From the NCBI GenBank assembly GCA_019745775.1, contig JAIESR010000104.1:1-52013 (forward strand): DNA of 52,013 nucleotides, given 5' to 3'. Both the position numbers and the translations under genes were made by a program. Below the pieces are notes generated by a model. It worked only from the letters and a program-made list of their open reading frames with translations, ran no database searches and was not told where the DNA came from. Within the stretch, counting starts at the first letter, position 1, and every line of letters starts with the position of its first letter. Positions 1 through 52,013 of this stretch are shown piece after piece. This stretch comes from Xanthobacteraceae bacterium (GTDB taxonomy: Bacteria > Pseudomonadota > Alphaproteobacteria > Rhizobiales > Xanthobacteraceae).

Positions 1-76
1 ATCACCCCGTCGTGTCCAATCCAACGGAATCACGATCAGGTCTTGCCGTCGAGCGAGTTTTTCAGCAGCCTGCTAG
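1..76. other. Left-edge stretch without a recognised gene
   Basis: This is the 3' flank of the leftmost gene, which is on the minus strand. I see no convincing open frame, repeat or terminator in these bases. A gene truncated by the window edge cannot be excluded. Confidence 0.3.
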
Positions 77-1222
77 CTAGTTCCAGAATTCGCGCGAGGC
101 GATGCGCGCGCCCTCGGCCATCGCCGCAAACTTCGCCCACACCACATCGGGATCGACGGCCGCCTGTCCGACCCAGGTGCCGTAGCCGCAATCCGAACCG
201 GCCATGACGTTCTCGCGGCCGACCAGCCGCGCGTAGCGGCCGATGCGCTGTGCGATCAGCTCCGGATGCTCGATGAAGTTCGATTTCGATTCGATCACGC
301 CCGGAATTAGGATCTTGCCCGCGGGCAGCTTCACGCGCTCGAATACGGTCCATTCGTGACCATGGCGCGGATTGGCGGCCTCGAACGAGAGCGCGCTCGG
401 CCGCGCCGTCAGGATGACGTCGATGATATCTGCCATCGGCACGTCGCAATGATGCGGGCCTTCGTAGTTGCCCCAGCACAGATGCATGCGCAGTTGCTCC
501 GGCGGGATGTTGGCGAGTGCGTGATTAAGCGCCGCGATGTGCATGCCGGCGCGCTTGCGGAATTCGGCAAGGTCGAGGTCGGCGTATTGGATATGCCGGC
601 CCATGGCGAGATCGGGACAGTCGACCTGCAAAACGAGCCCGGCCTTGGCGACGGTCTCGTATTCGTGGCGCATCGCGTCGGCGATGGCAAAGAGGTAGGT
701 CTCGTGGTCCTTGTAGTGCTCGTTGCGGAAGAACAGCGAGATCACGCCCGGCGAGGCCGCGCTCATGAAGGCGTCGGTGCGTCCGGCGAGGGCGAGCGCG
801 CTCTTGAGCGCGGCGACGTCGTCGTCCGCCGCCGCGGCGTCGCGCACGGCAATCGGCGCGTTGCAGGCAGGCGTCTTGCGGCGTGAGCGCCCGGGATCGC
901 CGAACACTCGTTTTGCAAGATTGGGGAAGTCGACAAGGTCCTGATAGACGAAAGTGTTGCCGGTGCCGCCGAAGCCCGCGAGACGATCTTTCACATATGT
1001 GGCGTAGCTCGGCTTCGACATTTCGCCGTCGTTGACGTAGTCGATGCCGGCGTCGGCCTGCTTCTTCACGACCTCCTTCACCGCCTCGTCCACGCGCGCG
1101 GCCAGCGCGGCGCGATCCACCGGCACGCCCTCTTCCTTGGCGTGCATCATGCGGATGAGATCGTCCGGCCGCGGCAGGCTGCCGGTGTGGGTGGTCAGGA
1201 AGCGCTCGGTGCTGCGTCGCAT
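77..1222 (-). CDS. Cobalamin-independent methionine synthase (MetE C-terminal domain) family protein
   Basis: A 381-residue single-domain protein resembling only the C-terminal catalytic half of MetE. It would belong to the stand-alone methionine synthase II-like family that transfers a methyl group to a thiol through zinc. The N-terminus carries the family phrase TTHTGSLPRPDDL. Candidate zinc ligands are His247 and Cys249 in HLCWGNYEGPHH, Glu281 in SFEAANPRH and Cys345 in GSDCGYGTW. The pattern matches MetE, but I cannot align it exactly. It lacks the N-terminal folate-binding half of true MetE (about 750 residues), so the substrate is unknown; many relatives act on catabolic intermediates. 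It is transcribed away from the window edge, 39 bases downstream of grpE on the same strand. ATG start at 1222. Confidence 0.85.
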   Translation of the reverse strand: MRRSTERFLTTHTGSLPRPDDLIRMMHAKEEGVPVDRAALAARVDEAVKEVVKKQADAGIDYVNDGEMSKPSYATYVKDRLAGFGGTGNTFVYQDLVDFPNLAKRVFGDPGRSRRKTPACNAPIAVRDAAAADDDVAALKSALALAGRTDAFMSAASPGVISLFFRNEHYKDHETYLFAIADAMRHEYETVAKAGLVLQVDCPDLAMGRHIQYADLDLAEFRKRAGMHIAALNHALANIPPEQLRMHLCWGNYEGPHHCDVPMADIIDVILTARPSALSFEAANPRHGHEWTVFERVKLPAGKILIPGVIESKSNFIEHPELIAQRIGRYARLVGRENVMAGSDCGYGTWVGQAAVDPDVVWAKFAAMAEGARIASREFWN

Positions 1223-1261
1223 GATCCCCTCGTATCGAGGGGTTCAAGCATAGCGTAATTG

Positions 1262-1900
1262 TCAGGCGGGGGCCGGCGACGAATCCGGGTTGTCGTTGGC
1301 GGGAGCGGGCTTGGGCCCACCCTTCGCGACGCCGACCGCCGCGGGCCGGAGCATACGCTCGCCGATCATGTAGCCAGGCTGCACCACCTGCGCGACGGTT
1401 CCCGCGGGCTGCGAGGGATCCGGCAGCTCGTACATCGCCTGATGCAGGTTCGGATCGAACTTGTCGCCCTTCTTGGGCTCGAACTTCTTGACGCCGTGCT
1501 TCTCGAGCACTTTCAGCAGCTCGCGCTCGGTCAGTTCCACGCCGTCGAGCAACGTCTTGATCGCGGGGTTCGCAGTCTCGCGCAGCTCGGCGTCGAGCGC
1601 CTCCAGCGCGCGCTCCATGTTGTCGGCGACCGCCAGAACGTCGCGTGCGAACGACGCGATGCCGTACTGGCGCATGTCGGAGACCTCGCGCTCGGTGCGC
1701 TTGCGCAGGTTCTCCATCTCGGCCAGCGTCCGCAGCAGCCGGTCCTTGTTGTCGGCGTTCTCTTTCGCCAGCGTCTCGACCAGTTCGGCGACTTTCGCTT
1801 GCTCGGTCAGAGACAATCCGGCCTCGGGCTGCCCAACACCCTGAGCGTCCGGCTCGGTGGCAGGCGCGTTGTGCGGGCGGCGGGCGGTAAAATCCGTCAT
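1262..1900 (-). CDS. grpE: Nucleotide exchange factor GrpE
   Basis: GrpE drives ADP release from DnaK in the cytoplasmic DnaK-DnaJ-GrpE chaperone cycle. The 212-residue protein has the family layout: a variable acidic/proline N-terminus, a long helix (about residues 35-80) containing RTLAEMENLRKRTEREV, then the four-helix and beta-wing part with DNMERAL, GVELTERELLKVLEKHGV and the signature HQAMYELPD with PGYMIGERMLRPA. The C-terminus is Pro/Ala-rich. It is normally beside hrcA in alphaproteobacteria; here a TctC-type gene (2011-2994) lies between the two on the same strand. Confidence 0.96.
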   Translation of the reverse strand: MTDFTARRPHNAPATEPDAQGVGQPEAGLSLTEQAKVAELVETLAKENADNKDRLLRTLAEMENLRKRTEREVSDMRQYGIASFARDVLAVADNMERALEALDAELRETANPAIKTLLDGVELTERELLKVLEKHGVKKFEPKKGDKFDPNLHQAMYELPDPSQPAGTVAQVVQPGYMIGERMLRPAAVGVAKGGPKPAPANDNPDSSPAPA

Positions 1901-2010
1901 TTGAACTAGTCCGTTGGCATTTCCGATGTTTCGCCCCGGATATCAGGGCTTGGAAGCGAAAAATCAAGCTGGCGATTGTACCCCTTTCGGCACCGCGCTC
2001 TTCCGTTGGG

Positions 2011-2994
2011 TTAATCGAGCCTGATCCCGGCGTCGAGAATGACCTTGCGCCAGCGCTCGGCTTCCTCGCGCAGGAAGGCCGCGGTTCGCTCCGGTCCGTC
2101 GCCGCCCGGCGCGGCACCGAGGCCCTGCAGGCGCTTGCTCACGTCCGGCATGCGCAGCGCCTCGCCAATCGCCGCCGACAGCTTCGCGACGACGGCGGGA
2201 GGCGTTTTCGGCGGCGCGACGAGGCTGAACCAGCTCGATGCCAGGAAACTCGGAAAGAACTCGGCCATCGCCGGCACCTCGGGAAGCTCGCCGATGCGCG
2301 GCGGCGCACCGATCGCGAGCGCCCTGAGCTTGCCCTCCCTTACCTGCGGCAGGGCGTTTGCAGCATTGTCGAACATCAGTTGGACATGTCCGGCGAGGAG
2401 ATCGGCAAGCGCCGGTGCGGTGCCGCGATAGGGCACGTGCGTAAGCCGCACACCGGTCAGGATCTTGTACCATTCGACCGCAAGATGCTGCGCGCTGCCG
2501 ATCCCCGGCGTGCCAAAATTGAGCTTGTCGGGATAGGCCTTTGCGTAGGCCGTCAGCTCCCGAACGCTCGTCACCGGCACCTTCGGGCTGGCGACGAACA
2601 GATAGGGCAACCGCGCGAGGATGGTCACCGGCACAAACGCAGCGGGATCGTAGCCGAGCTTGCGATAGAGATGCGGGCTCAGCACCAACGGACTCTGAGG
2701 CGCCAGCAGCAACGTATAGCCGTCGGGCGCCGAACGCGCGACCGCCTCGGTGCCGAGATGAAGCGCGCCACCCGGCCTGTTCTCGACAATGACGGGCTGG
2801 CCCCAGCGCAGGGTGAGCTTCTCGCCGATCATCCGCGGCAGCAGGTCCGACGTGCCGCCGGGGGCGAGCGGCACCACGATCCGGATCGGCTTGTTCGGGA
2901 AGTCGTCCTGCGCCAAAGCCGCAGCCGGCACGGCAGCGAGGAGCGCTGCCGTGATCAACCGCACGAGGGCCGTCTGTCGGCCAGCAACCGACAT
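2011..2994 (-). CDS. Tripartite tricarboxylate transporter substrate-binding protein (TctC/Bug family)
   Basis: A periplasmic solute-binding protein of the Bug/TctC family, which in general captures carboxylates or aromatic acids for TctAB permeases. ATG 2994 is chosen because GGGAGG lies five bases upstream; a GTG at 3000 in frame is the alternative. The first 27 residues form a signal peptide with hydrophobic core LITAALLAAVPAAALAQ. The mature part begins with the family hallmark FPNKPIRIVVPLAPGG, followed by ENRPGGA and SAPDGYTLLLAP. No TctA or TctB gene is visible, so it is an orphan binding protein. It interrupts the usual hrcA-grpE adjacency, which suggests later insertion. Confidence 0.9.
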   Translation of the reverse strand: MSVAGRQTALVRLITAALLAAVPAAALAQDDFPNKPIRIVVPLAPGGTSDLLPRMIGEKLTLRWGQPVIVENRPGGALHLGTEAVARSAPDGYTLLLAPQSPLVLSPHLYRKLGYDPAAFVPVTILARLPYLFVASPKVPVTSVRELTAYAKAYPDKLNFGTPGIGSAQHLAVEWYKILTGVRLTHVPYRGTAPALADLLAGHVQLMFDNAANALPQVREGKLRALAIGAPPRIGELPEVPAMAEFFPSFLASSWFSLVAPPKTPPAVVAKLSAAIGEALRMPDVSKRLQGLGAAPGGDGPERTAAFLREEAERWRKVILDAGIRLD

Positions 2995-3022
2995 CGTCAC
3001 CTCCCGCTGGCAACAATCCGTT

Positions 3023-4102
3023 TCAAGTACCGATCAGCTTGCTCACCACTTTGGCCGTGTAGTCGACCATCGGGATGACGCGGGCATAGTTCAATCGCGT
3101 GGGACCGATCACGCCGATGACGCCGATGATGCGGCCGGAGCCATCGCGATAAGGCGCGATGATCGTCGACGAACCCGATAGCGAGAACAGCTTGTTCTCC
3201 GAGCCGATGAAGATGCGCGCGCCGTCCGCGCCCTCGGCGCGGCCGAGCAGGTCGATCACACCGCGCTTGGTTTCGAGATCGTCGAACAGCAGCCGCACGC
3301 GCTCGAGGTCATCGAGCGCCCTGAGGTCTTCGAGCAGGTTGGCGTGGCCGCGCACGATCAGCTTGCGGTCGTCGCTTTCGCCCCCCGACCAGCTCGCGAG
3401 ACCCGCGGCGACGATCTTCTGCGTCAATTGGTCGAGCTCGGCCTGGCTTTGTTTCAGTGCGGTTTCGAGTTCGGCGCGTGCCTCGGCCAGGGTGCGGCCG
3501 CGCACATGCGCGTTCAGGAAATTGCCAGCTTCGGTCAGCGCCGACGTCGGCATGCCGATCGGCACGTCGATGATCCGGTTCTCGACCTGCCCATCGTCGG
3601 CGACCATTACCACCAGCGCGCGCTCCGGTTCGAGCCGGACGAACTCGATATGCTTGAGCCGGACGTTGGCCTTCGCGGTCATCACCACGCCGGCGGCGTG
3701 TGTGAGACCGGAGAGCATGCCGGAGGCTTCGCTCAGCACCGCGTCGAGCGGCTTGCCATGGGCGGCGAGCTTGGCCTCCATGCCGCGGCGATCGTCATCC
3801 GAGAGGTCGCCGATCTCCATCAGCGCATCGACGAAGAAGCGCAAGCCGAGTTCCGTGGGCAGCCGGCCCGCCGACGTATGCGGCGCATAGACGAGGCCGA
3901 GCTGCTCCAGGTCCGACATCACGTTGCGGACGGACGCAGGAGACAACGGCGTCGTGATCAGCCGGGAAATGTTGCGCGAGCCCACGGGTTCGCCGGTGGC
4001 GAGGTAGCTCTCGACCACCTGGCGGAAAATTTCGCGCGAGCGCTCATTGAGCTGCGCAAGGCTGACCTGGGTCGAACCGATCGGGACGTCGTGCGAGGCC
4101 AA
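3023..4102 (-). CDS. hrcA: Heat-inducible transcription repressor HrcA
   Basis: HrcA represses groESL-type heat-shock genes by binding CIRCE operators and is kept active by GroEL. The 359 residues show an N-terminal winged helix (about 15-85) with [27 protein letters not shown] and the wing [19 protein letters not shown]. These are followed by the GAF-like domain and a C-terminal [17 protein letters not shown], all as in the family. The start is TTG at 4102, preceded by GGAG at seven bases; no better ATG exists. No CIRCE inverted repeat was found next to it, so its targets are outside the window. Confidence 0.95.
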
Positions 4103-4209
4103 AGGGTAACTCCGTCTCAGCCCGCGAGAATTGGCGTTTTATCGACCGAATTCAAGTCGAGCGCGCCGCCTGCGACCATTCTGCGGCCTCCAGATGCTTG
4201 CGCAACGGC

Positions 4210-5070
4210 CTAACCCTTCATGGTTCGGCGCTCGATCTCGAGCAGGCGATCGAGCCCGCAGGTCTTCTGCGCCGCCTTCATCATGGCATCGCCGCCGCCG
4301 GGGCCGAGGAACGGATCCATCGTGTCGTTGGCGAGGGACTGGTAGGACTGGCGCGCCGCCTTGTACATCGCCGCGAACGCGGTGCCCGACGAAGCTGCCA
4401 GCCGGAAGCCAAGCTTGGCGTAGTCGGAACGCGAGAGCTTCGACGTCGCGAAGCCGTCGACCGGCGCAAACGTCATCAGCGGATGCGGTACGCGCTCGCC
4501 GACCATGCGGACTTCCTCCGGATCGCGGGTGAAGCAGAACACCATGTCGGCGCCTGCTTTCGCGAACGCTTCGCCGCGGCGGATCGCTTCGTCGATGCCG
4601 CCGGCGCGGCGTGCATTGGTGCGGGCGATGATGACGAGGTTCGGATCGGTGCGGGCGGCCAGCGCTTCCTTGAGCTTCTGTACGAAGAATTCGGTGGGCA
4701 CCAGGTGGTCGATGCCGACATGGTGTTCGACCCGCCGCGGCAGGAGCTGATCCTCGATCTCGATCGCCGCGAAGCCCGCGGCTTCGGCGAGCGCGACAGT
4801 GCGGTGCACGTGCACGGGATCGCCCCAGCCACCACCCGCGTCGAGCACCAGCGGAAGCTTGCAGGAGGCGCGGATGTCGACCGCCACGTCGGCCATTTCC
4901 GGCAGCGTCAGGTTCGCCTCGGTGACATTCTTCACCCAGCCGAGCGTGCCGCCCGAGAGATAGATCGCCTTGAAGCCGGCCTCCTGCGCCAGCAGCGCCA
5001 TGATCGGGTTGCAGACGACCGGAGCGACGATGAGCTCGTTGCCGCGAATGAGTTCCTTGAGCGTTGCCAC
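4210..5070 (-). CDS. Isocitrate lyase/phosphoenolpyruvate mutase family enzyme
   Basis: A (beta/alpha)8 enzyme of the PEP-mutase/isocitrate-lyase superfamily, which makes or breaks C-C or P-C bonds next to oxaloacetate-like enolates. Visible family segments are APVVCNPIMALLAQEAGFKAIYLSGG, PLVLDAGGGWGD, AAIEIEDQLLPRRVEHHVG and VIIARTNARR. Two departures matter: the metal motif reads D-A-G where D-A-D is usual, and the loop that holds KKCGH in lyases has no cysteine. It is therefore unlikely to be a methylisocitrate lyase; an oxaloacetate decarboxylase-like or unknown activity fits better. I chose GTG 5070 because GGAAGGA lies eight bases upstream. ATG 5094 is possible but sits inside a repeat without a ribosome site. 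Confidence 0.85.
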   Translation of the reverse strand: MATLKELIRGNELIVAPVVCNPIMALLAQEAGFKAIYLSGGTLGWVKNVTEANLTLPEMADVAVDIRASCKLPLVLDAGGGWGDPVHVHRTVALAEAAGFAAIEIEDQLLPRRVEHHVGIDHLVPTEFFVQKLKEALAARTDPNLVIIARTNARRAGGIDEAIRRGEAFAKAGADMVFCFTRDPEEVRMVGERVPHPLMTFAPVDGFATSKLSRSDYAKLGFRLAASSGTAFAAMYKAARQSYQSLANDTMDPFLGPGGGDAMMKAAQKTCGLDRLLEIERRTMKG

Positions 5071-5089
5071 GCGATAATCCTTCCGTTTC

Positions 5090-5208
5090 GTCATGGCCGG
5101 GCATAGCCCGTCGAAGACGGGCGTGGAACGCCCTTTCGCCCGGCCATCCACGTCTTTACTACTGAACCGTCGCCAGACGTGGATGCCCGGCACAAGGCCG
5201 GGCATGAC
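5090..5208. repeat. Interspersed palindromic repeat (PGLVPGIHV-type)
   Basis: A 119-bp element with imperfect terminal inverted repeats: GTCATGGCCGGGC at 5090 and GCCGGGCATGAC ending at 5208. A second inner inverted pair is GGCCATCCACGTCTT and AGACGTGGATGCC. Read on the minus strand it would encode the phrase MPGLVPGIHV, which I recognise from spurious ORF extensions all over Bradyrhizobium-type genomes. It lies between two divergent genes, ends 8 bases before the ModA-like start, and explains the apparent N-terminal extension of the gene at 4210-5070. Confidence 0.75.
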
Positions 5209-5216
5209 GTCGGCGG

Positions 5217-5926
5217 ATGAGCATGGGGAAACAGGTGGCAAAGCTCAAGGTCATGTGCGCGCGCTCGATGCACCAGGTGGTAGGCGCCCTGACGGACGCG
5301 TTCCAGCGCGACACCGGGCACGAGGTGGAGCTCAGCTTCGGCACGGTCGGCGCGCTCCAGAAGCGCCTCGATGCCGGCGAGACCGCCGACGTGCTGGTGC
5401 TTGGCGCCCCCGCAATCGACAAGCTGGCCAAGGCCGGCACGGTCGCCGGCGCCACCAACGTTGCGGCCACCAGCGTCGGCATCGCCGTGCGCGAGGGCAC
5501 GATGCCGCCGGACGTCTCGACGCCTCAGGCCTTCAAGCAGGCGCTGGTCGCGGCCCGCTCGGTGGCGTTCAGCGACGCGGCGGTCGGCGGCTCGGCCGGC
5601 GTCCATCTTGCCAAGCTGTTCGTCGAGCTGGGGCTTGCCGACGCGATCGCGCGCAAGGGCATGCCGCAGCAGTCGGGTGGCGAGGTGGCAAACCGCGTCG
5701 CCAACGGCGAAGCCGACATCGGCATGACGCTGATTGCGGAGATCGTACCGATCCAGGGCGCGCGCGTGGTCGGCCCCCTGCCCGCGCCGCTCGGCAACGA
5801 CACGACCTACGCCGCCGCCGTGACGGCCGGCACCAACGTCAAGGATGCCGCTGCGGCGTTCATCCGCGCGCTGACGCTCCGTCCGCGCGGGGCGGCTGGG
5901 AGGCGGCGGGATTTACGCTGCCTTGA
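5217..5926 (+). CDS. ModA-like substrate-binding domain protein, apparent C-terminal frameshift
   Basis: A type-2 periplasmic-binding-protein fold resembling molybdate-binding ModA: LKVMCARSMHQVVGALTDAF, TADVLVLGAPAIDKL, GGSAGVHLAKLF and ANGEADIGMTLIAEI. There is no signal peptide, so as written it would be cytoplasmic. The reading frame from 5217 leaves the family after IRALT (about 5876) and runs on in a non-family sequence to 6158, inside the opposite-strand transporter gene. The next frame gives the family-like ending APSARGGWEAAGFTLP with a stop at 5924-5926. One missing base near 5876 would restore it. The coordinates given are those of the restored gene; the literal ORF is 5217-6158 (313 residues). 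This is either a real 1-bp deletion or a sequencing error. Confidence 0.75.
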
Positions 5927-5938
5927 TCATCGGGTGGC

Positions 5939-7390
5939 TCACACGCGCCTTCCGAGGATTGCGATCGCGGTCACGGGCACGACAAGCCCAATCAGCATCG
6001 CGACGATCAACAGCACGCCGAGCTCGCCATATTCGCCGCGTCCGACGGCGAACATCTGGTTCAGGTACTTGGTCTGCAATTGGCTCGCGACCAGCGCGAG
6101 GTTCATCAACGACGCCATCAGCGCGAACCAGGTCGCGCGATGTCCGGCCGGAGCATAGTAGGCGGTCAGCGTCAGCAGCGGGATCATGCTGAGCTGCGCA
6201 AACGGCGAGCTTGCCGCGGTATCAGCAAACGCGATCATCCGGGCGCCGAAGCCGAACGTCTCTTCGGTCCAGTGGTGGATGCCATAGTAGAGCCCGATGC
6301 CGGGCAGTGACAGGATCGTGCCGGCGATCGCGATCCAGAACAGCGTTTTGGCGACCGAATATTCGGTGATCTGCTTGGCGAGCAGCCACATCGCAATGAT
6401 CGCAATGATCGCGCTGGTCTGCCGCAGGATACCGTAGAACGCTTCGTCGAACTTGAGGACGTCGATCGAGAACCAGAAGTAACCGTCACCGACATTCGGC
6501 ACCGAGCGGAATGCGAAGATGATGATGGCGGCGTAGAGAATGATCATCCGCGTCTTGTGATCGAGCTCGCGCGTGACGAAAACGAGCATCGCGCAGACGA
6601 CACCCATCGAAATCACGAAGATGATCTCCTGCGCGAACGGCACGCCGCCGATCCCCAGCGCCGCCACGGCCGCGCCGAACGCAAGTCCGCCACCCAGAAT
6701 TCGCCAATCGATCGGCCGCCGCTCGGCGGTTTCGGCTGTGATCAGGAACACGCCGGTGAGCGAGATCAGCGGCACCACCAGCGCCACCAGGAACACCATC
6801 CCGCGCGGCAGCATGGCAGCGAGCACGCCGGAGAGGCCCGCCACCGCCAGGATGCCGAGCGACAGGAAGATGCGCCCGAGCACCTGCACCATGCCAAGAT
6901 CGGCGCGGACGTCCGCGTCCGGCCGCGGCTTGCCATCGGCATCGACGCGCGGCACGACTTCGGTCGACATCGCATCCGCGACCACGTCCTGCACCACGGT
7001 GCCGAGCACGATCAGCATCATGCCCAGCACGTAGAGCTGATGTGGCGGCAGGAATGAGAGCCACTGCCCTGCTGCCCCCGACAGCGTAACCAAACCGGTC
7101 GCCGTGCACAGCGCGCCGATCATGATGTACGCGCGCCGCTGCGAGCCGAGGATCGGCACGCAGTCCACGAGCTCGCCGAACACCATCTTCACGGTCCAGG
7201 GCAGCGTCAGCCAGACCCCGATGGCAGCGAGCTCGGCCGGGCTGAGCGTGAGGCTTTCCCGGATCCAGAAGTCGCGGGTGACGTCGATCAGGCCGAGCGC
7301 GCCATAGGCGAAATAGACCATCAGCAACGGAACGTAGTTCAGGCGGATCGCCTGGAGCGGCCGGGCCAGGCTGGCAATGGCGGCGTTCAA
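5939..7390 (-). CDS. BT1/folate-biopterin-type major facilitator transporter
   Basis: A 483-residue inner-membrane protein with about 12 hydrophobic helices. The segment [20 protein letters not shown] followed by SQRRAY corresponds to the PW-x-KP-x-G-x-x-SD-x-x-P motif of the BT1 (folate/biopterin transporter) family, and [15 protein letters not shown] matches its helix-4 motif. A hydrophilic loop ([22 protein letters not shown]) separates helices 4 and 5. The start is TTG at 7390 with a perfect AGGAGG eight bases upstream. The substrate cannot be read from sequence. It lies back to back with rph (131-base divergent spacer) and tail to tail with the ModA-like gene. Confidence 0.82.
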
Positions 7391-7521
7391 CCGAAAATCC
7401 TCCTAAAGCAACGAACTACCGTTGTAGTTCGGCGGAGCGCGCCGGAGAAGCCGCAAAAGGCTTGCGCCTCGGCCGGAAATTTGGCTCACATGCCGCCCCG
7501 ACAGGTGTGAGGAGAGTGCGC

Positions 7522-8235
7522 ATGCGGCCGAGCCGCCGAGCCCCCGACGAGTTGCGTGCCGTGTCGCTGGAACGCGGCGTGGTGAAGTATGCCGAGGGCT
7601 CCTGTTTCGTGAAATTCGGCGATACCCATGTGCTCGTGACCGCGACGCTCGAAGAGCGGCTGCCGCCCTGGCTCAAGGGGCAGGCGCGCGGCTGGGTGAC
7701 CGCGGAATACGGCATGCTGCCGCGCGCGACGCTTGAGCGCACGCGCCGTGAGGCGTCCGCCGGCAAGCAGGGTGGCCGCACCGTAGAAATTCAGCGGCTG
7801 ATCGGGCGCAGCCTGCGCTCCATTGTCGACCTTACGGCCCTCGGCGAACGCCAGATCACCGTCGACTGCGACGTGATCCAGGCCGACGGCGGCACCCGCA
7901 CCGCCGCGATCACCGGCGCATGGGTTGCGCTGCATGATTGCGTCGCCTGGATGAAAACGCGCGAGATGATGCCGGGCAATCCGTTGCGCGACCACGTCGC
8001 GGCGGTGTCATGCGGCATCTGCAACGGCACGCCGGTGCTCGATCTCGACTATGCGGAGGATTCCGACGCCGAGACCGACGCGAATTTCGTGATGACCGGC
8101 GCCGGACGGATCGTCGAGGTGCAGGGCACCGCCGAGAAGATTCCGTTCACGGAGGAACAACTCCTCACGCTGCTCTCGCTTGCCAAGAAAGGCGTCGGCA
8201 AGCTCGTCGATCTGCAGAAGCTGGCGGTGATGTGA
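7522..8235 (+). CDS. rph: Ribonuclease PH
   Basis: A phosphorolytic 3'-5' exoribonuclease that trims tRNA 3' ends. From ATG 7522 it has 237 residues, the usual size; AGGAG at 7510-7514 fixes this start, and the in-frame TTG at 7462 is not needed. Family segments: [84 protein letters not shown] and the C-terminal [11 protein letters not shown]. It overlaps rdgB by four bases, so the two are translationally coupled. Confidence 0.97.
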
Positions 8236-8873
8236 GCGCGCCGCATCGCCAGCTCGCGGGCCGGATCGTCATCGCGACCCACAATCCGGGCAAGCTCAAG
8301 GAAATGCGCGAGCTGCTCGCGTCCTACGGTATCGACGCGGTCTCGGCCGGTGAGCTTGGGCTCGGCGAGCCCGAAGAAACCGGCGCGAGCTTCCGCGACA
8401 ACGCCCGGATCAAGGCACGGGCGGCCGCGGGCGCATCGGGGCTGCCGGCCTTTGCCGACGATTCCGGCCTCGCGGTCGACGCGCTCGGCGGCGCGCCGGG
8501 CATCCATTCCGCGCGCTGGGCCGGCGAGGACAAGAATTTCGCGCGCGCGATGCAGATGATTGAATCGATGCTGGCCGACCACGGCGCCGACCGGCCGGCG
8601 CTGCGCCAGGCGCAATTCGTGTCGGCGCTCTGCGTGGCCTGGCCCGACGGGCACCTGGAGGAATTCGAGGGAACCGTCGAGGGCACGCTGGTGTGGCCGC
8701 CACGCGGAACTGCGGGCTTCGGCTACGACCCGATGTTCCTGCCCGATGGCCATGAGCGGACCTTCGGCGAGATGACGGCCGACCAGAAGCACGGCTTGCC
8801 GCCGAACGGCCAGGGCCTGTCGCACCGGGCCCGGGCATTCCTCAAGCTCGCTGGCGCCTGCCTCAAGCGTTGA
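8232..8873 (+). CDS. rdgB: RdgB/HAM1 family non-canonical purine NTP pyrophosphatase
   Basis: Hydrolyses dITP, XTP and ITP to monophosphates, keeping deaminated purines out of DNA and RNA. The GTG start at 8232 overlaps the rph stop (GTGA). The 213 residues contain [18 protein letters not shown] (nucleotide-binding N-terminus), [41 protein letters not shown] and the C-terminal [20 protein letters not shown] with SHRARAF. All key acidic and lysine residues are present. Confidence 0.96.
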
Positions 8874-8923
8874 GACACGTGCCGTAGTGACGGCACGCCC
8901 CGAAGGTGCCATATGCTGCCATC

Positions 8924-10081
8924 ATGACCGTCCCGGACGAATCGGCCTTCGGCGTCTATATCCACTGGCCGTTCTGCCTGTCGAAGTGCCCATATTGCGA
9001 CTTCAACAGTCATGTGCGGCATGCCAAGATCGACGAGCAGCGCTACCTCCGCGCCTTCGCCGCAGAGATCGCGGCGACGGCCTCGCGGGTGCCGCAGCGC
9101 ACGGTCTCCACGATCTTCTTCGGCGGCGGCACGCCGTCGCTGATGCAGCCGGCGACCGTCGGTGCGATCCTCGACACCATCGCCAAGCACTGGCCGGTTG
9201 CCAAGGACGCCGAGGTGACGCTTGAGGCAAACCCCACCAGCGTCGAAGCCACGCGCTTCAAGGGCTATCGCGCCGTGGGCGTCAACCGCGTTTCGCTCGG
9301 CGTCCAAGCCCTCGACGACGAGGCGTTGAAATCGCTCGGGCGCACGCACACCGCGGAGGAGGCGCTCGCCGCCGTCGCGATCGCGCGCAGCGCTTTCGAG
9401 CGCTATTCATTCGACCTGATCTATGCGCGGCAGGGGCAGACGCCGCAGGCCTGGGCCGCCGAACTCAAGCGCGCGATCGCCGAAGCCGGCGAGCATCTTT
9501 CGCTCTATCAGCTTACGATCGAGCCCGACACGCCGTTTCATACGCTGCACTCGGCCGGCAAGCTCGCCGTTCCAGATGAAGACTCCGCCCGCGCGCTCTA
9601 CGACACGACGCAATCGGTCTGTGCCGCCGCCGGGCTTCCGGCCTACGAAATCTCGAACCACGCGCGGCCCGGCGCCGAATGCCGGCACAATCTCGTCTAT
9701 TGGCGCGCGCACGAATATGCCGGCATCGGTCCGGGCGCGCACGGCCGTCTCGACATCGACGGCGAGCGCCACGCCACCGTGACCGAGCGCAGGCCGGAAG
9801 CGTGGCTGATGCGCGTCGAGTCGCTCGGCCACGGCGTGGTCGGCGACGACACGCTGCTGCGCTCGCAAATGGCGGATGAATTCCTGCTGATGGGGCTGCG
9901 CCTCGCCGAAGGCATCGACCCCGCGCGTTACGAGCGGCTCGCCGGCCGCGCGTTGGACCCGCGGCGTATCAGAATCCTGCAACAGGAAGGCGCGCTCGAA
10001 CTGACGCCCGGCGGCAAGCTGCGCGTCACGCAGTCGGGATTTCCGGTGCTCGACGCCGTGGTGGCCGATCTCGCGGCCTGA
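8924..10081 (+). CDS. hemW: Radical SAM heme chaperone HemW
   Basis: A cytoplasmic radical-SAM protein that delivers heme to target proteins, formerly annotated as a coproporphyrinogen oxidase. The N-terminal YIHWPFCLSKCPYCDFNSH holds the CxxxCxxC iron-sulfur cluster motif. IFFGGGTPSL, TLEANPTSVE and NRVSLGVQALDD are the SAM-domain strands, and a HemN C-terminal domain follows with RHNLVYW and ADEFLLMGLRLAEG. ATG 8924 gives 385 residues; a GTG at 8906 would add six. It is the third gene of the rph-rdgB-hemW run, 50 bases after rdgB. It ends three bases before the convergent lipoprotein gene. Confidence 0.95.
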   Translation: MTVPDESAFGVYIHWPFCLSKCPYCDFNSHVRHAKIDEQRYLRAFAAEIAATASRVPQRTVSTIFFGGGTPSLMQPATVGAILDTIAKHWPVAKDAEVTLEANPTSVEATRFKGYRAVGVNRVSLGVQALDDEALKSLGRTHTAEEALAAVAIARSAFERYSFDLIYARQGQTPQAWAAELKRAIAEAGEHLSLYQLTIEPDTPFHTLHSAGKLAVPDEDSARALYDTTQSVCAAAGLPAYEISNHARPGAECRHNLVYWRAHEYAGIGPGAHGRLDIDGERHATVTERRPEAWLMRVESLGHGVVGDDTLLRSQMADEFLLMGLRLAEGIDPARYERLAGRALDPRRIRILQQEGALELTPGGKLRVTQSGFPVLDAVVADLAA

Positions 10082-10084
10082 GAT

Positions 10085-11296
10085 TCAGGTCCCCGAACCA
10101 GCGAACGAACGTGGCGCCGGGCTGATGACCTGCCCGCCGGTCGGCGAGACCTTCATCACCGCGAGGCCGCGCTGATTGATGCCGTCACGGCGGAAGCGGA
10201 ACAGGCCGTCGATGCCGTTGAAGCCGGACGTCGTGGTCAGCACCTCCGCGCTGAAGCGGCGCTGCCCTTGCGTCTTGGTGAGGGCCGCCACCAGCGCCAC
10301 CGCGTCATAGACCAGCGTCGCTGTGCGCACGGGGTCCTGATTGTAGCGGGCGCGATAGCGGGCGGAGAAATTGCGAAAGCCGGTCGAGTCGGGGCCCGCG
10401 TACCAGGCGCCTTCGAGCACGGGAGCGGAGAAGATCTGCGGGTCTTCCCACAGGCCGCTGCCGAGCATCTGGATCCTGCGGGTGTCGACGCCGTTTGCGG
10501 CCAGGGTCTGTACTACCAGCGGAACAGTGTCGGCCGTGTCCGGGATGAAGATCGCGTCGGCGCCGCCCGCGGCTTGTGCGAGACTCCTGATGACCGCCTG
10601 AATCTGATTCCGGTCGGCGGTGTAGCGCTCGAGCGCGACGATGCGGCCGCCGCGCCGCCCGATCGCTTGCTTGAACGCGGCTTCGACCACCGTGCCGTAG
10701 GCATTGTCTGGGATCGCCGCAGCGTAGGCGCGTTTGCCCTGCTGCGCCGCGTAGCCGATCAGCCGCTCGACATCGGACTCCGGCAGGAAGCTCAGGAGAT
10801 AGACACCGGCCGCCGCGACGTTGGAGTCGGTCGAGAAAGCGATCACCGGAATGCCGCGCGCGCGTGCGAGCTGACCCACCGGCGCGACTGAATGTGCGAA
10901 CAGCGGACCGAGGATGATCTCGGCACCCTCCTCAAGTAGTTGCTGCGCTGCTTGCTGCGCGCCCTGCGCGCTGCCGCCGTCGTCCTTCACCAGCAGCTGG
11001 ATGTCGGGATTGTTGAACTCGCTGAGCGCAAGCTCGGCGGCGTTGCGCATCGATTGCGCGGTCACGCCGGCATTACCGGGCGCGCCGAGCGGCAGGATCA
11101 AGCCGACCTTGACCTGCCCCTGCCCGATCGCGCCCGTGGACTGCGGCGTCGCGGCGGGCTGCGACGACAAGAAATCATTGCCCGAGAGTCCGCCGCCCGT
11201 GCACGCGACCAGCGCAAGGCTTGCGGCGAAGGCGAGGACAATATTGAGCGGCGCACGCAACGCGGCAGACATCCGGGCCAGCTCAACTCGGCACAT
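10085..11296 (-). CDS. LpoA/LppC-like penicillin-binding protein activator (lipoprotein)
   Basis: A 403-residue outer-membrane or periplasmic lipoprotein with a type-1 periplasmic-binding fold, related to LppC/LpoA, which activates peptidoglycan synthases. ATG 11296 has AGGGA eight bases upstream. The signal sequence ends in a lipobox ASLALVAC followed by TGGG. The fold shows KVGLILPLGAPGN, LVKDDGGSAQGAQQAAQQLL, EGAEIILGPLFA and GIPVIAFSTDSNVAA, also typical of branched-chain amino-acid receptors. The LpoA reading rests on genomic context: it is divergent from rsmI-yraN, as yraM (lpoA) neighbours yraL and yraN in enterobacteria. An amino-acid receptor role is the alternative. The longer upstream ORF start is not supported. 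Confidence 0.83.
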   Translation of the reverse strand: MCRVELARMSAALRAPLNIVLAFAASLALVACTGGGLSGNDFLSSQPAATPQSTGAIGQGQVKVGLILPLGAPGNAGVTAQSMRNAAELALSEFNNPDIQLLVKDDGGSAQGAQQAAQQLLEEGAEIILGPLFAHSVAPVGQLARARGIPVIAFSTDSNVAAAGVYLLSFLPESDVERLIGYAAQQGKRAYAAAIPDNAYGTVVEAAFKQAIGRRGGRIVALERYTADRNQIQAVIRSLAQAAGGADAIFIPDTADTVPLVVQTLAANGVDTRRIQMLGSGLWEDPQIFSAPVLEGAWYAGPDSTGFRNFSARYRARYNQDPVRTATLVYDAVALVAALTKTQGQRRFSAEVLTTTSGFNGIDGLFRFRRDGINQRGLAVMKVSPTGGQVISPAPRSFAGSGT

Positions 11297-11514
11297 CGGC
11301 CGTTTCCCTCGGTACTGACGACGATGGACGGCAATGACTGCAGGTATTCTGGAATTATGTCTAAGGGTGGTTAACCAAACGAAAAAAATAATGATTTCCA
11401 CAAGATAGGAGCACGAAGCCGCCCCCGCATCAAGCGCCGGATTACCGCCGGAAACCTGATTTCCGGCCCCCGACGAGGCCGGCACTTGGTTCCGGAGTTG
11501 GGCTAGAGTGCAGC

Positions 11515-12447
11515 ATGAATTCACCCGCACACACCGCGCAACCGCGCCAACAATCGGCTTCCGACCGCCGTTACATTCTGCGCGGACAAGCCATCGAGGC
11601 ACCCGCGCTCGCGCCTGGGCTTCATATTGTCGCAACCCCGATCGGCAATCTGCGCGACACAACGTTGCGCGCCCTGGAGGTGCTCGCCGCAGCCGACGTG
11701 ATCGCCTGCGAGGACACTCGCGTCACCCGCAAGCTGATCGACCACTACGGGATCACCACACCGCTGACACCCTACCACGATCACAACGCGGCGGAGGCGC
11801 GCCCGAAGCTGATTGCGCGGCTCTCCGCCGGCGACGCCATTGCGCTGGTATCCGACGCCGGCACGCCGCTCGTCTCCGACCCCGGCTTCAAGCTCGTGCG
11901 TGCGGTTCACGAAGCAGGCCATACCGTCACCGCGGTGCCGGGTGCATCGGCGGCACTGGCGGCGCTGGCGATTGCCGGACTGCCGAGCGATCGGTTTTTC
12001 TTTGAAGGCTTCCTGCCCGCGAAATCCGGACAGCGGCAGGCGCGCATCGCGGAGCTTGCGCGCATTCCGGCGACGCTGCTGCTGTTCGAGACCGGACCGC
12101 GGCTCGCCGCCGCACTCGCCGATCTCACACAGGGGCTGGGGCCGCGCGAGGCTGCGGTCTGCCGCGAGCTGACGAAGCTGCATGAGGAAATACGCCGCGA
12201 CGACCTCGCGACGCTCGCCGCCCACTACGAAGGCGCCGGCGAGCCGCGCGGCGAAATCGTGCTGGTGATCGCGCCGCCTGCGGCGGAGACGGCGAACGAC
12301 GCCGACGTCGACGCGCTGCTGCACAAAGCGCTCGCGCGCGTCTCCGTGAAAGAGGCGGTGGCGGAGGTTACCGCCGTCACCGGACGTCCGCGCCGCGAAG
12401 TCTACCAGCGCGCGCTCGATCTCTTGAAGGGCCGCGACGATGCGTGA
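11515..12447 (+). CDS. rsmI: 16S rRNA (cytidine(1402)-2'-O)-methyltransferase RsmI
   Basis: A SAM-dependent methyltransferase that 2'-O-methylates C1402 in the decoding centre of 16S rRNA. The 310 residues include [76 protein letters not shown] and the tail [10 protein letters not shown], all family blocks. The C-terminal part [20 protein letters not shown] is a helix-turn-helix-like domain common in RsmI. It overlaps yraN by eight bases. Confidence 0.96.
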
Positions 12448-12853
12448 CTCCGATCGTCCACGCGCGCGTCCGCTGACGCCACGAGTAGCCCGGCCGGAGC
12501 GCCAGGTCGCGTTCCGCACCGGCATTTCGGCCGAGAGCCGCGCCGCGGCGCTTTTGATCGCCAAGGGATTCCGCATCCTCGCGCGCCGGTATCGCACGCC
12601 GGTCGGCGAGATCGATATCGTCGCCGGACGCCGCAGGCTCCTGATCTTCGTCGAGGTGAAAGCGCGCGAGAAGTTCGACGATGCCGCCTGGTCGGTCACC
12701 GACCGGCAGCGGGCGCGCATTGTCGCAGCGGCGGAGGCATGGCTTGCCGCCAATTCCAGTCCTGCCATAGAGGACATCAGGTTCGACGCCGTGCTGGTCG
12801 CGCCGGGACGGATACCGCGGCACATTCCGGCCGCGTTTGATGCGACCCGTTGA
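12440..12853 (+). CDS. yraN: YraN family protein (UPF0102, predicted nuclease fold)
   Basis: A 137-residue member of UPF0102, which has a restriction-endonuclease-like fold; its cellular role is not established. Motifs: [30 protein letters not shown] and [10 protein letters not shown]. The E-x-D and E-V-K residues correspond to a PD-(D/E)xK metal site. It overlaps rsmI, a pairing conserved across Proteobacteria, and is followed 11 bases later by the TctC-type gene. Confidence 0.93.
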
Positions 12854-12864
12854 GGGTTTTTCGA

Positions 12865-13890
12865 ATGCGCCGTTGGCTGTTTCTGTTCGCAATCTTCGTC
12901 GGAGGCGATGCATCCGCGCAGACGACGGACGGGAACGTCGCCGATTTCTATCGCGGCAAATCGCTCAGCATCGTGGTCGGTCACGAAGCCGGTACCGGCT
13001 ATGACTTCTTCGGCCGCACGCTGGCGCGCCACATCACGCGCCATCTCGCCGGCAATCCCGCCGCGGTGGCGCAGAACATGCCCGGCGCGGGCGGACTGCG
13101 CGCCGCCAACTGGCTTTACAATGTGGCGGCCAAGGACGGCATCGTCGTGGGCGTGCTGGCGCCGGAAACCGCGCTGAAGCCGATCTTCGGCGATGCGGCC
13201 GCGAGCTACGACCCGGCCAAGTTCACCTGGATCGGCAATATGGACGAGAGCATTGCGACCTGCACGGTCTCGGCCCGCTCGGGGATCACCTCGGTCGAGC
13301 AGCTGATCAGACGCGAGGCCGTGTTTGGCGCGACCGGCAGTGCGGCGCCGACCAGCAAGTTCGCCTATGCGCTGGTGAACTTCATCGGCGCAAAGATCAA
13401 GGTGGTACAAGGCTACAAGGGCTCGAACGACCTGCGCATCGCGCTCAATCGCGGCGAGATCGAAGGCGCCTGCGGCCCGTCGCATTCGACGCTGAAGACC
13501 CAGTGGAAGGACGACGTCGACAGCGGCCGCATCCGCGTGCTGGTGCAATTCGGCCTGAAGAAGCTCGCCGACCTCAAGGACGCCGCCCACATCTACGACT
13601 ATGCGAGGTCGAACGAGGATCGCGAAGTCTTCGACGTCGCCTTCGGGCCGCACGTGTTGGGACGTCCGGTGCTGGCGCCGCCCGGCGTACCGGCGGATCG
13701 CGCCGCCGCGCTGCGCGCCGCGTTCATGCGCACGATGCAGGATGCCGAGTTGCTGGCTGAGACGGCCAAGCTTGGCCTTGAAGTCCGCCCCGCCTCCGGC
13801 CCAGAAGTCGAGGCGCTGGTCGCGCGCTTCGCGTCGTTTCCCAAGAGCGTGATCGAGCGCGCCACCGCCGGCCTGCACGAGAAGCGGTAA
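12865..13890 (+). CDS. TctC/Bug-like periplasmic substrate-binding protein
   Basis: A 341-residue secreted binding protein. The signal peptide MRRWLFLFAIFVGGDASAQ is followed by ADFYRGKSLSIVVGHEAGTG, NMPGAGGLRAANWLYNVAAK and ILAPE-like segments of the tripartite tricarboxylate receptor family. It is a more divergent branch than the gene at 2011-2994: the usual aspartate loop is replaced by EAGTGYDFFGRTLARHI. ATG 12865 is used rather than the TTG at 12850, since the latter adds only five residues before the signal peptide. No TctA/TctB partner is visible. It lies between yraN and gshB on the same strand. Confidence 0.85.
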   Translation: MRRWLFLFAIFVGGDASAQTTDGNVADFYRGKSLSIVVGHEAGTGYDFFGRTLARHITRHLAGNPAAVAQNMPGAGGLRAANWLYNVAAKDGIVVGVLAPETALKPIFGDAAASYDPAKFTWIGNMDESIATCTVSARSGITSVEQLIRREAVFGATGSAAPTSKFAYALVNFIGAKIKVVQGYKGSNDLRIALNRGEIEGACGPSHSTLKTQWKDDVDSGRIRVLVQFGLKKLADLKDAAHIYDYARSNEDREVFDVAFGPHVLGRPVLAPPGVPADRAAALRAAFMRTMQDAELLAETAKLGLEVRPASGPEVEALVARFASFPKSVIERATAGLHEKR

Positions 13891-13977
13891 CTAACTCAAG
13901 ATCGGGGTTTGCGCGCACCATGGTCAGCGGGGCCAGGATCGCGTACAGCATGGCCGCCGGAGCGTCGGGAGCAGCGA

Positions 13978-14919
13978 ATGAGCCTGAAAATCGCCGTGCA
14001 GATGGACCCGATCGAGCGGATCAACATCCGCGGCGACTCGACCTTTGCCTTGCTGCTCGAAGCCCAGCGCCGACGCCATGCGATCTCCTACTACACGCCC
14101 GACCGGCTCGCGATGGCCGGCAGCAAAGTGACTGCAGCCGTGCAGTCGCTTTCCGTGCGCGACAAGGAAGGCGACCACGTCACGCTCGGCGAAGCAAAGC
14201 GGACCGACCTCTCGACGTTCGACGTCATCCTGCTGCGGCAGGACCCGCCGTTCGACCTCGCCTACATCACCACCACGCATCTGCTCGAGCGCGTTCATCC
14301 CAAGACATTGGTCGTGAACGACCCACGCTCGGTGCGCAACGCGCCGGAAAAAATGTACGTGATGGAGTTCTCCGACCTGATGCCGCCGACGCTGATCACG
14401 CGCGACCTCGCGGAGATCAAGGCGTTCCGCGCCCAGCACGGCGATATCGTGATGAAGCCGCTCTACGGTCGCGGCGGCGAGGCGGTGTTCCGGCTCGCGC
14501 AGGAGGACCTCAATTTCGGTTCGCTCTACGACCTTTTCGCCGCCACCTTCCGCGAGGCCTGGGTGGTGCAGAAATTCCTGCCGGCGGTGAAGCAGGGCGA
14601 CAAGCGCATCATCCTGGTCGACGGCGAGTTCGGCGGCGCGGTCAACCGCGTACCGGCGCCGGACGACCTGCGCTCCAACATGGTGCGCGGCGGTACCCCG
14701 AAGGAAACCGACCTGACGCCGCGCGAGCGCGAGATCTGTGCGCGGCTTGCCAAGCCGTTGCGCGAGCGCGGGCTGATCTTCGTCGGCATCGACGTGATCG
14801 ACGGCTTCCTGACCGAGATCAACGTCACTTCGCCGACCGGCATCCGGGCGATCAAGAATCTCGGCGGGCCGGACGTTGCGGCGATGATCTGGGACCTGAT
14901 CGAGAAGAAGCGGCGCTGA
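13978..14919 (+). CDS. gshB: Glutathione synthase
   Basis: Joins gamma-glutamylcysteine and glycine with ATP to make glutathione in the cytoplasm. ATG 13978 follows GGGAGC at a seven-base spacing and gives 313 residues, near the usual 315; the in-frame upstream extension is not needed. Family blocks: [75 protein letters not shown] (ATP-grasp lysine and glycine loop), [20 protein letters not shown] and [20 protein letters not shown] (metal-binding Glu/Asn). Confidence 0.97.
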
Positions 14920-15044
14920 GAGTTTGGACCTGTAGGTCTACTGTGTGGTTCGGAGGCCACAGATGCGCACCTCCGTATAAGCCCATTGCCTGCGTGCAAT
15001 TGTGCCCGGGTCCGCGCCGCGTTACCGTGGGGTGGGCTGAGAAC

Positions 15045-16082
15045 ATGCGTATTTTGGGGCTGATAGCGGCGCTCCCGCCGCGCTGGGTCGTTGTGCGGCG
15101 CGTCGGCGTGACCGTCGCGCTCGTTGCCGCCTATCTGTGCAGCATGGCAGTCGACGCTTTTGCGCAGCGCTGCCAGCCGCGCCGCAAGCTGCCGGCGATC
15201 GTGCTCACGACGCTCGGGCCCTGCGAGTACAATCCGGAGACGTTCGGTTTCGCCGGTCCACCCGACCGGCAGGCGATGTGCCTGATGCGCTCCGGCAATG
15301 CGCGGCGAAACCTCGGCCCGATGCTCCAGTCGCTGCCGTCCGGGCTGGCCGATCGCGTCGGCCAGACGTCCGGCTTGCCCGACCGCGAGACGCTGGCTGC
15401 GGTGCTCGCCGAGCTCGGCCTCGTCTGGGACTACGCGCCGTTTCTGTGGCAACCGATCTCGCGGGCGCGCGATAACGACCCCGATGCGCCGCAGGCGCGC
15501 TACCTCGTGATCCACGACACCAGCGGACCGAATTTCGGCCGCCGGCCGTTTCCGGAAAACATCGACGAGCATCGTTCGATCAACAATCTCGCGCGTTTCC
15601 GCTGCGGCGACGGCTGGGAAGCCGCGCACGTCATCATCAACCGCACCGGCGCGATGCTGCTGGGTCAGGAGCTGAGCCGGCCCTGGCGCGCCACGCGGTT
15701 CGAGCGCGCAACCCGCTTCGGCAACGACCTCAAGGGCCTGTTCCTGCATGTCGAGCTGATCCAGCCGCGCCGCAGCCAGCCGGGGCGCGGCCGCGGCAAC
15801 GATGCGCTGGCGCCGACCCCGGGCTTCTCCGAGGCCCAGTACGACCGGCTGGCGCTGGTCTACACCATCGCCAGCGTGCGTTCCGGCCGCTGGCTGATCC
15901 CCGCATTCCACATGCCGATCGATGCCGGGATCCGCGGCGGCCACGACGACCCGCAGAATTTCGAGATCGAGGCCTTCGCCGGCAGCATTAAGCGGCTGGC
16001 CGACCGGCTGGCCCGCCACCGCCAGGCCGCGGAGGCCGAGGCGCCGGTGGTCGCCCATGGCGGTGAGGATGGGCGGGACTGA
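15045..16082 (+). CDS. Secreted N-acetylmuramoyl-L-alanine amidase-like protein
   Basis: A 345-residue exported protein: N-terminal basic stretch, hydrophobic core VGVTVALVAAYLCSMAVDAFA, cleavage near FAQ. The second half resembles the amidase_2/PGRP zinc fold: YLVIHDTSGPNF (first His), EAAHVIINRTGAMLLGQ, LKGLFLHVELIQP and PAFHMPIDAGIRGGHDDPQNF (second His and an Asp in the position of the usual H-x-DI-x-PGRK-x-DPG). This assignment is by eye. The N-terminal half is unrecognised and contains four cysteines. If right, it would cleave peptide side chains from peptidoglycan in the periplasm. ATG 15045 is chosen because the signal peptide begins there; the frame is open much further upstream across gshB but is a shadow there. 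Confidence 0.65.
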   Translation: MRILGLIAALPPRWVVVRRVGVTVALVAAYLCSMAVDAFAQRCQPRRKLPAIVLTTLGPCEYNPETFGFAGPPDRQAMCLMRSGNARRNLGPMLQSLPSGLADRVGQTSGLPDRETLAAVLAELGLVWDYAPFLWQPISRARDNDPDAPQARYLVIHDTSGPNFGRRPFPENIDEHRSINNLARFRCGDGWEAAHVIINRTGAMLLGQELSRPWRATRFERATRFGNDLKGLFLHVELIQPRRSQPGRGRGNDALAPTPGFSEAQYDRLALVYTIASVRSGRWLIPAFHMPIDAGIRGGHDDPQNFEIEAFAGSIKRLADRLARHRQAAEAEAPVVAHGGEDGRD

Positions 16083-16173
16083 GCCGGGCTAGAATTTTTG
16101 TTCACTAATTGTTCTTGCCTACACCCTGCGGTCGCGCTAGTCTTTCCGCCCGAGACAGGGGCGTCCACCCATC

Positions 16174-17712
16174 ATGGTCCAGCGCGTCGCGACCGTTGCG
16201 TTTGAGGGCATCGAGGCGCGCGCCGTCGATGTCCAGGTGCAGGTGGCGCCCGGCCTGCCGGCTTTCAACGTGGTCGGCCTCCCCGACAAGGCGGTGTCGG
16301 AAGCGCGCGAGCGGGTACGCTCCGCATTGGTGGCTTCCGGCCTGGCGCTGCCGGCGCGCCGCATCACCGTCAATCTCGCGCCCGCCGACCTGCCGAAGGA
16401 GGGCAGCCACTACGACCTCCCGATCGCGCTCGGCCTGATGGCCGCGATCGGCGCGCTGCCGGCGGACGCGCTCGCCGGCTTCACCGTGCTCGGCGAGCTC
16501 GGGCTCGACGGCTCGCTGACCGCCGTCGCCGGCGTGCTGCCGGCGGCGATCGGCGCCAATGCGCGCGGCGAAGGCCTGATCTGTCCGGCCGCCTGCGGGC
16601 CCGAAGCGGCGTGGGCGAGCCCGGAGATGGAGATCCTCGCGCCGGCGTCGCTGATCCAGCTTGCCAATCATTTCCGCGGCACGCAGGTACTGTCGCGCCC
16701 GCAGCCGAAGGTGCGCGAGGTCGAAGGCACGCTGCTCGATCTCAAGGACATCAAGGGCCAGGAGAGCGCCAAGCGCGCGCTCGAAGTGGCCGCTGCCGGC
16801 GGACACAACATGCTGATGATCGGCCCGCCCGGCGCCGGCAAATCGATGCTGGCGGCGCGGCTGCCGACCATCCTGCCGCCGCTGACGCCGGCGGAATTGC
16901 TCGAAGTCTGGATGATCGCGTCGGTCGCGGGCGTGATCGAGGGCGGCGCGCTCACCAACCGCCGCCCGTTCCGCTCACCGCATCATTCCGCGTCGATGCC
17001 GGCGATGGTGGGCGGCGGCCTGCGCGTGCGGCCCGGCGAAGTCTCGCTGGCGCATAACGGCGTGCTGTTCCTCGACGAGTTCCCGGAGTTTGAACCGCGC
17101 GCGCTTGATTCGCTGCGCCAGCCGCTCGAGACCGGCGAGGTCGCGATCGCACGCGCCAACCATCGCGTCACCTATCCCGCCCGCTTCATGCTGGTCGCGG
17201 CCATGAACCCCTGCCGTTGCGGCCGCGCCTCGGAGCCGGGCTTCACCTGCAAGCGCGGGCCCAATGTGCGATGCGCCGCCGACTATCAGGCGCGGCTGTC
17301 GGGACCGCTGATGGATCGCATCGACCTGCACATCGAGGTGCCGGCGGTCACCGCCGCCGATCTCATCCTGCCGCCGCCGGCGGAAGGCAGCCGCGAGGTG
17401 GCGGAGCGCGTCGCCCGCGCCCGGGCGATCCAGATCGAGCGCTACGCCGCGATCGGCCTGCCGCACATTCGCACCAACGCGGTCGCGAGCGGCCCGGTGC
17501 TGGAAGACATCGCGAAGCCGGACGCCAGCGGGCTCGCGCTGCTGCGCGACGCCGCCGACGCCATGCGGCTCTCGGCGCGCGGCTATCACCGGGTGCTGCG
17601 GGTCGCGCGCACGCTTGCCGACCTCGACGGCGCCGAGAAGGTCGGCCGCGTGCATCTTGCGGAAGCGCTGTCCTATCGCGCGCTTGCCGACGAGGTGCGC
17701 CGCGCCGCGTGA
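16174..17712 (+). CDS. YifB family Mg chelatase-like AAA ATPase
   Basis: A 512-residue YifB/ComM-type protein. In naturally competent bacteria ComM is a hexameric helicase aiding branch migration during recombination. N-terminal ChlI-like domain (1-140) with VAFEGIEARAVDVQVQV and GLPAFNVVGLPDKAV; AAA core with Walker A GPPGAGKSMLA at about 217, Walker B-like NGVLFLDEFPEF; a zinc-like AMNPCRCG plus C-x-n-C insertion; and the C-terminal ChlI_C domain with LSARGYHRVLRVARTLADLDG. The closing LAEALSYRA is typical. Confidence 0.95.
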   Translation: MVQRVATVAFEGIEARAVDVQVQVAPGLPAFNVVGLPDKAVSEARERVRSALVASGLALPARRITVNLAPADLPKEGSHYDLPIALGLMAAIGALPADALAGFTVLGELGLDGSLTAVAGVLPAAIGANARGEGLICPAACGPEAAWASPEMEILAPASLIQLANHFRGTQVLSRPQPKVREVEGTLLDLKDIKGQESAKRALEVAAAGGHNMLMIGPPGAGKSMLAARLPTILPPLTPAELLEVWMIASVAGVIEGGALTNRRPFRSPHHSASMPAMVGGGLRVRPGEVSLAHNGVLFLDEFPEFEPRALDSLRQPLETGEVAIARANHRVTYPARFMLVAAMNPCRCGRASEPGFTCKRGPNVRCAADYQARLSGPLMDRIDLHIEVPAVTAADLILPPPAEGSREVAERVARARAIQIERYAAIGLPHIRTNAVASGPVLEDIAKPDASGLALLRDAADAMRLSARGYHRVLRVARTLADLDGAEKVGRVHLAEALSYRALADEVRRAA

Positions 17713-17725
17713 GAAAGTCCCGCGG

Positions 17726-17746
17726 CCTAACGCTTTAGCAAAGCGT
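17726..17746. terminator. Perfect 9-bp hairpin after yifB
   Basis: TAACGCTTT and AAAGCGTTA form a perfect inverted repeat around the loop AGC, 13 bases after the yifB stop codon. There is no run of T after it, so intrinsic termination is uncertain. It could instead be an operator or a stabilising 3' hairpin. The rest of the 276-base gap before the kinase gene holds only an A-rich tract near 17917-17935. Confidence 0.4.
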
Positions 17747-17988
17747 TACCGTTAATCATCTGTTGTCGGTGGAGCGTCGTAGTCGTCCGCTGACCGAGGC
17801 AATCCGCTAAAATTCGAGCGATTGCGCTATCGCGCCCTCAACCGTGTCAAACGGCGGCACGCGCCCGGCGCGCGCACTGAACACAATCGCAACCGGTTCC
17901 GGCACACAATCCCCAAATAAAAACAAACACAACACGGCTCGGTGCGCGCTCTCGAGACGCGTGTCGCAAGCGCGTGCGGGGTGGCGTG

Positions 17989-20208
17989 ATGCGCGATCGG
18001 TCCTTGCGGAAGCCGGGCGGACTTTACGGCAGGCGGATTCTGTCGGCCGTCGTGCGCGCGGCGGTCCTGCTGTCGATGTCGATCGGCATCGCGTTCGGCG
18101 TGATCGGCGCAATGCACAGCCCTCTCGTCGCCTACGACCCGCAATTGTTCGCGAGTGGACTGGCGGGCCTGTTCGGCGCCGCCTGCGGCGTCATCGGCTT
18201 GCTGCTCGCGCATGGCCGCAGGCTCAAGCATGATCTCCTGGAGGCGCAGCAATCGGCGGAAGAACTCGCGGATCGCAACTGGGAGCTCAAGGAATCGGAA
18301 GAGCGCGCCAAGAGCTTCCTGGCCGCGCAAGGCGACGTGATCGTGCGGCGCGACGCCGACGGCCGCATCACCTACGTCAACGACGCTTTCTGCGCGCTTG
18401 CCAATCGCACGCGCGACGAGCTCATCGGCACGGCGTTCTCATTGACCATCCTTGGACAAGGCGCCACGGCGCATTCGTCCGACGGCACCCGCATTCACGA
18501 CCAGAAGATCGCCGCGGAATCCGGCGCGCGCTGGATCGCCTGGCGCGAGGTGATGGTGCGCACGGGGACGTTGCCCGGCGCCGAAGTGCAGAGCGTCGGC
18601 CGTGACGTCACCGATCGCGTGCAGGCGGAACGGGCGCTGGCCGATGCCCGCGACCAGGCCGAGACCGCCAACCGCGCCAAGTCGCGCTTCCTGGCGATGG
18701 TCTCGCACGAGGTGCGCACGCCGCTCAACGGCATCCTCGGGATGGCCGATCTTCTCCGCGACACCGCGCTGACGCCGGAGCAGACCACCTACGTCAAGGC
18801 GGTGAAGACCTCCGGCGACGCGCTGCTCTCGCTGATCGACGAGATCCTCGACTTCTCCAAGATCGAAGCCGGCCGCATCGATCTCGACGCGCGCGTGTTC
18901 GACCTCGCCGCGCTGGTCGAAGAGACGGCCGAACTCATCGCGCCGCGCGCGCAAGCGAAAGAGCTTGAGGTCGCGGCCTATGTCGAGGACGGACTGCCGC
19001 GGCGGGTGACGGGCGATGCGTCCCGGCTTCGGCAGGTGTTGCTCAACCTCGCCGGCAATGCGGTGAAGTTCACCGATCGCGGCGGCGTCGCCATCATCGT
19101 CGAGCCCGGCGTCTGGCCGGGTGAGATCGACCTCTTGGTGCGCGACACCGGCATTGGAATCGCTCCCGACGAGCGCGACCGTATTTTCAAGGAGTTCGAA
19201 CAGGCAGACAGCGGCATTGCCCGCAAGTTCGGCGGCACCGGGCTGGGGCTGGCAATCTCGCAGCGCATCGTCGAGCGCATGGGCGGCCGCATCACGGTCG
19301 AGAGCGTACCCGGCTCCGGCTCGACCTTCCGGGTCGCGATCCCCTTGGCGCCGGCCCCGGGTGCGCACGCATCGTCATTCGCCGCGCCCGACCTCGCCGG
19401 CATGGACGTGATGATTGTCGCCGTATCATCCGTCGAGAGCTTGCTGATGGCGCGCCGGCTCACGCGCTGGGGTGCCCGCGTCTGCGTCGCGCCCGACCAG
19501 ACGGTCGCCGCTGCGCTTTTGCCCGAGCGGGTCTGGGGGGCGATCCTTGTCGATCACGCCATCGGCCGCGCCGCCTGCGATGAGCTCGCGCATGCAACCA
19601 CCGCCATCCCGCGCCGCGTCGTCATGGTGACGCCGACGGCGCGCACCGAGCTGCCCGCGCTGAAGGACGCCGGTTTCACCGGCTACTTGGTCAAGCCCGT
19701 GCGCGCGGCATCGCTCGCGGCCCGGATGGCCGGCGGTGACGACGAATTCGAACGCCACGACGATAGCGCGCCGTCGTCTGCCGACGTCGCGCCGAAGGAC
19801 CCCGCCCAAGGCCTCGCGATCCTGATTGCGGAGGACAACGAGATCAATGCGCTGCTGGCGCGCTCGCTGCTCGTGCGGCTTGGCCACCGCCCGACTGTTG
19901 CCACCAATGGCGACGCCGCGGTCGACGCCTGGCTCTCCGCGCATGAAGCGGGCGAGCCCTATGCCATCGTGCTGATGGATGTGCACATGCCGGGCGTCGA
20001 CGGTATCGAAGCGACGCGCCGCATCCGCGCCGCGGAAGCGGGCGGGCACCGCACGCCGATCGTCGCCCTCACCGCCAATGCCTTCGATGACGATCGTGAA
20101 GCCTGCATCGCCGCCGGGATGGACGGCTTTCTGACCAAGCCGCTCGACCGTGAGCGTCTGGCGGCTGCACTCGCGACCGCGGCAGATGCGAAAGCGATCG
20201 CCGCCTAG
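17989..20208 (+). CDS. Membrane-bound hybrid sensor histidine kinase
   Basis: A 739-residue sensor. Two transmembrane helices (about 17-43 and 54-76) leave only a very short periplasmic loop. A coiled coil (80-105), a PAS domain (about 105-215), a HisKA domain with the phospho-accepting His240 in MVSHEVRTPLNGIL and a full ATPase domain follow (N box LLNLAGNAVKFTD, DTGIGIA, FKEFEQAD, GGTGLGLAIS). The first receiver domain (about 465-580) keeps Asp522 and a Lys but has lost the acidic pair, so it is probably degenerate. The second (about 605-730) is intact with AEDNE, Asp664 in VLMDVHMPG and LTKPL. ATG 17989 has GGGGTGG six bases upstream. No cognate regulator is adjacent; the signal is unknown. 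Confidence 0.93.
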   Translation: MRDRSLRKPGGLYGRRILSAVVRAAVLLSMSIGIAFGVIGAMHSPLVAYDPQLFASGLAGLFGAACGVIGLLLAHGRRLKHDLLEAQQSAEELADRNWELKESEERAKSFLAAQGDVIVRRDADGRITYVNDAFCALANRTRDELIGTAFSLTILGQGATAHSSDGTRIHDQKIAAESGARWIAWREVMVRTGTLPGAEVQSVGRDVTDRVQAERALADARDQAETANRAKSRFLAMVSHEVRTPLNGILGMADLLRDTALTPEQTTYVKAVKTSGDALLSLIDEILDFSKIEAGRIDLDARVFDLAALVEETAELIAPRAQAKELEVAAYVEDGLPRRVTGDASRLRQVLLNLAGNAVKFTDRGGVAIIVEPGVWPGEIDLLVRDTGIGIAPDERDRIFKEFEQADSGIARKFGGTGLGLAISQRIVERMGGRITVESVPGSGSTFRVAIPLAPAPGAHASSFAAPDLAGMDVMIVAVSSVESLLMARRLTRWGARVCVAPDQTVAAALLPERVWGAILVDHAIGRAACDELAHATTAIPRRVVMVTPTARTELPALKDAGFTGYLVKPVRAASLAARMAGGDDEFERHDDSAPSSADVAPKDPAQGLAILIAEDNEINALLARSLLVRLGHRPTVATNGDAAVDAWLSAHEAGEPYAIVLMDVHMPGVDGIEATRRIRAAEAGGHRTPIVALTANAFDDDREACIAAGMDGFLTKPLDRERLAAALATAADAKAIAA

Positions 20209-20211
20209 CGA

Positions 20212-21165
20212 TCACAGCTTCCGCAGCGCCACTTCCTCGACCAGATGGCTCTCGCCCTTCTTGAGGATGAGGTGGGCGCGATGGCGGGTCGGCTGGATGT
20301 TCTCGTGCAGATTGACGAGATTGATGCGGGTCCAGATCGCCGAGGCCGTCTGCACCGCTTCGAGATCGGACAGCTTCGAATAACGGTGGAAGTACGACTT
20401 CGGATCGCTGAAGGCGGTGCCGCGCAGCGTCAGGAAACGATCAACGTACCAGCGTAGCAGCACGTCCTCGTCGGCGTCGAGATAGATCGAGAAGTCGAAG
20501 AAATCCGACACGAACGGGATCGCCTTGCCGTCGCGCGGCAGGCGGCCGGTCTGCAGCACGTTCAATCCCTCAACGACGAGAATGTCGGAGCGATCGATCT
20601 CGATCCACTGGTTCGGCACCACGTCATAGACCAGATGCGAATAGATCGGCGCGCGCGCCGGGCGGCGGCCGGCCTTGACGTCGGAGAGGAAGCGCAGCAG
20701 CGCCGGCAGGTCGTAGCTTTCGGGAAAACCCTTCTTCTCCATCAGGCCTTCGCGCTCGAGTATGGCGTTCGGATAGAGGAAGCCGTCGGTGGTGACGAGA
20801 TCGACCTTCGGCACGTTCGGCCAGCGCTTGAGCAGCGCCTGCAGCACGCGCGCGGTGGTCGACTTGCCGACCGCCACCGAGCCCGCGACGCCGATGATGT
20901 AGGGCATCTTGGTATCCTCGGTGCCGAGGAAGCCCTGCTGCGCCTTGAACAGGCGCTGCGCCGACTGCACGTAGAATGACAACAGCCGCGACAGCGGCAG
21001 GTAGATTTCCTCGACCTCGCTCATGTCGAGTCGGTCGTGAAGCGAGCGCAACCGCGTCACCTCTTCCGGCGTCAAGGTCATCGGATGGTCGGCGCGCTTG
21101 GCCGCCCACTCCGCGCGCGAAAAAGTGTGATAGGGCGAGAGGACTTCTTCGACCCGCTGTTCCAT
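20212..21165 (-). CDS. coaA: Type I pantothenate kinase
   Basis: Phosphorylates pantothenate, the first step of coenzyme A synthesis. The protein has a Walker [18 protein letters not shown], followed by [59 protein letters not shown] and the C-terminal [21 protein letters not shown], all diagnostic of CoaA. ATG 21165 is preferred over the adjoining TTG 21168 because GAAGGG lies upstream. It follows hisE by nine bases, a pairing common in Rhizobiales, and ends tail to tail with the kinase gene three bases away. Confidence 0.96.
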
Positions 21166-21174
21166 CAAAGCCCT

Positions 21175-21498
21175 TCAACCCCGCGGACGCGAGGCCTTTT
21201 CCTCGAGTCCGGATTGACGCTGGCGCTCCGCGAGCACGGCTTCGACCTGCGCCAGCGTGATGCCGCGCGCATGCAGCACCACGAGGAGATGATAGAGCAA
21301 GTCGGCGGCCTCGCCGGTCAGATGCTTGTCGTCCTCGTGGATCGCGGCAATCACGGTCTCGACCGCCTCCTCGCCGAGCTTCTTGGCGCAATGGGATACG
21401 CCGCGGTCGAGGAGCTGGCGCGTATAGGAGACGTCGCCGCCCGCCTGGGCGCGCTCGCGGACGCGGTTTTCGAGATCTCGGATCGTAAAGTCAGCCAT
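21175..21498 (-). CDS. hisE: Phosphoribosyl-ATP diphosphatase
   Basis: Second step of histidine synthesis: hydrolysis of phosphoribosyl-ATP to phosphoribosyl-AMP. The 107-residue MazG-like helical protein has LGEEAVETVIAAI and HLTGEAADLLYHLLVVL with the metal-binding acidic residues. ATG 21498 follows AAGGA, so the longer in-frame extension to 21576 is rejected. It is cut off from hisF by an opposite-strand gene, so it needs its own promoter in the 86-base divergent spacer 21499-21584. Confidence 0.95.
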   Translation of the reverse strand: MADFTIRDLENRVRERAQAGGDVSYTRQLLDRGVSHCAKKLGEEAVETVIAAIHEDDKHLTGEAADLLYHLLVVLHARGITLAQVEAVLAERQRQSGLEEKASRPRG

Positions 21499-21584
21499 AA
21501 TAGGCTTCCTTAGCACCTCTTTCCCGAGCGGGGGAGTGCAACCAATCTTAGCCCTAAGGCGAAGCTGAGGGGTCACAGCCGACG

Positions 21585-22184
21585 ATGCCGACCCTCGATT
21601 TCTGGTTCGATTTCGCCTCGACCTACGCCTACCCGGCGGCCATGCGGATCGGACCGCTGGCGGCCGAGGCCGGCGTCACCGTGCGCTTTCGGCCGTTTCT
21701 GCTCGGGCCGATCTTCAAGGCCCAGGGCTGGGACACCTCGCCATTCAACGTCTCCGAAGCCAAGGGCCGCCACATGTGGCGCGATCTCGAACGGCTCTGC
21801 GCCGACCTCGCGCTGCCGTTTCGGCGCCCGCAACCGTTCCCGCAGGCGAGCCTGCTTCCGGCGCGGGTGGCGCTGATCGGGTTCGAGGCGGGCTGGTGCG
21901 AGGCGTTCTGCCGAGCGGTGTTCCACGCCGAGTTCGCCGAAGGCCGGCGCATCGACGACGCCGCGGTGATTGGCGGCATCCTCGAAGGTCTCAATCTTGG
22001 CGCGCAAGCGATCCTCGAGGCGGCGCAGACCGACGGCAACAAGCACCAGCTTCGTCGGCAGACCGATGAGGCCCCACGGCTAGGCATTTTCGGATCGCCG
22101 ACCTTCATCGCAAGCGACGGCGAATTGTTCTGGGGAAACGACCGGCTGGAACGCGCGGTTCGTTGGGCGCAGAGGGGCCGCTAA
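21585..22184 (+). CDS. 2-hydroxychromene-2-carboxylate isomerase / DsbA-like thioredoxin-fold protein
   Basis: A 199-residue kappa-class glutathione-transferase-like protein: LDFWFDFASTYAYPAAMRIG (the Ser/Tyr-type active-site start of this family, no CxxC), VRFRPFLLGPIFKAQGW, AKGRHMWRDLERLC and a C-terminal GIFGSPTFIASDGELFWGNDRL. In aromatic degradation such enzymes isomerise 2-hydroxychromene-2-carboxylate using glutathione, but most members have unknown substrates. No degradation genes are nearby. It runs against the surrounding his genes, splitting hisF from hisE. Confidence 0.88.
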   Translation: MPTLDFWFDFASTYAYPAAMRIGPLAAEAGVTVRFRPFLLGPIFKAQGWDTSPFNVSEAKGRHMWRDLERLCADLALPFRRPQPFPQASLLPARVALIGFEAGWCEAFCRAVFHAEFAEGRRIDDAAVIGGILEGLNLGAQAILEAAQTDGNKHQLRRQTDEAPRLGIFGSPTFIASDGELFWGNDRLERAVRWAQRGR

Positions 22185-22190
22185 GCGGGC

Positions 22191-22967
22191 TCAAGGGTCG
22201 AGCCGCATCGGCAGCCCGGCTTTCGCCATGTACTCCTTGGCCTGGCGCACGGTGTATTCGCCGAAGTGGAAGATCGACGCCGCCAGCACGGCTGTGGCAT
22301 GGCCGTCGCGGATGCCCTCGACCAGGTGATCGAGATTGCCGACGCCGCCGGACGCGACGACCGGCACCGGCACCGCATCGGCGATGGCCCGGGTGAGTGG
22401 GATGTCGAAGCCCGACCTGGTGCCGTCGCGATCCATCGAGGTGAGCAGGATCTCGCCGGCGCCCAGAGCGACCACCGCGCGCGCGTAGTCGATCGCGTCG
22501 AGCCCGGTCGGATTGCGCCCGCCGTGGGTGAAGATTTCCCAACGCGCAGGTTCGCCCGGCTTCGATACCTTCTTGGCATCGACCGCGACCACGATGCACT
22601 GATTGCCGAATTTCTCAGCCGCCTCCTTCACGAATTCGCGCTTGGCAACGGCGGCGGTGTTGATCGAAACCTTGTCGGCGCCGCATTGCAAGAGCTTGCG
22701 GATGTCGTCGACCGTGCGCACGCCGCCACCGACTGTCAGCGGCATGAAACACGCTTCGGCGGTGCGCGTGACGACGTCGAAGATCGTATCCCGGTTCTCG
22801 TGACTGGCGGTGATGTCGAGGAACGTCAGCTCGTCGGCACCGGCGGCGTCATAAGCGATCGCCGCCTCCACCGGATCGCCGGCATCGCGCAGGTCGACGA
22901 AGTTCACGCCCTTGACGACACGGCCGTCCTTCACATCGAGACAGGGGATGACGCGGACCTTGAACAT
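22191..22967 (-). CDS. hisF: Imidazole glycerol phosphate synthase subunit HisF
   Basis: The cyclase subunit: uses ammonia from HisH to convert PRFAR into imidazole glycerol phosphate and AICAR. The 258-residue barrel has the catalytic Asp in [68 protein letters not shown] (second catalytic Asp) and [13 protein letters not shown]. It is separated by 15 bases from the small membrane ORF upstream. Confidence 0.97.
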
Positions 22968-22982
22968 CGCCGGCTGCTTTCG

Positions 22983-23144
22983 CTAGCGGTCAGCGCGCGT
23001 CAACACGCGCTGCCAGGAAATCACCAGGAGACACGCCAGCACGATCGTGGACGCAAACCACAGAGCGGCAAGCCACGGATTCAAGGGCCCCAGCACATCG
23101 CGCAGCGCCGTCAGCACGATCGCGATTTGGCCGCCGGCGCTCAT
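22983..23144 (-). CDS. Small single-span membrane protein in the his operon (53 aa)
   Basis: An ORF too short for usual length cut-offs. Its ATG (23144-23142) overlaps the hisA stop as ATGA, the same coupling seen between other genes of this operon, and it ends 15 bases before hisF. It begins [18 protein letters not shown], continues with [11 protein letters not shown], then a hydrophobic helix [15 protein letters not shown], and ends [10 protein letters not shown] do not recognise the family. A role in histidine synthesis is not implied; it may simply be co-transcribed. Confidence 0.6.
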
Positions 23145-23878
23145 CGTCCGCGCGCCTCGCGGATCAGCTTCAGCGCCTCGGCCGGATCGAGGCGGCCATC
23201 ATAGAGCGCGCGGCCCGCAATCGCGCCCGCGAGCTTCCTGGCGCGCGGAGCGAGCATCTGTTTCACGTCCTCGATGGAGCCGAGGCCGCCTGACGCGATC
23301 ACCGGCGTGTTCACCGCTTCGGCGAGCGCAATGGTCGCATCGAGGTTCAAGCCCTGCAGCAACCCGTCGCGGGCGATGTCGGTATAGATGATCGCGGCGA
23401 CCCCGGCGTCCTCGAAACGCCGGGCGATGTCGAGCACCGTCACTTCCGACGTTTCCGCCCAGCCCTCAACCGCGACCCTGCCATCGCGCGCGTCGAGTCC
23501 GACTGCGACGCGGCCGGGAAACTGGCGCGAGGCCGCTTTGACCAGTTCAGGATCGCGCACCGCGGCCGTGCCGATGATCACGCGATCGACTCCGCGGCCG
23601 AGCCAACCTTCGATCGTGGTCATGTTGCGGATGCCGCCGCCGAGCTGAACCGGCATCGAAACGGTTTTGAGGATGTTGTCGACGGCCTCGCCATTGACGG
23701 GCTTGCCGGCGAAGGCGCCATCGAGGTCGACGATGTGCAGATACTCGAAACCCTGGGCTTCGAAGGCTTTCGCCTGCGCCGCCGGATCGGAATTGAACAC
23801 CGTCGCGCGCGCCATGTCGCCTTGCTGCAAGCGCACGGCCTGGCCTTGCTTGAGATCGATCGCGGGGAAAAGGATCAC
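23141..23878 (-). CDS. hisA: ProFAR isomerase HisA
   Basis: Isomerises ProFAR to PRFAR in histidine synthesis. GTG 23878 overlaps the hisH stop (GTGA) and gives 245 residues, the standard length. It reads [20 protein letters not shown] (catalytic Asp), [63 protein letters not shown] and VIASGGLGS. Upstream in-frame sequence is the shadow of hisH. Confidence 0.97.
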
Positions 23879-24525
23879 GGCGACCACTTCAAGAAATTGG
23901 CGATCAGGCGAAGCCCCAGCCGTTGGCTCTTTTCGGGATGAAACTGCGTGCCGGCAAGCGTGTCGCGGCCGACGATGGCGGTGATCGGACCGCCGTAGTC
24001 CGCCTGCGCGACCAGGTCGGAGCGATCGGCTGCTTTCAGGTGATAGGAGTGCACGAAATAGGCGTGCAGCCCCTGCGGTCCGGTCTCGATGCCGTCGAGC
24101 AGCGGGTGCGGCTTGATCGCATTGAGCGTGTTCCAGCCCATGTGCGGAATCTTCAGCGACGGATCGGCTGGTGCGATCTTGTCGACCTCGCCCGCGACCC
24201 AGCCGAGCCCGTCGGTCACCTTGTGCTCGAGCCCGCGCTCGGCCATGAGCTGCATGCCGACGCAGATGCCGAGAAACGGACGGCCGCGTTTGTGCACCCG
24301 CTCGTTGAGCGCGGCGACCATGCCGTCGATCGAATCGAGACCGCGCCGGCAATCGGCAAAGGCACCGACGCCCGGCAGCACGATTCGGTCGGCGCGCGCC
24401 ACCGCCTCCGGGCTGCTGGTGACGACGATCGGCTGTGTGAAACCCGACTCGCGGGCCGCACGCTCGAACGCCTTGGCGGCCGAGTGCAGATTGCCCGACC
24501 CGTAGTCGACGATCGCAACGGTCAC
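23875..24525 (-). CDS. hisH: Imidazole glycerol phosphate synthase glutaminase subunit HisH
   Basis: Class-I glutamine amidotransferase that feeds ammonia to HisF. 216 residues from GTG 24525, which overlaps the preceding gene's stop (GTGA). Triad: Cys in [12 protein letters not shown], and His and Glu in [10 protein letters not shown]. Other blocks are [41 protein letters not shown] and YFVHSYHL. Confidence 0.97.
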
Positions 24526-25028
24526 CGGTGCGCCCCCGGCTGTTGCGGGAACAGACCGATCACGTCCGGCGCGGCTGCCGCCGCACGCGAAGCCGGCGGT
24601 TCGGCCGTTCCAACGATAGCGGCCGGTACGGGAGACAGCGTGTCGCCGCGCACCCATGAATCGAAGAATCGCCGCTCGGCCGTTTCGCGATCGCTCGCGA
24701 CGATCGTCCCGAGATTGCGCCAGCGCCGCCGTCCAAGCGTGAAGCGCCGCAGCGTACCCGCTTCCATGCCGACCAGGAGCGCCAGCATGAACGTCGCGAA
24801 GACCGAGCCGCCGGTCGACGCGCCAACCAAATGCAGGCTGACGTGCATCACGACCTCGAGCACGATGTATCCGACAAGCACCAGCCACATCCGGTGCCGC
24901 AGCATCCAGAGCGGGCCGAACAGGAATGCCCAGAACGAAAAGCCGTCGCGCACAAATGCAAAGCGCTCGGGGTCGGGCGCTGCCTCGTACTTCTTCAACG
25001 GCGGCTGGTGAACGGTGTAGACGGCCAT
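24522..25028 (-). CDS. DUF2628 domain-containing membrane protein
   Basis: 168 residues from ATG 25028. A cytoplasmic start [15 protein letters not shown] leads into the DUF2628 signature [24 protein letters not shown], then two hydrophobic segments ([20 protein letters not shown] and [17 protein letters not shown]). The soluble tail contains [12 protein letters not shown]. Function is unknown. It is commonly found between hisB and hisH in Bradyrhizobium-type genomes, as here. It is coupled to hisH by a GTGA overlap. A GTG at 25040 is an alternative start. Confidence 0.88.
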
Positions 25029-25099
25029 GGCCTCACTCACATCTAGCTATGTTGCCGCAGCATGCCACCCGGGTTCATGCCGGCGGCCGCTCATCCCGC

Positions 25100-25693
25100 T
25101 TACCCGCCCAAACTGCCCTTGGTTGAGGGAATTTCGTTGGCGGCACGGGCATCGATCGAGATCGCAGCACGCAAGGCCCGCGCCAGACCCTTGAAGCAGG
25201 ATTCGGCGATGTGGTGGTCGTTGGTGCCGTAGAGCACCTGCACGTGCAGCGTGACGCCGGCATTGGTCGCGAAGGCCTGGAACCACTCCTGCACCAGCTC
25301 GGTGTCGAAAGTGCCGACTTTGTCGCGCACGAACTCGGCCTTGAACACCAGGAACGGGCGGCCCGAGATGTCGAGCGCCACGCGCGTGAGCGCCTCGTCC
25401 ATCGGGACGTGAACGTCGGCATAGCGGGTGATGCCGCGCATGTCGCCGAGCGCCTGCTTCAGCGCCTGGCCAAGCGCAATGCCGACGTCTTCGGTGGTGT
25501 GGTGATGATCGATGTGCAGATCGCCCTTCGCCTTGACGGTCAGGTTGATGCGCGAGTGCCGCGCCAGAAGATCGAGCATGTGGTCGAAGAAACCGATCCC
25601 GGTCGCGATCGAGGATGCGCCGGTGCCGTCGAGATCGACAGCGACCTCGACGTCGGTTTCCTTGGTGGTGCGCTTGATGCTGGCCTTACGCAT
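25100..25693 (-). CDS. hisB: Imidazoleglycerol-phosphate dehydratase
   Basis: Dehydrates imidazole glycerol phosphate in histidine synthesis. 197 residues, monofunctional (no phosphatase domain). Metal-binding histidine/glutamate clusters are [34 protein letters not shown] and [20 protein letters not shown]. It also has the family start [17 protein letters not shown] 25693 follows GAAGGA by seven bases. First gene of the leftward his cluster, so the promoter is expected in 25694-25837, where I see no clear match. Confidence 0.97.
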
Positions 25694-25837
25694 GCAGAAT
25701 CCTTCAAAAGCCGCCGCCTTTTAACAGGGACCGGCCGGCTTCGCCACTGCAGCATTGCGGCAAGGTTATGGGTACCCAAACAAGCCACGCTGCCGACAGC
25801 CCGGCAGCGCGCCATTTCGACCCGTCCAGATCGGGGC

Positions 25838-26302
25838 TCAGCTATGCGGCGTCACCGACGGTTTTTCCGTCTTGGCCGGGTAGTAAGCCGTCAGCAGGCC
25901 GTAGACGACCCCCAGCACGATCCCGTAGATCAGATGGTAGCCGAGGGTCACCAGCGCCGCGCTAGGTCCAATTCGTGTCCCGAACCATCCCGCTTTCGCC
26001 AGCGGCATGAACAGGACCATCATCAGGAACCAGCCGAATACGCCGAACAACAGACCCTTGAGCCAATAAGCGCGGCTCTCCCACATGGCGTCGAAAGCGC
26101 CGAACAACAGGCCCCACACCACCACACCCACGATGAAGTGATCCATCCAGGCGGCCACGGTTTGGATGCTGCCGAGGTTGACAAGCAGGCGGATGATGTT
26201 GACCTCGGGCCAGAGGCCCAAGTTGCTCTTGAGTATCAGGATCCCGCTCAGCACCAGCGTGGCGACGAGCCCAGCGAGCATTCCGCGCAAGCTATTGGAC
26301 AT
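25838..26302 (-). CDS. Four-helix inner-membrane protein of unknown function (DUF6789-like)
   Basis: A 154-residue protein with about four membrane helices: GMLAGLVATLVLSGILIL, MDHFIVGVVVWGLLFGAF, WLKGLLFGVFGWFLMMVLFM and LVTLGYHLIYGIVLGVVYGLL. ATG 26302 has GGAGG six bases upstream. The overall pattern suggests the DUF6789 group, but I am not certain. It is divergent from hslV. Confidence 0.75.
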   Translation of the reverse strand: MSNSLRGMLAGLVATLVLSGILILKSNLGLWPEVNIIRLLVNLGSIQTVAAWMDHFIVGVVVWGLLFGAFDAMWESRAYWLKGLLFGVFGWFLMMVLFMPLAKAGWFGTRIGPSAALVTLGYHLIYGIVLGVVYGLLTAYYPAKTEKPSVTPHS

Positions 26303-26412
26303 AGCGGTCCTCCCAGATCGACAAACTCCGATGATCGCCGAGTCAGGACCGGTTGGAATTGCGTCGCGTTGTCTCAGGTCTTATCTGATGGGCACAAAGT
26401 GAGAAATCGCCC

Positions 26413-26958
26413 ATGCAGCCGCCCGATCTTCCGTCCTGGCACGGCACCACCATTCTCACTGTCCGCAAGGGCGGGCAAGTGGTTATTGGTGGTGACGGTC
26501 AGGTTTCCATAGGCCAGACGATTGTCAAGTCGAATGCCCGCAAGGTGCGCCGACTGGGCAAGAACGACGTGATCGGTGGATTTGCCGGTGCAACCGCTGA
26601 TGCATTCACATTGTTCGAACGCCTCGAGGCCAAGCTCGACCAATATCCCGGGCAGCTGATGCGCGCGGCGGTAGAACTCGCCAAGGACTGGCGCACCGAC
26701 AGGTATCTGCGTCGGCTGGAGGCGATGATGATCGTCGCCGACGCGCAGGTATCGCTGGTGCTCACCGGCAATGGCGACGTGCTCGAGCCCGAAGCCGGCG
26801 TCATGGGCATCGGCTCGGGTGGCAACTACGCACTTGCCGCCTCCCGCGCGCTGATGGACGGCCCGCTCGATGCGGAGACGATCGTGCGCAAGTCGCTCGA
26901 TATCGCCGCCGATATCTGCGTCTACACCAACCGCAATGTCACCATCGAAAAGCTCTGA
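26413..26958 (+). CDS. hslV: ATP-dependent protease subunit HslV
   Basis: The peptidase of the HslUV protease, a double hexamer related to the proteasome beta subunit. After removal of the first residues the catalytic Thr is exposed in [59 protein letters not shown] and [16 protein letters not shown] complete the family. At 181 residues it is of normal size. It is followed by hslU after 40 bases. Confidence 0.97.
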
Positions 26959-26998
26959 TGGCAGCCTGACCCCACCTTGTAGCAACGAGTCCCAGAAC

Positions 26999-28306
26999 GT
27001 GTCCGACTTTTCTCCCCGCGAAATCGTCTCCGAGCTTGACCGCTTCATCATCGGCCAGGCCGACGCCAAGCGCGCGGTCGCGATCGCGTTGCGCAACCGC
27101 TGGCGGCGGCTGCAGCTCGACGAGAAGATGCGCGAAGAGGTGCTGCCCAAGAACATCCTGATGATAGGCCCGACCGGCGTCGGCAAGACCGAGATCTCGC
27201 GCCGGCTCGCCAAGCTCGCCGGCGCGCCATTCCTGAAAGTCGAGGCGACCAAGTTCACCGAGGTCGGCTATGTCGGCCGCGACGTCGAACAGATCGTCCG
27301 CGACCTCGTCGAGATTGCGATCACGCAAACGCGCGAGCGCAAGCGCAAGGACGTCCATGCGCGCGCCGCGCTCGCCGCCGAAGAGCGCGTGCTCGACGCC
27401 CTGGTCGGCCCGGGCTCAAGCCCCGCCACCCGCGATTCCTTTCGCCGCAAACTGCGCGCCGGCGAACTCAACGACAAGGAAATCGAGATCGAAGTGCAGC
27501 AGACCGGCGGTGGCATGCCGATGTTCGAGATACCCGGGATGCCGGGCGCGCAAATGGGCGCGATCTCGATCGGCGACATCTTCGGCAAGCTCGGCGGCGG
27601 ACGCACGAAGACGCGGCGCGTGACGGTCGCGGAATCGCATGAGATCCTGATCAACGAAGAGTCCGACAAGCTGCTCGACAGCGAACAGGTGGTACAGGAA
27701 GCAATCCGCGCCGTCGAGCAGAACGGCATTGTGTTTCTCGACGAGATCGACAAGATCGCCGGCCGCGAAGGCCGCGTCGGCGCCGACGTGTCGCGCGAGG
27801 GCGTTCAACGCGACCTGCTGCCGCTGATCGAAGGCACGACGGTCGCGACCAAGCACGGCGCGGTGAAGACCGACCATGTCCTGTTCATCGCCTCGGGCGC
27901 GTTTCACCTGACGAAGCCGTCGGACCTGCTCCCGGAATTGCAGGGCCGGCTCCCCATCCGGGTGGAACTGCGCGCGCTCACCCGCGACGACTTCCGCCGC
28001 ATCCTCACCGAGACCGAGGCGTCGCTGATCAAGCAATACGTCGCGCTGCTCGCGACCGAAGGCGTGACGCTCGATTTCACGCCGGACTCGATCGACGCCA
28101 TCGCCGACATCGCGGTGGCGGTGAACGCAAGCATCGAGAACATTGGTGCGCGCCGGCTGCAGACCGTGATGGAGCGCGTGCTCGAAGACATCTCTTTCGC
28201 CGCGCCCGACCGGTCCGGGGAGACGATCAAGATCGACGCCGCGTTCGTCGAGCAGAACATCGGCGATCTCGCCAAGAACGCGGACTTGAGCCGCTTTATT
28301 CTTTAG
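26999..28306 (+). CDS. hslU: ATP-dependent protease ATPase subunit HslU
   Basis: The AAA+ unfoldase that feeds substrates to HslV. GTG 26999 gives 435 residues, the usual length. [20 protein letters not shown], Walker [11 protein letters not shown] (57-66), the pore loop VGYVGRDV, an I-domain (about 110-240), Walker [29 protein letters not shown] and the HslV-docking C-terminus LSRFIL are all present. It ends directly against the convergent smr gene. Confidence 0.97.
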
Positions 28307-28855
28307 TTAGTTGCCTCGCGCCCTGCGCACCCGCACATAGAGCGCGCCCGTGCCGCCATGGCCGGTGGCGGCATCGCCGAAGCCGACGACCAGCCCGCGG
28401 AATTCCGGCAGCGCCAGCCACATCGGTACCTGGCGCTTGAGCACGCCGCGCTCGCCGTCGCGATTGGCGCCTTTGCCGGTGATCACCAAAACGGTCTTGG
28501 CGCCGCTGTTCTGCGCCCGGTGCAGGAAACGCAGCAGCGCCGCATGCGCTTCGCTCTGGGTGCGGCCATGTAGGTCGATCCGGGCATCGATTGCCTGTGT
28601 ACCGCGCGCGAGCTTCTGCCTGTCACGGCGATCGATCGGCGCGAGCGCCGGCTCCCTGGGCTTGGGCGCGCGCTCCTGCGTTACGGCGACCGGATGCGGT
28701 GGCGCTGACGGACGAGACCTCGGTTTCGATTTCGGCTCGGGGCGCTCCGTTGGCGGCTCGGCATCCTTGCGGCGGCCCCGCAACGGCGAGACAGAGCGGG
28801 TGACGGTGCGCCACAGCGCCTTTTCCTCCGGACTAACCAGTCGCCGGCGTGACAT
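28307..28855 (-). CDS. Smr/MutS family protein
   Basis: A 182-residue protein with an N-terminal Pro/Arg-rich region and a C-terminal Smr domain (about 90-182). The motifs are IDARIDLHGRTQSEAHAALL, TVLVITGKGANRDGERGVL and GALYVRVRR. Smr domains act as nicking nucleases or RNA-binding units; the role of this stand-alone form is not settled. ATG 28855 is one base from the mltA stop, so translation is probably coupled. Confidence 0.92.
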   Translation of the reverse strand: MSRRRLVSPEEKALWRTVTRSVSPLRGRRKDAEPPTERPEPKSKPRSRPSAPPHPVAVTQERAPKPREPALAPIDRRDRQKLARGTQAIDARIDLHGRTQSEAHAALLRFLHRAQNSGAKTVLVITGKGANRDGERGVLKRQVPMWLALPEFRGLVVGFGDAATGHGGTGALYVRVRRARGN

Positions 28856-28856
28856 G

Positions 28857-30251
28857 TCACGAGCTTTGTTTGGGCTTCGCCTTGCCCTTCGCTTCCGGCT
28901 GCTTCGCTGGTGCCGCCTTGTCCTTTCCTTCGGCCTTCGCCTTAGCCCTGGGATCGGCTTTGGACTTGTCGCCCTTGGCTTTGGCCTGCTTATCGTCCTC
29001 TGGCGGAATTTGTGGCTTCGGCTTCGGCAACGGCATGGCGCGGCCGGCTTCGATCATGTCGAGTTCGCGCGGTAGCAGCATCACGAAGCGGCCCTGCTGG
29101 CGGATGCGCCCGGCAATCGCGCCAGCTTCCTTGCCGGCGCCGAAATAGAGATCGGCCCGTGCCGGTCCGATGATCGCCGAGCCGGTGTCCTGCGACACCA
29201 TCAACCGGCGGAAACGGTCCTTCGTGCGCGCGCCCTCGATCGGCAGTTCGGCGTCGATGAAGAACGGCGTCCCATAGACGTGAATGCGATCGACCGCGAT
29301 CGAACGTCCCGGCGTGAGCGGCACGCCTTGTGCGCCCGCCGGCTCGGCGTCGACGTTGAGCCCGGTGATGCGGAAGAACACGAACGACTTGTTGGTGCCG
29401 CGCACTTCCTTGGCCTGATCGGGATTCTTTGCCATCCACTGGCTGATGCGGTCCATCGACATTTCTTCACGCGGGACCAGACCGCGCTCGATCAGGATGC
29501 GCCCGACCGCGGTGTAGGAATGGCCGTTGTGGGCGTCGTAGTTGATCCGAAGCATCGTTCCGTCTTCAAGGCGCACGCGCGCGGAGCCTTGAATCTGGAT
29601 GGTCATCGCCTCCCAGTGATCCTTGAGCCAGGCGATCTCGAGCCGCTGTCCGTCGAGCGCGCCGTTCTCGATCGCGCCGCGATCGAAATAGGGTTCGACC
29701 TGTTTCTTGGCATTGAACCGGCCGATGTTCCCTCGGTTGGGTAACGAGGTCTTCGGCGCCACCTTGCCATTGACCAACATGTCGCCGGGGCGGCGATAGA
29801 GGGGGGCCGAGAATTCCGGGCTGGGGAAGCGCGAGCCATCGACAATCGGCTCATAGTAGCCGGTCAGCAGGCCGGTCTTCTCGCCGAGCTTGGCGATCCG
29901 CACCGGCTGGAAATTCTTCTCGAAGAATTCGCGCGCCTTCGCTTTGTCGTTGGCGAGAGCGCCGGCTGAAGCCGCGCGCTGGCACACAGCGCGCAACGCC
30001 TGATGGATCGGCCGGCTGTCGGCGGCCGCGCGGCGCGCGAGGAAGGGATTGCAGCTGACGCGGAAAGTGCCAAACGCCGCGGCGTGATCATCATCGGCCC
30101 AGCCGTCGACGTCGGACCATTCGATCGGCTCGAGCTGAGTATCCGGCGCTTGGAGCGGGTCGACGTCGCGCGCGGCAAGCGGCAGCGCAGCCAGGAGGGC
30201 GATCGTCACGACAGCGGCTGATTGGGAGATGATGCGAAGCCGCCGCGACAT
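28857..30251 (-). CDS. mltA: Membrane-bound lytic murein transglycosylase A (MltA)
   Basis: Cleaves peptidoglycan glycan strands to 1,6-anhydro ends. Signal peptide with core SAAVVTIALLAALPLAARD and no lipobox, so it is probably periplasmic rather than lipid-anchored. The MltA barrel spans roughly 100-330 (LLTGYYEPIVDGS, IQIQGSARVRLEDG, YDAHNGHSYTAVGRIL). The 3D domain holds the catalytic Asp in VSQDTGSAIIGPARADLYFG. After residue about 405 comes a Lys/Ala/Pro-rich tail of 58 residues, unlike E. coli MltA, that could bind peptidoglycan or nucleic acid. It lies downstream of the tim44-like gene (14 bases) and upstream of smr. Confidence 0.95.
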   Translation of the reverse strand: MSRRLRIISQSAAVVTIALLAALPLAARDVDPLQAPDTQLEPIEWSDVDGWADDDHAAAFGTFRVSCNPFLARRAAADSRPIHQALRAVCQRAASAGALANDKAKAREFFEKNFQPVRIAKLGEKTGLLTGYYEPIVDGSRFPSPEFSAPLYRRPGDMLVNGKVAPKTSLPNRGNIGRFNAKKQVEPYFDRGAIENGALDGQRLEIAWLKDHWEAMTIQIQGSARVRLEDGTMLRINYDAHNGHSYTAVGRILIERGLVPREEMSMDRISQWMAKNPDQAKEVRGTNKSFVFFRITGLNVDAEPAGAQGVPLTPGRSIAVDRIHVYGTPFFIDAELPIEGARTKDRFRRLMVSQDTGSAIIGPARADLYFGAGKEAGAIAGRIRQQGRFVMLLPRELDMIEAGRAMPLPKPKPQIPPEDDKQAKAKGDKSKADPRAKAKAEGKDKAAPAKQPEAKGKAKPKQSS

Positions 30252-30265
30252 CGCTGCCTGCCCGG

Positions 30266-30967
30266 TTACTGTCCGGCTTCGGTCGCGACGAGCTTCCAGT
30301 TGGGATCACGCGACGAAACGTCACGCGCGAAGGTCCAGACGTCGGTAACGTCAGTGACCTTGTCGGGATTGCCATCGATCACGTTGCCGTTGCGGTCGCG
30401 CGTGACGGACACGAGCTGCGACACGAACCGGACGGTGACCTGCGCCGTCGGCCCGCGTACTTCGGCACCGGTAATGTCGGAGCGGTCGATTGAGACAAAC
30501 CGGGTCTCGGCCGCCTCGCCCTTGGTCTCGCGTTCGCGGATCGCCTGGTCGAATCCATCGTACACGTCCTTCGACAGCAGATTCCGCAGCGAACGGCGGT
30601 CGCCTTCGGCATAGGCGGTGACGATCATCTCATAGGCCTGGCGCGCGCCCGCGACGAAATGCTTGGCATCGAAGGTCGGGTCACCCTGCGCGATGGCGTC
30701 GAGCCCGGCGGCGATCGCCGAGCCAGGCTCCGCAATCCCCTTCCAGCGCTCGACCGGATCCGCGGGTGGCGTCGATGCCGGGGCCGTCTCCCCACCACGC
30801 CCGGGCAGCGCGACGACATTGTCGTTCGAGCCGCGCACCGCGTCGCGCGCTGAATAGGGATCATAAGGGGGCCGCTCGCGCCCGGTGCGTTGACCCAGCA
30901 CGCTCCGCAGGCGGAGGAAAATGAACACCGCCAGCGCCAGGAAAATGATGGTGTAGATATCGAACAC
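30266..30967 (-). CDS. Tim44/TimA family membrane-anchored protein
   Basis: A 233-residue protein with one N-terminal membrane helix (IYTIIFLALAVFIFLRLRSV), a proline-rich linker and a C-terminal Tim44-like domain (about 90-230: FDAKHFVAGARQAYEMIVTAYAEG, RRSLRNLLSKDVYDGF, VWTFARDVSSRDPNWKLVAT). Bacterial relatives are thought to be ancestral to mitochondrial Tim44 and may act in envelope assembly. The tim44-mltA-smr run on one strand, divergent from fxsA-secB, is conserved in Rhizobiales. Confidence 0.93.
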   Translation of the reverse strand: MFDIYTIIFLALAVFIFLRLRSVLGQRTGRERPPYDPYSARDAVRGSNDNVVALPGRGGETAPASTPPADPVERWKGIAEPGSAIAAGLDAIAQGDPTFDAKHFVAGARQAYEMIVTAYAEGDRRSLRNLLSKDVYDGFDQAIRERETKGEAAETRFVSIDRSDITGAEVRGPTAQVTVRFVSQLVSVTRDRNGNVIDGNPDKVTDVTDVWTFARDVSSRDPNWKLVATEAGQ

Positions 30968-31188
30968 GTCGCGCTATCTCGGCTGCCGAGGACCGGAACC
31001 ACGGGGATCGTCGGCCAGCCCGCAGACGAACAATCTACGGAGCGGAAGTCGGTTCCCGCGCTATTATGTAAGCACGCGACCGATTTGATCCAGTGGCGTG
31101 CGCCGAACAGCCGGCGCAGGTCGCTCAAGAGCGGACCATAGACGATCCCGGCCGCGCCGCCAACATCGTCGGCACGAGATTTATAGCG

Positions 31189-31659
31189 ATGTCATTGGTA
31201 AAATGGGGCTTTATTGGGCTGTTCCTGCTCCCCCTTGCGGAGATGGGCGCGTTTGTCGCCGTCGCGCTCGCGATCGGGTGGATTCCGACCGCCTGCCTTT
31301 TTCTCGCCACGTCGATTCTTGGCCTTCTGATCCTGCGGCGGTCGGGCCGTGGTGACCTCGATCGCTTCCGCGACGCCTTCCGGCGGGATGGGCTCCGGGC
31401 GATCCATCTCGAAAGTCCCGGGCTCGGTCCCATTCTCGGTGGGATTCTCCTTCTATTTCCGGGTTTTATTACCGACCTCCTGGGCGCCTCGCTGCTGGTC
31501 CCGGCGATCCGCCGCAGACTGCGTGGGCTGATCGCGCGCGCCCGCGAGACCCATCGCCGGCAGCGCGATCCCTCGGTCATCGACCTGACGCGCAAGGAGT
31601 GGCATCAAGTCTCCGAAAAGCCGATCAAAGAGGGGCGGCCACGCAAGCGCGTGAGATAG
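31189..31659 (+). CDS. fxsA: FxsA family membrane protein
   Basis: A 156-residue inner-membrane protein of the FxsA family; E. coli FxsA relieves F exclusion of phage T7. Hydrophobic segments: VKWGFIGLFLLPLAEMGAFV, WIPTACLFLATSILGLLIL and GPILGGILLLFPGFITDLLG. A basic soluble tail follows. ATG 31189 places the first helix at the N-terminus; the longer in-frame extension lacks support. Confidence 0.92.
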   Translation: MSLVKWGFIGLFLLPLAEMGAFVAVALAIGWIPTACLFLATSILGLLILRRSGRGDLDRFRDAFRRDGLRAIHLESPGLGPILGGILLLFPGFITDLLGASLLVPAIRRRLRGLIARARETHRRQRDPSVIDLTRKEWHQVSEKPIKEGRPRKRVR

Positions 31660-31667
31660 GGCAATCC

Positions 31668-31708
31668 TTGTCGGGCCGGAGCCGGCGTGTTAGCCACGCC
31701 GCCGACAA
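31668..31708. terminator. Hairpin between fxsA and secB
   Basis: Nested inverted repeats: TTGTCGG (31668-31674) pairs with CCGACAA (31702-31708), and inside GGCGTG (31684-31689) pairs with CACGCC (31695-31700). There is no T run. It may end fxsA transcription or shape the secB leader, whose GGAGGT lies just downstream. Confidence 0.35.
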
Positions 31709-31744
31709 ATGTGACCGGGTAGCCGGTGCGGAGGTAACGATCCG

Positions 31745-32260
31745 ATGACGTTCACAAACAACAACGGCAATGGCGCCCCGCCGCCGTCGGCTGGTCCGCA
31801 AAATCAGGCCCAGCTTCCGCAGCTCAACGTGCTCGGCCAGTACGTCAAGGATTTCTCGTTCGAGAATCCAAACGCGCCGCGCTCGCTGGCGCCAAACCAG
31901 GAACAGCCGCAGCTCAATGTCCAGATCAACGTCGGCGTCGCTCAGCTGGCGGCCACCGACTACGAGGTGACGCTGAAGCTCGAGGGCAAGGCGGAATCCC
32001 AGGGCATGGTGCTGTTCGCCTTCGACCTGACCTTCTGCGGCATGTTTCGCATCCAGAACATTCCGCAGGAGCACGTCCAGCCGATGGTCATGATCGAGTG
32101 CCCGCGGCTCCTGTTCCCATTCGCGCGCGAGATCGTCGCGACCGCGGTCCGCAACGGCGGTTATGCCCCGTTCCTGCTCGATCCGGTCGATTTCGTTTCG
32201 CTGTATCACCAGCGGCTGGCCCAGCAACAGCAGCAGCCGCAATTCACGATGCCGACGTAA
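31745..32260 (+). CDS. secB: Protein-export chaperone SecB
   Basis: A tetrameric cytoplasmic chaperone that keeps preproteins unfolded and hands them to SecA. 171 residues: [56 protein letters not shown] and [20 protein letters not shown], with the Gln-rich tail typical of alphaproteobacterial SecB. GGAGG lies upstream of ATG 31745. Confidence 0.97.
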
Positions 32261-32274
32261 CGACGCCTTTGCTG

Positions 32275-32321
32275 CGCATGATCTAGTCCGAAAACCGGTT
32301 CCCACTTTTCGGGATCATGCG
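32275..32321. repeat. Rhizobiales palindromic repeat between secB and dnaQ
   Basis: CGCATGATC (32275-32283) and GATCATGCG (32313-32321) are a perfect inverted repeat. Inside them CGAAAA and TTTTCG pair around ACCGGTTCCC-type sequence. I recognise the motif CCGAAAACCGGTTCCCACTT as a very common interspersed palindrome of Rhizobiales genomes. It sits exactly in the gap between two convergent genes, where it could act as a bidirectional terminator. Confidence 0.8.
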
Positions 32322-33020
32322 TTACGTCCGCGCGTCGTATTCCCGCCAGATCGCCTTGTCGCCGAGTGTAGCGATGAAGGCCGCGTGCGCTTCAAGCTCC
32401 GCATCGGAGAGTCGCGACGGCAGTGCCACCGGGCGCTGCTCCACGACAATCGCCTTGGCGCCGGTTGCCGCCATGGCGCGGCCGGCCTCCACCAGGATGA
32501 GGGACGCCTGCCGGCCGCCGATCATTTCGATATAGACTTCGGCCAACAACTCGGCGTCGAGCAGCGCGCCGTGCTTGGTGCGCCGTGAATTGTCGATGCC
32601 GTAACGCTGGCACAGGTGATCGAGTCCGTTCGGGCCCCCCGGATGCCGGCGCCGCGCCAGCAGCAGCGTATCGACCAGGCGCTCGCGGCCGATCAGGGCC
32701 TTCCTGCAGCGCTCGAGCTCGGCATTGAGGAATCCGAGATCGAAATTGGCGTTGTGCGCGACCAGCGGCGCGTCGCCGATGAACGCGACCAGCTCCTCGC
32801 AGATTTCATGGAAGAACGGCTTGTCCCCAAGGAACTCCGCTGACAGGCCGTGGACGTTGAACGCCTCGGCCGGCATATCGCGTTCCGGATTGAGGTACTT
32901 GTGAAAGACCTTGCCACTGGGGAAGCGGTTCACGAGCTCGATGCAGCCGATCTCAACCAGGCGATGCCCCTGATAGGGATCAAGGCCGGTCGTTTCGGTA
33001 TCGAGCACGATCTCGCGCAT
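32322..33020 (-). CDS. dnaQ: DNA polymerase III epsilon subunit (3'-5' exonuclease)
   Basis: The proofreading subunit of the replicative polymerase. 232 residues with all three exonuclease motifs: REIVLDTETTGLDPYQG (Exo I, D-x-E), VAHNANFDLGFLNAEL (Exo II) and HGALLDAELLAEVYIEM (Exo III, H and D). The stop codon abuts the palindromic repeat. Part of the leftward dnaQ-coaE-maf-PPSR block. Confidence 0.96.
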   Translation of the reverse strand: MREIVLDTETTGLDPYQGHRLVEIGCIELVNRFPSGKVFHKYLNPERDMPAEAFNVHGLSAEFLGDKPFFHEICEELVAFIGDAPLVAHNANFDLGFLNAELERCRKALIGRERLVDTLLLARRRHPGGPNGLDHLCQRYGIDNSRRTKHGALLDAELLAEVYIEMIGGRQASLILVEAGRAMAATGAKAIVVEQRPVALPSRLSDAELEAHAAFIATLGDKAIWREYDART

Positions 33021-33041
33021 TGCATGGAGTCCAAAAACGAA

Positions 33042-33638
33042 TCAGGTTCGTTTTGGCATTGTAGCAACCTTGCGCAAGATCTCCTGGACCTGTGCGCGGG
33101 CATCCTCGAACCCGCGCGACGTATCCACGATGAAATCGGCGCGCAGCCGCTTCTCGGAGTCGGGCATTTGGCGCGCTAGCATGGCTTGCAGCCGTTGCTC
33201 GGTCATCCCCGGCCGCTCGAGCACCCGGGCGCGCTGCACCTCGGCCGGCGCCGTCGCCACCACGACCGCGTCGACGCGACTGTCACCGCCGGTCTCGAAC
33301 AGCAACGGAATGTCGAGGAGCACCACCGGCACGCCTTTCGCTTGCGCCTCTTCGAGGAATCGCCGCTCCGCGTCCCACACCAGCGGGTGGACGATTGCCT
33401 CCAGCTGCCGCAGAGCCGCGAGATCCCCCATCACCCGGGAGCCGAGTTTGACGCGGTCGACCTTGCCATCCGCCGTGGTTCCGGGAAACGCCGCTTCAAT
33501 CAGTGGAACCGCTTCATTCTCATAGAGACGATGCACGACCGAATCGGAGTCATGGACCGGCACCCCTTCCTCGGCAAAGAAGCGCGCGGTGGTCGATTTG
33601 CCCATGGCAACCGAGCCGGTCAGGCCAAGGACGAACAT
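33042..33638 (-). CDS. coaE: Dephospho-CoA kinase
   Basis: Last step of coenzyme A synthesis. 198 residues: P-loop FVLGLTGSVAMGKSTTARFF, EEGVPVHDSDSVVHRLY, VHPLVWDAERRFLEE, VVLLDIPLLFETGGDSRVD and a lid RMTEQRLQAM-like region followed by FIVDTS. It lies 11 bases after maf; in related genomes aroE is usually between them, but there is no room for it here. Confidence 0.96.
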   Translation of the reverse strand: MFVLGLTGSVAMGKSTTARFFAEEGVPVHDSDSVVHRLYENEAVPLIEAAFPGTTADGKVDRVKLGSRVMGDLAALRQLEAIVHPLVWDAERRFLEEAQAKGVPVVLLDIPLLFETGGDSRVDAVVVATAPAEVQRARVLERPGMTEQRLQAMLARQMPDSEKRLRADFIVDTSRGFEDARAQVQEILRKVATMPKRT

Positions 33639-33648
33639 GTTTCCTCGC

Positions 33649-34257
33649 TCATTCGCTCAGCACGCCCTCGCGGCGCAACGCGTCGAGCACCGGCAACAGC
33701 GGCAGGCCCAGAATGGTGGAATGGTCGCCCTCGATCCGCTCGAACAGTTGCACACCCACGCCTTCGACCTGATAGGCGCCAACACTCGCCGTCACAGCAT
33801 GACCCGCCGCATCGAGGTAGGCCTCCAGGAACGCGTCGGAGAACGCGCGCATGGTCAGCCGCGCCACCGCGCAATGCTCGAACACTGGACTCCCGTTCCG
33901 CACGATTGCAACTGCCGAATGAAGCGTGTGCAGGTGTCCCCGCAAGGCTTTCAGCTGGTCGCGCGCAGTAGCTCGATCGGGGGGCTTGGAGAACCGCCGT
34001 TGTCCCAGCGCCAGTGTTTGATCCGCGCCGAGCACCAGCCGGCCGGGCCGCAACGCCGACGTCGCAATGGCCTTCTCCCGCGCCAGCAAGCCCGCGACCG
34101 CGCCGGGATCGGCAAGGTCGATCTTTGCCTCGACACCCCGCTCATCGATATCGGCCGCCAGCACCTCGATCGGAATCGCTGCGTCCCTCAACAATGCACG
34201 CCGGCTCCCGCTCTTGGAAGCCAGCACAAGCGGCTGATCGGCAAGCCAGAGCGACAT
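33649..34257 (-). CDS. Maf family nucleotide pyrophosphatase
   Basis: Maf proteins hydrolyse modified or canonical nucleoside triphosphates to monophosphates. The 202 residues show LVLASKSGSRRALLRDAAI (start loop), LAADIDERG, LVLGADQTLAL, TKPPD-like SKPPDRATARDQL, SVGAYQVEGVGVQLFERIEG and ILGLPLLPVLDALR. Base specificity cannot be decided. It follows the PPSR gene by six bases. Confidence 0.93.
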   Translation of the reverse strand: MSLWLADQPLVLASKSGSRRALLRDAAIPIEVLAADIDERGVEAKIDLADPGAVAGLLAREKAIATSALRPGRLVLGADQTLALGQRRFSKPPDRATARDQLKALRGHLHTLHSAVAIVRNGSPVFEHCAVARLTMRAFSDAFLEAYLDAAGHAVTASVGAYQVEGVGVQLFERIEGDHSTILGLPLLPVLDALRREGVLSE

Positions 34258-34263
34258 GACGAT

Positions 34264-35103
34264 CTAAGCCACCGGCTGCCGGCGCCGCTCGGTCAGCAGG
34301 CTCAGCACTGCCGCGGCGGTTTCCTCAATCGAACGGCGCGTCACGTCGATGATCGGCCAGCTGTGCTTGGCGCAAAGCTTGCGGGAGAACGCGACTTCCT
34401 CGGCAACGGCTTTCCGGTCGATGTATTGATCTTCGTCGTGATGCGCCTTGAGCCCCAGCAAACGGTTCTGCCGAATCTGAACAATGCGTTCGGGGCTGGC
34501 GTAGAGCCCCACCACCAGCGGCCGCGACAGCGCTTCCACCGATGGCGCCACCGGTATCCCCGGCACCAGCGGCACATTGCCGGTCTTCACGCCCCGATTG
34601 GCAAGATAGATCGACGTCGGCGTCTTCGATGTGCGCGACACGCCGACCAGAACGACATCGGCATCTTCCAAGTCCTCGATGTGCTGCCCGTCATCGTGCA
34701 GCATCGTGTAGTTGAGCGCATCGATGCGCTTGAAGTACTCGGCATTGAGTGTGTGCTGAGCGCCTACCCGATGGCTGGTCTCGGCGCCGAGATACGACTG
34801 CAGCAACGCCAGCACCGGGCCTAGAATCGACAGGCAAGGCACGCTCAACTCGCGGCAATGGTCCTCGAGCCGCTTTGCAAGGTCTTCCTCCACCAGCGTG
34901 TAGAGCACGATGCCGGGAGCTTCCTCGATTTCGGCCAGGACCCGATCGAGCTGTTTATGAGTCCGTACCAGGGGATAGGCGTGTTCGACCGGCAGCATCT
35001 TGGTGTATTGCACGGTTGCCGCGCGCGCGACCGTGGTCAATGTCTCGCCGGTCGCATCCGAAACGAGATGCAGGTGAAAGTAGCTGCCGGTCCGGTTGGG
35101 CAT
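34264..35103 (-). CDS. Pyruvate, phosphate dikinase/PEP synthase regulatory protein (PPSR, DUF299)
   Basis: A bifunctional kinase/pyrophosphorylase that inactivates or reactivates pyruvate-dikinase-type enzymes. ATG 35103 gives 279 residues, the family size; the in-frame extension to 35208 is rejected. It shows [20 protein letters not shown], the ADP-binding loop [30 protein letters not shown] and [20 protein letters not shown]299 genes next to hemE flank the chromosomal origin in several alphaproteobacteria, which gives the intergenic region to its right special interest. Confidence 0.94.
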
Positions 35104-35259
35104 GGCCTGGGAAAGCCTGTGAACTCGAGCAGGGTCTCTGGGGACAAGGCCATGCCATGGGGGCCACTGGGTGCGCAAGGCGCACAAGGGCCGGCTCTCC
35201 GTCCACATTGCTGCCGTAGTGAATGAATTTGCGACCTAACCGCAGCCGCTGTGGTGATA

Positions 35260-35268
35260 TGTGGATGG
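35260..35268 (-). promoter_or_regulatory. DnaA-box-like site 1
   Basis: TGTGGATGG on the plus strand; its complement CCATCCACA matches the DnaA-box core ATCCACA. Confidence 0.4.
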
Positions 35269-35378
35269 ATCGCGGCCTACTTGACCTGACCGGAGAGAAA
35301 CCCGCCTATTGCGGGCGTATGTCACGCCCCCCGTATTCGATGCTGCGATGGGAGAAATAACCGGCGCTGTGCAAACGA

Positions 35379-35387
35379 TGTGGATCA
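35379..35387 (-). promoter_or_regulatory. DnaA-box-like site 2 (G-box form)
   Basis: TGTGGATCA; its complement TGATCCACA is identical to the G-box bound by DnaA at the Caulobacter origin. Confidence 0.5.
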
Positions 35388-35411
35388 GCTGTGAGCCATG
35401 AGTCGTGAGTC

Positions 35412-35420
35412 CAATCCACA
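35412..35420 (+). promoter_or_regulatory. DnaA-box-like site 3
   Basis: CAATCCACA, with the DnaA-box core in the opposite orientation to sites 1 and 2, directly before the A/T-rich tract that could be the unwinding region. Confidence 0.42.
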
Positions 35421-35486
35421 ACCCAACTAAAACAACAGGAAGAATCTTTAAGTTATCTTGGTGAGCAAGACCGATAGGCCCAGCGC

Positions 35487-36512
35487 GTGGACAAACCCAT
35501 TATCAATGTTCTGGGCGGAAGCTCCCGGAAACCGCCGCCGGTCTGGTTGATGCGCCAAGCGGGACGGTACCTGCCGGAATATCGCGCACTGCGCGAGCGA
35601 GCCGGAGGCTTTCTCGATCTCGTCTATAATCCGGAACTGGCTGCCGAGGTTACGCTGCAGCCGATACGGCGATTCGGTTTCGACGCCGCGATCCTGTTCT
35701 CGGATGTCCTGGTGGTGCCGCACGCGCTCGGACAATCGGTGACGTTTGCGGCTGGCGAGGGACCCTTGCTCGAGCCGATCAGCGATCGTACCGGTTTTGA
35801 ACGGCTGACGTCGGATATCGATCATGGGATTCTGGCGCCGGTCTATGAAACGGTACGGCGCGTGAGAACAGCGTTGCCGCCGGCAGTCGCGCTGCTGGGT
35901 TTTTGCGGCGCGCCCTGGACGGTCGCGACCTACATGGTTGCGGGGCGAGGGACGCCGGACCAGGCGCCGGCGCGATTATTCGCCTATCGGGATGCTGCTG
36001 CCTTCGACGTGTTGATGGATGTGCTGGTCGAAGCATCGGCGAGCTATTTGGTGCGGCAGCTTCGGTCCGGCGCCGACGCGGTGCAGATTTTCGATACCTG
36101 GGCGGGCGCTCTGCCGCCGGCGGAGTTCGCGCGCTGGTGCATCGCGCCGACAAAACGCATCGTCACGATGGTGCGGTCACAGGTGCCCGGCGCAAAGATC
36201 ATCGGTTTTCCGCGCGGCGCCGGCAGCCAGCTGCCGCGCTACGTTGTCGAGACTGGCGTCGACGCCGCCGGTCTCGATTGGATGATCGACAAGGATTTTG
36301 CGCGGGAACGCGTGCAAAGCACGGTGCCGGTGCAGGGCAATCTCGATCCACTGGTGTTGCTTGCGGGCGGCGTTGCACTGGATCGTGCAGTTGATGCGGT
36401 CATGGAGGCCTTTGCGGAGCGGCCGTTCATTTTCAATCTCGGACACGGCATTCTGCCGGAGACGCCGATCGCCCATGTTGAGCAGATGCTCAAGCGCGTC
36501 CGTGGCTCTTGA
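35487..36512 (+). CDS. hemE: Uroporphyrinogen decarboxylase
   Basis: Decarboxylates uroporphyrinogen III to coproporphyrinogen III in heme synthesis. 341 residues from GTG 35487: [20 protein letters not shown] (active-site Arg loop), [15 protein letters not shown] (catalytic Asp), [59 protein letters not shown] and [20 protein letters not shown]. It is followed by hemJ after 19 bases, so two heme genes form a unit with rho downstream. Confidence 0.97.
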
Positions 36513-36531
36513 CCGGTGAGGGGTTGCGCAT

Positions 36532-37059
36532 ATGGACCAGAAAGTTCAACCGTCAAAGCCATGGCTTGGTGCTGTCATCGCTCTGGCGATCACGGCAGTG
36601 CTGCTGGCGGTGCTTGTGCTGTGGCGGCCATCTGCGCTCTACTTGTGGCTCAAGGCGCTGCACGTCATCGCGGTGATCGCCTGGATGGCGGGGATGCTCT
36701 ACCTGCCGCGTCTGTTCGTCTATCACTGCGAGGCCGAACCAGGCTCGAAGCAATCCGAGACCTTCAAGGTGATGGAGCGCCGGCTGCTCACCGCGATCAT
36801 CAATCCAGCGATGGTCGCGACTTGGGTGCTCGGCGTCTGGCTCGCGTGGGATGCCGGCCTGTATCATGCGCGCTGGCTACAGGCCAAGTTTGTACTGGTC
36901 ATCGCAATGTCGGCGATCCACGGGATGTTCGTTCGCTACGTCCGCGACTTCGCGCTTGATCGCAACCAGCACACCCAGCGCTTCTACCGAATCATCAACG
37001 AAGTCCCGACGCTCCTGATGATCGGTACCGTCATCCTCGTGGTGGTGAAGCCGTTCTAG
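36532..37059 (+). CDS. hemJ: Protoporphyrinogen oxidase HemJ
   Basis: A b-heme membrane enzyme that oxidises protoporphyrinogen IX to protoporphyrin IX. 175 residues with four or five helices: WLGAVIALAITAVLLAVLVL, LYLWLKALHVIAVIAWMAGM with the conserved His, LPRLFVYH, MVATWVLGVWLAWDAG, LQAKFVLVIAMSAIHGMFVR and EVPTLLMIGTVILVVVKPF. GAGGGG lies upstream of ATG 36532. The pairing with hemE supports the assignment. Confidence 0.95.
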   Translation: MDQKVQPSKPWLGAVIALAITAVLLAVLVLWRPSALYLWLKALHVIAVIAWMAGMLYLPRLFVYHCEAEPGSKQSETFKVMERRLLTAIINPAMVATWVLGVWLAWDAGLYHARWLQAKFVLVIAMSAIHGMFVRYVRDFALDRNQHTQRFYRIINEVPTLLMIGTVILVVVKPF

Positions 37060-37437
37060 CGATGGTGTTGACCGAAGCTGGTCCCGCCTCCACAACAAAT
37101 CCTGGATGAGCGGCAAACGGATCGGATATACCGTAATTTTAATATTTAAATCAATAGGTTAAGTGCCGCAAGCCGGCGAAGATGGCCGCCTGGGGGCGCG
37201 CTGCCGGCGCTGGCTGGGAGCGGCCGCCACTTGCGGAAAGCACACTATTTTCATATCTTTCGGATATCTCCCTGAACGCAGGCTGATGCAGCGGATTACC
37301 GGCCCCGTGGATTCGGACGGTCGCTACATCGGGCAAACGCCCTAAGAAGCCTCGCCCCAGACCTGCGAATTCCCTCCTCTCTCGCGTCGATCGATCGAAC
37401 ATTCGTTCCCGGCGACGCTACTTCAAGGCATACCCGT
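37060..37437 (+). other. Long leader region of rho without a gene
   Basis: 378 bases between hemJ and rho. No convincing ORF. An A/T-rich block (37133-37162, reading TAATTTTAATATTTAAATCA) is a likely promoter region. It is followed by GC-rich palindromic sequence (about 37165-37225) and a C/T-rich tract just before rho (37351-37385). A long untranslated leader is consistent with rho autoregulation, known in E. coli. Confidence 0.45.
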
Positions 37438-38703
<1,266 letters not shown>

Positions 38704-38714
38704 GGTGACGGGCG

Positions 38715-41700
38715 ATGGCCACGTCCCCGTCCGGTTCGAACACGCTCGACCTTGCGGGACTGCTCAACCAAGCGACGACCCTGCACCAGCGCGGCCAGCT
38801 TGCCGACGCTGAGCGCTGCTATCGCCAGATCCTCAACGTCAGACGCGACCATGCCGAGGCGCGCCATTTCCTGGGTATCCTGCGCTTTCAACAAGGCCGC
38901 GGCGCCGAGGCGCTCGAGCTGATCGGCGCCGCGCTCAAGACCAGGCCGGACTACGCCGAGGCCTACTACAACCGGGGTAATGTTCTCTCCCAGCTCGGGC
39001 GATTTGCCGACGCGCTTGCGGACTACGACCACGCGCTGGCGCTTGCTTCAGATTACGTTGAGGCGCACCAGAACCGCGGCAATGTCTTGCTGCGGCTCGG
39101 CCGGCATACCGAGGCCCTGGCGAGCTACGACCGGGTGCTGGCGATCTACCCGGGGCAGCCCGACACCCACAACAATCGCGGCGCCGCGCTCAAGGAGCTC
39201 GGCCGGCTGGATGAAGCGCTTGCGAGTTACGAGCGGGCGGTCAAGCTGCGGCCCGGCTTTGCTGAAGCGATCACCAATTGCGGCCATGTGTTGCTGGCGC
39301 TCGGCCGCCCGCAGGACGCGCTGGCGCGCTACGACGCCGCGCTGGCGCTACGCGCCGACGACGTCGAGGCGCTCGGCGGACGCGGCAAGGTCTTGTTCGC
39401 GCTCCATCATGTCGACGACGCGCTCGCGAGCTTTGCGCGCGCGCTCAAGCTGAAGGGCGACCATGCGGACACGCTTTGCGGCTATGGGCAGGTATTGGAG
39501 GAGCTGAATCGCTCCGACGAAGCGCTCGCGGCCTACGACCGCGCACTCGCGGCCGAGCCCGAACATGCCGAGGCGTTCTATCTGCGCGGCAATTGCCTGC
39601 GCAACCTTGATCGCCTGCCGGAGGCACGAGTGTCAGATCGGCAGGTGTTCGCCCTCGCACCCGACCACGCCGAGGCGCAGCATTTCCTGGGAATCCTGCG
39701 GTTTCAGCAAGGCCGCAGTGCCGAGGCGCTGGAGCTGATCGCCGCCGCGCTGAAGACCAGGCCGGACTATCCGGAGGCGCTCCACAATCACGGTAACGTC
39801 CTCTCCCAGCTCGGACGCTTTGAAGATGCGCTCGCGAGCTATGACCAGGCGCTGGCGCTGAGCCCGGACAACATCGAGACGCATCAGAACCGTGGCAACG
39901 TGCTGCTTCAGCTCGGCCGTGGGGCAGAGGCGCTCGCCTGCTATGATCGGGTGCTCGCGCACGATCCAGGCCGGGCCGACGCCCACAACAATCGCGGCGC
40001 CGTGCTCGAGGAGCTTGGGCAGTTAGACGAGGCGCTGGCGAGCTACGAGCGCGCCGTCGCGCAACGTCCGGATTATGTCGAGGCGATCACGAATTGCGGA
40101 CACGCGCTGATTGAGCTTGGCCGCCACCACGAGGCGCTGGCGCGTTACGACGCCGCCCTGGCGCTGAACAGCCGCGATCCCGTTGTGCTGCATGCCCGCG
40201 GGGTCGCTCTTCTGATGCTATGGCGGCTCGACGAGGCGCTGGCGAGCCTGGATCACGCGTTGACCCTGCGGCCCGGCGACCCCGATACCCTGGTCAGCCG
40301 CGGGCAAGCGCTCGCGGGTATGTCTCGGCAGCAAGAAGCGCTGGCAAGCTACGATGCGGCTCTTTTAACCCGGCCGAACGATTCCGACGCGTTGCTTGAG
40401 CGGGCCGACCTGCTGCACCTCATGAACCGTCGCGAGGCAGCACTCGAAAGTTACGAGCGCGCGCTGGCCGCAAAGCCCGACTTCGCAAAAGCCAGGCTCG
40501 CGGCCTGCATGGCCGAGCTTCCGGTGCTCTATCGCAACGAAGCGGAGGTCAATGCGCAACGCGCCGCTTATGAGCGAAAGTTGGGCGCGCTGCGCGCCGA
40601 TGCCGAGCGCGGCGCTCTCGATAGCCTCGCCGATGCGATCGGCTCGTACCAGCCGTTCTTCCTCGGCTATCAGGGTTACAACGACCGCGACCTGCAATCG
40701 ATGTACGGCGGCATGGTCTGTGGCCTGATGTCGAAGCGGTATCCGCCGCTGCCGTCGCCACCTGCGCCGCAGATTGGCGAGCGCATCAGGGTTGGGATCG
40801 TCACCGGCTATTTCTGGAGGCACACGGTCTGGAAGATTCTAGTGAAGGGTTGGGTCGAACAATTGGACCGCAACCGCTTCGAGGTCTTGGGCTATCACAC
40901 CGGTTCAACCCAGGATCAGGAAACGCGTGTCGCGTCGAAGGTCTGCGACCGTTTCGTCACCGGACCGCTGCCACTCGCGCGCTGGCGGCAGATCATCGCC
41001 CAGGATGCGCCGCATGTGCTGCTCTATCCCGATATCGGCATGGATCAGATGTCGGCGGCGTTGGCTGCGCAGCGCCTCGCGCCCGTGCAATGCAATTCAT
41101 GGGGCCATCCCGACACCAGTGGCTTCCCGACTATCGACTACTTCCTCAGCAGCGATCTGATGGAGCCTGAGAACGCCGAGGAGCACTACACCGAACGGCT
41201 GGTGCGCCTCCCCAATATCGGCGTGTACTACGAGCCGCTGGATACGCAGCCATCGGTGACCACGCGCGCGGAACTCGGGCTCAAGACCGATACGATCGTG
41301 TTCTGGTGCGGGCAGTCGTTGTTCAAGTATCTGCCGCAGGATGATGAGGTGTTCCCGCGCATCGCGCGCGAAGTGAAGGACTGCCAATTTGTCTTCATCG
41401 AGCATCCGAAGGGCCCGGCCGCCACGCAGGACTTTCGGCGCCGTCTCGACGATGCCTTCCGGATGTTTGATCTCGAAGCCGCCGATCATTGCGTGATCCT
41501 GGCGCGACGCGATGAACAGGCCTTCGCCGCGGCGGTCGGGTGTTGCGACATCGTTCTGGACAGCATTGGGTGGTCTGGGTTCAATACGACGATCGAGGGC
41601 CTCGTTCACGCCCTGCCGGTGGTGACGATCAAGGGACCGTTGATGCGCGGCGCCCACACGGCCGCGCTACTGACGATGATGGACGTGAAGGATACGATTG

Positions 41701-41870
41701 CCAGCACGCGCGACAACTACGTCGCGACCGCGGTGCGGCTGGCGTGCGATCAAGCCTGGCGCTCGACGGTCAAGGACCGCATGGCCGCCAATCGACATCG
41801 GGTGTATCGGGACCGCGAATGCATTACAGCGCTCGAGGACTTCCTGGTCCGCGTAGCGACCTCGTTGTGA
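38715..41870 (+). CDS. TPR protein with O-GlcNAc-transferase (SPINDLY-like) domain, long paralogue
   Basis: 1051 residues. Residues 20-600 are about 16 tetratricopeptide repeats in the pattern YNRGNVLSQLGRFADALADY. Residues 690-1051 are a GT41-type glycosyltransferase: RVGIVTGYFWRHTVWKILVK, PHVLLYPDIGMDQM, QRLAPVQCNSWGHPDTSGFP, HYTERLVRLPN, FWCGQSLFKYLPQDDEVFPR and DIVLDSIGWSGFNTTIEGLV. Family members attach a sugar from a nucleotide donor to Ser/Thr or to surface structures; target unknown. No signal peptide, so cytoplasmic. Residues 45-212 recur at 317-484. GAGGTG precedes ATG 38715, 11 bases after rho. Confidence 0.9.
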   Translation: MATSPSGSNTLDLAGLLNQATTLHQRGQLADAERCYRQILNVRRDHAEARHFLGILRFQQGRGAEALELIGAALKTRPDYAEAYYNRGNVLSQLGRFADALADYDHALALASDYVEAHQNRGNVLLRLGRHTEALASYDRVLAIYPGQPDTHNNRGAALKELGRLDEALASYERAVKLRPGFAEAITNCGHVLLALGRPQDALARYDAALALRADDVEALGGRGKVLFALHHVDDALASFARALKLKGDHADTLCGYGQVLEELNRSDEALAAYDRALAAEPEHAEAFYLRGNCLRNLDRLPEARVSDRQVFALAPDHAEAQHFLGILRFQQGRSAEALELIAAALKTRPDYPEALHNHGNVLSQLGRFEDALASYDQALALSPDNIETHQNRGNVLLQLGRGAEALACYDRVLAHDPGRADAHNNRGAVLEELGQLDEALASYERAVAQRPDYVEAITNCGHALIELGRHHEALARYDAALALNSRDPVVLHARGVALLMLWRLDEALASLDHALTLRPGDPDTLVSRGQALAGMSRQQEALASYDAALLTRPNDSDALLERADLLHLMNRREAALESYERALAAKPDFAKARLAACMAELPVLYRNEAEVNAQRAAYERKLGALRADAERGALDSLADAIGSYQPFFLGYQGYNDRDLQSMYGGMVCGLMSKRYPPLPSPPAPQIGERIRVGIVTGYFWRHTVWKILVKGWVEQLDRNRFEVLGYHTGSTQDQETRVASKVCDRFVTGPLPLARWRQIIAQDAPHVLLYPDIGMDQMSAALAAQRLAPVQCNSWGHPDTSGFPTIDYFLSSDLMEPENAEEHYTERLVRLPNIGVYYEPLDTQPSVTTRAELGLKTDTIVFWCGQSLFKYLPQDDEVFPRIAREVKDCQFVFIEHPKGPAATQDFRRRLDDAFRMFDLEAADHCVILARRDEQAFAAAVGCCDIVLDSIGWSGFNTTIEGLVHALPVVTIKGPLMRGAHTAALLTMMDVKDTIASTRDNYVATAVRLACDQAWRSTVKDRMAANRHRVYRDRECITALEDFLVRVATSL
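38847..39350 (+). repeat. Intragenic direct repeat, copy 1
   Basis: Codes for residues 45-212 of the long TPR protein. It aligns without gaps to copy 2, 816 bases downstream, with high nucleotide similarity, for example CATTTCCTGGG, CAAGGCCGC and AAGACCAGGCCGGACTA shared in register. Confidence 0.8.
39663..40166 (+). repeat. Intragenic direct repeat, copy 2
   Basis: Codes for residues 317-484, matching residues 45-212 at a constant offset of 272. The neighbouring short paralogue has only one copy of this block. Confidence 0.8.
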
Positions 41871-41876
41871 TGGGCG

Positions 41877-44222
41877 ATGGCAAAGTCCCCATCCAGATCA
41901 AAGACGCTCGATATCGCAGAACTGCTCCAACAGGCCACGATGCTGCACCAGCGTGGGCAACTGGCCGACGCCGAGCGCTGCTATCGCCAGGTGCTCAACG
42001 TCCGGCGCGACCATCCTGAGACGCGCCACTACCTAGGCATCCTGCGTTTTCAGCAAGGCCGTAGCGCCGAGGCGCTCGAACTGATGGGCGCTGCGCTCAA
42101 GAGCAAGCCCGGCTACGCGGAGGCCTACTACAACCGCGGCAACATCCTCGCCCAGCTCGGCCGCTTTGACGATGCGCTTGCCGACTACGACCAGGCGGTG
42201 ACGCTCGCCGCCGACTATGTCGAGGCGCACCAAAACCGCGGCAATGTGCTGTTGCGGATCGGCCGTGATGCCGACGCGCTGGCGAGCTACGACCGGGTGC
42301 TGGCGCTCTATCCGAACCAGCCCGATGCCCACAACAATCGCGGCGCCGCGCTCAAGGAGCTCGGCCGGCTGGACGAGGCGCTGGCGAGCCATGAACGCGC
42401 GGTCGCGCTGCGCCCCGGCTACGTCGAAGCGATGACCAATTGCGGTCATGTGCTGCTGACGTTGGGGCGCCCGCAAGACGCGCTGGCGCGCTACGATGCG
42501 GCGCTGGCGCTTGCTGCCGATTACGTCGAAGCGCTCAACGGCCGCGCCAATGTGCTGTTCGCGCTCAACCACGTCGACGATGCGATTGTGGGCTATGAGC
42601 GCGCGCTCAAGCTCAAGAGCGACCACGCGGACACGCTCTGCGGCTACGCCCGGGCGCTGGAGGAGCTGAGCCGCTCGGACGAAGCGCTCGCACTCTACGA
42701 CCGCGCCCTCGCGGCCGAGCCCGATCATGTCGAGGCGCTCTATCTGCGCGGCAATTGCCTGCGCAATCTCAATCGCCTGCCGGAAGCGCGGGCGTCTTAT
42801 GCGCAGGCGCTCGCGCTCGCGCCCGAGCACGCCGAAGCGCGTTTCGCGGCGTGCATGGCGGAAATCGCGGTCAGCTACCAGGACGAGGCGGAGATCGCGA
42901 TCAGCCGCGCGGCCTATGCGCGGCATCTCGAAGCGCTGTGCAGCGATGCCGAAGACGGCCGCGCGCCCGGGCTCGCCAAGGGCGTCGGCTCGAACCAGCC
43001 GTTCTATCTGGCCTATCAGGGCCTGAACGACCGCGCGCTGCAGAAACGCTACGGCGAGCTCGTCTGTCGCCTGATGGCCGAGCGCTATCCGACGCCGGCG
43101 CTGCCGGAGCCGCCGCGCGACGGCGAGCCGGTCCGCATCGGCATCGTGAGCGGCTATTTTCGCCAGCATTCCAATTGGAAGATCCCGATCAGGGGTTGGA
43201 TGACCGGCCTTGATCGCCGGCGCTTCCGGCTGCTCGGCTACCACACCGGCCCGGAGCGTGACGCCGCGACCGACGAGGCCGCCGCGCTGTGCGAACGGTT
43301 CGTGCGAGGCCCGCTGTCGGTCGACGGCTGGCGCGCCGCCATCGCCGCCGACCGGCCGCATGTGCTGATCTATCCCGAAGTCGGGATGCATCCGATGGCA
43401 TCGCGGCTGGCGGCGCAGCGGCTCGCGCCGGTGCAATGCAATTCCTGGGGCCATCCCGACACCAGCGGCTTCCCGACGCTCGACTATTATCTCTCGAGCG
43501 ACCTGATGGAGCCGCCGGACGGCGAAGCGCACTACACCGAGCGGCTGGTCCGTTTGCCGAATCTCTCGATCAACTACGAGCCGTTGGACATCACCCCGGC
43601 GAGTACCAGCCGGGCCGAACTAGGGTTGCGCGACGACGCGGTCGTCTATTGGTGCGGGCAGTCGCTGTACAAGTACCTGCCGCAATACGACGAGGTCTTC
43701 GCGCGCATCGCGCGAGAGGTGCCGAACAGTCAATTTGCCTTCATCCGGTTTCGCCGCGGCGACGACGTCACCGAACTGTTCCTGAAGCGCCTCACCCGTG
43801 CGTTTGCTGCACAGGGATTGGACGCCAACCGGCACGCCGTGTTCCTGCCCCGCCTCGATCAGAGCAAGTTCTTGGGTGCCGTGGGCCGGGCCGACATTTT
43901 TCTCGACAGCCTGGGCTGGTCCGGCTGCAACTCGCTGCTCGAAAGCCTGGCGCATAATCTTCCGGTCGTGACCATGCCGGGTGTGCTGATGCGTGGCCGC
44001 CACGGCAGCGCCATCCTCACCATGATGGACGTGACGGAGACGATCGCGCCGACGGTCGACGAGTACATCGCGGCCGCCGCCCGGCTTGGCCGCGATCCCG
44101 CGTGGCGCACTGCGGTCAAGGCACGCATGGCGGCCAGCAAGCACCGCCTCTATGGCGACCGTGCCTGCATAACCGCGCTGGAAGATTTCCTCAGTCGCGA
44201 GATTTGGGCGGCCGCCCGGTAG
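41877..44222 (+). CDS. TPR protein with O-GlcNAc-transferase (SPINDLY-like) domain, short paralogue
   Basis: 781 residues, a close paralogue of the preceding gene, with about eight TPR units (20-320) and the same GT41-type domain (IGIVSGYFRQHSNWKIPIRG, PHVLIYPEVGMHPM, PVQCNSWGHPDTSGFP, WCGQSLYKYLPQYDEVFARI, DIFLDSLGWSGCNSLLESLA). It lacks the extra 272 residues. The gene starts six bases after the first stops. The start contexts, TGACGGGCGATGGC and TGATGGGCGATGGC, are nearly the same, so the tandem duplication included the ribosome-site region. Donor and target are unknown. Confidence 0.9.
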   Translation: MAKSPSRSKTLDIAELLQQATMLHQRGQLADAERCYRQVLNVRRDHPETRHYLGILRFQQGRSAEALELMGAALKSKPGYAEAYYNRGNILAQLGRFDDALADYDQAVTLAADYVEAHQNRGNVLLRIGRDADALASYDRVLALYPNQPDAHNNRGAALKELGRLDEALASHERAVALRPGYVEAMTNCGHVLLTLGRPQDALARYDAALALAADYVEALNGRANVLFALNHVDDAIVGYERALKLKSDHADTLCGYARALEELSRSDEALALYDRALAAEPDHVEALYLRGNCLRNLNRLPEARASYAQALALAPEHAEARFAACMAEIAVSYQDEAEIAISRAAYARHLEALCSDAEDGRAPGLAKGVGSNQPFYLAYQGLNDRALQKRYGELVCRLMAERYPTPALPEPPRDGEPVRIGIVSGYFRQHSNWKIPIRGWMTGLDRRRFRLLGYHTGPERDAATDEAAALCERFVRGPLSVDGWRAAIAADRPHVLIYPEVGMHPMASRLAAQRLAPVQCNSWGHPDTSGFPTLDYYLSSDLMEPPDGEAHYTERLVRLPNLSINYEPLDITPASTSRAELGLRDDAVVYWCGQSLYKYLPQYDEVFARIAREVPNSQFAFIRFRRGDDVTELFLKRLTRAFAAQGLDANRHAVFLPRLDQSKFLGAVGRADIFLDSLGWSGCNSLLESLAHNLPVVTMPGVLMRGRHGSAILTMMDVTETIAPTVDEYIAAAARLGRDPAWRTAVKARMAASKHRLYGDRACITALEDFLSREIWAAAR

Positions 44223-44290
44223 CGGCGTATTCCGCCGGTTGTGTTAGCATGAACGAAAGCCGCGTAAGCGGCGATCTCCGGGGAGCGCCC

Positions 44291-45247
44291 ATGTCACCGT
44301 TCAAACTACATATTCGCGTTCTGGCTCTGCTGCTGGCGCTCGCGCCAATGCCGGCGGCGGCACAGTTCGTCCCGCCGACCATGGAGCTGCGCAAGATCGC
44401 GCCCGACGTCTACACCATGCAGCACCCGTTCGGCTCCAGCAACGCGTCGTTCGTGGTGACGCCCGACGGCGTGGTGGTGTTCGACGCCGACATCCGCACC
44501 GCCGATCAGACCATGGCGGCGATCCGCAAGACCACCGACAAGAAGGTGCGCTATGTCGTGATCTCGCATCCGTCCGGCGACCACGCCACTGGCGCCTGGC
44601 ACTTCCGCGAAGACAAGCCCACGGTCATCGGCTCGCGCAAGCAGATGCGCGATCTCTACCAGCAGGAGCGCGCCGAGTTCCTGGAGCGGCGCGGCTCCAC
44701 GGCCGCGCAGTTCGCGGCCTACAAGAACGCCGAGCTGGTGCACCCGGAGGTCGGCTTCGACGGCGCACTGACGTTGCAGTTCGGCGGGTTGACGTTCCAG
44801 ATCGTCGAGGAAGGCAGCGCCCATTCGACCAGCGACGTCACGATGTTCGTGCCGCAACGCCGGGTGATGATGATGGGCGACCTGCTCAACACCGAGATCC
44901 ATCCCGGACCCGGCGAGTCGGCGCAGGTGTTCTTCTCCAACGCAGGGAATTGGATTACGCTACTGAACCGCATCATCGCAAAGCAATTGCCGATCGATAC
45001 CTACATCCCCGGCCATGGTCCCGTGCATATCGGCCGCGGCGTCGCCGACCTCGAGGAACAGCGGCGCTACTTCATCGTCATGCGCGACGCGGTGTCGAAG
45101 ATGATCATGGCCGGCAAGAGCGTCGAGGCGATCCAGAAGGAATTCGAGACGCCCAAGGAATTTGCGCACTATCGTGGGCCGCAGCGCCAGCGCGCGTTCA
45201 TCAACCTGTTCTACCACCAGCTCCTGGAGCGGGGCTTCTGGCCGTGA
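44291..45247 (+). CDS. Secreted metallo-beta-lactamase-fold protein with altered metal motif
   Basis: 318 residues with a signal peptide (IRVLALLLALAPMPAAAQ) from ATG 44291, which follows GGGGAG; ATG 44249 would add 14 residues. Domain features: NASFVVTPDGVVVFDADIRT, YVVISHPSGDHATGAWHF, a downstream His in EEGSAHSTSDVTMF, MMMGDLLNTEIHPG and a final YIPGHGP. The canonical HxHxDH is HPSGDH here (His93, Ser95, Asp97, His98), so one of the first-site zinc ligands is replaced by serine. The protein may bind one metal or none. Substrate unknown. The TctC gene follows 10 bases later. Confidence 0.85.
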   Translation: MSPFKLHIRVLALLLALAPMPAAAQFVPPTMELRKIAPDVYTMQHPFGSSNASFVVTPDGVVVFDADIRTADQTMAAIRKTTDKKVRYVVISHPSGDHATGAWHFREDKPTVIGSRKQMRDLYQQERAEFLERRGSTAAQFAAYKNAELVHPEVGFDGALTLQFGGLTFQIVEEGSAHSTSDVTMFVPQRRVMMMGDLLNTEIHPGPGESAQVFFSNAGNWITLLNRIIAKQLPIDTYIPGHGPVHIGRGVADLEEQRRYFIVMRDAVSKMIMAGKSVEAIQKEFETPKEFAHYRGPQRQRAFINLFYHQLLERGFWP

Positions 45248-45257
45248 GGGCGGCAAC

Positions 45258-46364
45258 ATGAGGAGCAGTAGGGTGGGCAAAGGCGCGGTCCGCAGGCACG
45301 GGAGATGCCACGTGCACGCTGGAGCGCCGTGCCCGCCAAGGGCGTGCGACATCAGCCACCGGTTTCGGTGGGCACGCTTCGCGCCGCTGGCGCGGCGCTG
45401 CGCTTTGCCCACCCTACGGCGGCTTGCCGCGTTGCTCATGTTTTGCATGCCTGCAACGGCGCAGGACTGGCCCACCCGCAGCGTCCGTATCGTCTCGCCG
45501 TTCGCCGCCGGCGGCTCTTCGGACACCGTCGGTCGCGTCATCGGCGAGAGCCTGAGCGAGAAATTCGGCCAGCAGTTCGTGCTGGAGAATCGCGGCGGCG
45601 CCGGCGGCCTGATCGGCTCGGCGCAGGTCGCAAGCGCGCCGCCCGACGGCTACACCTTCCTGATCTCGTCGATCGGCACGCACGTGATTGCGCCGCTGAC
45701 GAGTGCCAAAGCCGGCTACGACCCGGTGACCAGTTTCACCAACGTCGCCTATGTCGGCGGCCCGCCGATCGTGATCGTCGTGCATCCCTCGCTCGGCGTG
45801 AAAAGCCTGAGCGAGCTGCTGGCGCTGCTCAAGAAGCAGTCGGAGCCATTGCCCTACGTTTCGCCGGGGCCGGGCACGCTCGGCCATCTCGTCGGCGAGT
45901 ACTGGGCCGAAAAGGAAAAGGTCCGGCTGGCGCACGTCGCCTACAAGGGCTCGGGCCAGGCGATGAACGATCTCGTCGCCGGTCACGTGAAGCTCGGCTC
46001 GCTCACCTGGACCGCGGCGCTCGGCCAGATGAAGGGCGGCACGGTGATCCCGATCGCGGTGTCGTCGGCGCGGCGGATGCCGGGCTTCGAGAACGTGCCG
46101 ACGCTGAAAGAACTCAGCTATGCCGACATGGCGGTGACGACCTGGTTCGGCTTCGCCGGACCGGCTGGCCTGCCGGCAGGCATCACCAAGCAGATGAACG
46201 AAGCGATCGGCGCCGCGCTCGACAATCCGAAGGCTGGCGGGCGGCTCGTCGCATCAGGCTTCGAGCTTGAGCGGATGTCACCGGCCGAGCTGACGACCTT
46301 CATTAAGGACGATCTCGCGAAATGGGCACCGCTGGCGAAGCGGCTGATTTCAGAACCCAAGTAA
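45258..46364 (+). CDS. TctC/Bug-family substrate-binding protein with repeat-derived N-terminal insertion
   Basis: The mature part is a clear TctC receptor: DWPTRSVRIVSPFAAGGSSD, ENRGGAGGLIGSAQVA, APPDGYTFLISS and VRLAHVAYKGSGQAMNDLVA. ATG 45258 has GAGGG seven bases upstream but is followed by about 50 residues encoded by a 150-bp repeat before the hydrophobic stretch LAALLMFCMPATAQ. Without the repeat the start would read MRS-RRLAALLMFCMPATAQ, an ordinary signal peptide. Translation could instead begin at TTG 45405, whose N-terminus LPTLRRLAALLMF is a usable signal. Whether the extended form is exported is unknown. No TctA/B nearby. Confidence 0.83.
   Translation: MRSSRVGKGAVRRHGRCHVHAGAPCPPRACDISHRFRWARFAPLARRCALPTLRRLAALLMFCMPATAQDWPTRSVRIVSPFAAGGSSDTVGRVIGESLSEKFGQQFVLENRGGAGGLIGSAQVASAPPDGYTFLISSIGTHVIAPLTSAKAGYDPVTSFTNVAYVGGPPIVIVVHPSLGVKSLSELLALLKKQSEPLPYVSPGPGTLGHLVGEYWAEKEKVRLAHVAYKGSGQAMNDLVAGHVKLGSLTWTAALGQMKGGTVIPIAVSSARRMPGFENVPTLKELSYADMAVTTWFGFAGPAGLPAGITKQMNEAIGAALDNPKAGGRLVASGFELERMSPAELTTFIKDDLAKWAPLAKRLISEPK
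45268..45417. repeat. 150-bp inverted-terminus repeat inside a coding sequence
   Basis: Begins GTAGGGTGGGCAAAGGCGC (45268-45286) and ends GCGCTTTGCCCACCCTAC (45400-45417); the ends are inverted repeats differing by one base. I recognise the GTAGGGTGGGCAAAG...CTTTGCCCACCCTAC pattern as an interspersed repeat of Bradyrhizobium-like genomes. Its length, 150, is a multiple of three and it is open in the frame of the TctC gene. Confidence 0.8.
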
Positions 46365-46411
46365 TTGGATTGCCAAACTGCACCGACTGTTATAGCTGTA
46401 GGAATTAAGTC

Positions 46412-46440
46412 TTGACTGACGCTTGATTTGGGCCTAGGAT
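46412..46440 (+). promoter_or_regulatory. Sigma-70-type promoter of the toxin-like gene
   Basis: TTGACT (46412-46417), a 17-base spacer and TAGGAT (46435-46440) form a near-consensus promoter 31 bases before the start codon. AAAGGG just upstream of ATG 46471 is the ribosome site. It indicates separate transcription from the TctC gene. Confidence 0.55.
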
Positions 46441-46470
46441 CAGAATCCCCAAACCATAAAGGGATGCCCT

Positions 46471-47343
46471 ATGCCTTTTCATTTAAGAACATCCAGTTCC
46501 TTGACGCCCGAGCAATGGCGCATTCGAGGCGAAGCCATTCAAGCCGAACTCGACGGACTATCCGTTGACGAATTGTTGCGTGGCGAACGTAACAGCAGAT
46601 CGTCTCACCTGGCCGTCAGCGGCTTGCGTAGGAGTGGCTACGATCCCAATCAGCCGCGAGTGCCGGAGGGCCATCCCGATGGCGGGCAGTGGACCAACAA
46701 TGGTCGAGCAACGGGTACTCGGAGTTTTAGAGCGATTGTCGATGCGGCCGAGCATCGCGACGATGAATTCTTTGACGCTCTCCTGCCGCGCGCGCGACAT
46801 ATTGCTTCTCGCGTTGCCGCCGACTATTCCGAAGCCTTTACCGGCATCTCCAGAATCGACAGGACCACGTTGGCGCTGGGCGCGATTCTGGAACGCACAA
46901 TGCAAACGATGGATGTCATTCCGACATGGACTCCACAAATTTACGGGACGGCGGTGCACTATGCGTTCGCAGCCGTAGTGCGGCTCGCAGGCTTGGAGGG
47001 GATCGGACCCCGAGACGTTGAGCACGGCTTTATCGATAGAGGGTCGGCGGACTATCACGGACAACCAGGGAGTATTCGAACCGATGTCGTTCTGCGCAAC
47101 GAGGCAGGCGACGTGATTGCAATATACGACGTGAAAACCGGCGGTGCAAAACTGACTCCGGCCAGGATACGGGAGCTTCGCAGAAAGACCGGCGCTGGAC
47201 CCAATGTCCCCATCATTGAGTTGCGTGCAGGCAGAGCAAGATTGACGAGACATGACAAAACCGAAGAGGTACTGGGTACGATTATCGCGCGGCTTGGAAA
47301 TCAATCATTTCAAGGCAGGTGGGATCAGAGGGCATTTTCATAA
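46471..47343 (+). CDS. Putative nuclease toxin with DPNQPRVP-x-G-x-PDGGQWT motif
   Basis: 290 residues, no signal peptide. N-terminal LTPEQWRIRGEAIQAELDGL, then YDPNQPRVPEGHPDGGQWT (57-75), a motif I associate with phage-structural and polymorphic-toxin proteins of Rhizobiales. A helical middle (85-180) leads to a C-terminal part with SIRTDVVLRNEAGDVIAIYD and VKTG. Asp205 and D220-x-K222 fit the PD-(D/E)xK nuclease pattern. Base composition is visibly less GC-rich than the neighbours, suggesting transfer. Its last 62 bases overlap the 3' end of the opposite-strand gene, a candidate immunity gene. The function is inferred, not certain. Confidence 0.6.
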   Translation: MPFHLRTSSSLTPEQWRIRGEAIQAELDGLSVDELLRGERNSRSSHLAVSGLRRSGYDPNQPRVPEGHPDGGQWTNNGRATGTRSFRAIVDAAEHRDDEFFDALLPRARHIASRVAADYSEAFTGISRIDRTTLALGAILERTMQTMDVIPTWTPQIYGTAVHYAFAAVVRLAGLEGIGPRDVEHGFIDRGSADYHGQPGSIRTDVVLRNEAGDVIAIYDVKTGGAKLTPARIRELRRKTGAGPNVPIIELRAGRARLTRHDKTEEVLGTIIARLGNQSFQGRWDQRAFS

Positions 47344-47971
47344 GTGCCCTTGTGCCTTCGATAATATTCAAAACCTTCGCGCGAAATTTTTCTGACTCAA
47401 ACGACAGTGTCGCGAGAGCGGCACTGTCGGATTTCAACCGCAACTGCCAATCATAGCCATATGTCTGCCAATCCTCCATCTGCTGAAAGAATCGGCGGGA
47501 TGTTTCTTGATCTCCAGCGAGGCCAGCGGCGACCGCCGCATGGTAAACGGGCCAGCCGTCGCGTTTCGCATTCGCGATGAGATACCCACAAATTTCAGCA
47601 AAAGTGTCGAAACGAACTCTCCACGCTTGTACCTCTTGCGCGGCGTGAGCCGCCATACCTTTCATCAATGGTGCGAACTGCTCTGCGCTTTCGAAGGGAA
47701 CGAAATCGACTGGGCGATCGCTCCAATCGAGTCCAGGGCCAGGATGCCAGAGCCATTTGATACCGACGTTGAGATAACTTCCCTTCGACCAGCCACTCGG
47801 CTGGAATTCCACCGAGATAACCCAAAATCGTTGGTCCGACAGCCAAACCCGCGATTGCCCCTTTCGTTTGAGGCCGATTGGCTCAAGTGCCGCCTTGGCG
47901 GCGGCGGCAATAATCCGGCCGTGCTCGTTGATTTTCGCCATCTCATCGATCAGGGGTCGTGCGCCCGCCAT
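47282..47971 (-). CDS. Hypothetical protein, DUF4304-like, candidate immunity protein
   Basis: 229 residues from ATG 47971 (AAGG eight bases upstream). GTG 48016, which overlaps the racemase-family stop as GTGA, is an alternative start. The N-terminal part AAKAALEPIGLKRKGQSRVW, FWVISVEFQPSGWSKGSYLN and GIKWLWHPG resembles DUF4304-type proteins, often found beside toxin genes. The rest, including FAEICGYLIANAKRDGWPVY and FFQQMEDWQTYGYDW, is unrecognised. No signal peptide or membrane helix. Pairing with the convergent gene as immunity partner is inference from position and shared low GC. Confidence 0.6.
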   Translation of the reverse strand: MAGARPLIDEMAKINEHGRIIAAAAKAALEPIGLKRKGQSRVWLSDQRFWVISVEFQPSGWSKGSYLNVGIKWLWHPGPGLDWSDRPVDFVPFESAEQFAPLMKGMAAHAAQEVQAWRVRFDTFAEICGYLIANAKRDGWPVYHAAVAAGLAGDQETSRRFFQQMEDWQTYGYDWQLRLKSDSAALATLSFESEKFRAKVLNIIEGTRALMKMPSDPTCLEMIDFQAAR

Positions 47972-48012
47972 CCTGTGTACCTTGGCGTAGGGCGTTCTCC
48001 GGGTTGATGTAA

Positions 48013-48744
48013 TCACTCTGCCATCATCTCCGCCAGCAGGCGCCCGTATCCCTTCACCGGCTGCCGGATCGACAACCGCAGCTGAATCTCCCAACACCGC
48101 GCCGGGATCGGGTGCACCACCGGCACGCCGAGGTCCTGCTCCAGCGTGTCGATGACGTCGAGCACGCGCCAGCCGGAGCCGAGCAGATAGATCGCGTCGG
48201 CCTTGCTGTGTTTCAGGAACGCCTGCTTCACGAAGGCGTAGACCTGGTGCGACGAGAGCTGGCCGACGTCGCCGAACGCGACATCCAGGCCTTCCATGCC
48301 GAGCACGTCGAAGCCGGCCTGCTTGAAGTAGCTCGCGAACACGTCGTTGATCTTGCCGGTGAAGTAGGTCGCGCCGACGATTTTCTTGGCCTTCAGCGCG
48401 CGCAGCGCCCGTACATGGTTGGTGCCGGACGTGAACATCGGGATCTTGTGCTGCCGCTCCCATTTCTTCAGCACGTCGGCTTCGCCCTTGTAGCCGAGCA
48501 GCATGAACGGCGGCGCGCCTTCCGGGTGGATCAGGTCGCAGCCGGCCTCCGCGAGCTGGCCGAGCAGCGGCTCGTAGGGCGCGACCGCGCGCTTGAACTC
48601 GTCGGTGGTGCCTTTGCTGATGTTGAGGAACAGCGGCAGCACGCCGATGCCTTCCGGCAGCATCCGGATCAGCTCTTCGAGGCCGCCCGGCCGCAGCGTC
48701 GGCTTGATGCAGCCGACCACGCCCCGCCAACTCGTGAATGCCAT
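48013..48744 (-). CDS. Asp/Glu racemase superfamily protein (arylmalonate decarboxylase/maleate isomerase-like)
   Basis: 243 residues in the two-domain fold of this superfamily: GVVGCIKPTLRPGGLEEL, EAGCDLIHPEGAPPFMLLGY, MFTSGTNHVRALRALKAKKI, YFTGKINDVFASYFKQAGFD and DAIYLLGSGWRVLDVIDTLE. The usual catalytic cysteines are not where expected: TSGTN stands at the first position and GSGWR at the second. A racemase mechanism is therefore doubtful. The substrate is unknown. It lies 24 bases downstream of the DUF255 gene on the same strand. Confidence 0.78.
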   Translation of the reverse strand: MAFTSWRGVVGCIKPTLRPGGLEELIRMLPEGIGVLPLFLNISKGTTDEFKRAVAPYEPLLGQLAEAGCDLIHPEGAPPFMLLGYKGEADVLKKWERQHKIPMFTSGTNHVRALRALKAKKIVGATYFTGKINDVFASYFKQAGFDVLGMEGLDVAFGDVGQLSSHQVYAFVKQAFLKHSKADAIYLLGSGWRVLDVIDTLEQDLGVPVVHPIPARCWEIQLRLSIRQPVKGYGRLLAEMMAE

Positions 48745-48768
48745 AGGTCCCCCATATGTGTTTGGCAG

Positions 48769-50808
<2,040 letters not shown>

Positions 50809-50817
50809 GAAGCGATA

Positions 50818-51897
50818 ATGCCAGTTATGACCGATCGTTCAAATGACCCCGCAGGGCCGGCGGGCACGCCCGAAGCCTTCCGCGTCGGCGTGGACGACAT
50901 CGTCATCGTGCCGCTGGTCGTGATGGCGTTTGCCGTTTGGCGCATCCTGCGGCGCATATTCTTCATCCTGATCGACATCATCGATTTTCTGTTTCCGATC
51001 CTGCTCCAGGTGATGCGGTTTCCGCTGTTCACCCTGCGGATCATCGGTGACGGTCTGGCGGCGCTGCTCAAGTTCATCATCCGCTTCCTGCCGGTGGGCG
51101 ACCGCCGCGCGGCATGGCGCGAGGCCGTCAGCCAGTACTGGGCATGGCTGCGCAAGAAATTCAGCTACAAGGCGTTCGAGGAGTGGCTGCATCACGTCTT
51201 CGAAGACGGGATGGCCTGGGTCTTCAAGACCTGCCGGGCGATGACCCCGCGCACCGCGCTGGTGGTCCTGATCGGCGCTGTTCTCTGGCTGCCGATCTCG
51301 TTCGCTATCGCGACCTTGATGCACGCCGTGCTGATCGCGAAGGCTCTCTCCCTGCCCGCCTGGATGCAGCTCTTCCACCCGGTCGCAACCGTGATCGCCA
51401 AGAGCAAGCTCCTGGTGCTGCCGGTCTACCCGGCGGCGTGGCCGCAGGCGAAACAGCATCCGGCGATGCAGGCGCTGATCCGATTCTGGAATTATCTCGC
51501 GGACCACTATCTGCCGCGCAAGACCGGCTATCGCTATCGGCAGACGGAAGCGGTGGCCGCGCACGCCGGCGATGTCGCGAGTCACACCGCGGCGGCTACC
51601 GGGCTGAGTCGACTCGGGGCGGCCGTGCTGGCGGCGATCAATGGGACCGCCGCGTGGCTTCGTGATACGGCCTGGAAGCTGATGACCCGCATCGTCGCGG
51701 TGTTGTCACGCTTCCCGGTCTTCGGTGGGCTCGTGCAGCGCTACACCGAGCACTACGACCAGGCGAACCGGGAGCCCGCCGTGAAGTTCAGCCACAAGAT
51801 GCGCGGCTTCTTCGAGCGGTGGTCGGTCAAGTTCACCGCCGAGTACTACGACGAGAAGGAGCGGCAGGACGGGGCGAAAGGCGCGGCCAGCGCGTAG
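50818..51897 (+). CDS. Unrecognised membrane-associated protein
   Basis: 359 residues. Hydrophobic or amphipathic segments at about 27-62 ([20 protein letters not shown], then [19 protein letters not shown]) and about 145-175 ([20 protein letters not shown]). The remainder is basic/aromatic, with [20 protein letters not shown] and a charged C-terminus [17 protein letters not shown] do not recognise a family. ATG 50818 is taken; ATG 50827 is equally possible. Its nine-base divergent spacing from the DUF255 gene means the promoters overlap. Confidence 0.8.
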
Positions 51898-52013
51898 TGT
51901 GATTCTAATGTAGTCTGTGCGCCGGCTGACACAGTCAATTGGCCTGCACCCGGTTCCGAAGACACCGAGTTAGGTGTTTTGATGGAGCTGGAGGTGGGTC
52001 ATGGAGAGACGAA
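51898..52013 (+). other. Right-edge intergenic region and possible IS end
   Basis: After the membrane-protein stop comes GTAGTCTGTGCGCCGGCTGA, then about 70 bases leading to a strong ribosome site at the window end. The arrangement resembles the left end of an insertion sequence, but only one end is visible, so this is a guess. Confidence 0.25.
52001..52013 (+). CDS. Start of a truncated gene (possible transposase orfA)
   Basis: ATG at 52001 with GGAGGTG a few bases upstream, encoding MERR before the window ends. IS3-type orfA proteins often begin this way, but four codons cannot identify a gene. Confidence 0.3.

Follow-up and report, generated by a model that had tools for sequence, protein, structure and literature searches.

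A GTAG-tagged REPIN that leaves the reading frame open near the start of a tctC-type receptor gene of a Xanthobacteraceae bacterium

REPIN/RAYT systems, as set out in the accessible part of PMC3116915, present a GTAG tag, inverted REP doublets with a variable spacer, many dispersed copies, and a RAYT gene bracketed by the same REP, and all these features are shared by the repeat family described here. With respect to the REPINs of that account, the copy studied by us differs in standing in the 5' end of a gene, and its family differs in having loop size classes and REPs of up to 66-71 nt. For Bradyrhizobium and Rhodopseudomonas, the accessible part of PMC3733652 reports GTAG REPs, their dimers, RAYT units and intragenic REPs, including N-terminal ones. 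The GTAG-3 and GTAG-14 families of these genera have in common with ours the head-to-head dimers, the variable GC-rich loops, the placement at gene 3' ends, the stop codons furnished by GTAG, and the existence of intragenic and N-terminal cases; this likeness rests on the descriptions in that part of PMC3733652. Intragenic and N-terminal REPs are thus already published.

A third system, the Rickettsia palindromic elements (RPEs), is likewise palindromic, of about 150 bp and inserted in frame in genes, according to the accessible part of PMC10969869. RPEs are described there as carrying a conserved peptide, with nearly half of them located in ORFs, whereas the family presented here is mainly extragenic and has a RAYT. 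By placement and RAYT our family is set apart from the RPEs described there; lengths, spacers and open frames vary among its copies. In the text of open-licence PMC articles, the terms REP-associated tyrosine transposase and Bradyrhizobium were found together in PMC3733652 only, and three literal strings had no match in that text, figures being outside the search. As far as the accessible parts of the open-licence PMC literature go, we recognised no published case of a REP within a signal-peptide sequence.

The element in the 5' end of tctC

The window, i.e. the whole stretch of DNA that was analysed, comprises 52,013 nucleotides, and the features relevant to this work are collected in Table 1. 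The insert found in the tctC-type receptor gene is a REPIN, with two GTAG-tagged REP hairpins placed face to face. Its ends, GTAGGGTGGGCAAAG on the left and CTTTGCCCACCCTAC on the right, are inverted with respect to each other (18 nt, 94% complementary), and the region 45260-45425 folds with a z of -4.48 as DNA and -4.44 as RNA, compared with 200 shuffles. The order at the junction is the TGA of the upstream hydrolase gene (45245-45247), GGGCGGCAAC, ATG (45258) AGG AGC A, the element and then GGCGGCTTGCC. In this way the element begins 10 nt into the receptor gene, after codon 3, and the hydrolase stop lies 10 bp from ATG 45258 and 20 bp from the element.

Table 1. Features of the hydrolase-tctC junction and of the REPIN it contains
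Feature	Position	Strand	Evidence
Metallo-beta-lactamase-fold hydrolase gene, upstream of tctC	44249..45247	+	PF00753 E 1.5e-15; 84% orthologue in G006
GAGG, Shine-Dalgarno-like, 8 nt 5' of ATG 45258, overlapping the upstream stop	45246..45249	+	
tctC-type receptor gene containing the element, open throughout	45258..46364	+	ORF list; PF03401 E 1.4e-53
REPIN, GTAG...CTAC, 150 bp	45268..45417	+	inverted ends; belongs to a set of 41 inverted pairs found genome-wide
Left REP hairpin of 70 nt with a single stem mismatch, GTAGGGTGGGCA...TGCCCGCC	45268..45337	+	
Alternative GTG start within the element; AGGAG supplied by tctC codons 2-3	45273..45275	+	
Spacer separating left and right REPs	45338..45366	+	by difference from the hairpin coordinates; spacers vary among copies
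Right REP hairpin, 51 nt, inverted, outer stem perfect	45367..45417	-	
Alternative TTG start in the right REP, without Shine-Dalgarno-like match; product MPTLRRLAALLMFCMPATAQ	45405..45407	+	

The original prediction had proposed a 150-bp element with inverted ends and no in-frame stop, whose removal leaves a normal signal peptide, and all of this was confirmed: read off the element-free sequence, the leader is MRSRRLAALLMFCMPATAQ, with 19 residues ahead of the mature start. The predicted read-through was borne out as well. The tctC frame is open across the element, which adds 50 codons for a leader of 69 residues, and the gene still reads through because the insert measures 150 bp and is open in this frame; of the 368 residues, 92-362 align with positions 2-271 of the TctC profile PF03401, which has 274 positions. 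Across the insert we counted 51 residues, 12 of them R or K and one D or E.

The search of 45150-45550 against Rfam gave no match up to E 1, and a search of plasmids gave none either. As a repeat the element belongs to a known kind; what is unusual is solely that it stands inside a gene. Elsewhere in the window, TPR-like genes at 38705-44222 and their surroundings contain long direct repeats, among them periodic units of 102 bp, which suggests tandem paralogues.

The repeat family and its RAYT transposases

When a 191-bp region was compared with the genome it comes from, 32 places matched, one of them over the full length. The 15-base end is present 42 times in the forward and 45 times in the reverse orientation in the 6.3-Mb genome with at most one mismatch, compared with 2 forward and 0 reverse for the control pattern read backwards, so the repeat count is far beyond chance. 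From 45 fetched stretches plus the window we obtained 41 inverted REP pairs and six ends without a partner (at most two mismatches). The pairs measure 86-229 bp, apart from one of 630 bp, and the spacer sequence varies between them. Each end resembles a hairpin made of GTAG, GGTGGGCA, a loop and then TGCCCACC; with few exceptions the ends begin with GTAG, and, allowing one mismatch, 79 of 82 ends have the partner TGCCCACC, as against 37 of 719 trials in which it was sought up to 80 nt from a random point. REP lengths cluster at 29-31, 36-40, 45-52 and 66-71 nt, so that the loops seem to fall into size classes. The exact 15-mer end is present in 180 of 391 genomes of the family Xanthobacteraceae.

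In 73 of 82 ends a C or a T stands just outside GTAG, and the inverted identity of the flanks over 2 bp is 0.40; we read this as a preferred foot base. A target-site duplication was also considered and rejected, direct flank identity for 2-8 bp being no higher than the largest of 300 shuffles.

The 630-bp copy (C147:264199-264828, L104) brackets an ORF of 177 residues on the minus strand. This ORF matches the NCBIfam model of REP-associated tyrosine transposases (NF047646, REP_Tyr_transpos) with 181.9 bits (cut-off 80, E 6e-54) and PDB 4ER8 (TnpArep), which we take to be the E. coli protein, with E 9.3e-43. The search of the genome with Pfam PF01797 gave no match, because the same RAYT reaches 18 bits against Y1_Tnp, where the cut-off is 23. 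A transposase-free repeat was discarded in view of the RAYT inside the 630-bp copy, as scored with NCBIfam. Furthermore, two genomes of another genus of the same family, G380 and G342, carry RAYTs with 67% and 64% identity to it, again enclosed by this REP in inverted orientation. The RAYT bracketed by the window-type REP probably moved the element. By eye, the 229-bp copy (L065 2001-2229) looks like an internal-deletion derivative of the RAYT-bearing copy, as it shares stretches with the ends of the latter (L104 2001-2630).

The genome has a second RAYT, on contig C77, and its flanking REP differs, being GTAGGATGGGTTGAGCG, which has 23 + 21 matches in the genome with at most two mismatches (control 0 + 1). 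This RAYT unit, GTAGGATGGGTTGAGCG...CGAAACCCATC, occupies 1053-1871 of the stretch G000 C77:3500-6500 (L243) and is flanked by long inverted repeats (I1: 71 nt, 99%). According to PMC3733652, species with several GTAG families carry repeat-specific RAYT units, and two RAYTs with REPs of their own fit that observation. In the family Xanthobacteraceae, a RAYT match was obtained in 162 of the 391 genomes, above the cut-off in 146. REP number and RAYT presence are not coupled in every genome: G027, with its 26 + 22 exact REP ends, lacks a RAYT match, and two further REP-rich genomes, G205 and G155, are absent from the listed RAYT matches.

To sum up the class of the element, the known REPIN/RAYT features found here are GTAG with a palindrome, dispersed inverted pairs, a RAYT flanked by the same REP and a mainly extragenic location. 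The earlier interpretation stands as far as it saw a mobile-type repeat inserted near the start of tctC without loss of frame, and is not supported as to the class, since the likeness to RPEs turned out to be an analogy only: the element is a GTAG REPIN of a mostly extragenic family with its own RAYT.

Placement near gene 3' ends and the tctC locus in other genomes

Genes were called by an ORF and GC3 rule on element-free sequence, and random points were taken from the same loci, intergenic and genic alike. Under these conditions, 31 of the 41 copies are located at most 45 bp from the 3' end of a predicted gene that points at them, compared with 194 among 7236 random points; counting L072 would raise the number of copies to 32, provided that the gene there is the plus-strand ORF. 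Stop codons supplied by GTAG, as reported in PMC3733652, are seen in five copies (L066, L071, L084, the first pair of L090, and L101), where the TAG of the tag closes a predicted ORF. The REP family is mainly extragenic, by gene 3' ends, and the window copy is intragenic. Even so, this copy obeys the family rule, as it is found 20 bp past the upstream stop; only 10 bp separate that stop from the tctC start, and so the copy falls within the gene.

Twenty-one of the 41 copies, the window copy included, were picked by eye as having a downstream ORF on the same strand. Among the other 20, 13 have a start beyond the element with a Shine-Dalgarno match of at least 4 nt; in six, the starts listed beyond the element have only a weaker match or none; in the remaining one (L072) the downstream ORF is probably spurious. 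L072 was examined as a second in-frame copy and rejected: its frame of 706 codons, open through the element on one strand, has no Pfam match, while on the other strand an ORF matching HD weakly (24.3 bits, cut-off 22) ends 27 bp before the element. In another copy, L096, an ORF would start 62 bp upstream of the empty site, and a GTG with a Shine-Dalgarno match is located 25 bp beyond the element. The search for further in-frame copies, proposed in the original prediction, thus ended as follows: with these rule-based gene calls, the window copy is the sole case found among 41 that stands between a supported start and the body of a gene, and no second one was convincing.

The frequency with which copies of this family would leave a reading frame intact was also evaluated. 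Their lengths leave a remainder of 0, 1 and 2 on division by three in 14, 7 and 20 of the 41 copies, and among the 14 divisible by three, 36 of 84 frames are open. An arbitrary frame would thus be kept in 6.0 of 41 copies, about 15%, and for this reason a single in-frame insertion needs no special cause.

The best TctC apart from the window gene was 47% identical in eight genomes of the genus, the own genome included, and 51% in the 391 family genomes, for matches to E 1e-95 only. An additional scan of genome contigs, of which the best 80 of 164 TctC loci were kept, gave 30-39%, and records nearest to the genome of the window may be missing from it. These searches yielded no close orthologue whose start is intact, and hence no direct view of the empty site. 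By eye, the leaders of the homologues in 33 loci, one of which is truncated by a contig end, look ordinary, mostly of about 20-40 residues. No REP end with at most two mismatches was found in these 33 loci, six of which are paralogues from the same genome, or in the 80 further loci; an N-terminal segment of this kind shared with orthologues, which would have spoken against an insertion, was not encountered, nor was any proof that translation begins downstream of the element.

More information came from the upstream gene. Only two others of the 391 genomes have an orthologue of the hydrolase at E 1e-70, G006 (same genus, 84%) and G037 (66%). The DNA of G006 aligns with the window at 77% identity over 2471 bases, up to 45254, 3 bp short of the tctC ATG, and resumes at 46205. 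Of tctC, G006 keeps only about the last 40 codons (72.5% over 40 residues; L239 2447-2586), which follow the hydrolase gene directly; the locus contains no exact REP end. The presence of the hydrolase and a tctC remnant in G006 indicates that the gene pair predates the split. It also follows that tctC is dispensable there, and silencing in the genome of the window is plausible. Either the insertion came after the split from G006, or G006 lost the element together with tctC. In G037, the ORF past the hydrolase 3' end is a different one, on the opposite strand, and this neighbour has no tblastn match to the TctC of the window at E 1e-3.

Origin of the insertion and alternative explanations

We consider it very probable that a RAYT-type REPIN inserted past the hydrolase stop, fell after codon 3 of tctC and remained in frame by chance. 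The insert is a non-autonomous pair of GTAG REP hairpins, a type that RAYT transposases disperse, and it would have entered just downstream of the hydrolase stop, as most of its sister copies did with respect to their neighbours. With the tctC start 10 bp beyond that stop, such an insertion would land after codon 3; as the insert is by chance 150 bp long and open in the tctC frame, read-through is preserved and 50 codons are gained, an arginine-rich stretch preceding the signal-peptide core.

As for the effect, the hairpin 10 nt into tctC would be expected to lower expression, and translation, if there is any, may with about an even chance still begin at ATG 45258 or GTG 45273. By two longer RNA models, the element raises the predicted cost of opening the region -18..+15 from 28.1 to 33.0 and 32.8 kcal/mol, whereas by the shortest model, truncated within the element, the cost falls from 28.1 to 21.5; this evidence is weak and depends on an ambiguous model.

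Among the alternatives, a silenced tctC, i.e. a young pseudogene whose frame has not yet decayed, survives best and is a real possibility, if a tentative one. The loss in G006 of all but about 40 tctC codons and the strong hairpin so close to the start speak for it; against it, the remaining 310 codons are open and match nearly the whole TctC profile.

Somewhat less likely, and on balance doubtful, is that the element forms an untranslated 5' leader hairpin and that ribosomes start at TTG 45405 or further in. A start at this TTG would yield a compact leader, 13 of the 20 other picked copies have a supported start beyond the element, and PMC3733652 points out that many N-terminal REPs may be extragenic, as translation may begin downstream. 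However, among the in-frame starts listed for the window, a Shine-Dalgarno-like match of at least 4 nt occurs only at ATG 45258 (GAGG), GTG 45273 (AGGAG) and GTG 45312 (GGAG), all before or inside the element, and at none at or beyond its end; opening the TTG 45405 region would cost 36.2 kcal/mol. The TTG, named in the original prediction as the other candidate start, has no such match.

It is unlikely, more so than either of these two readings, that the receptor is made from ATG 45258 with the arginine-rich extension encoded by the REPIN, the hairpin and the long n-region setting its production or export; if this were true, a selfish repeat of gene 3' ends would have become a coding, regulatory leader by way of a tight gene junction. 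We think that a receptor made in smaller amounts with a long leader, or else a gene recently turned pseudogene, is likelier than a new function.

The two remaining explanations have very little probability. A Rickettsia-type palindromic element, of a family kept mainly as in-frame, peptide-coding inserts, would agree with a palindromic insert of about 150 bp in frame, like those in the accessible part of PMC10969869, but this family is mostly outside genes, close to 3' ends, is accompanied by a RAYT, and its copies vary in length modulo three and in open frames. An assembly error that fused two unrelated places at a repeat is conceivable in a draft genome in which some copies are close to contig ends (C112:62, C42:151), but the element has a single full-length match in the genome, its removal restores a good tctC gene start, and in G006 the same hydrolase is followed by a tctC remnant.

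The chance in-frame insertion of a REPIN past the hydrolase stop suggests a simple route for extragenic repeats to become coding, namely that in a compact operon an insertion past a stop strikes the start of the next gene. For in-frame intragenic repeats, the placement at 3' ends and the rate at which frames are kept by chance should be weighed before selection for coding is invoked.
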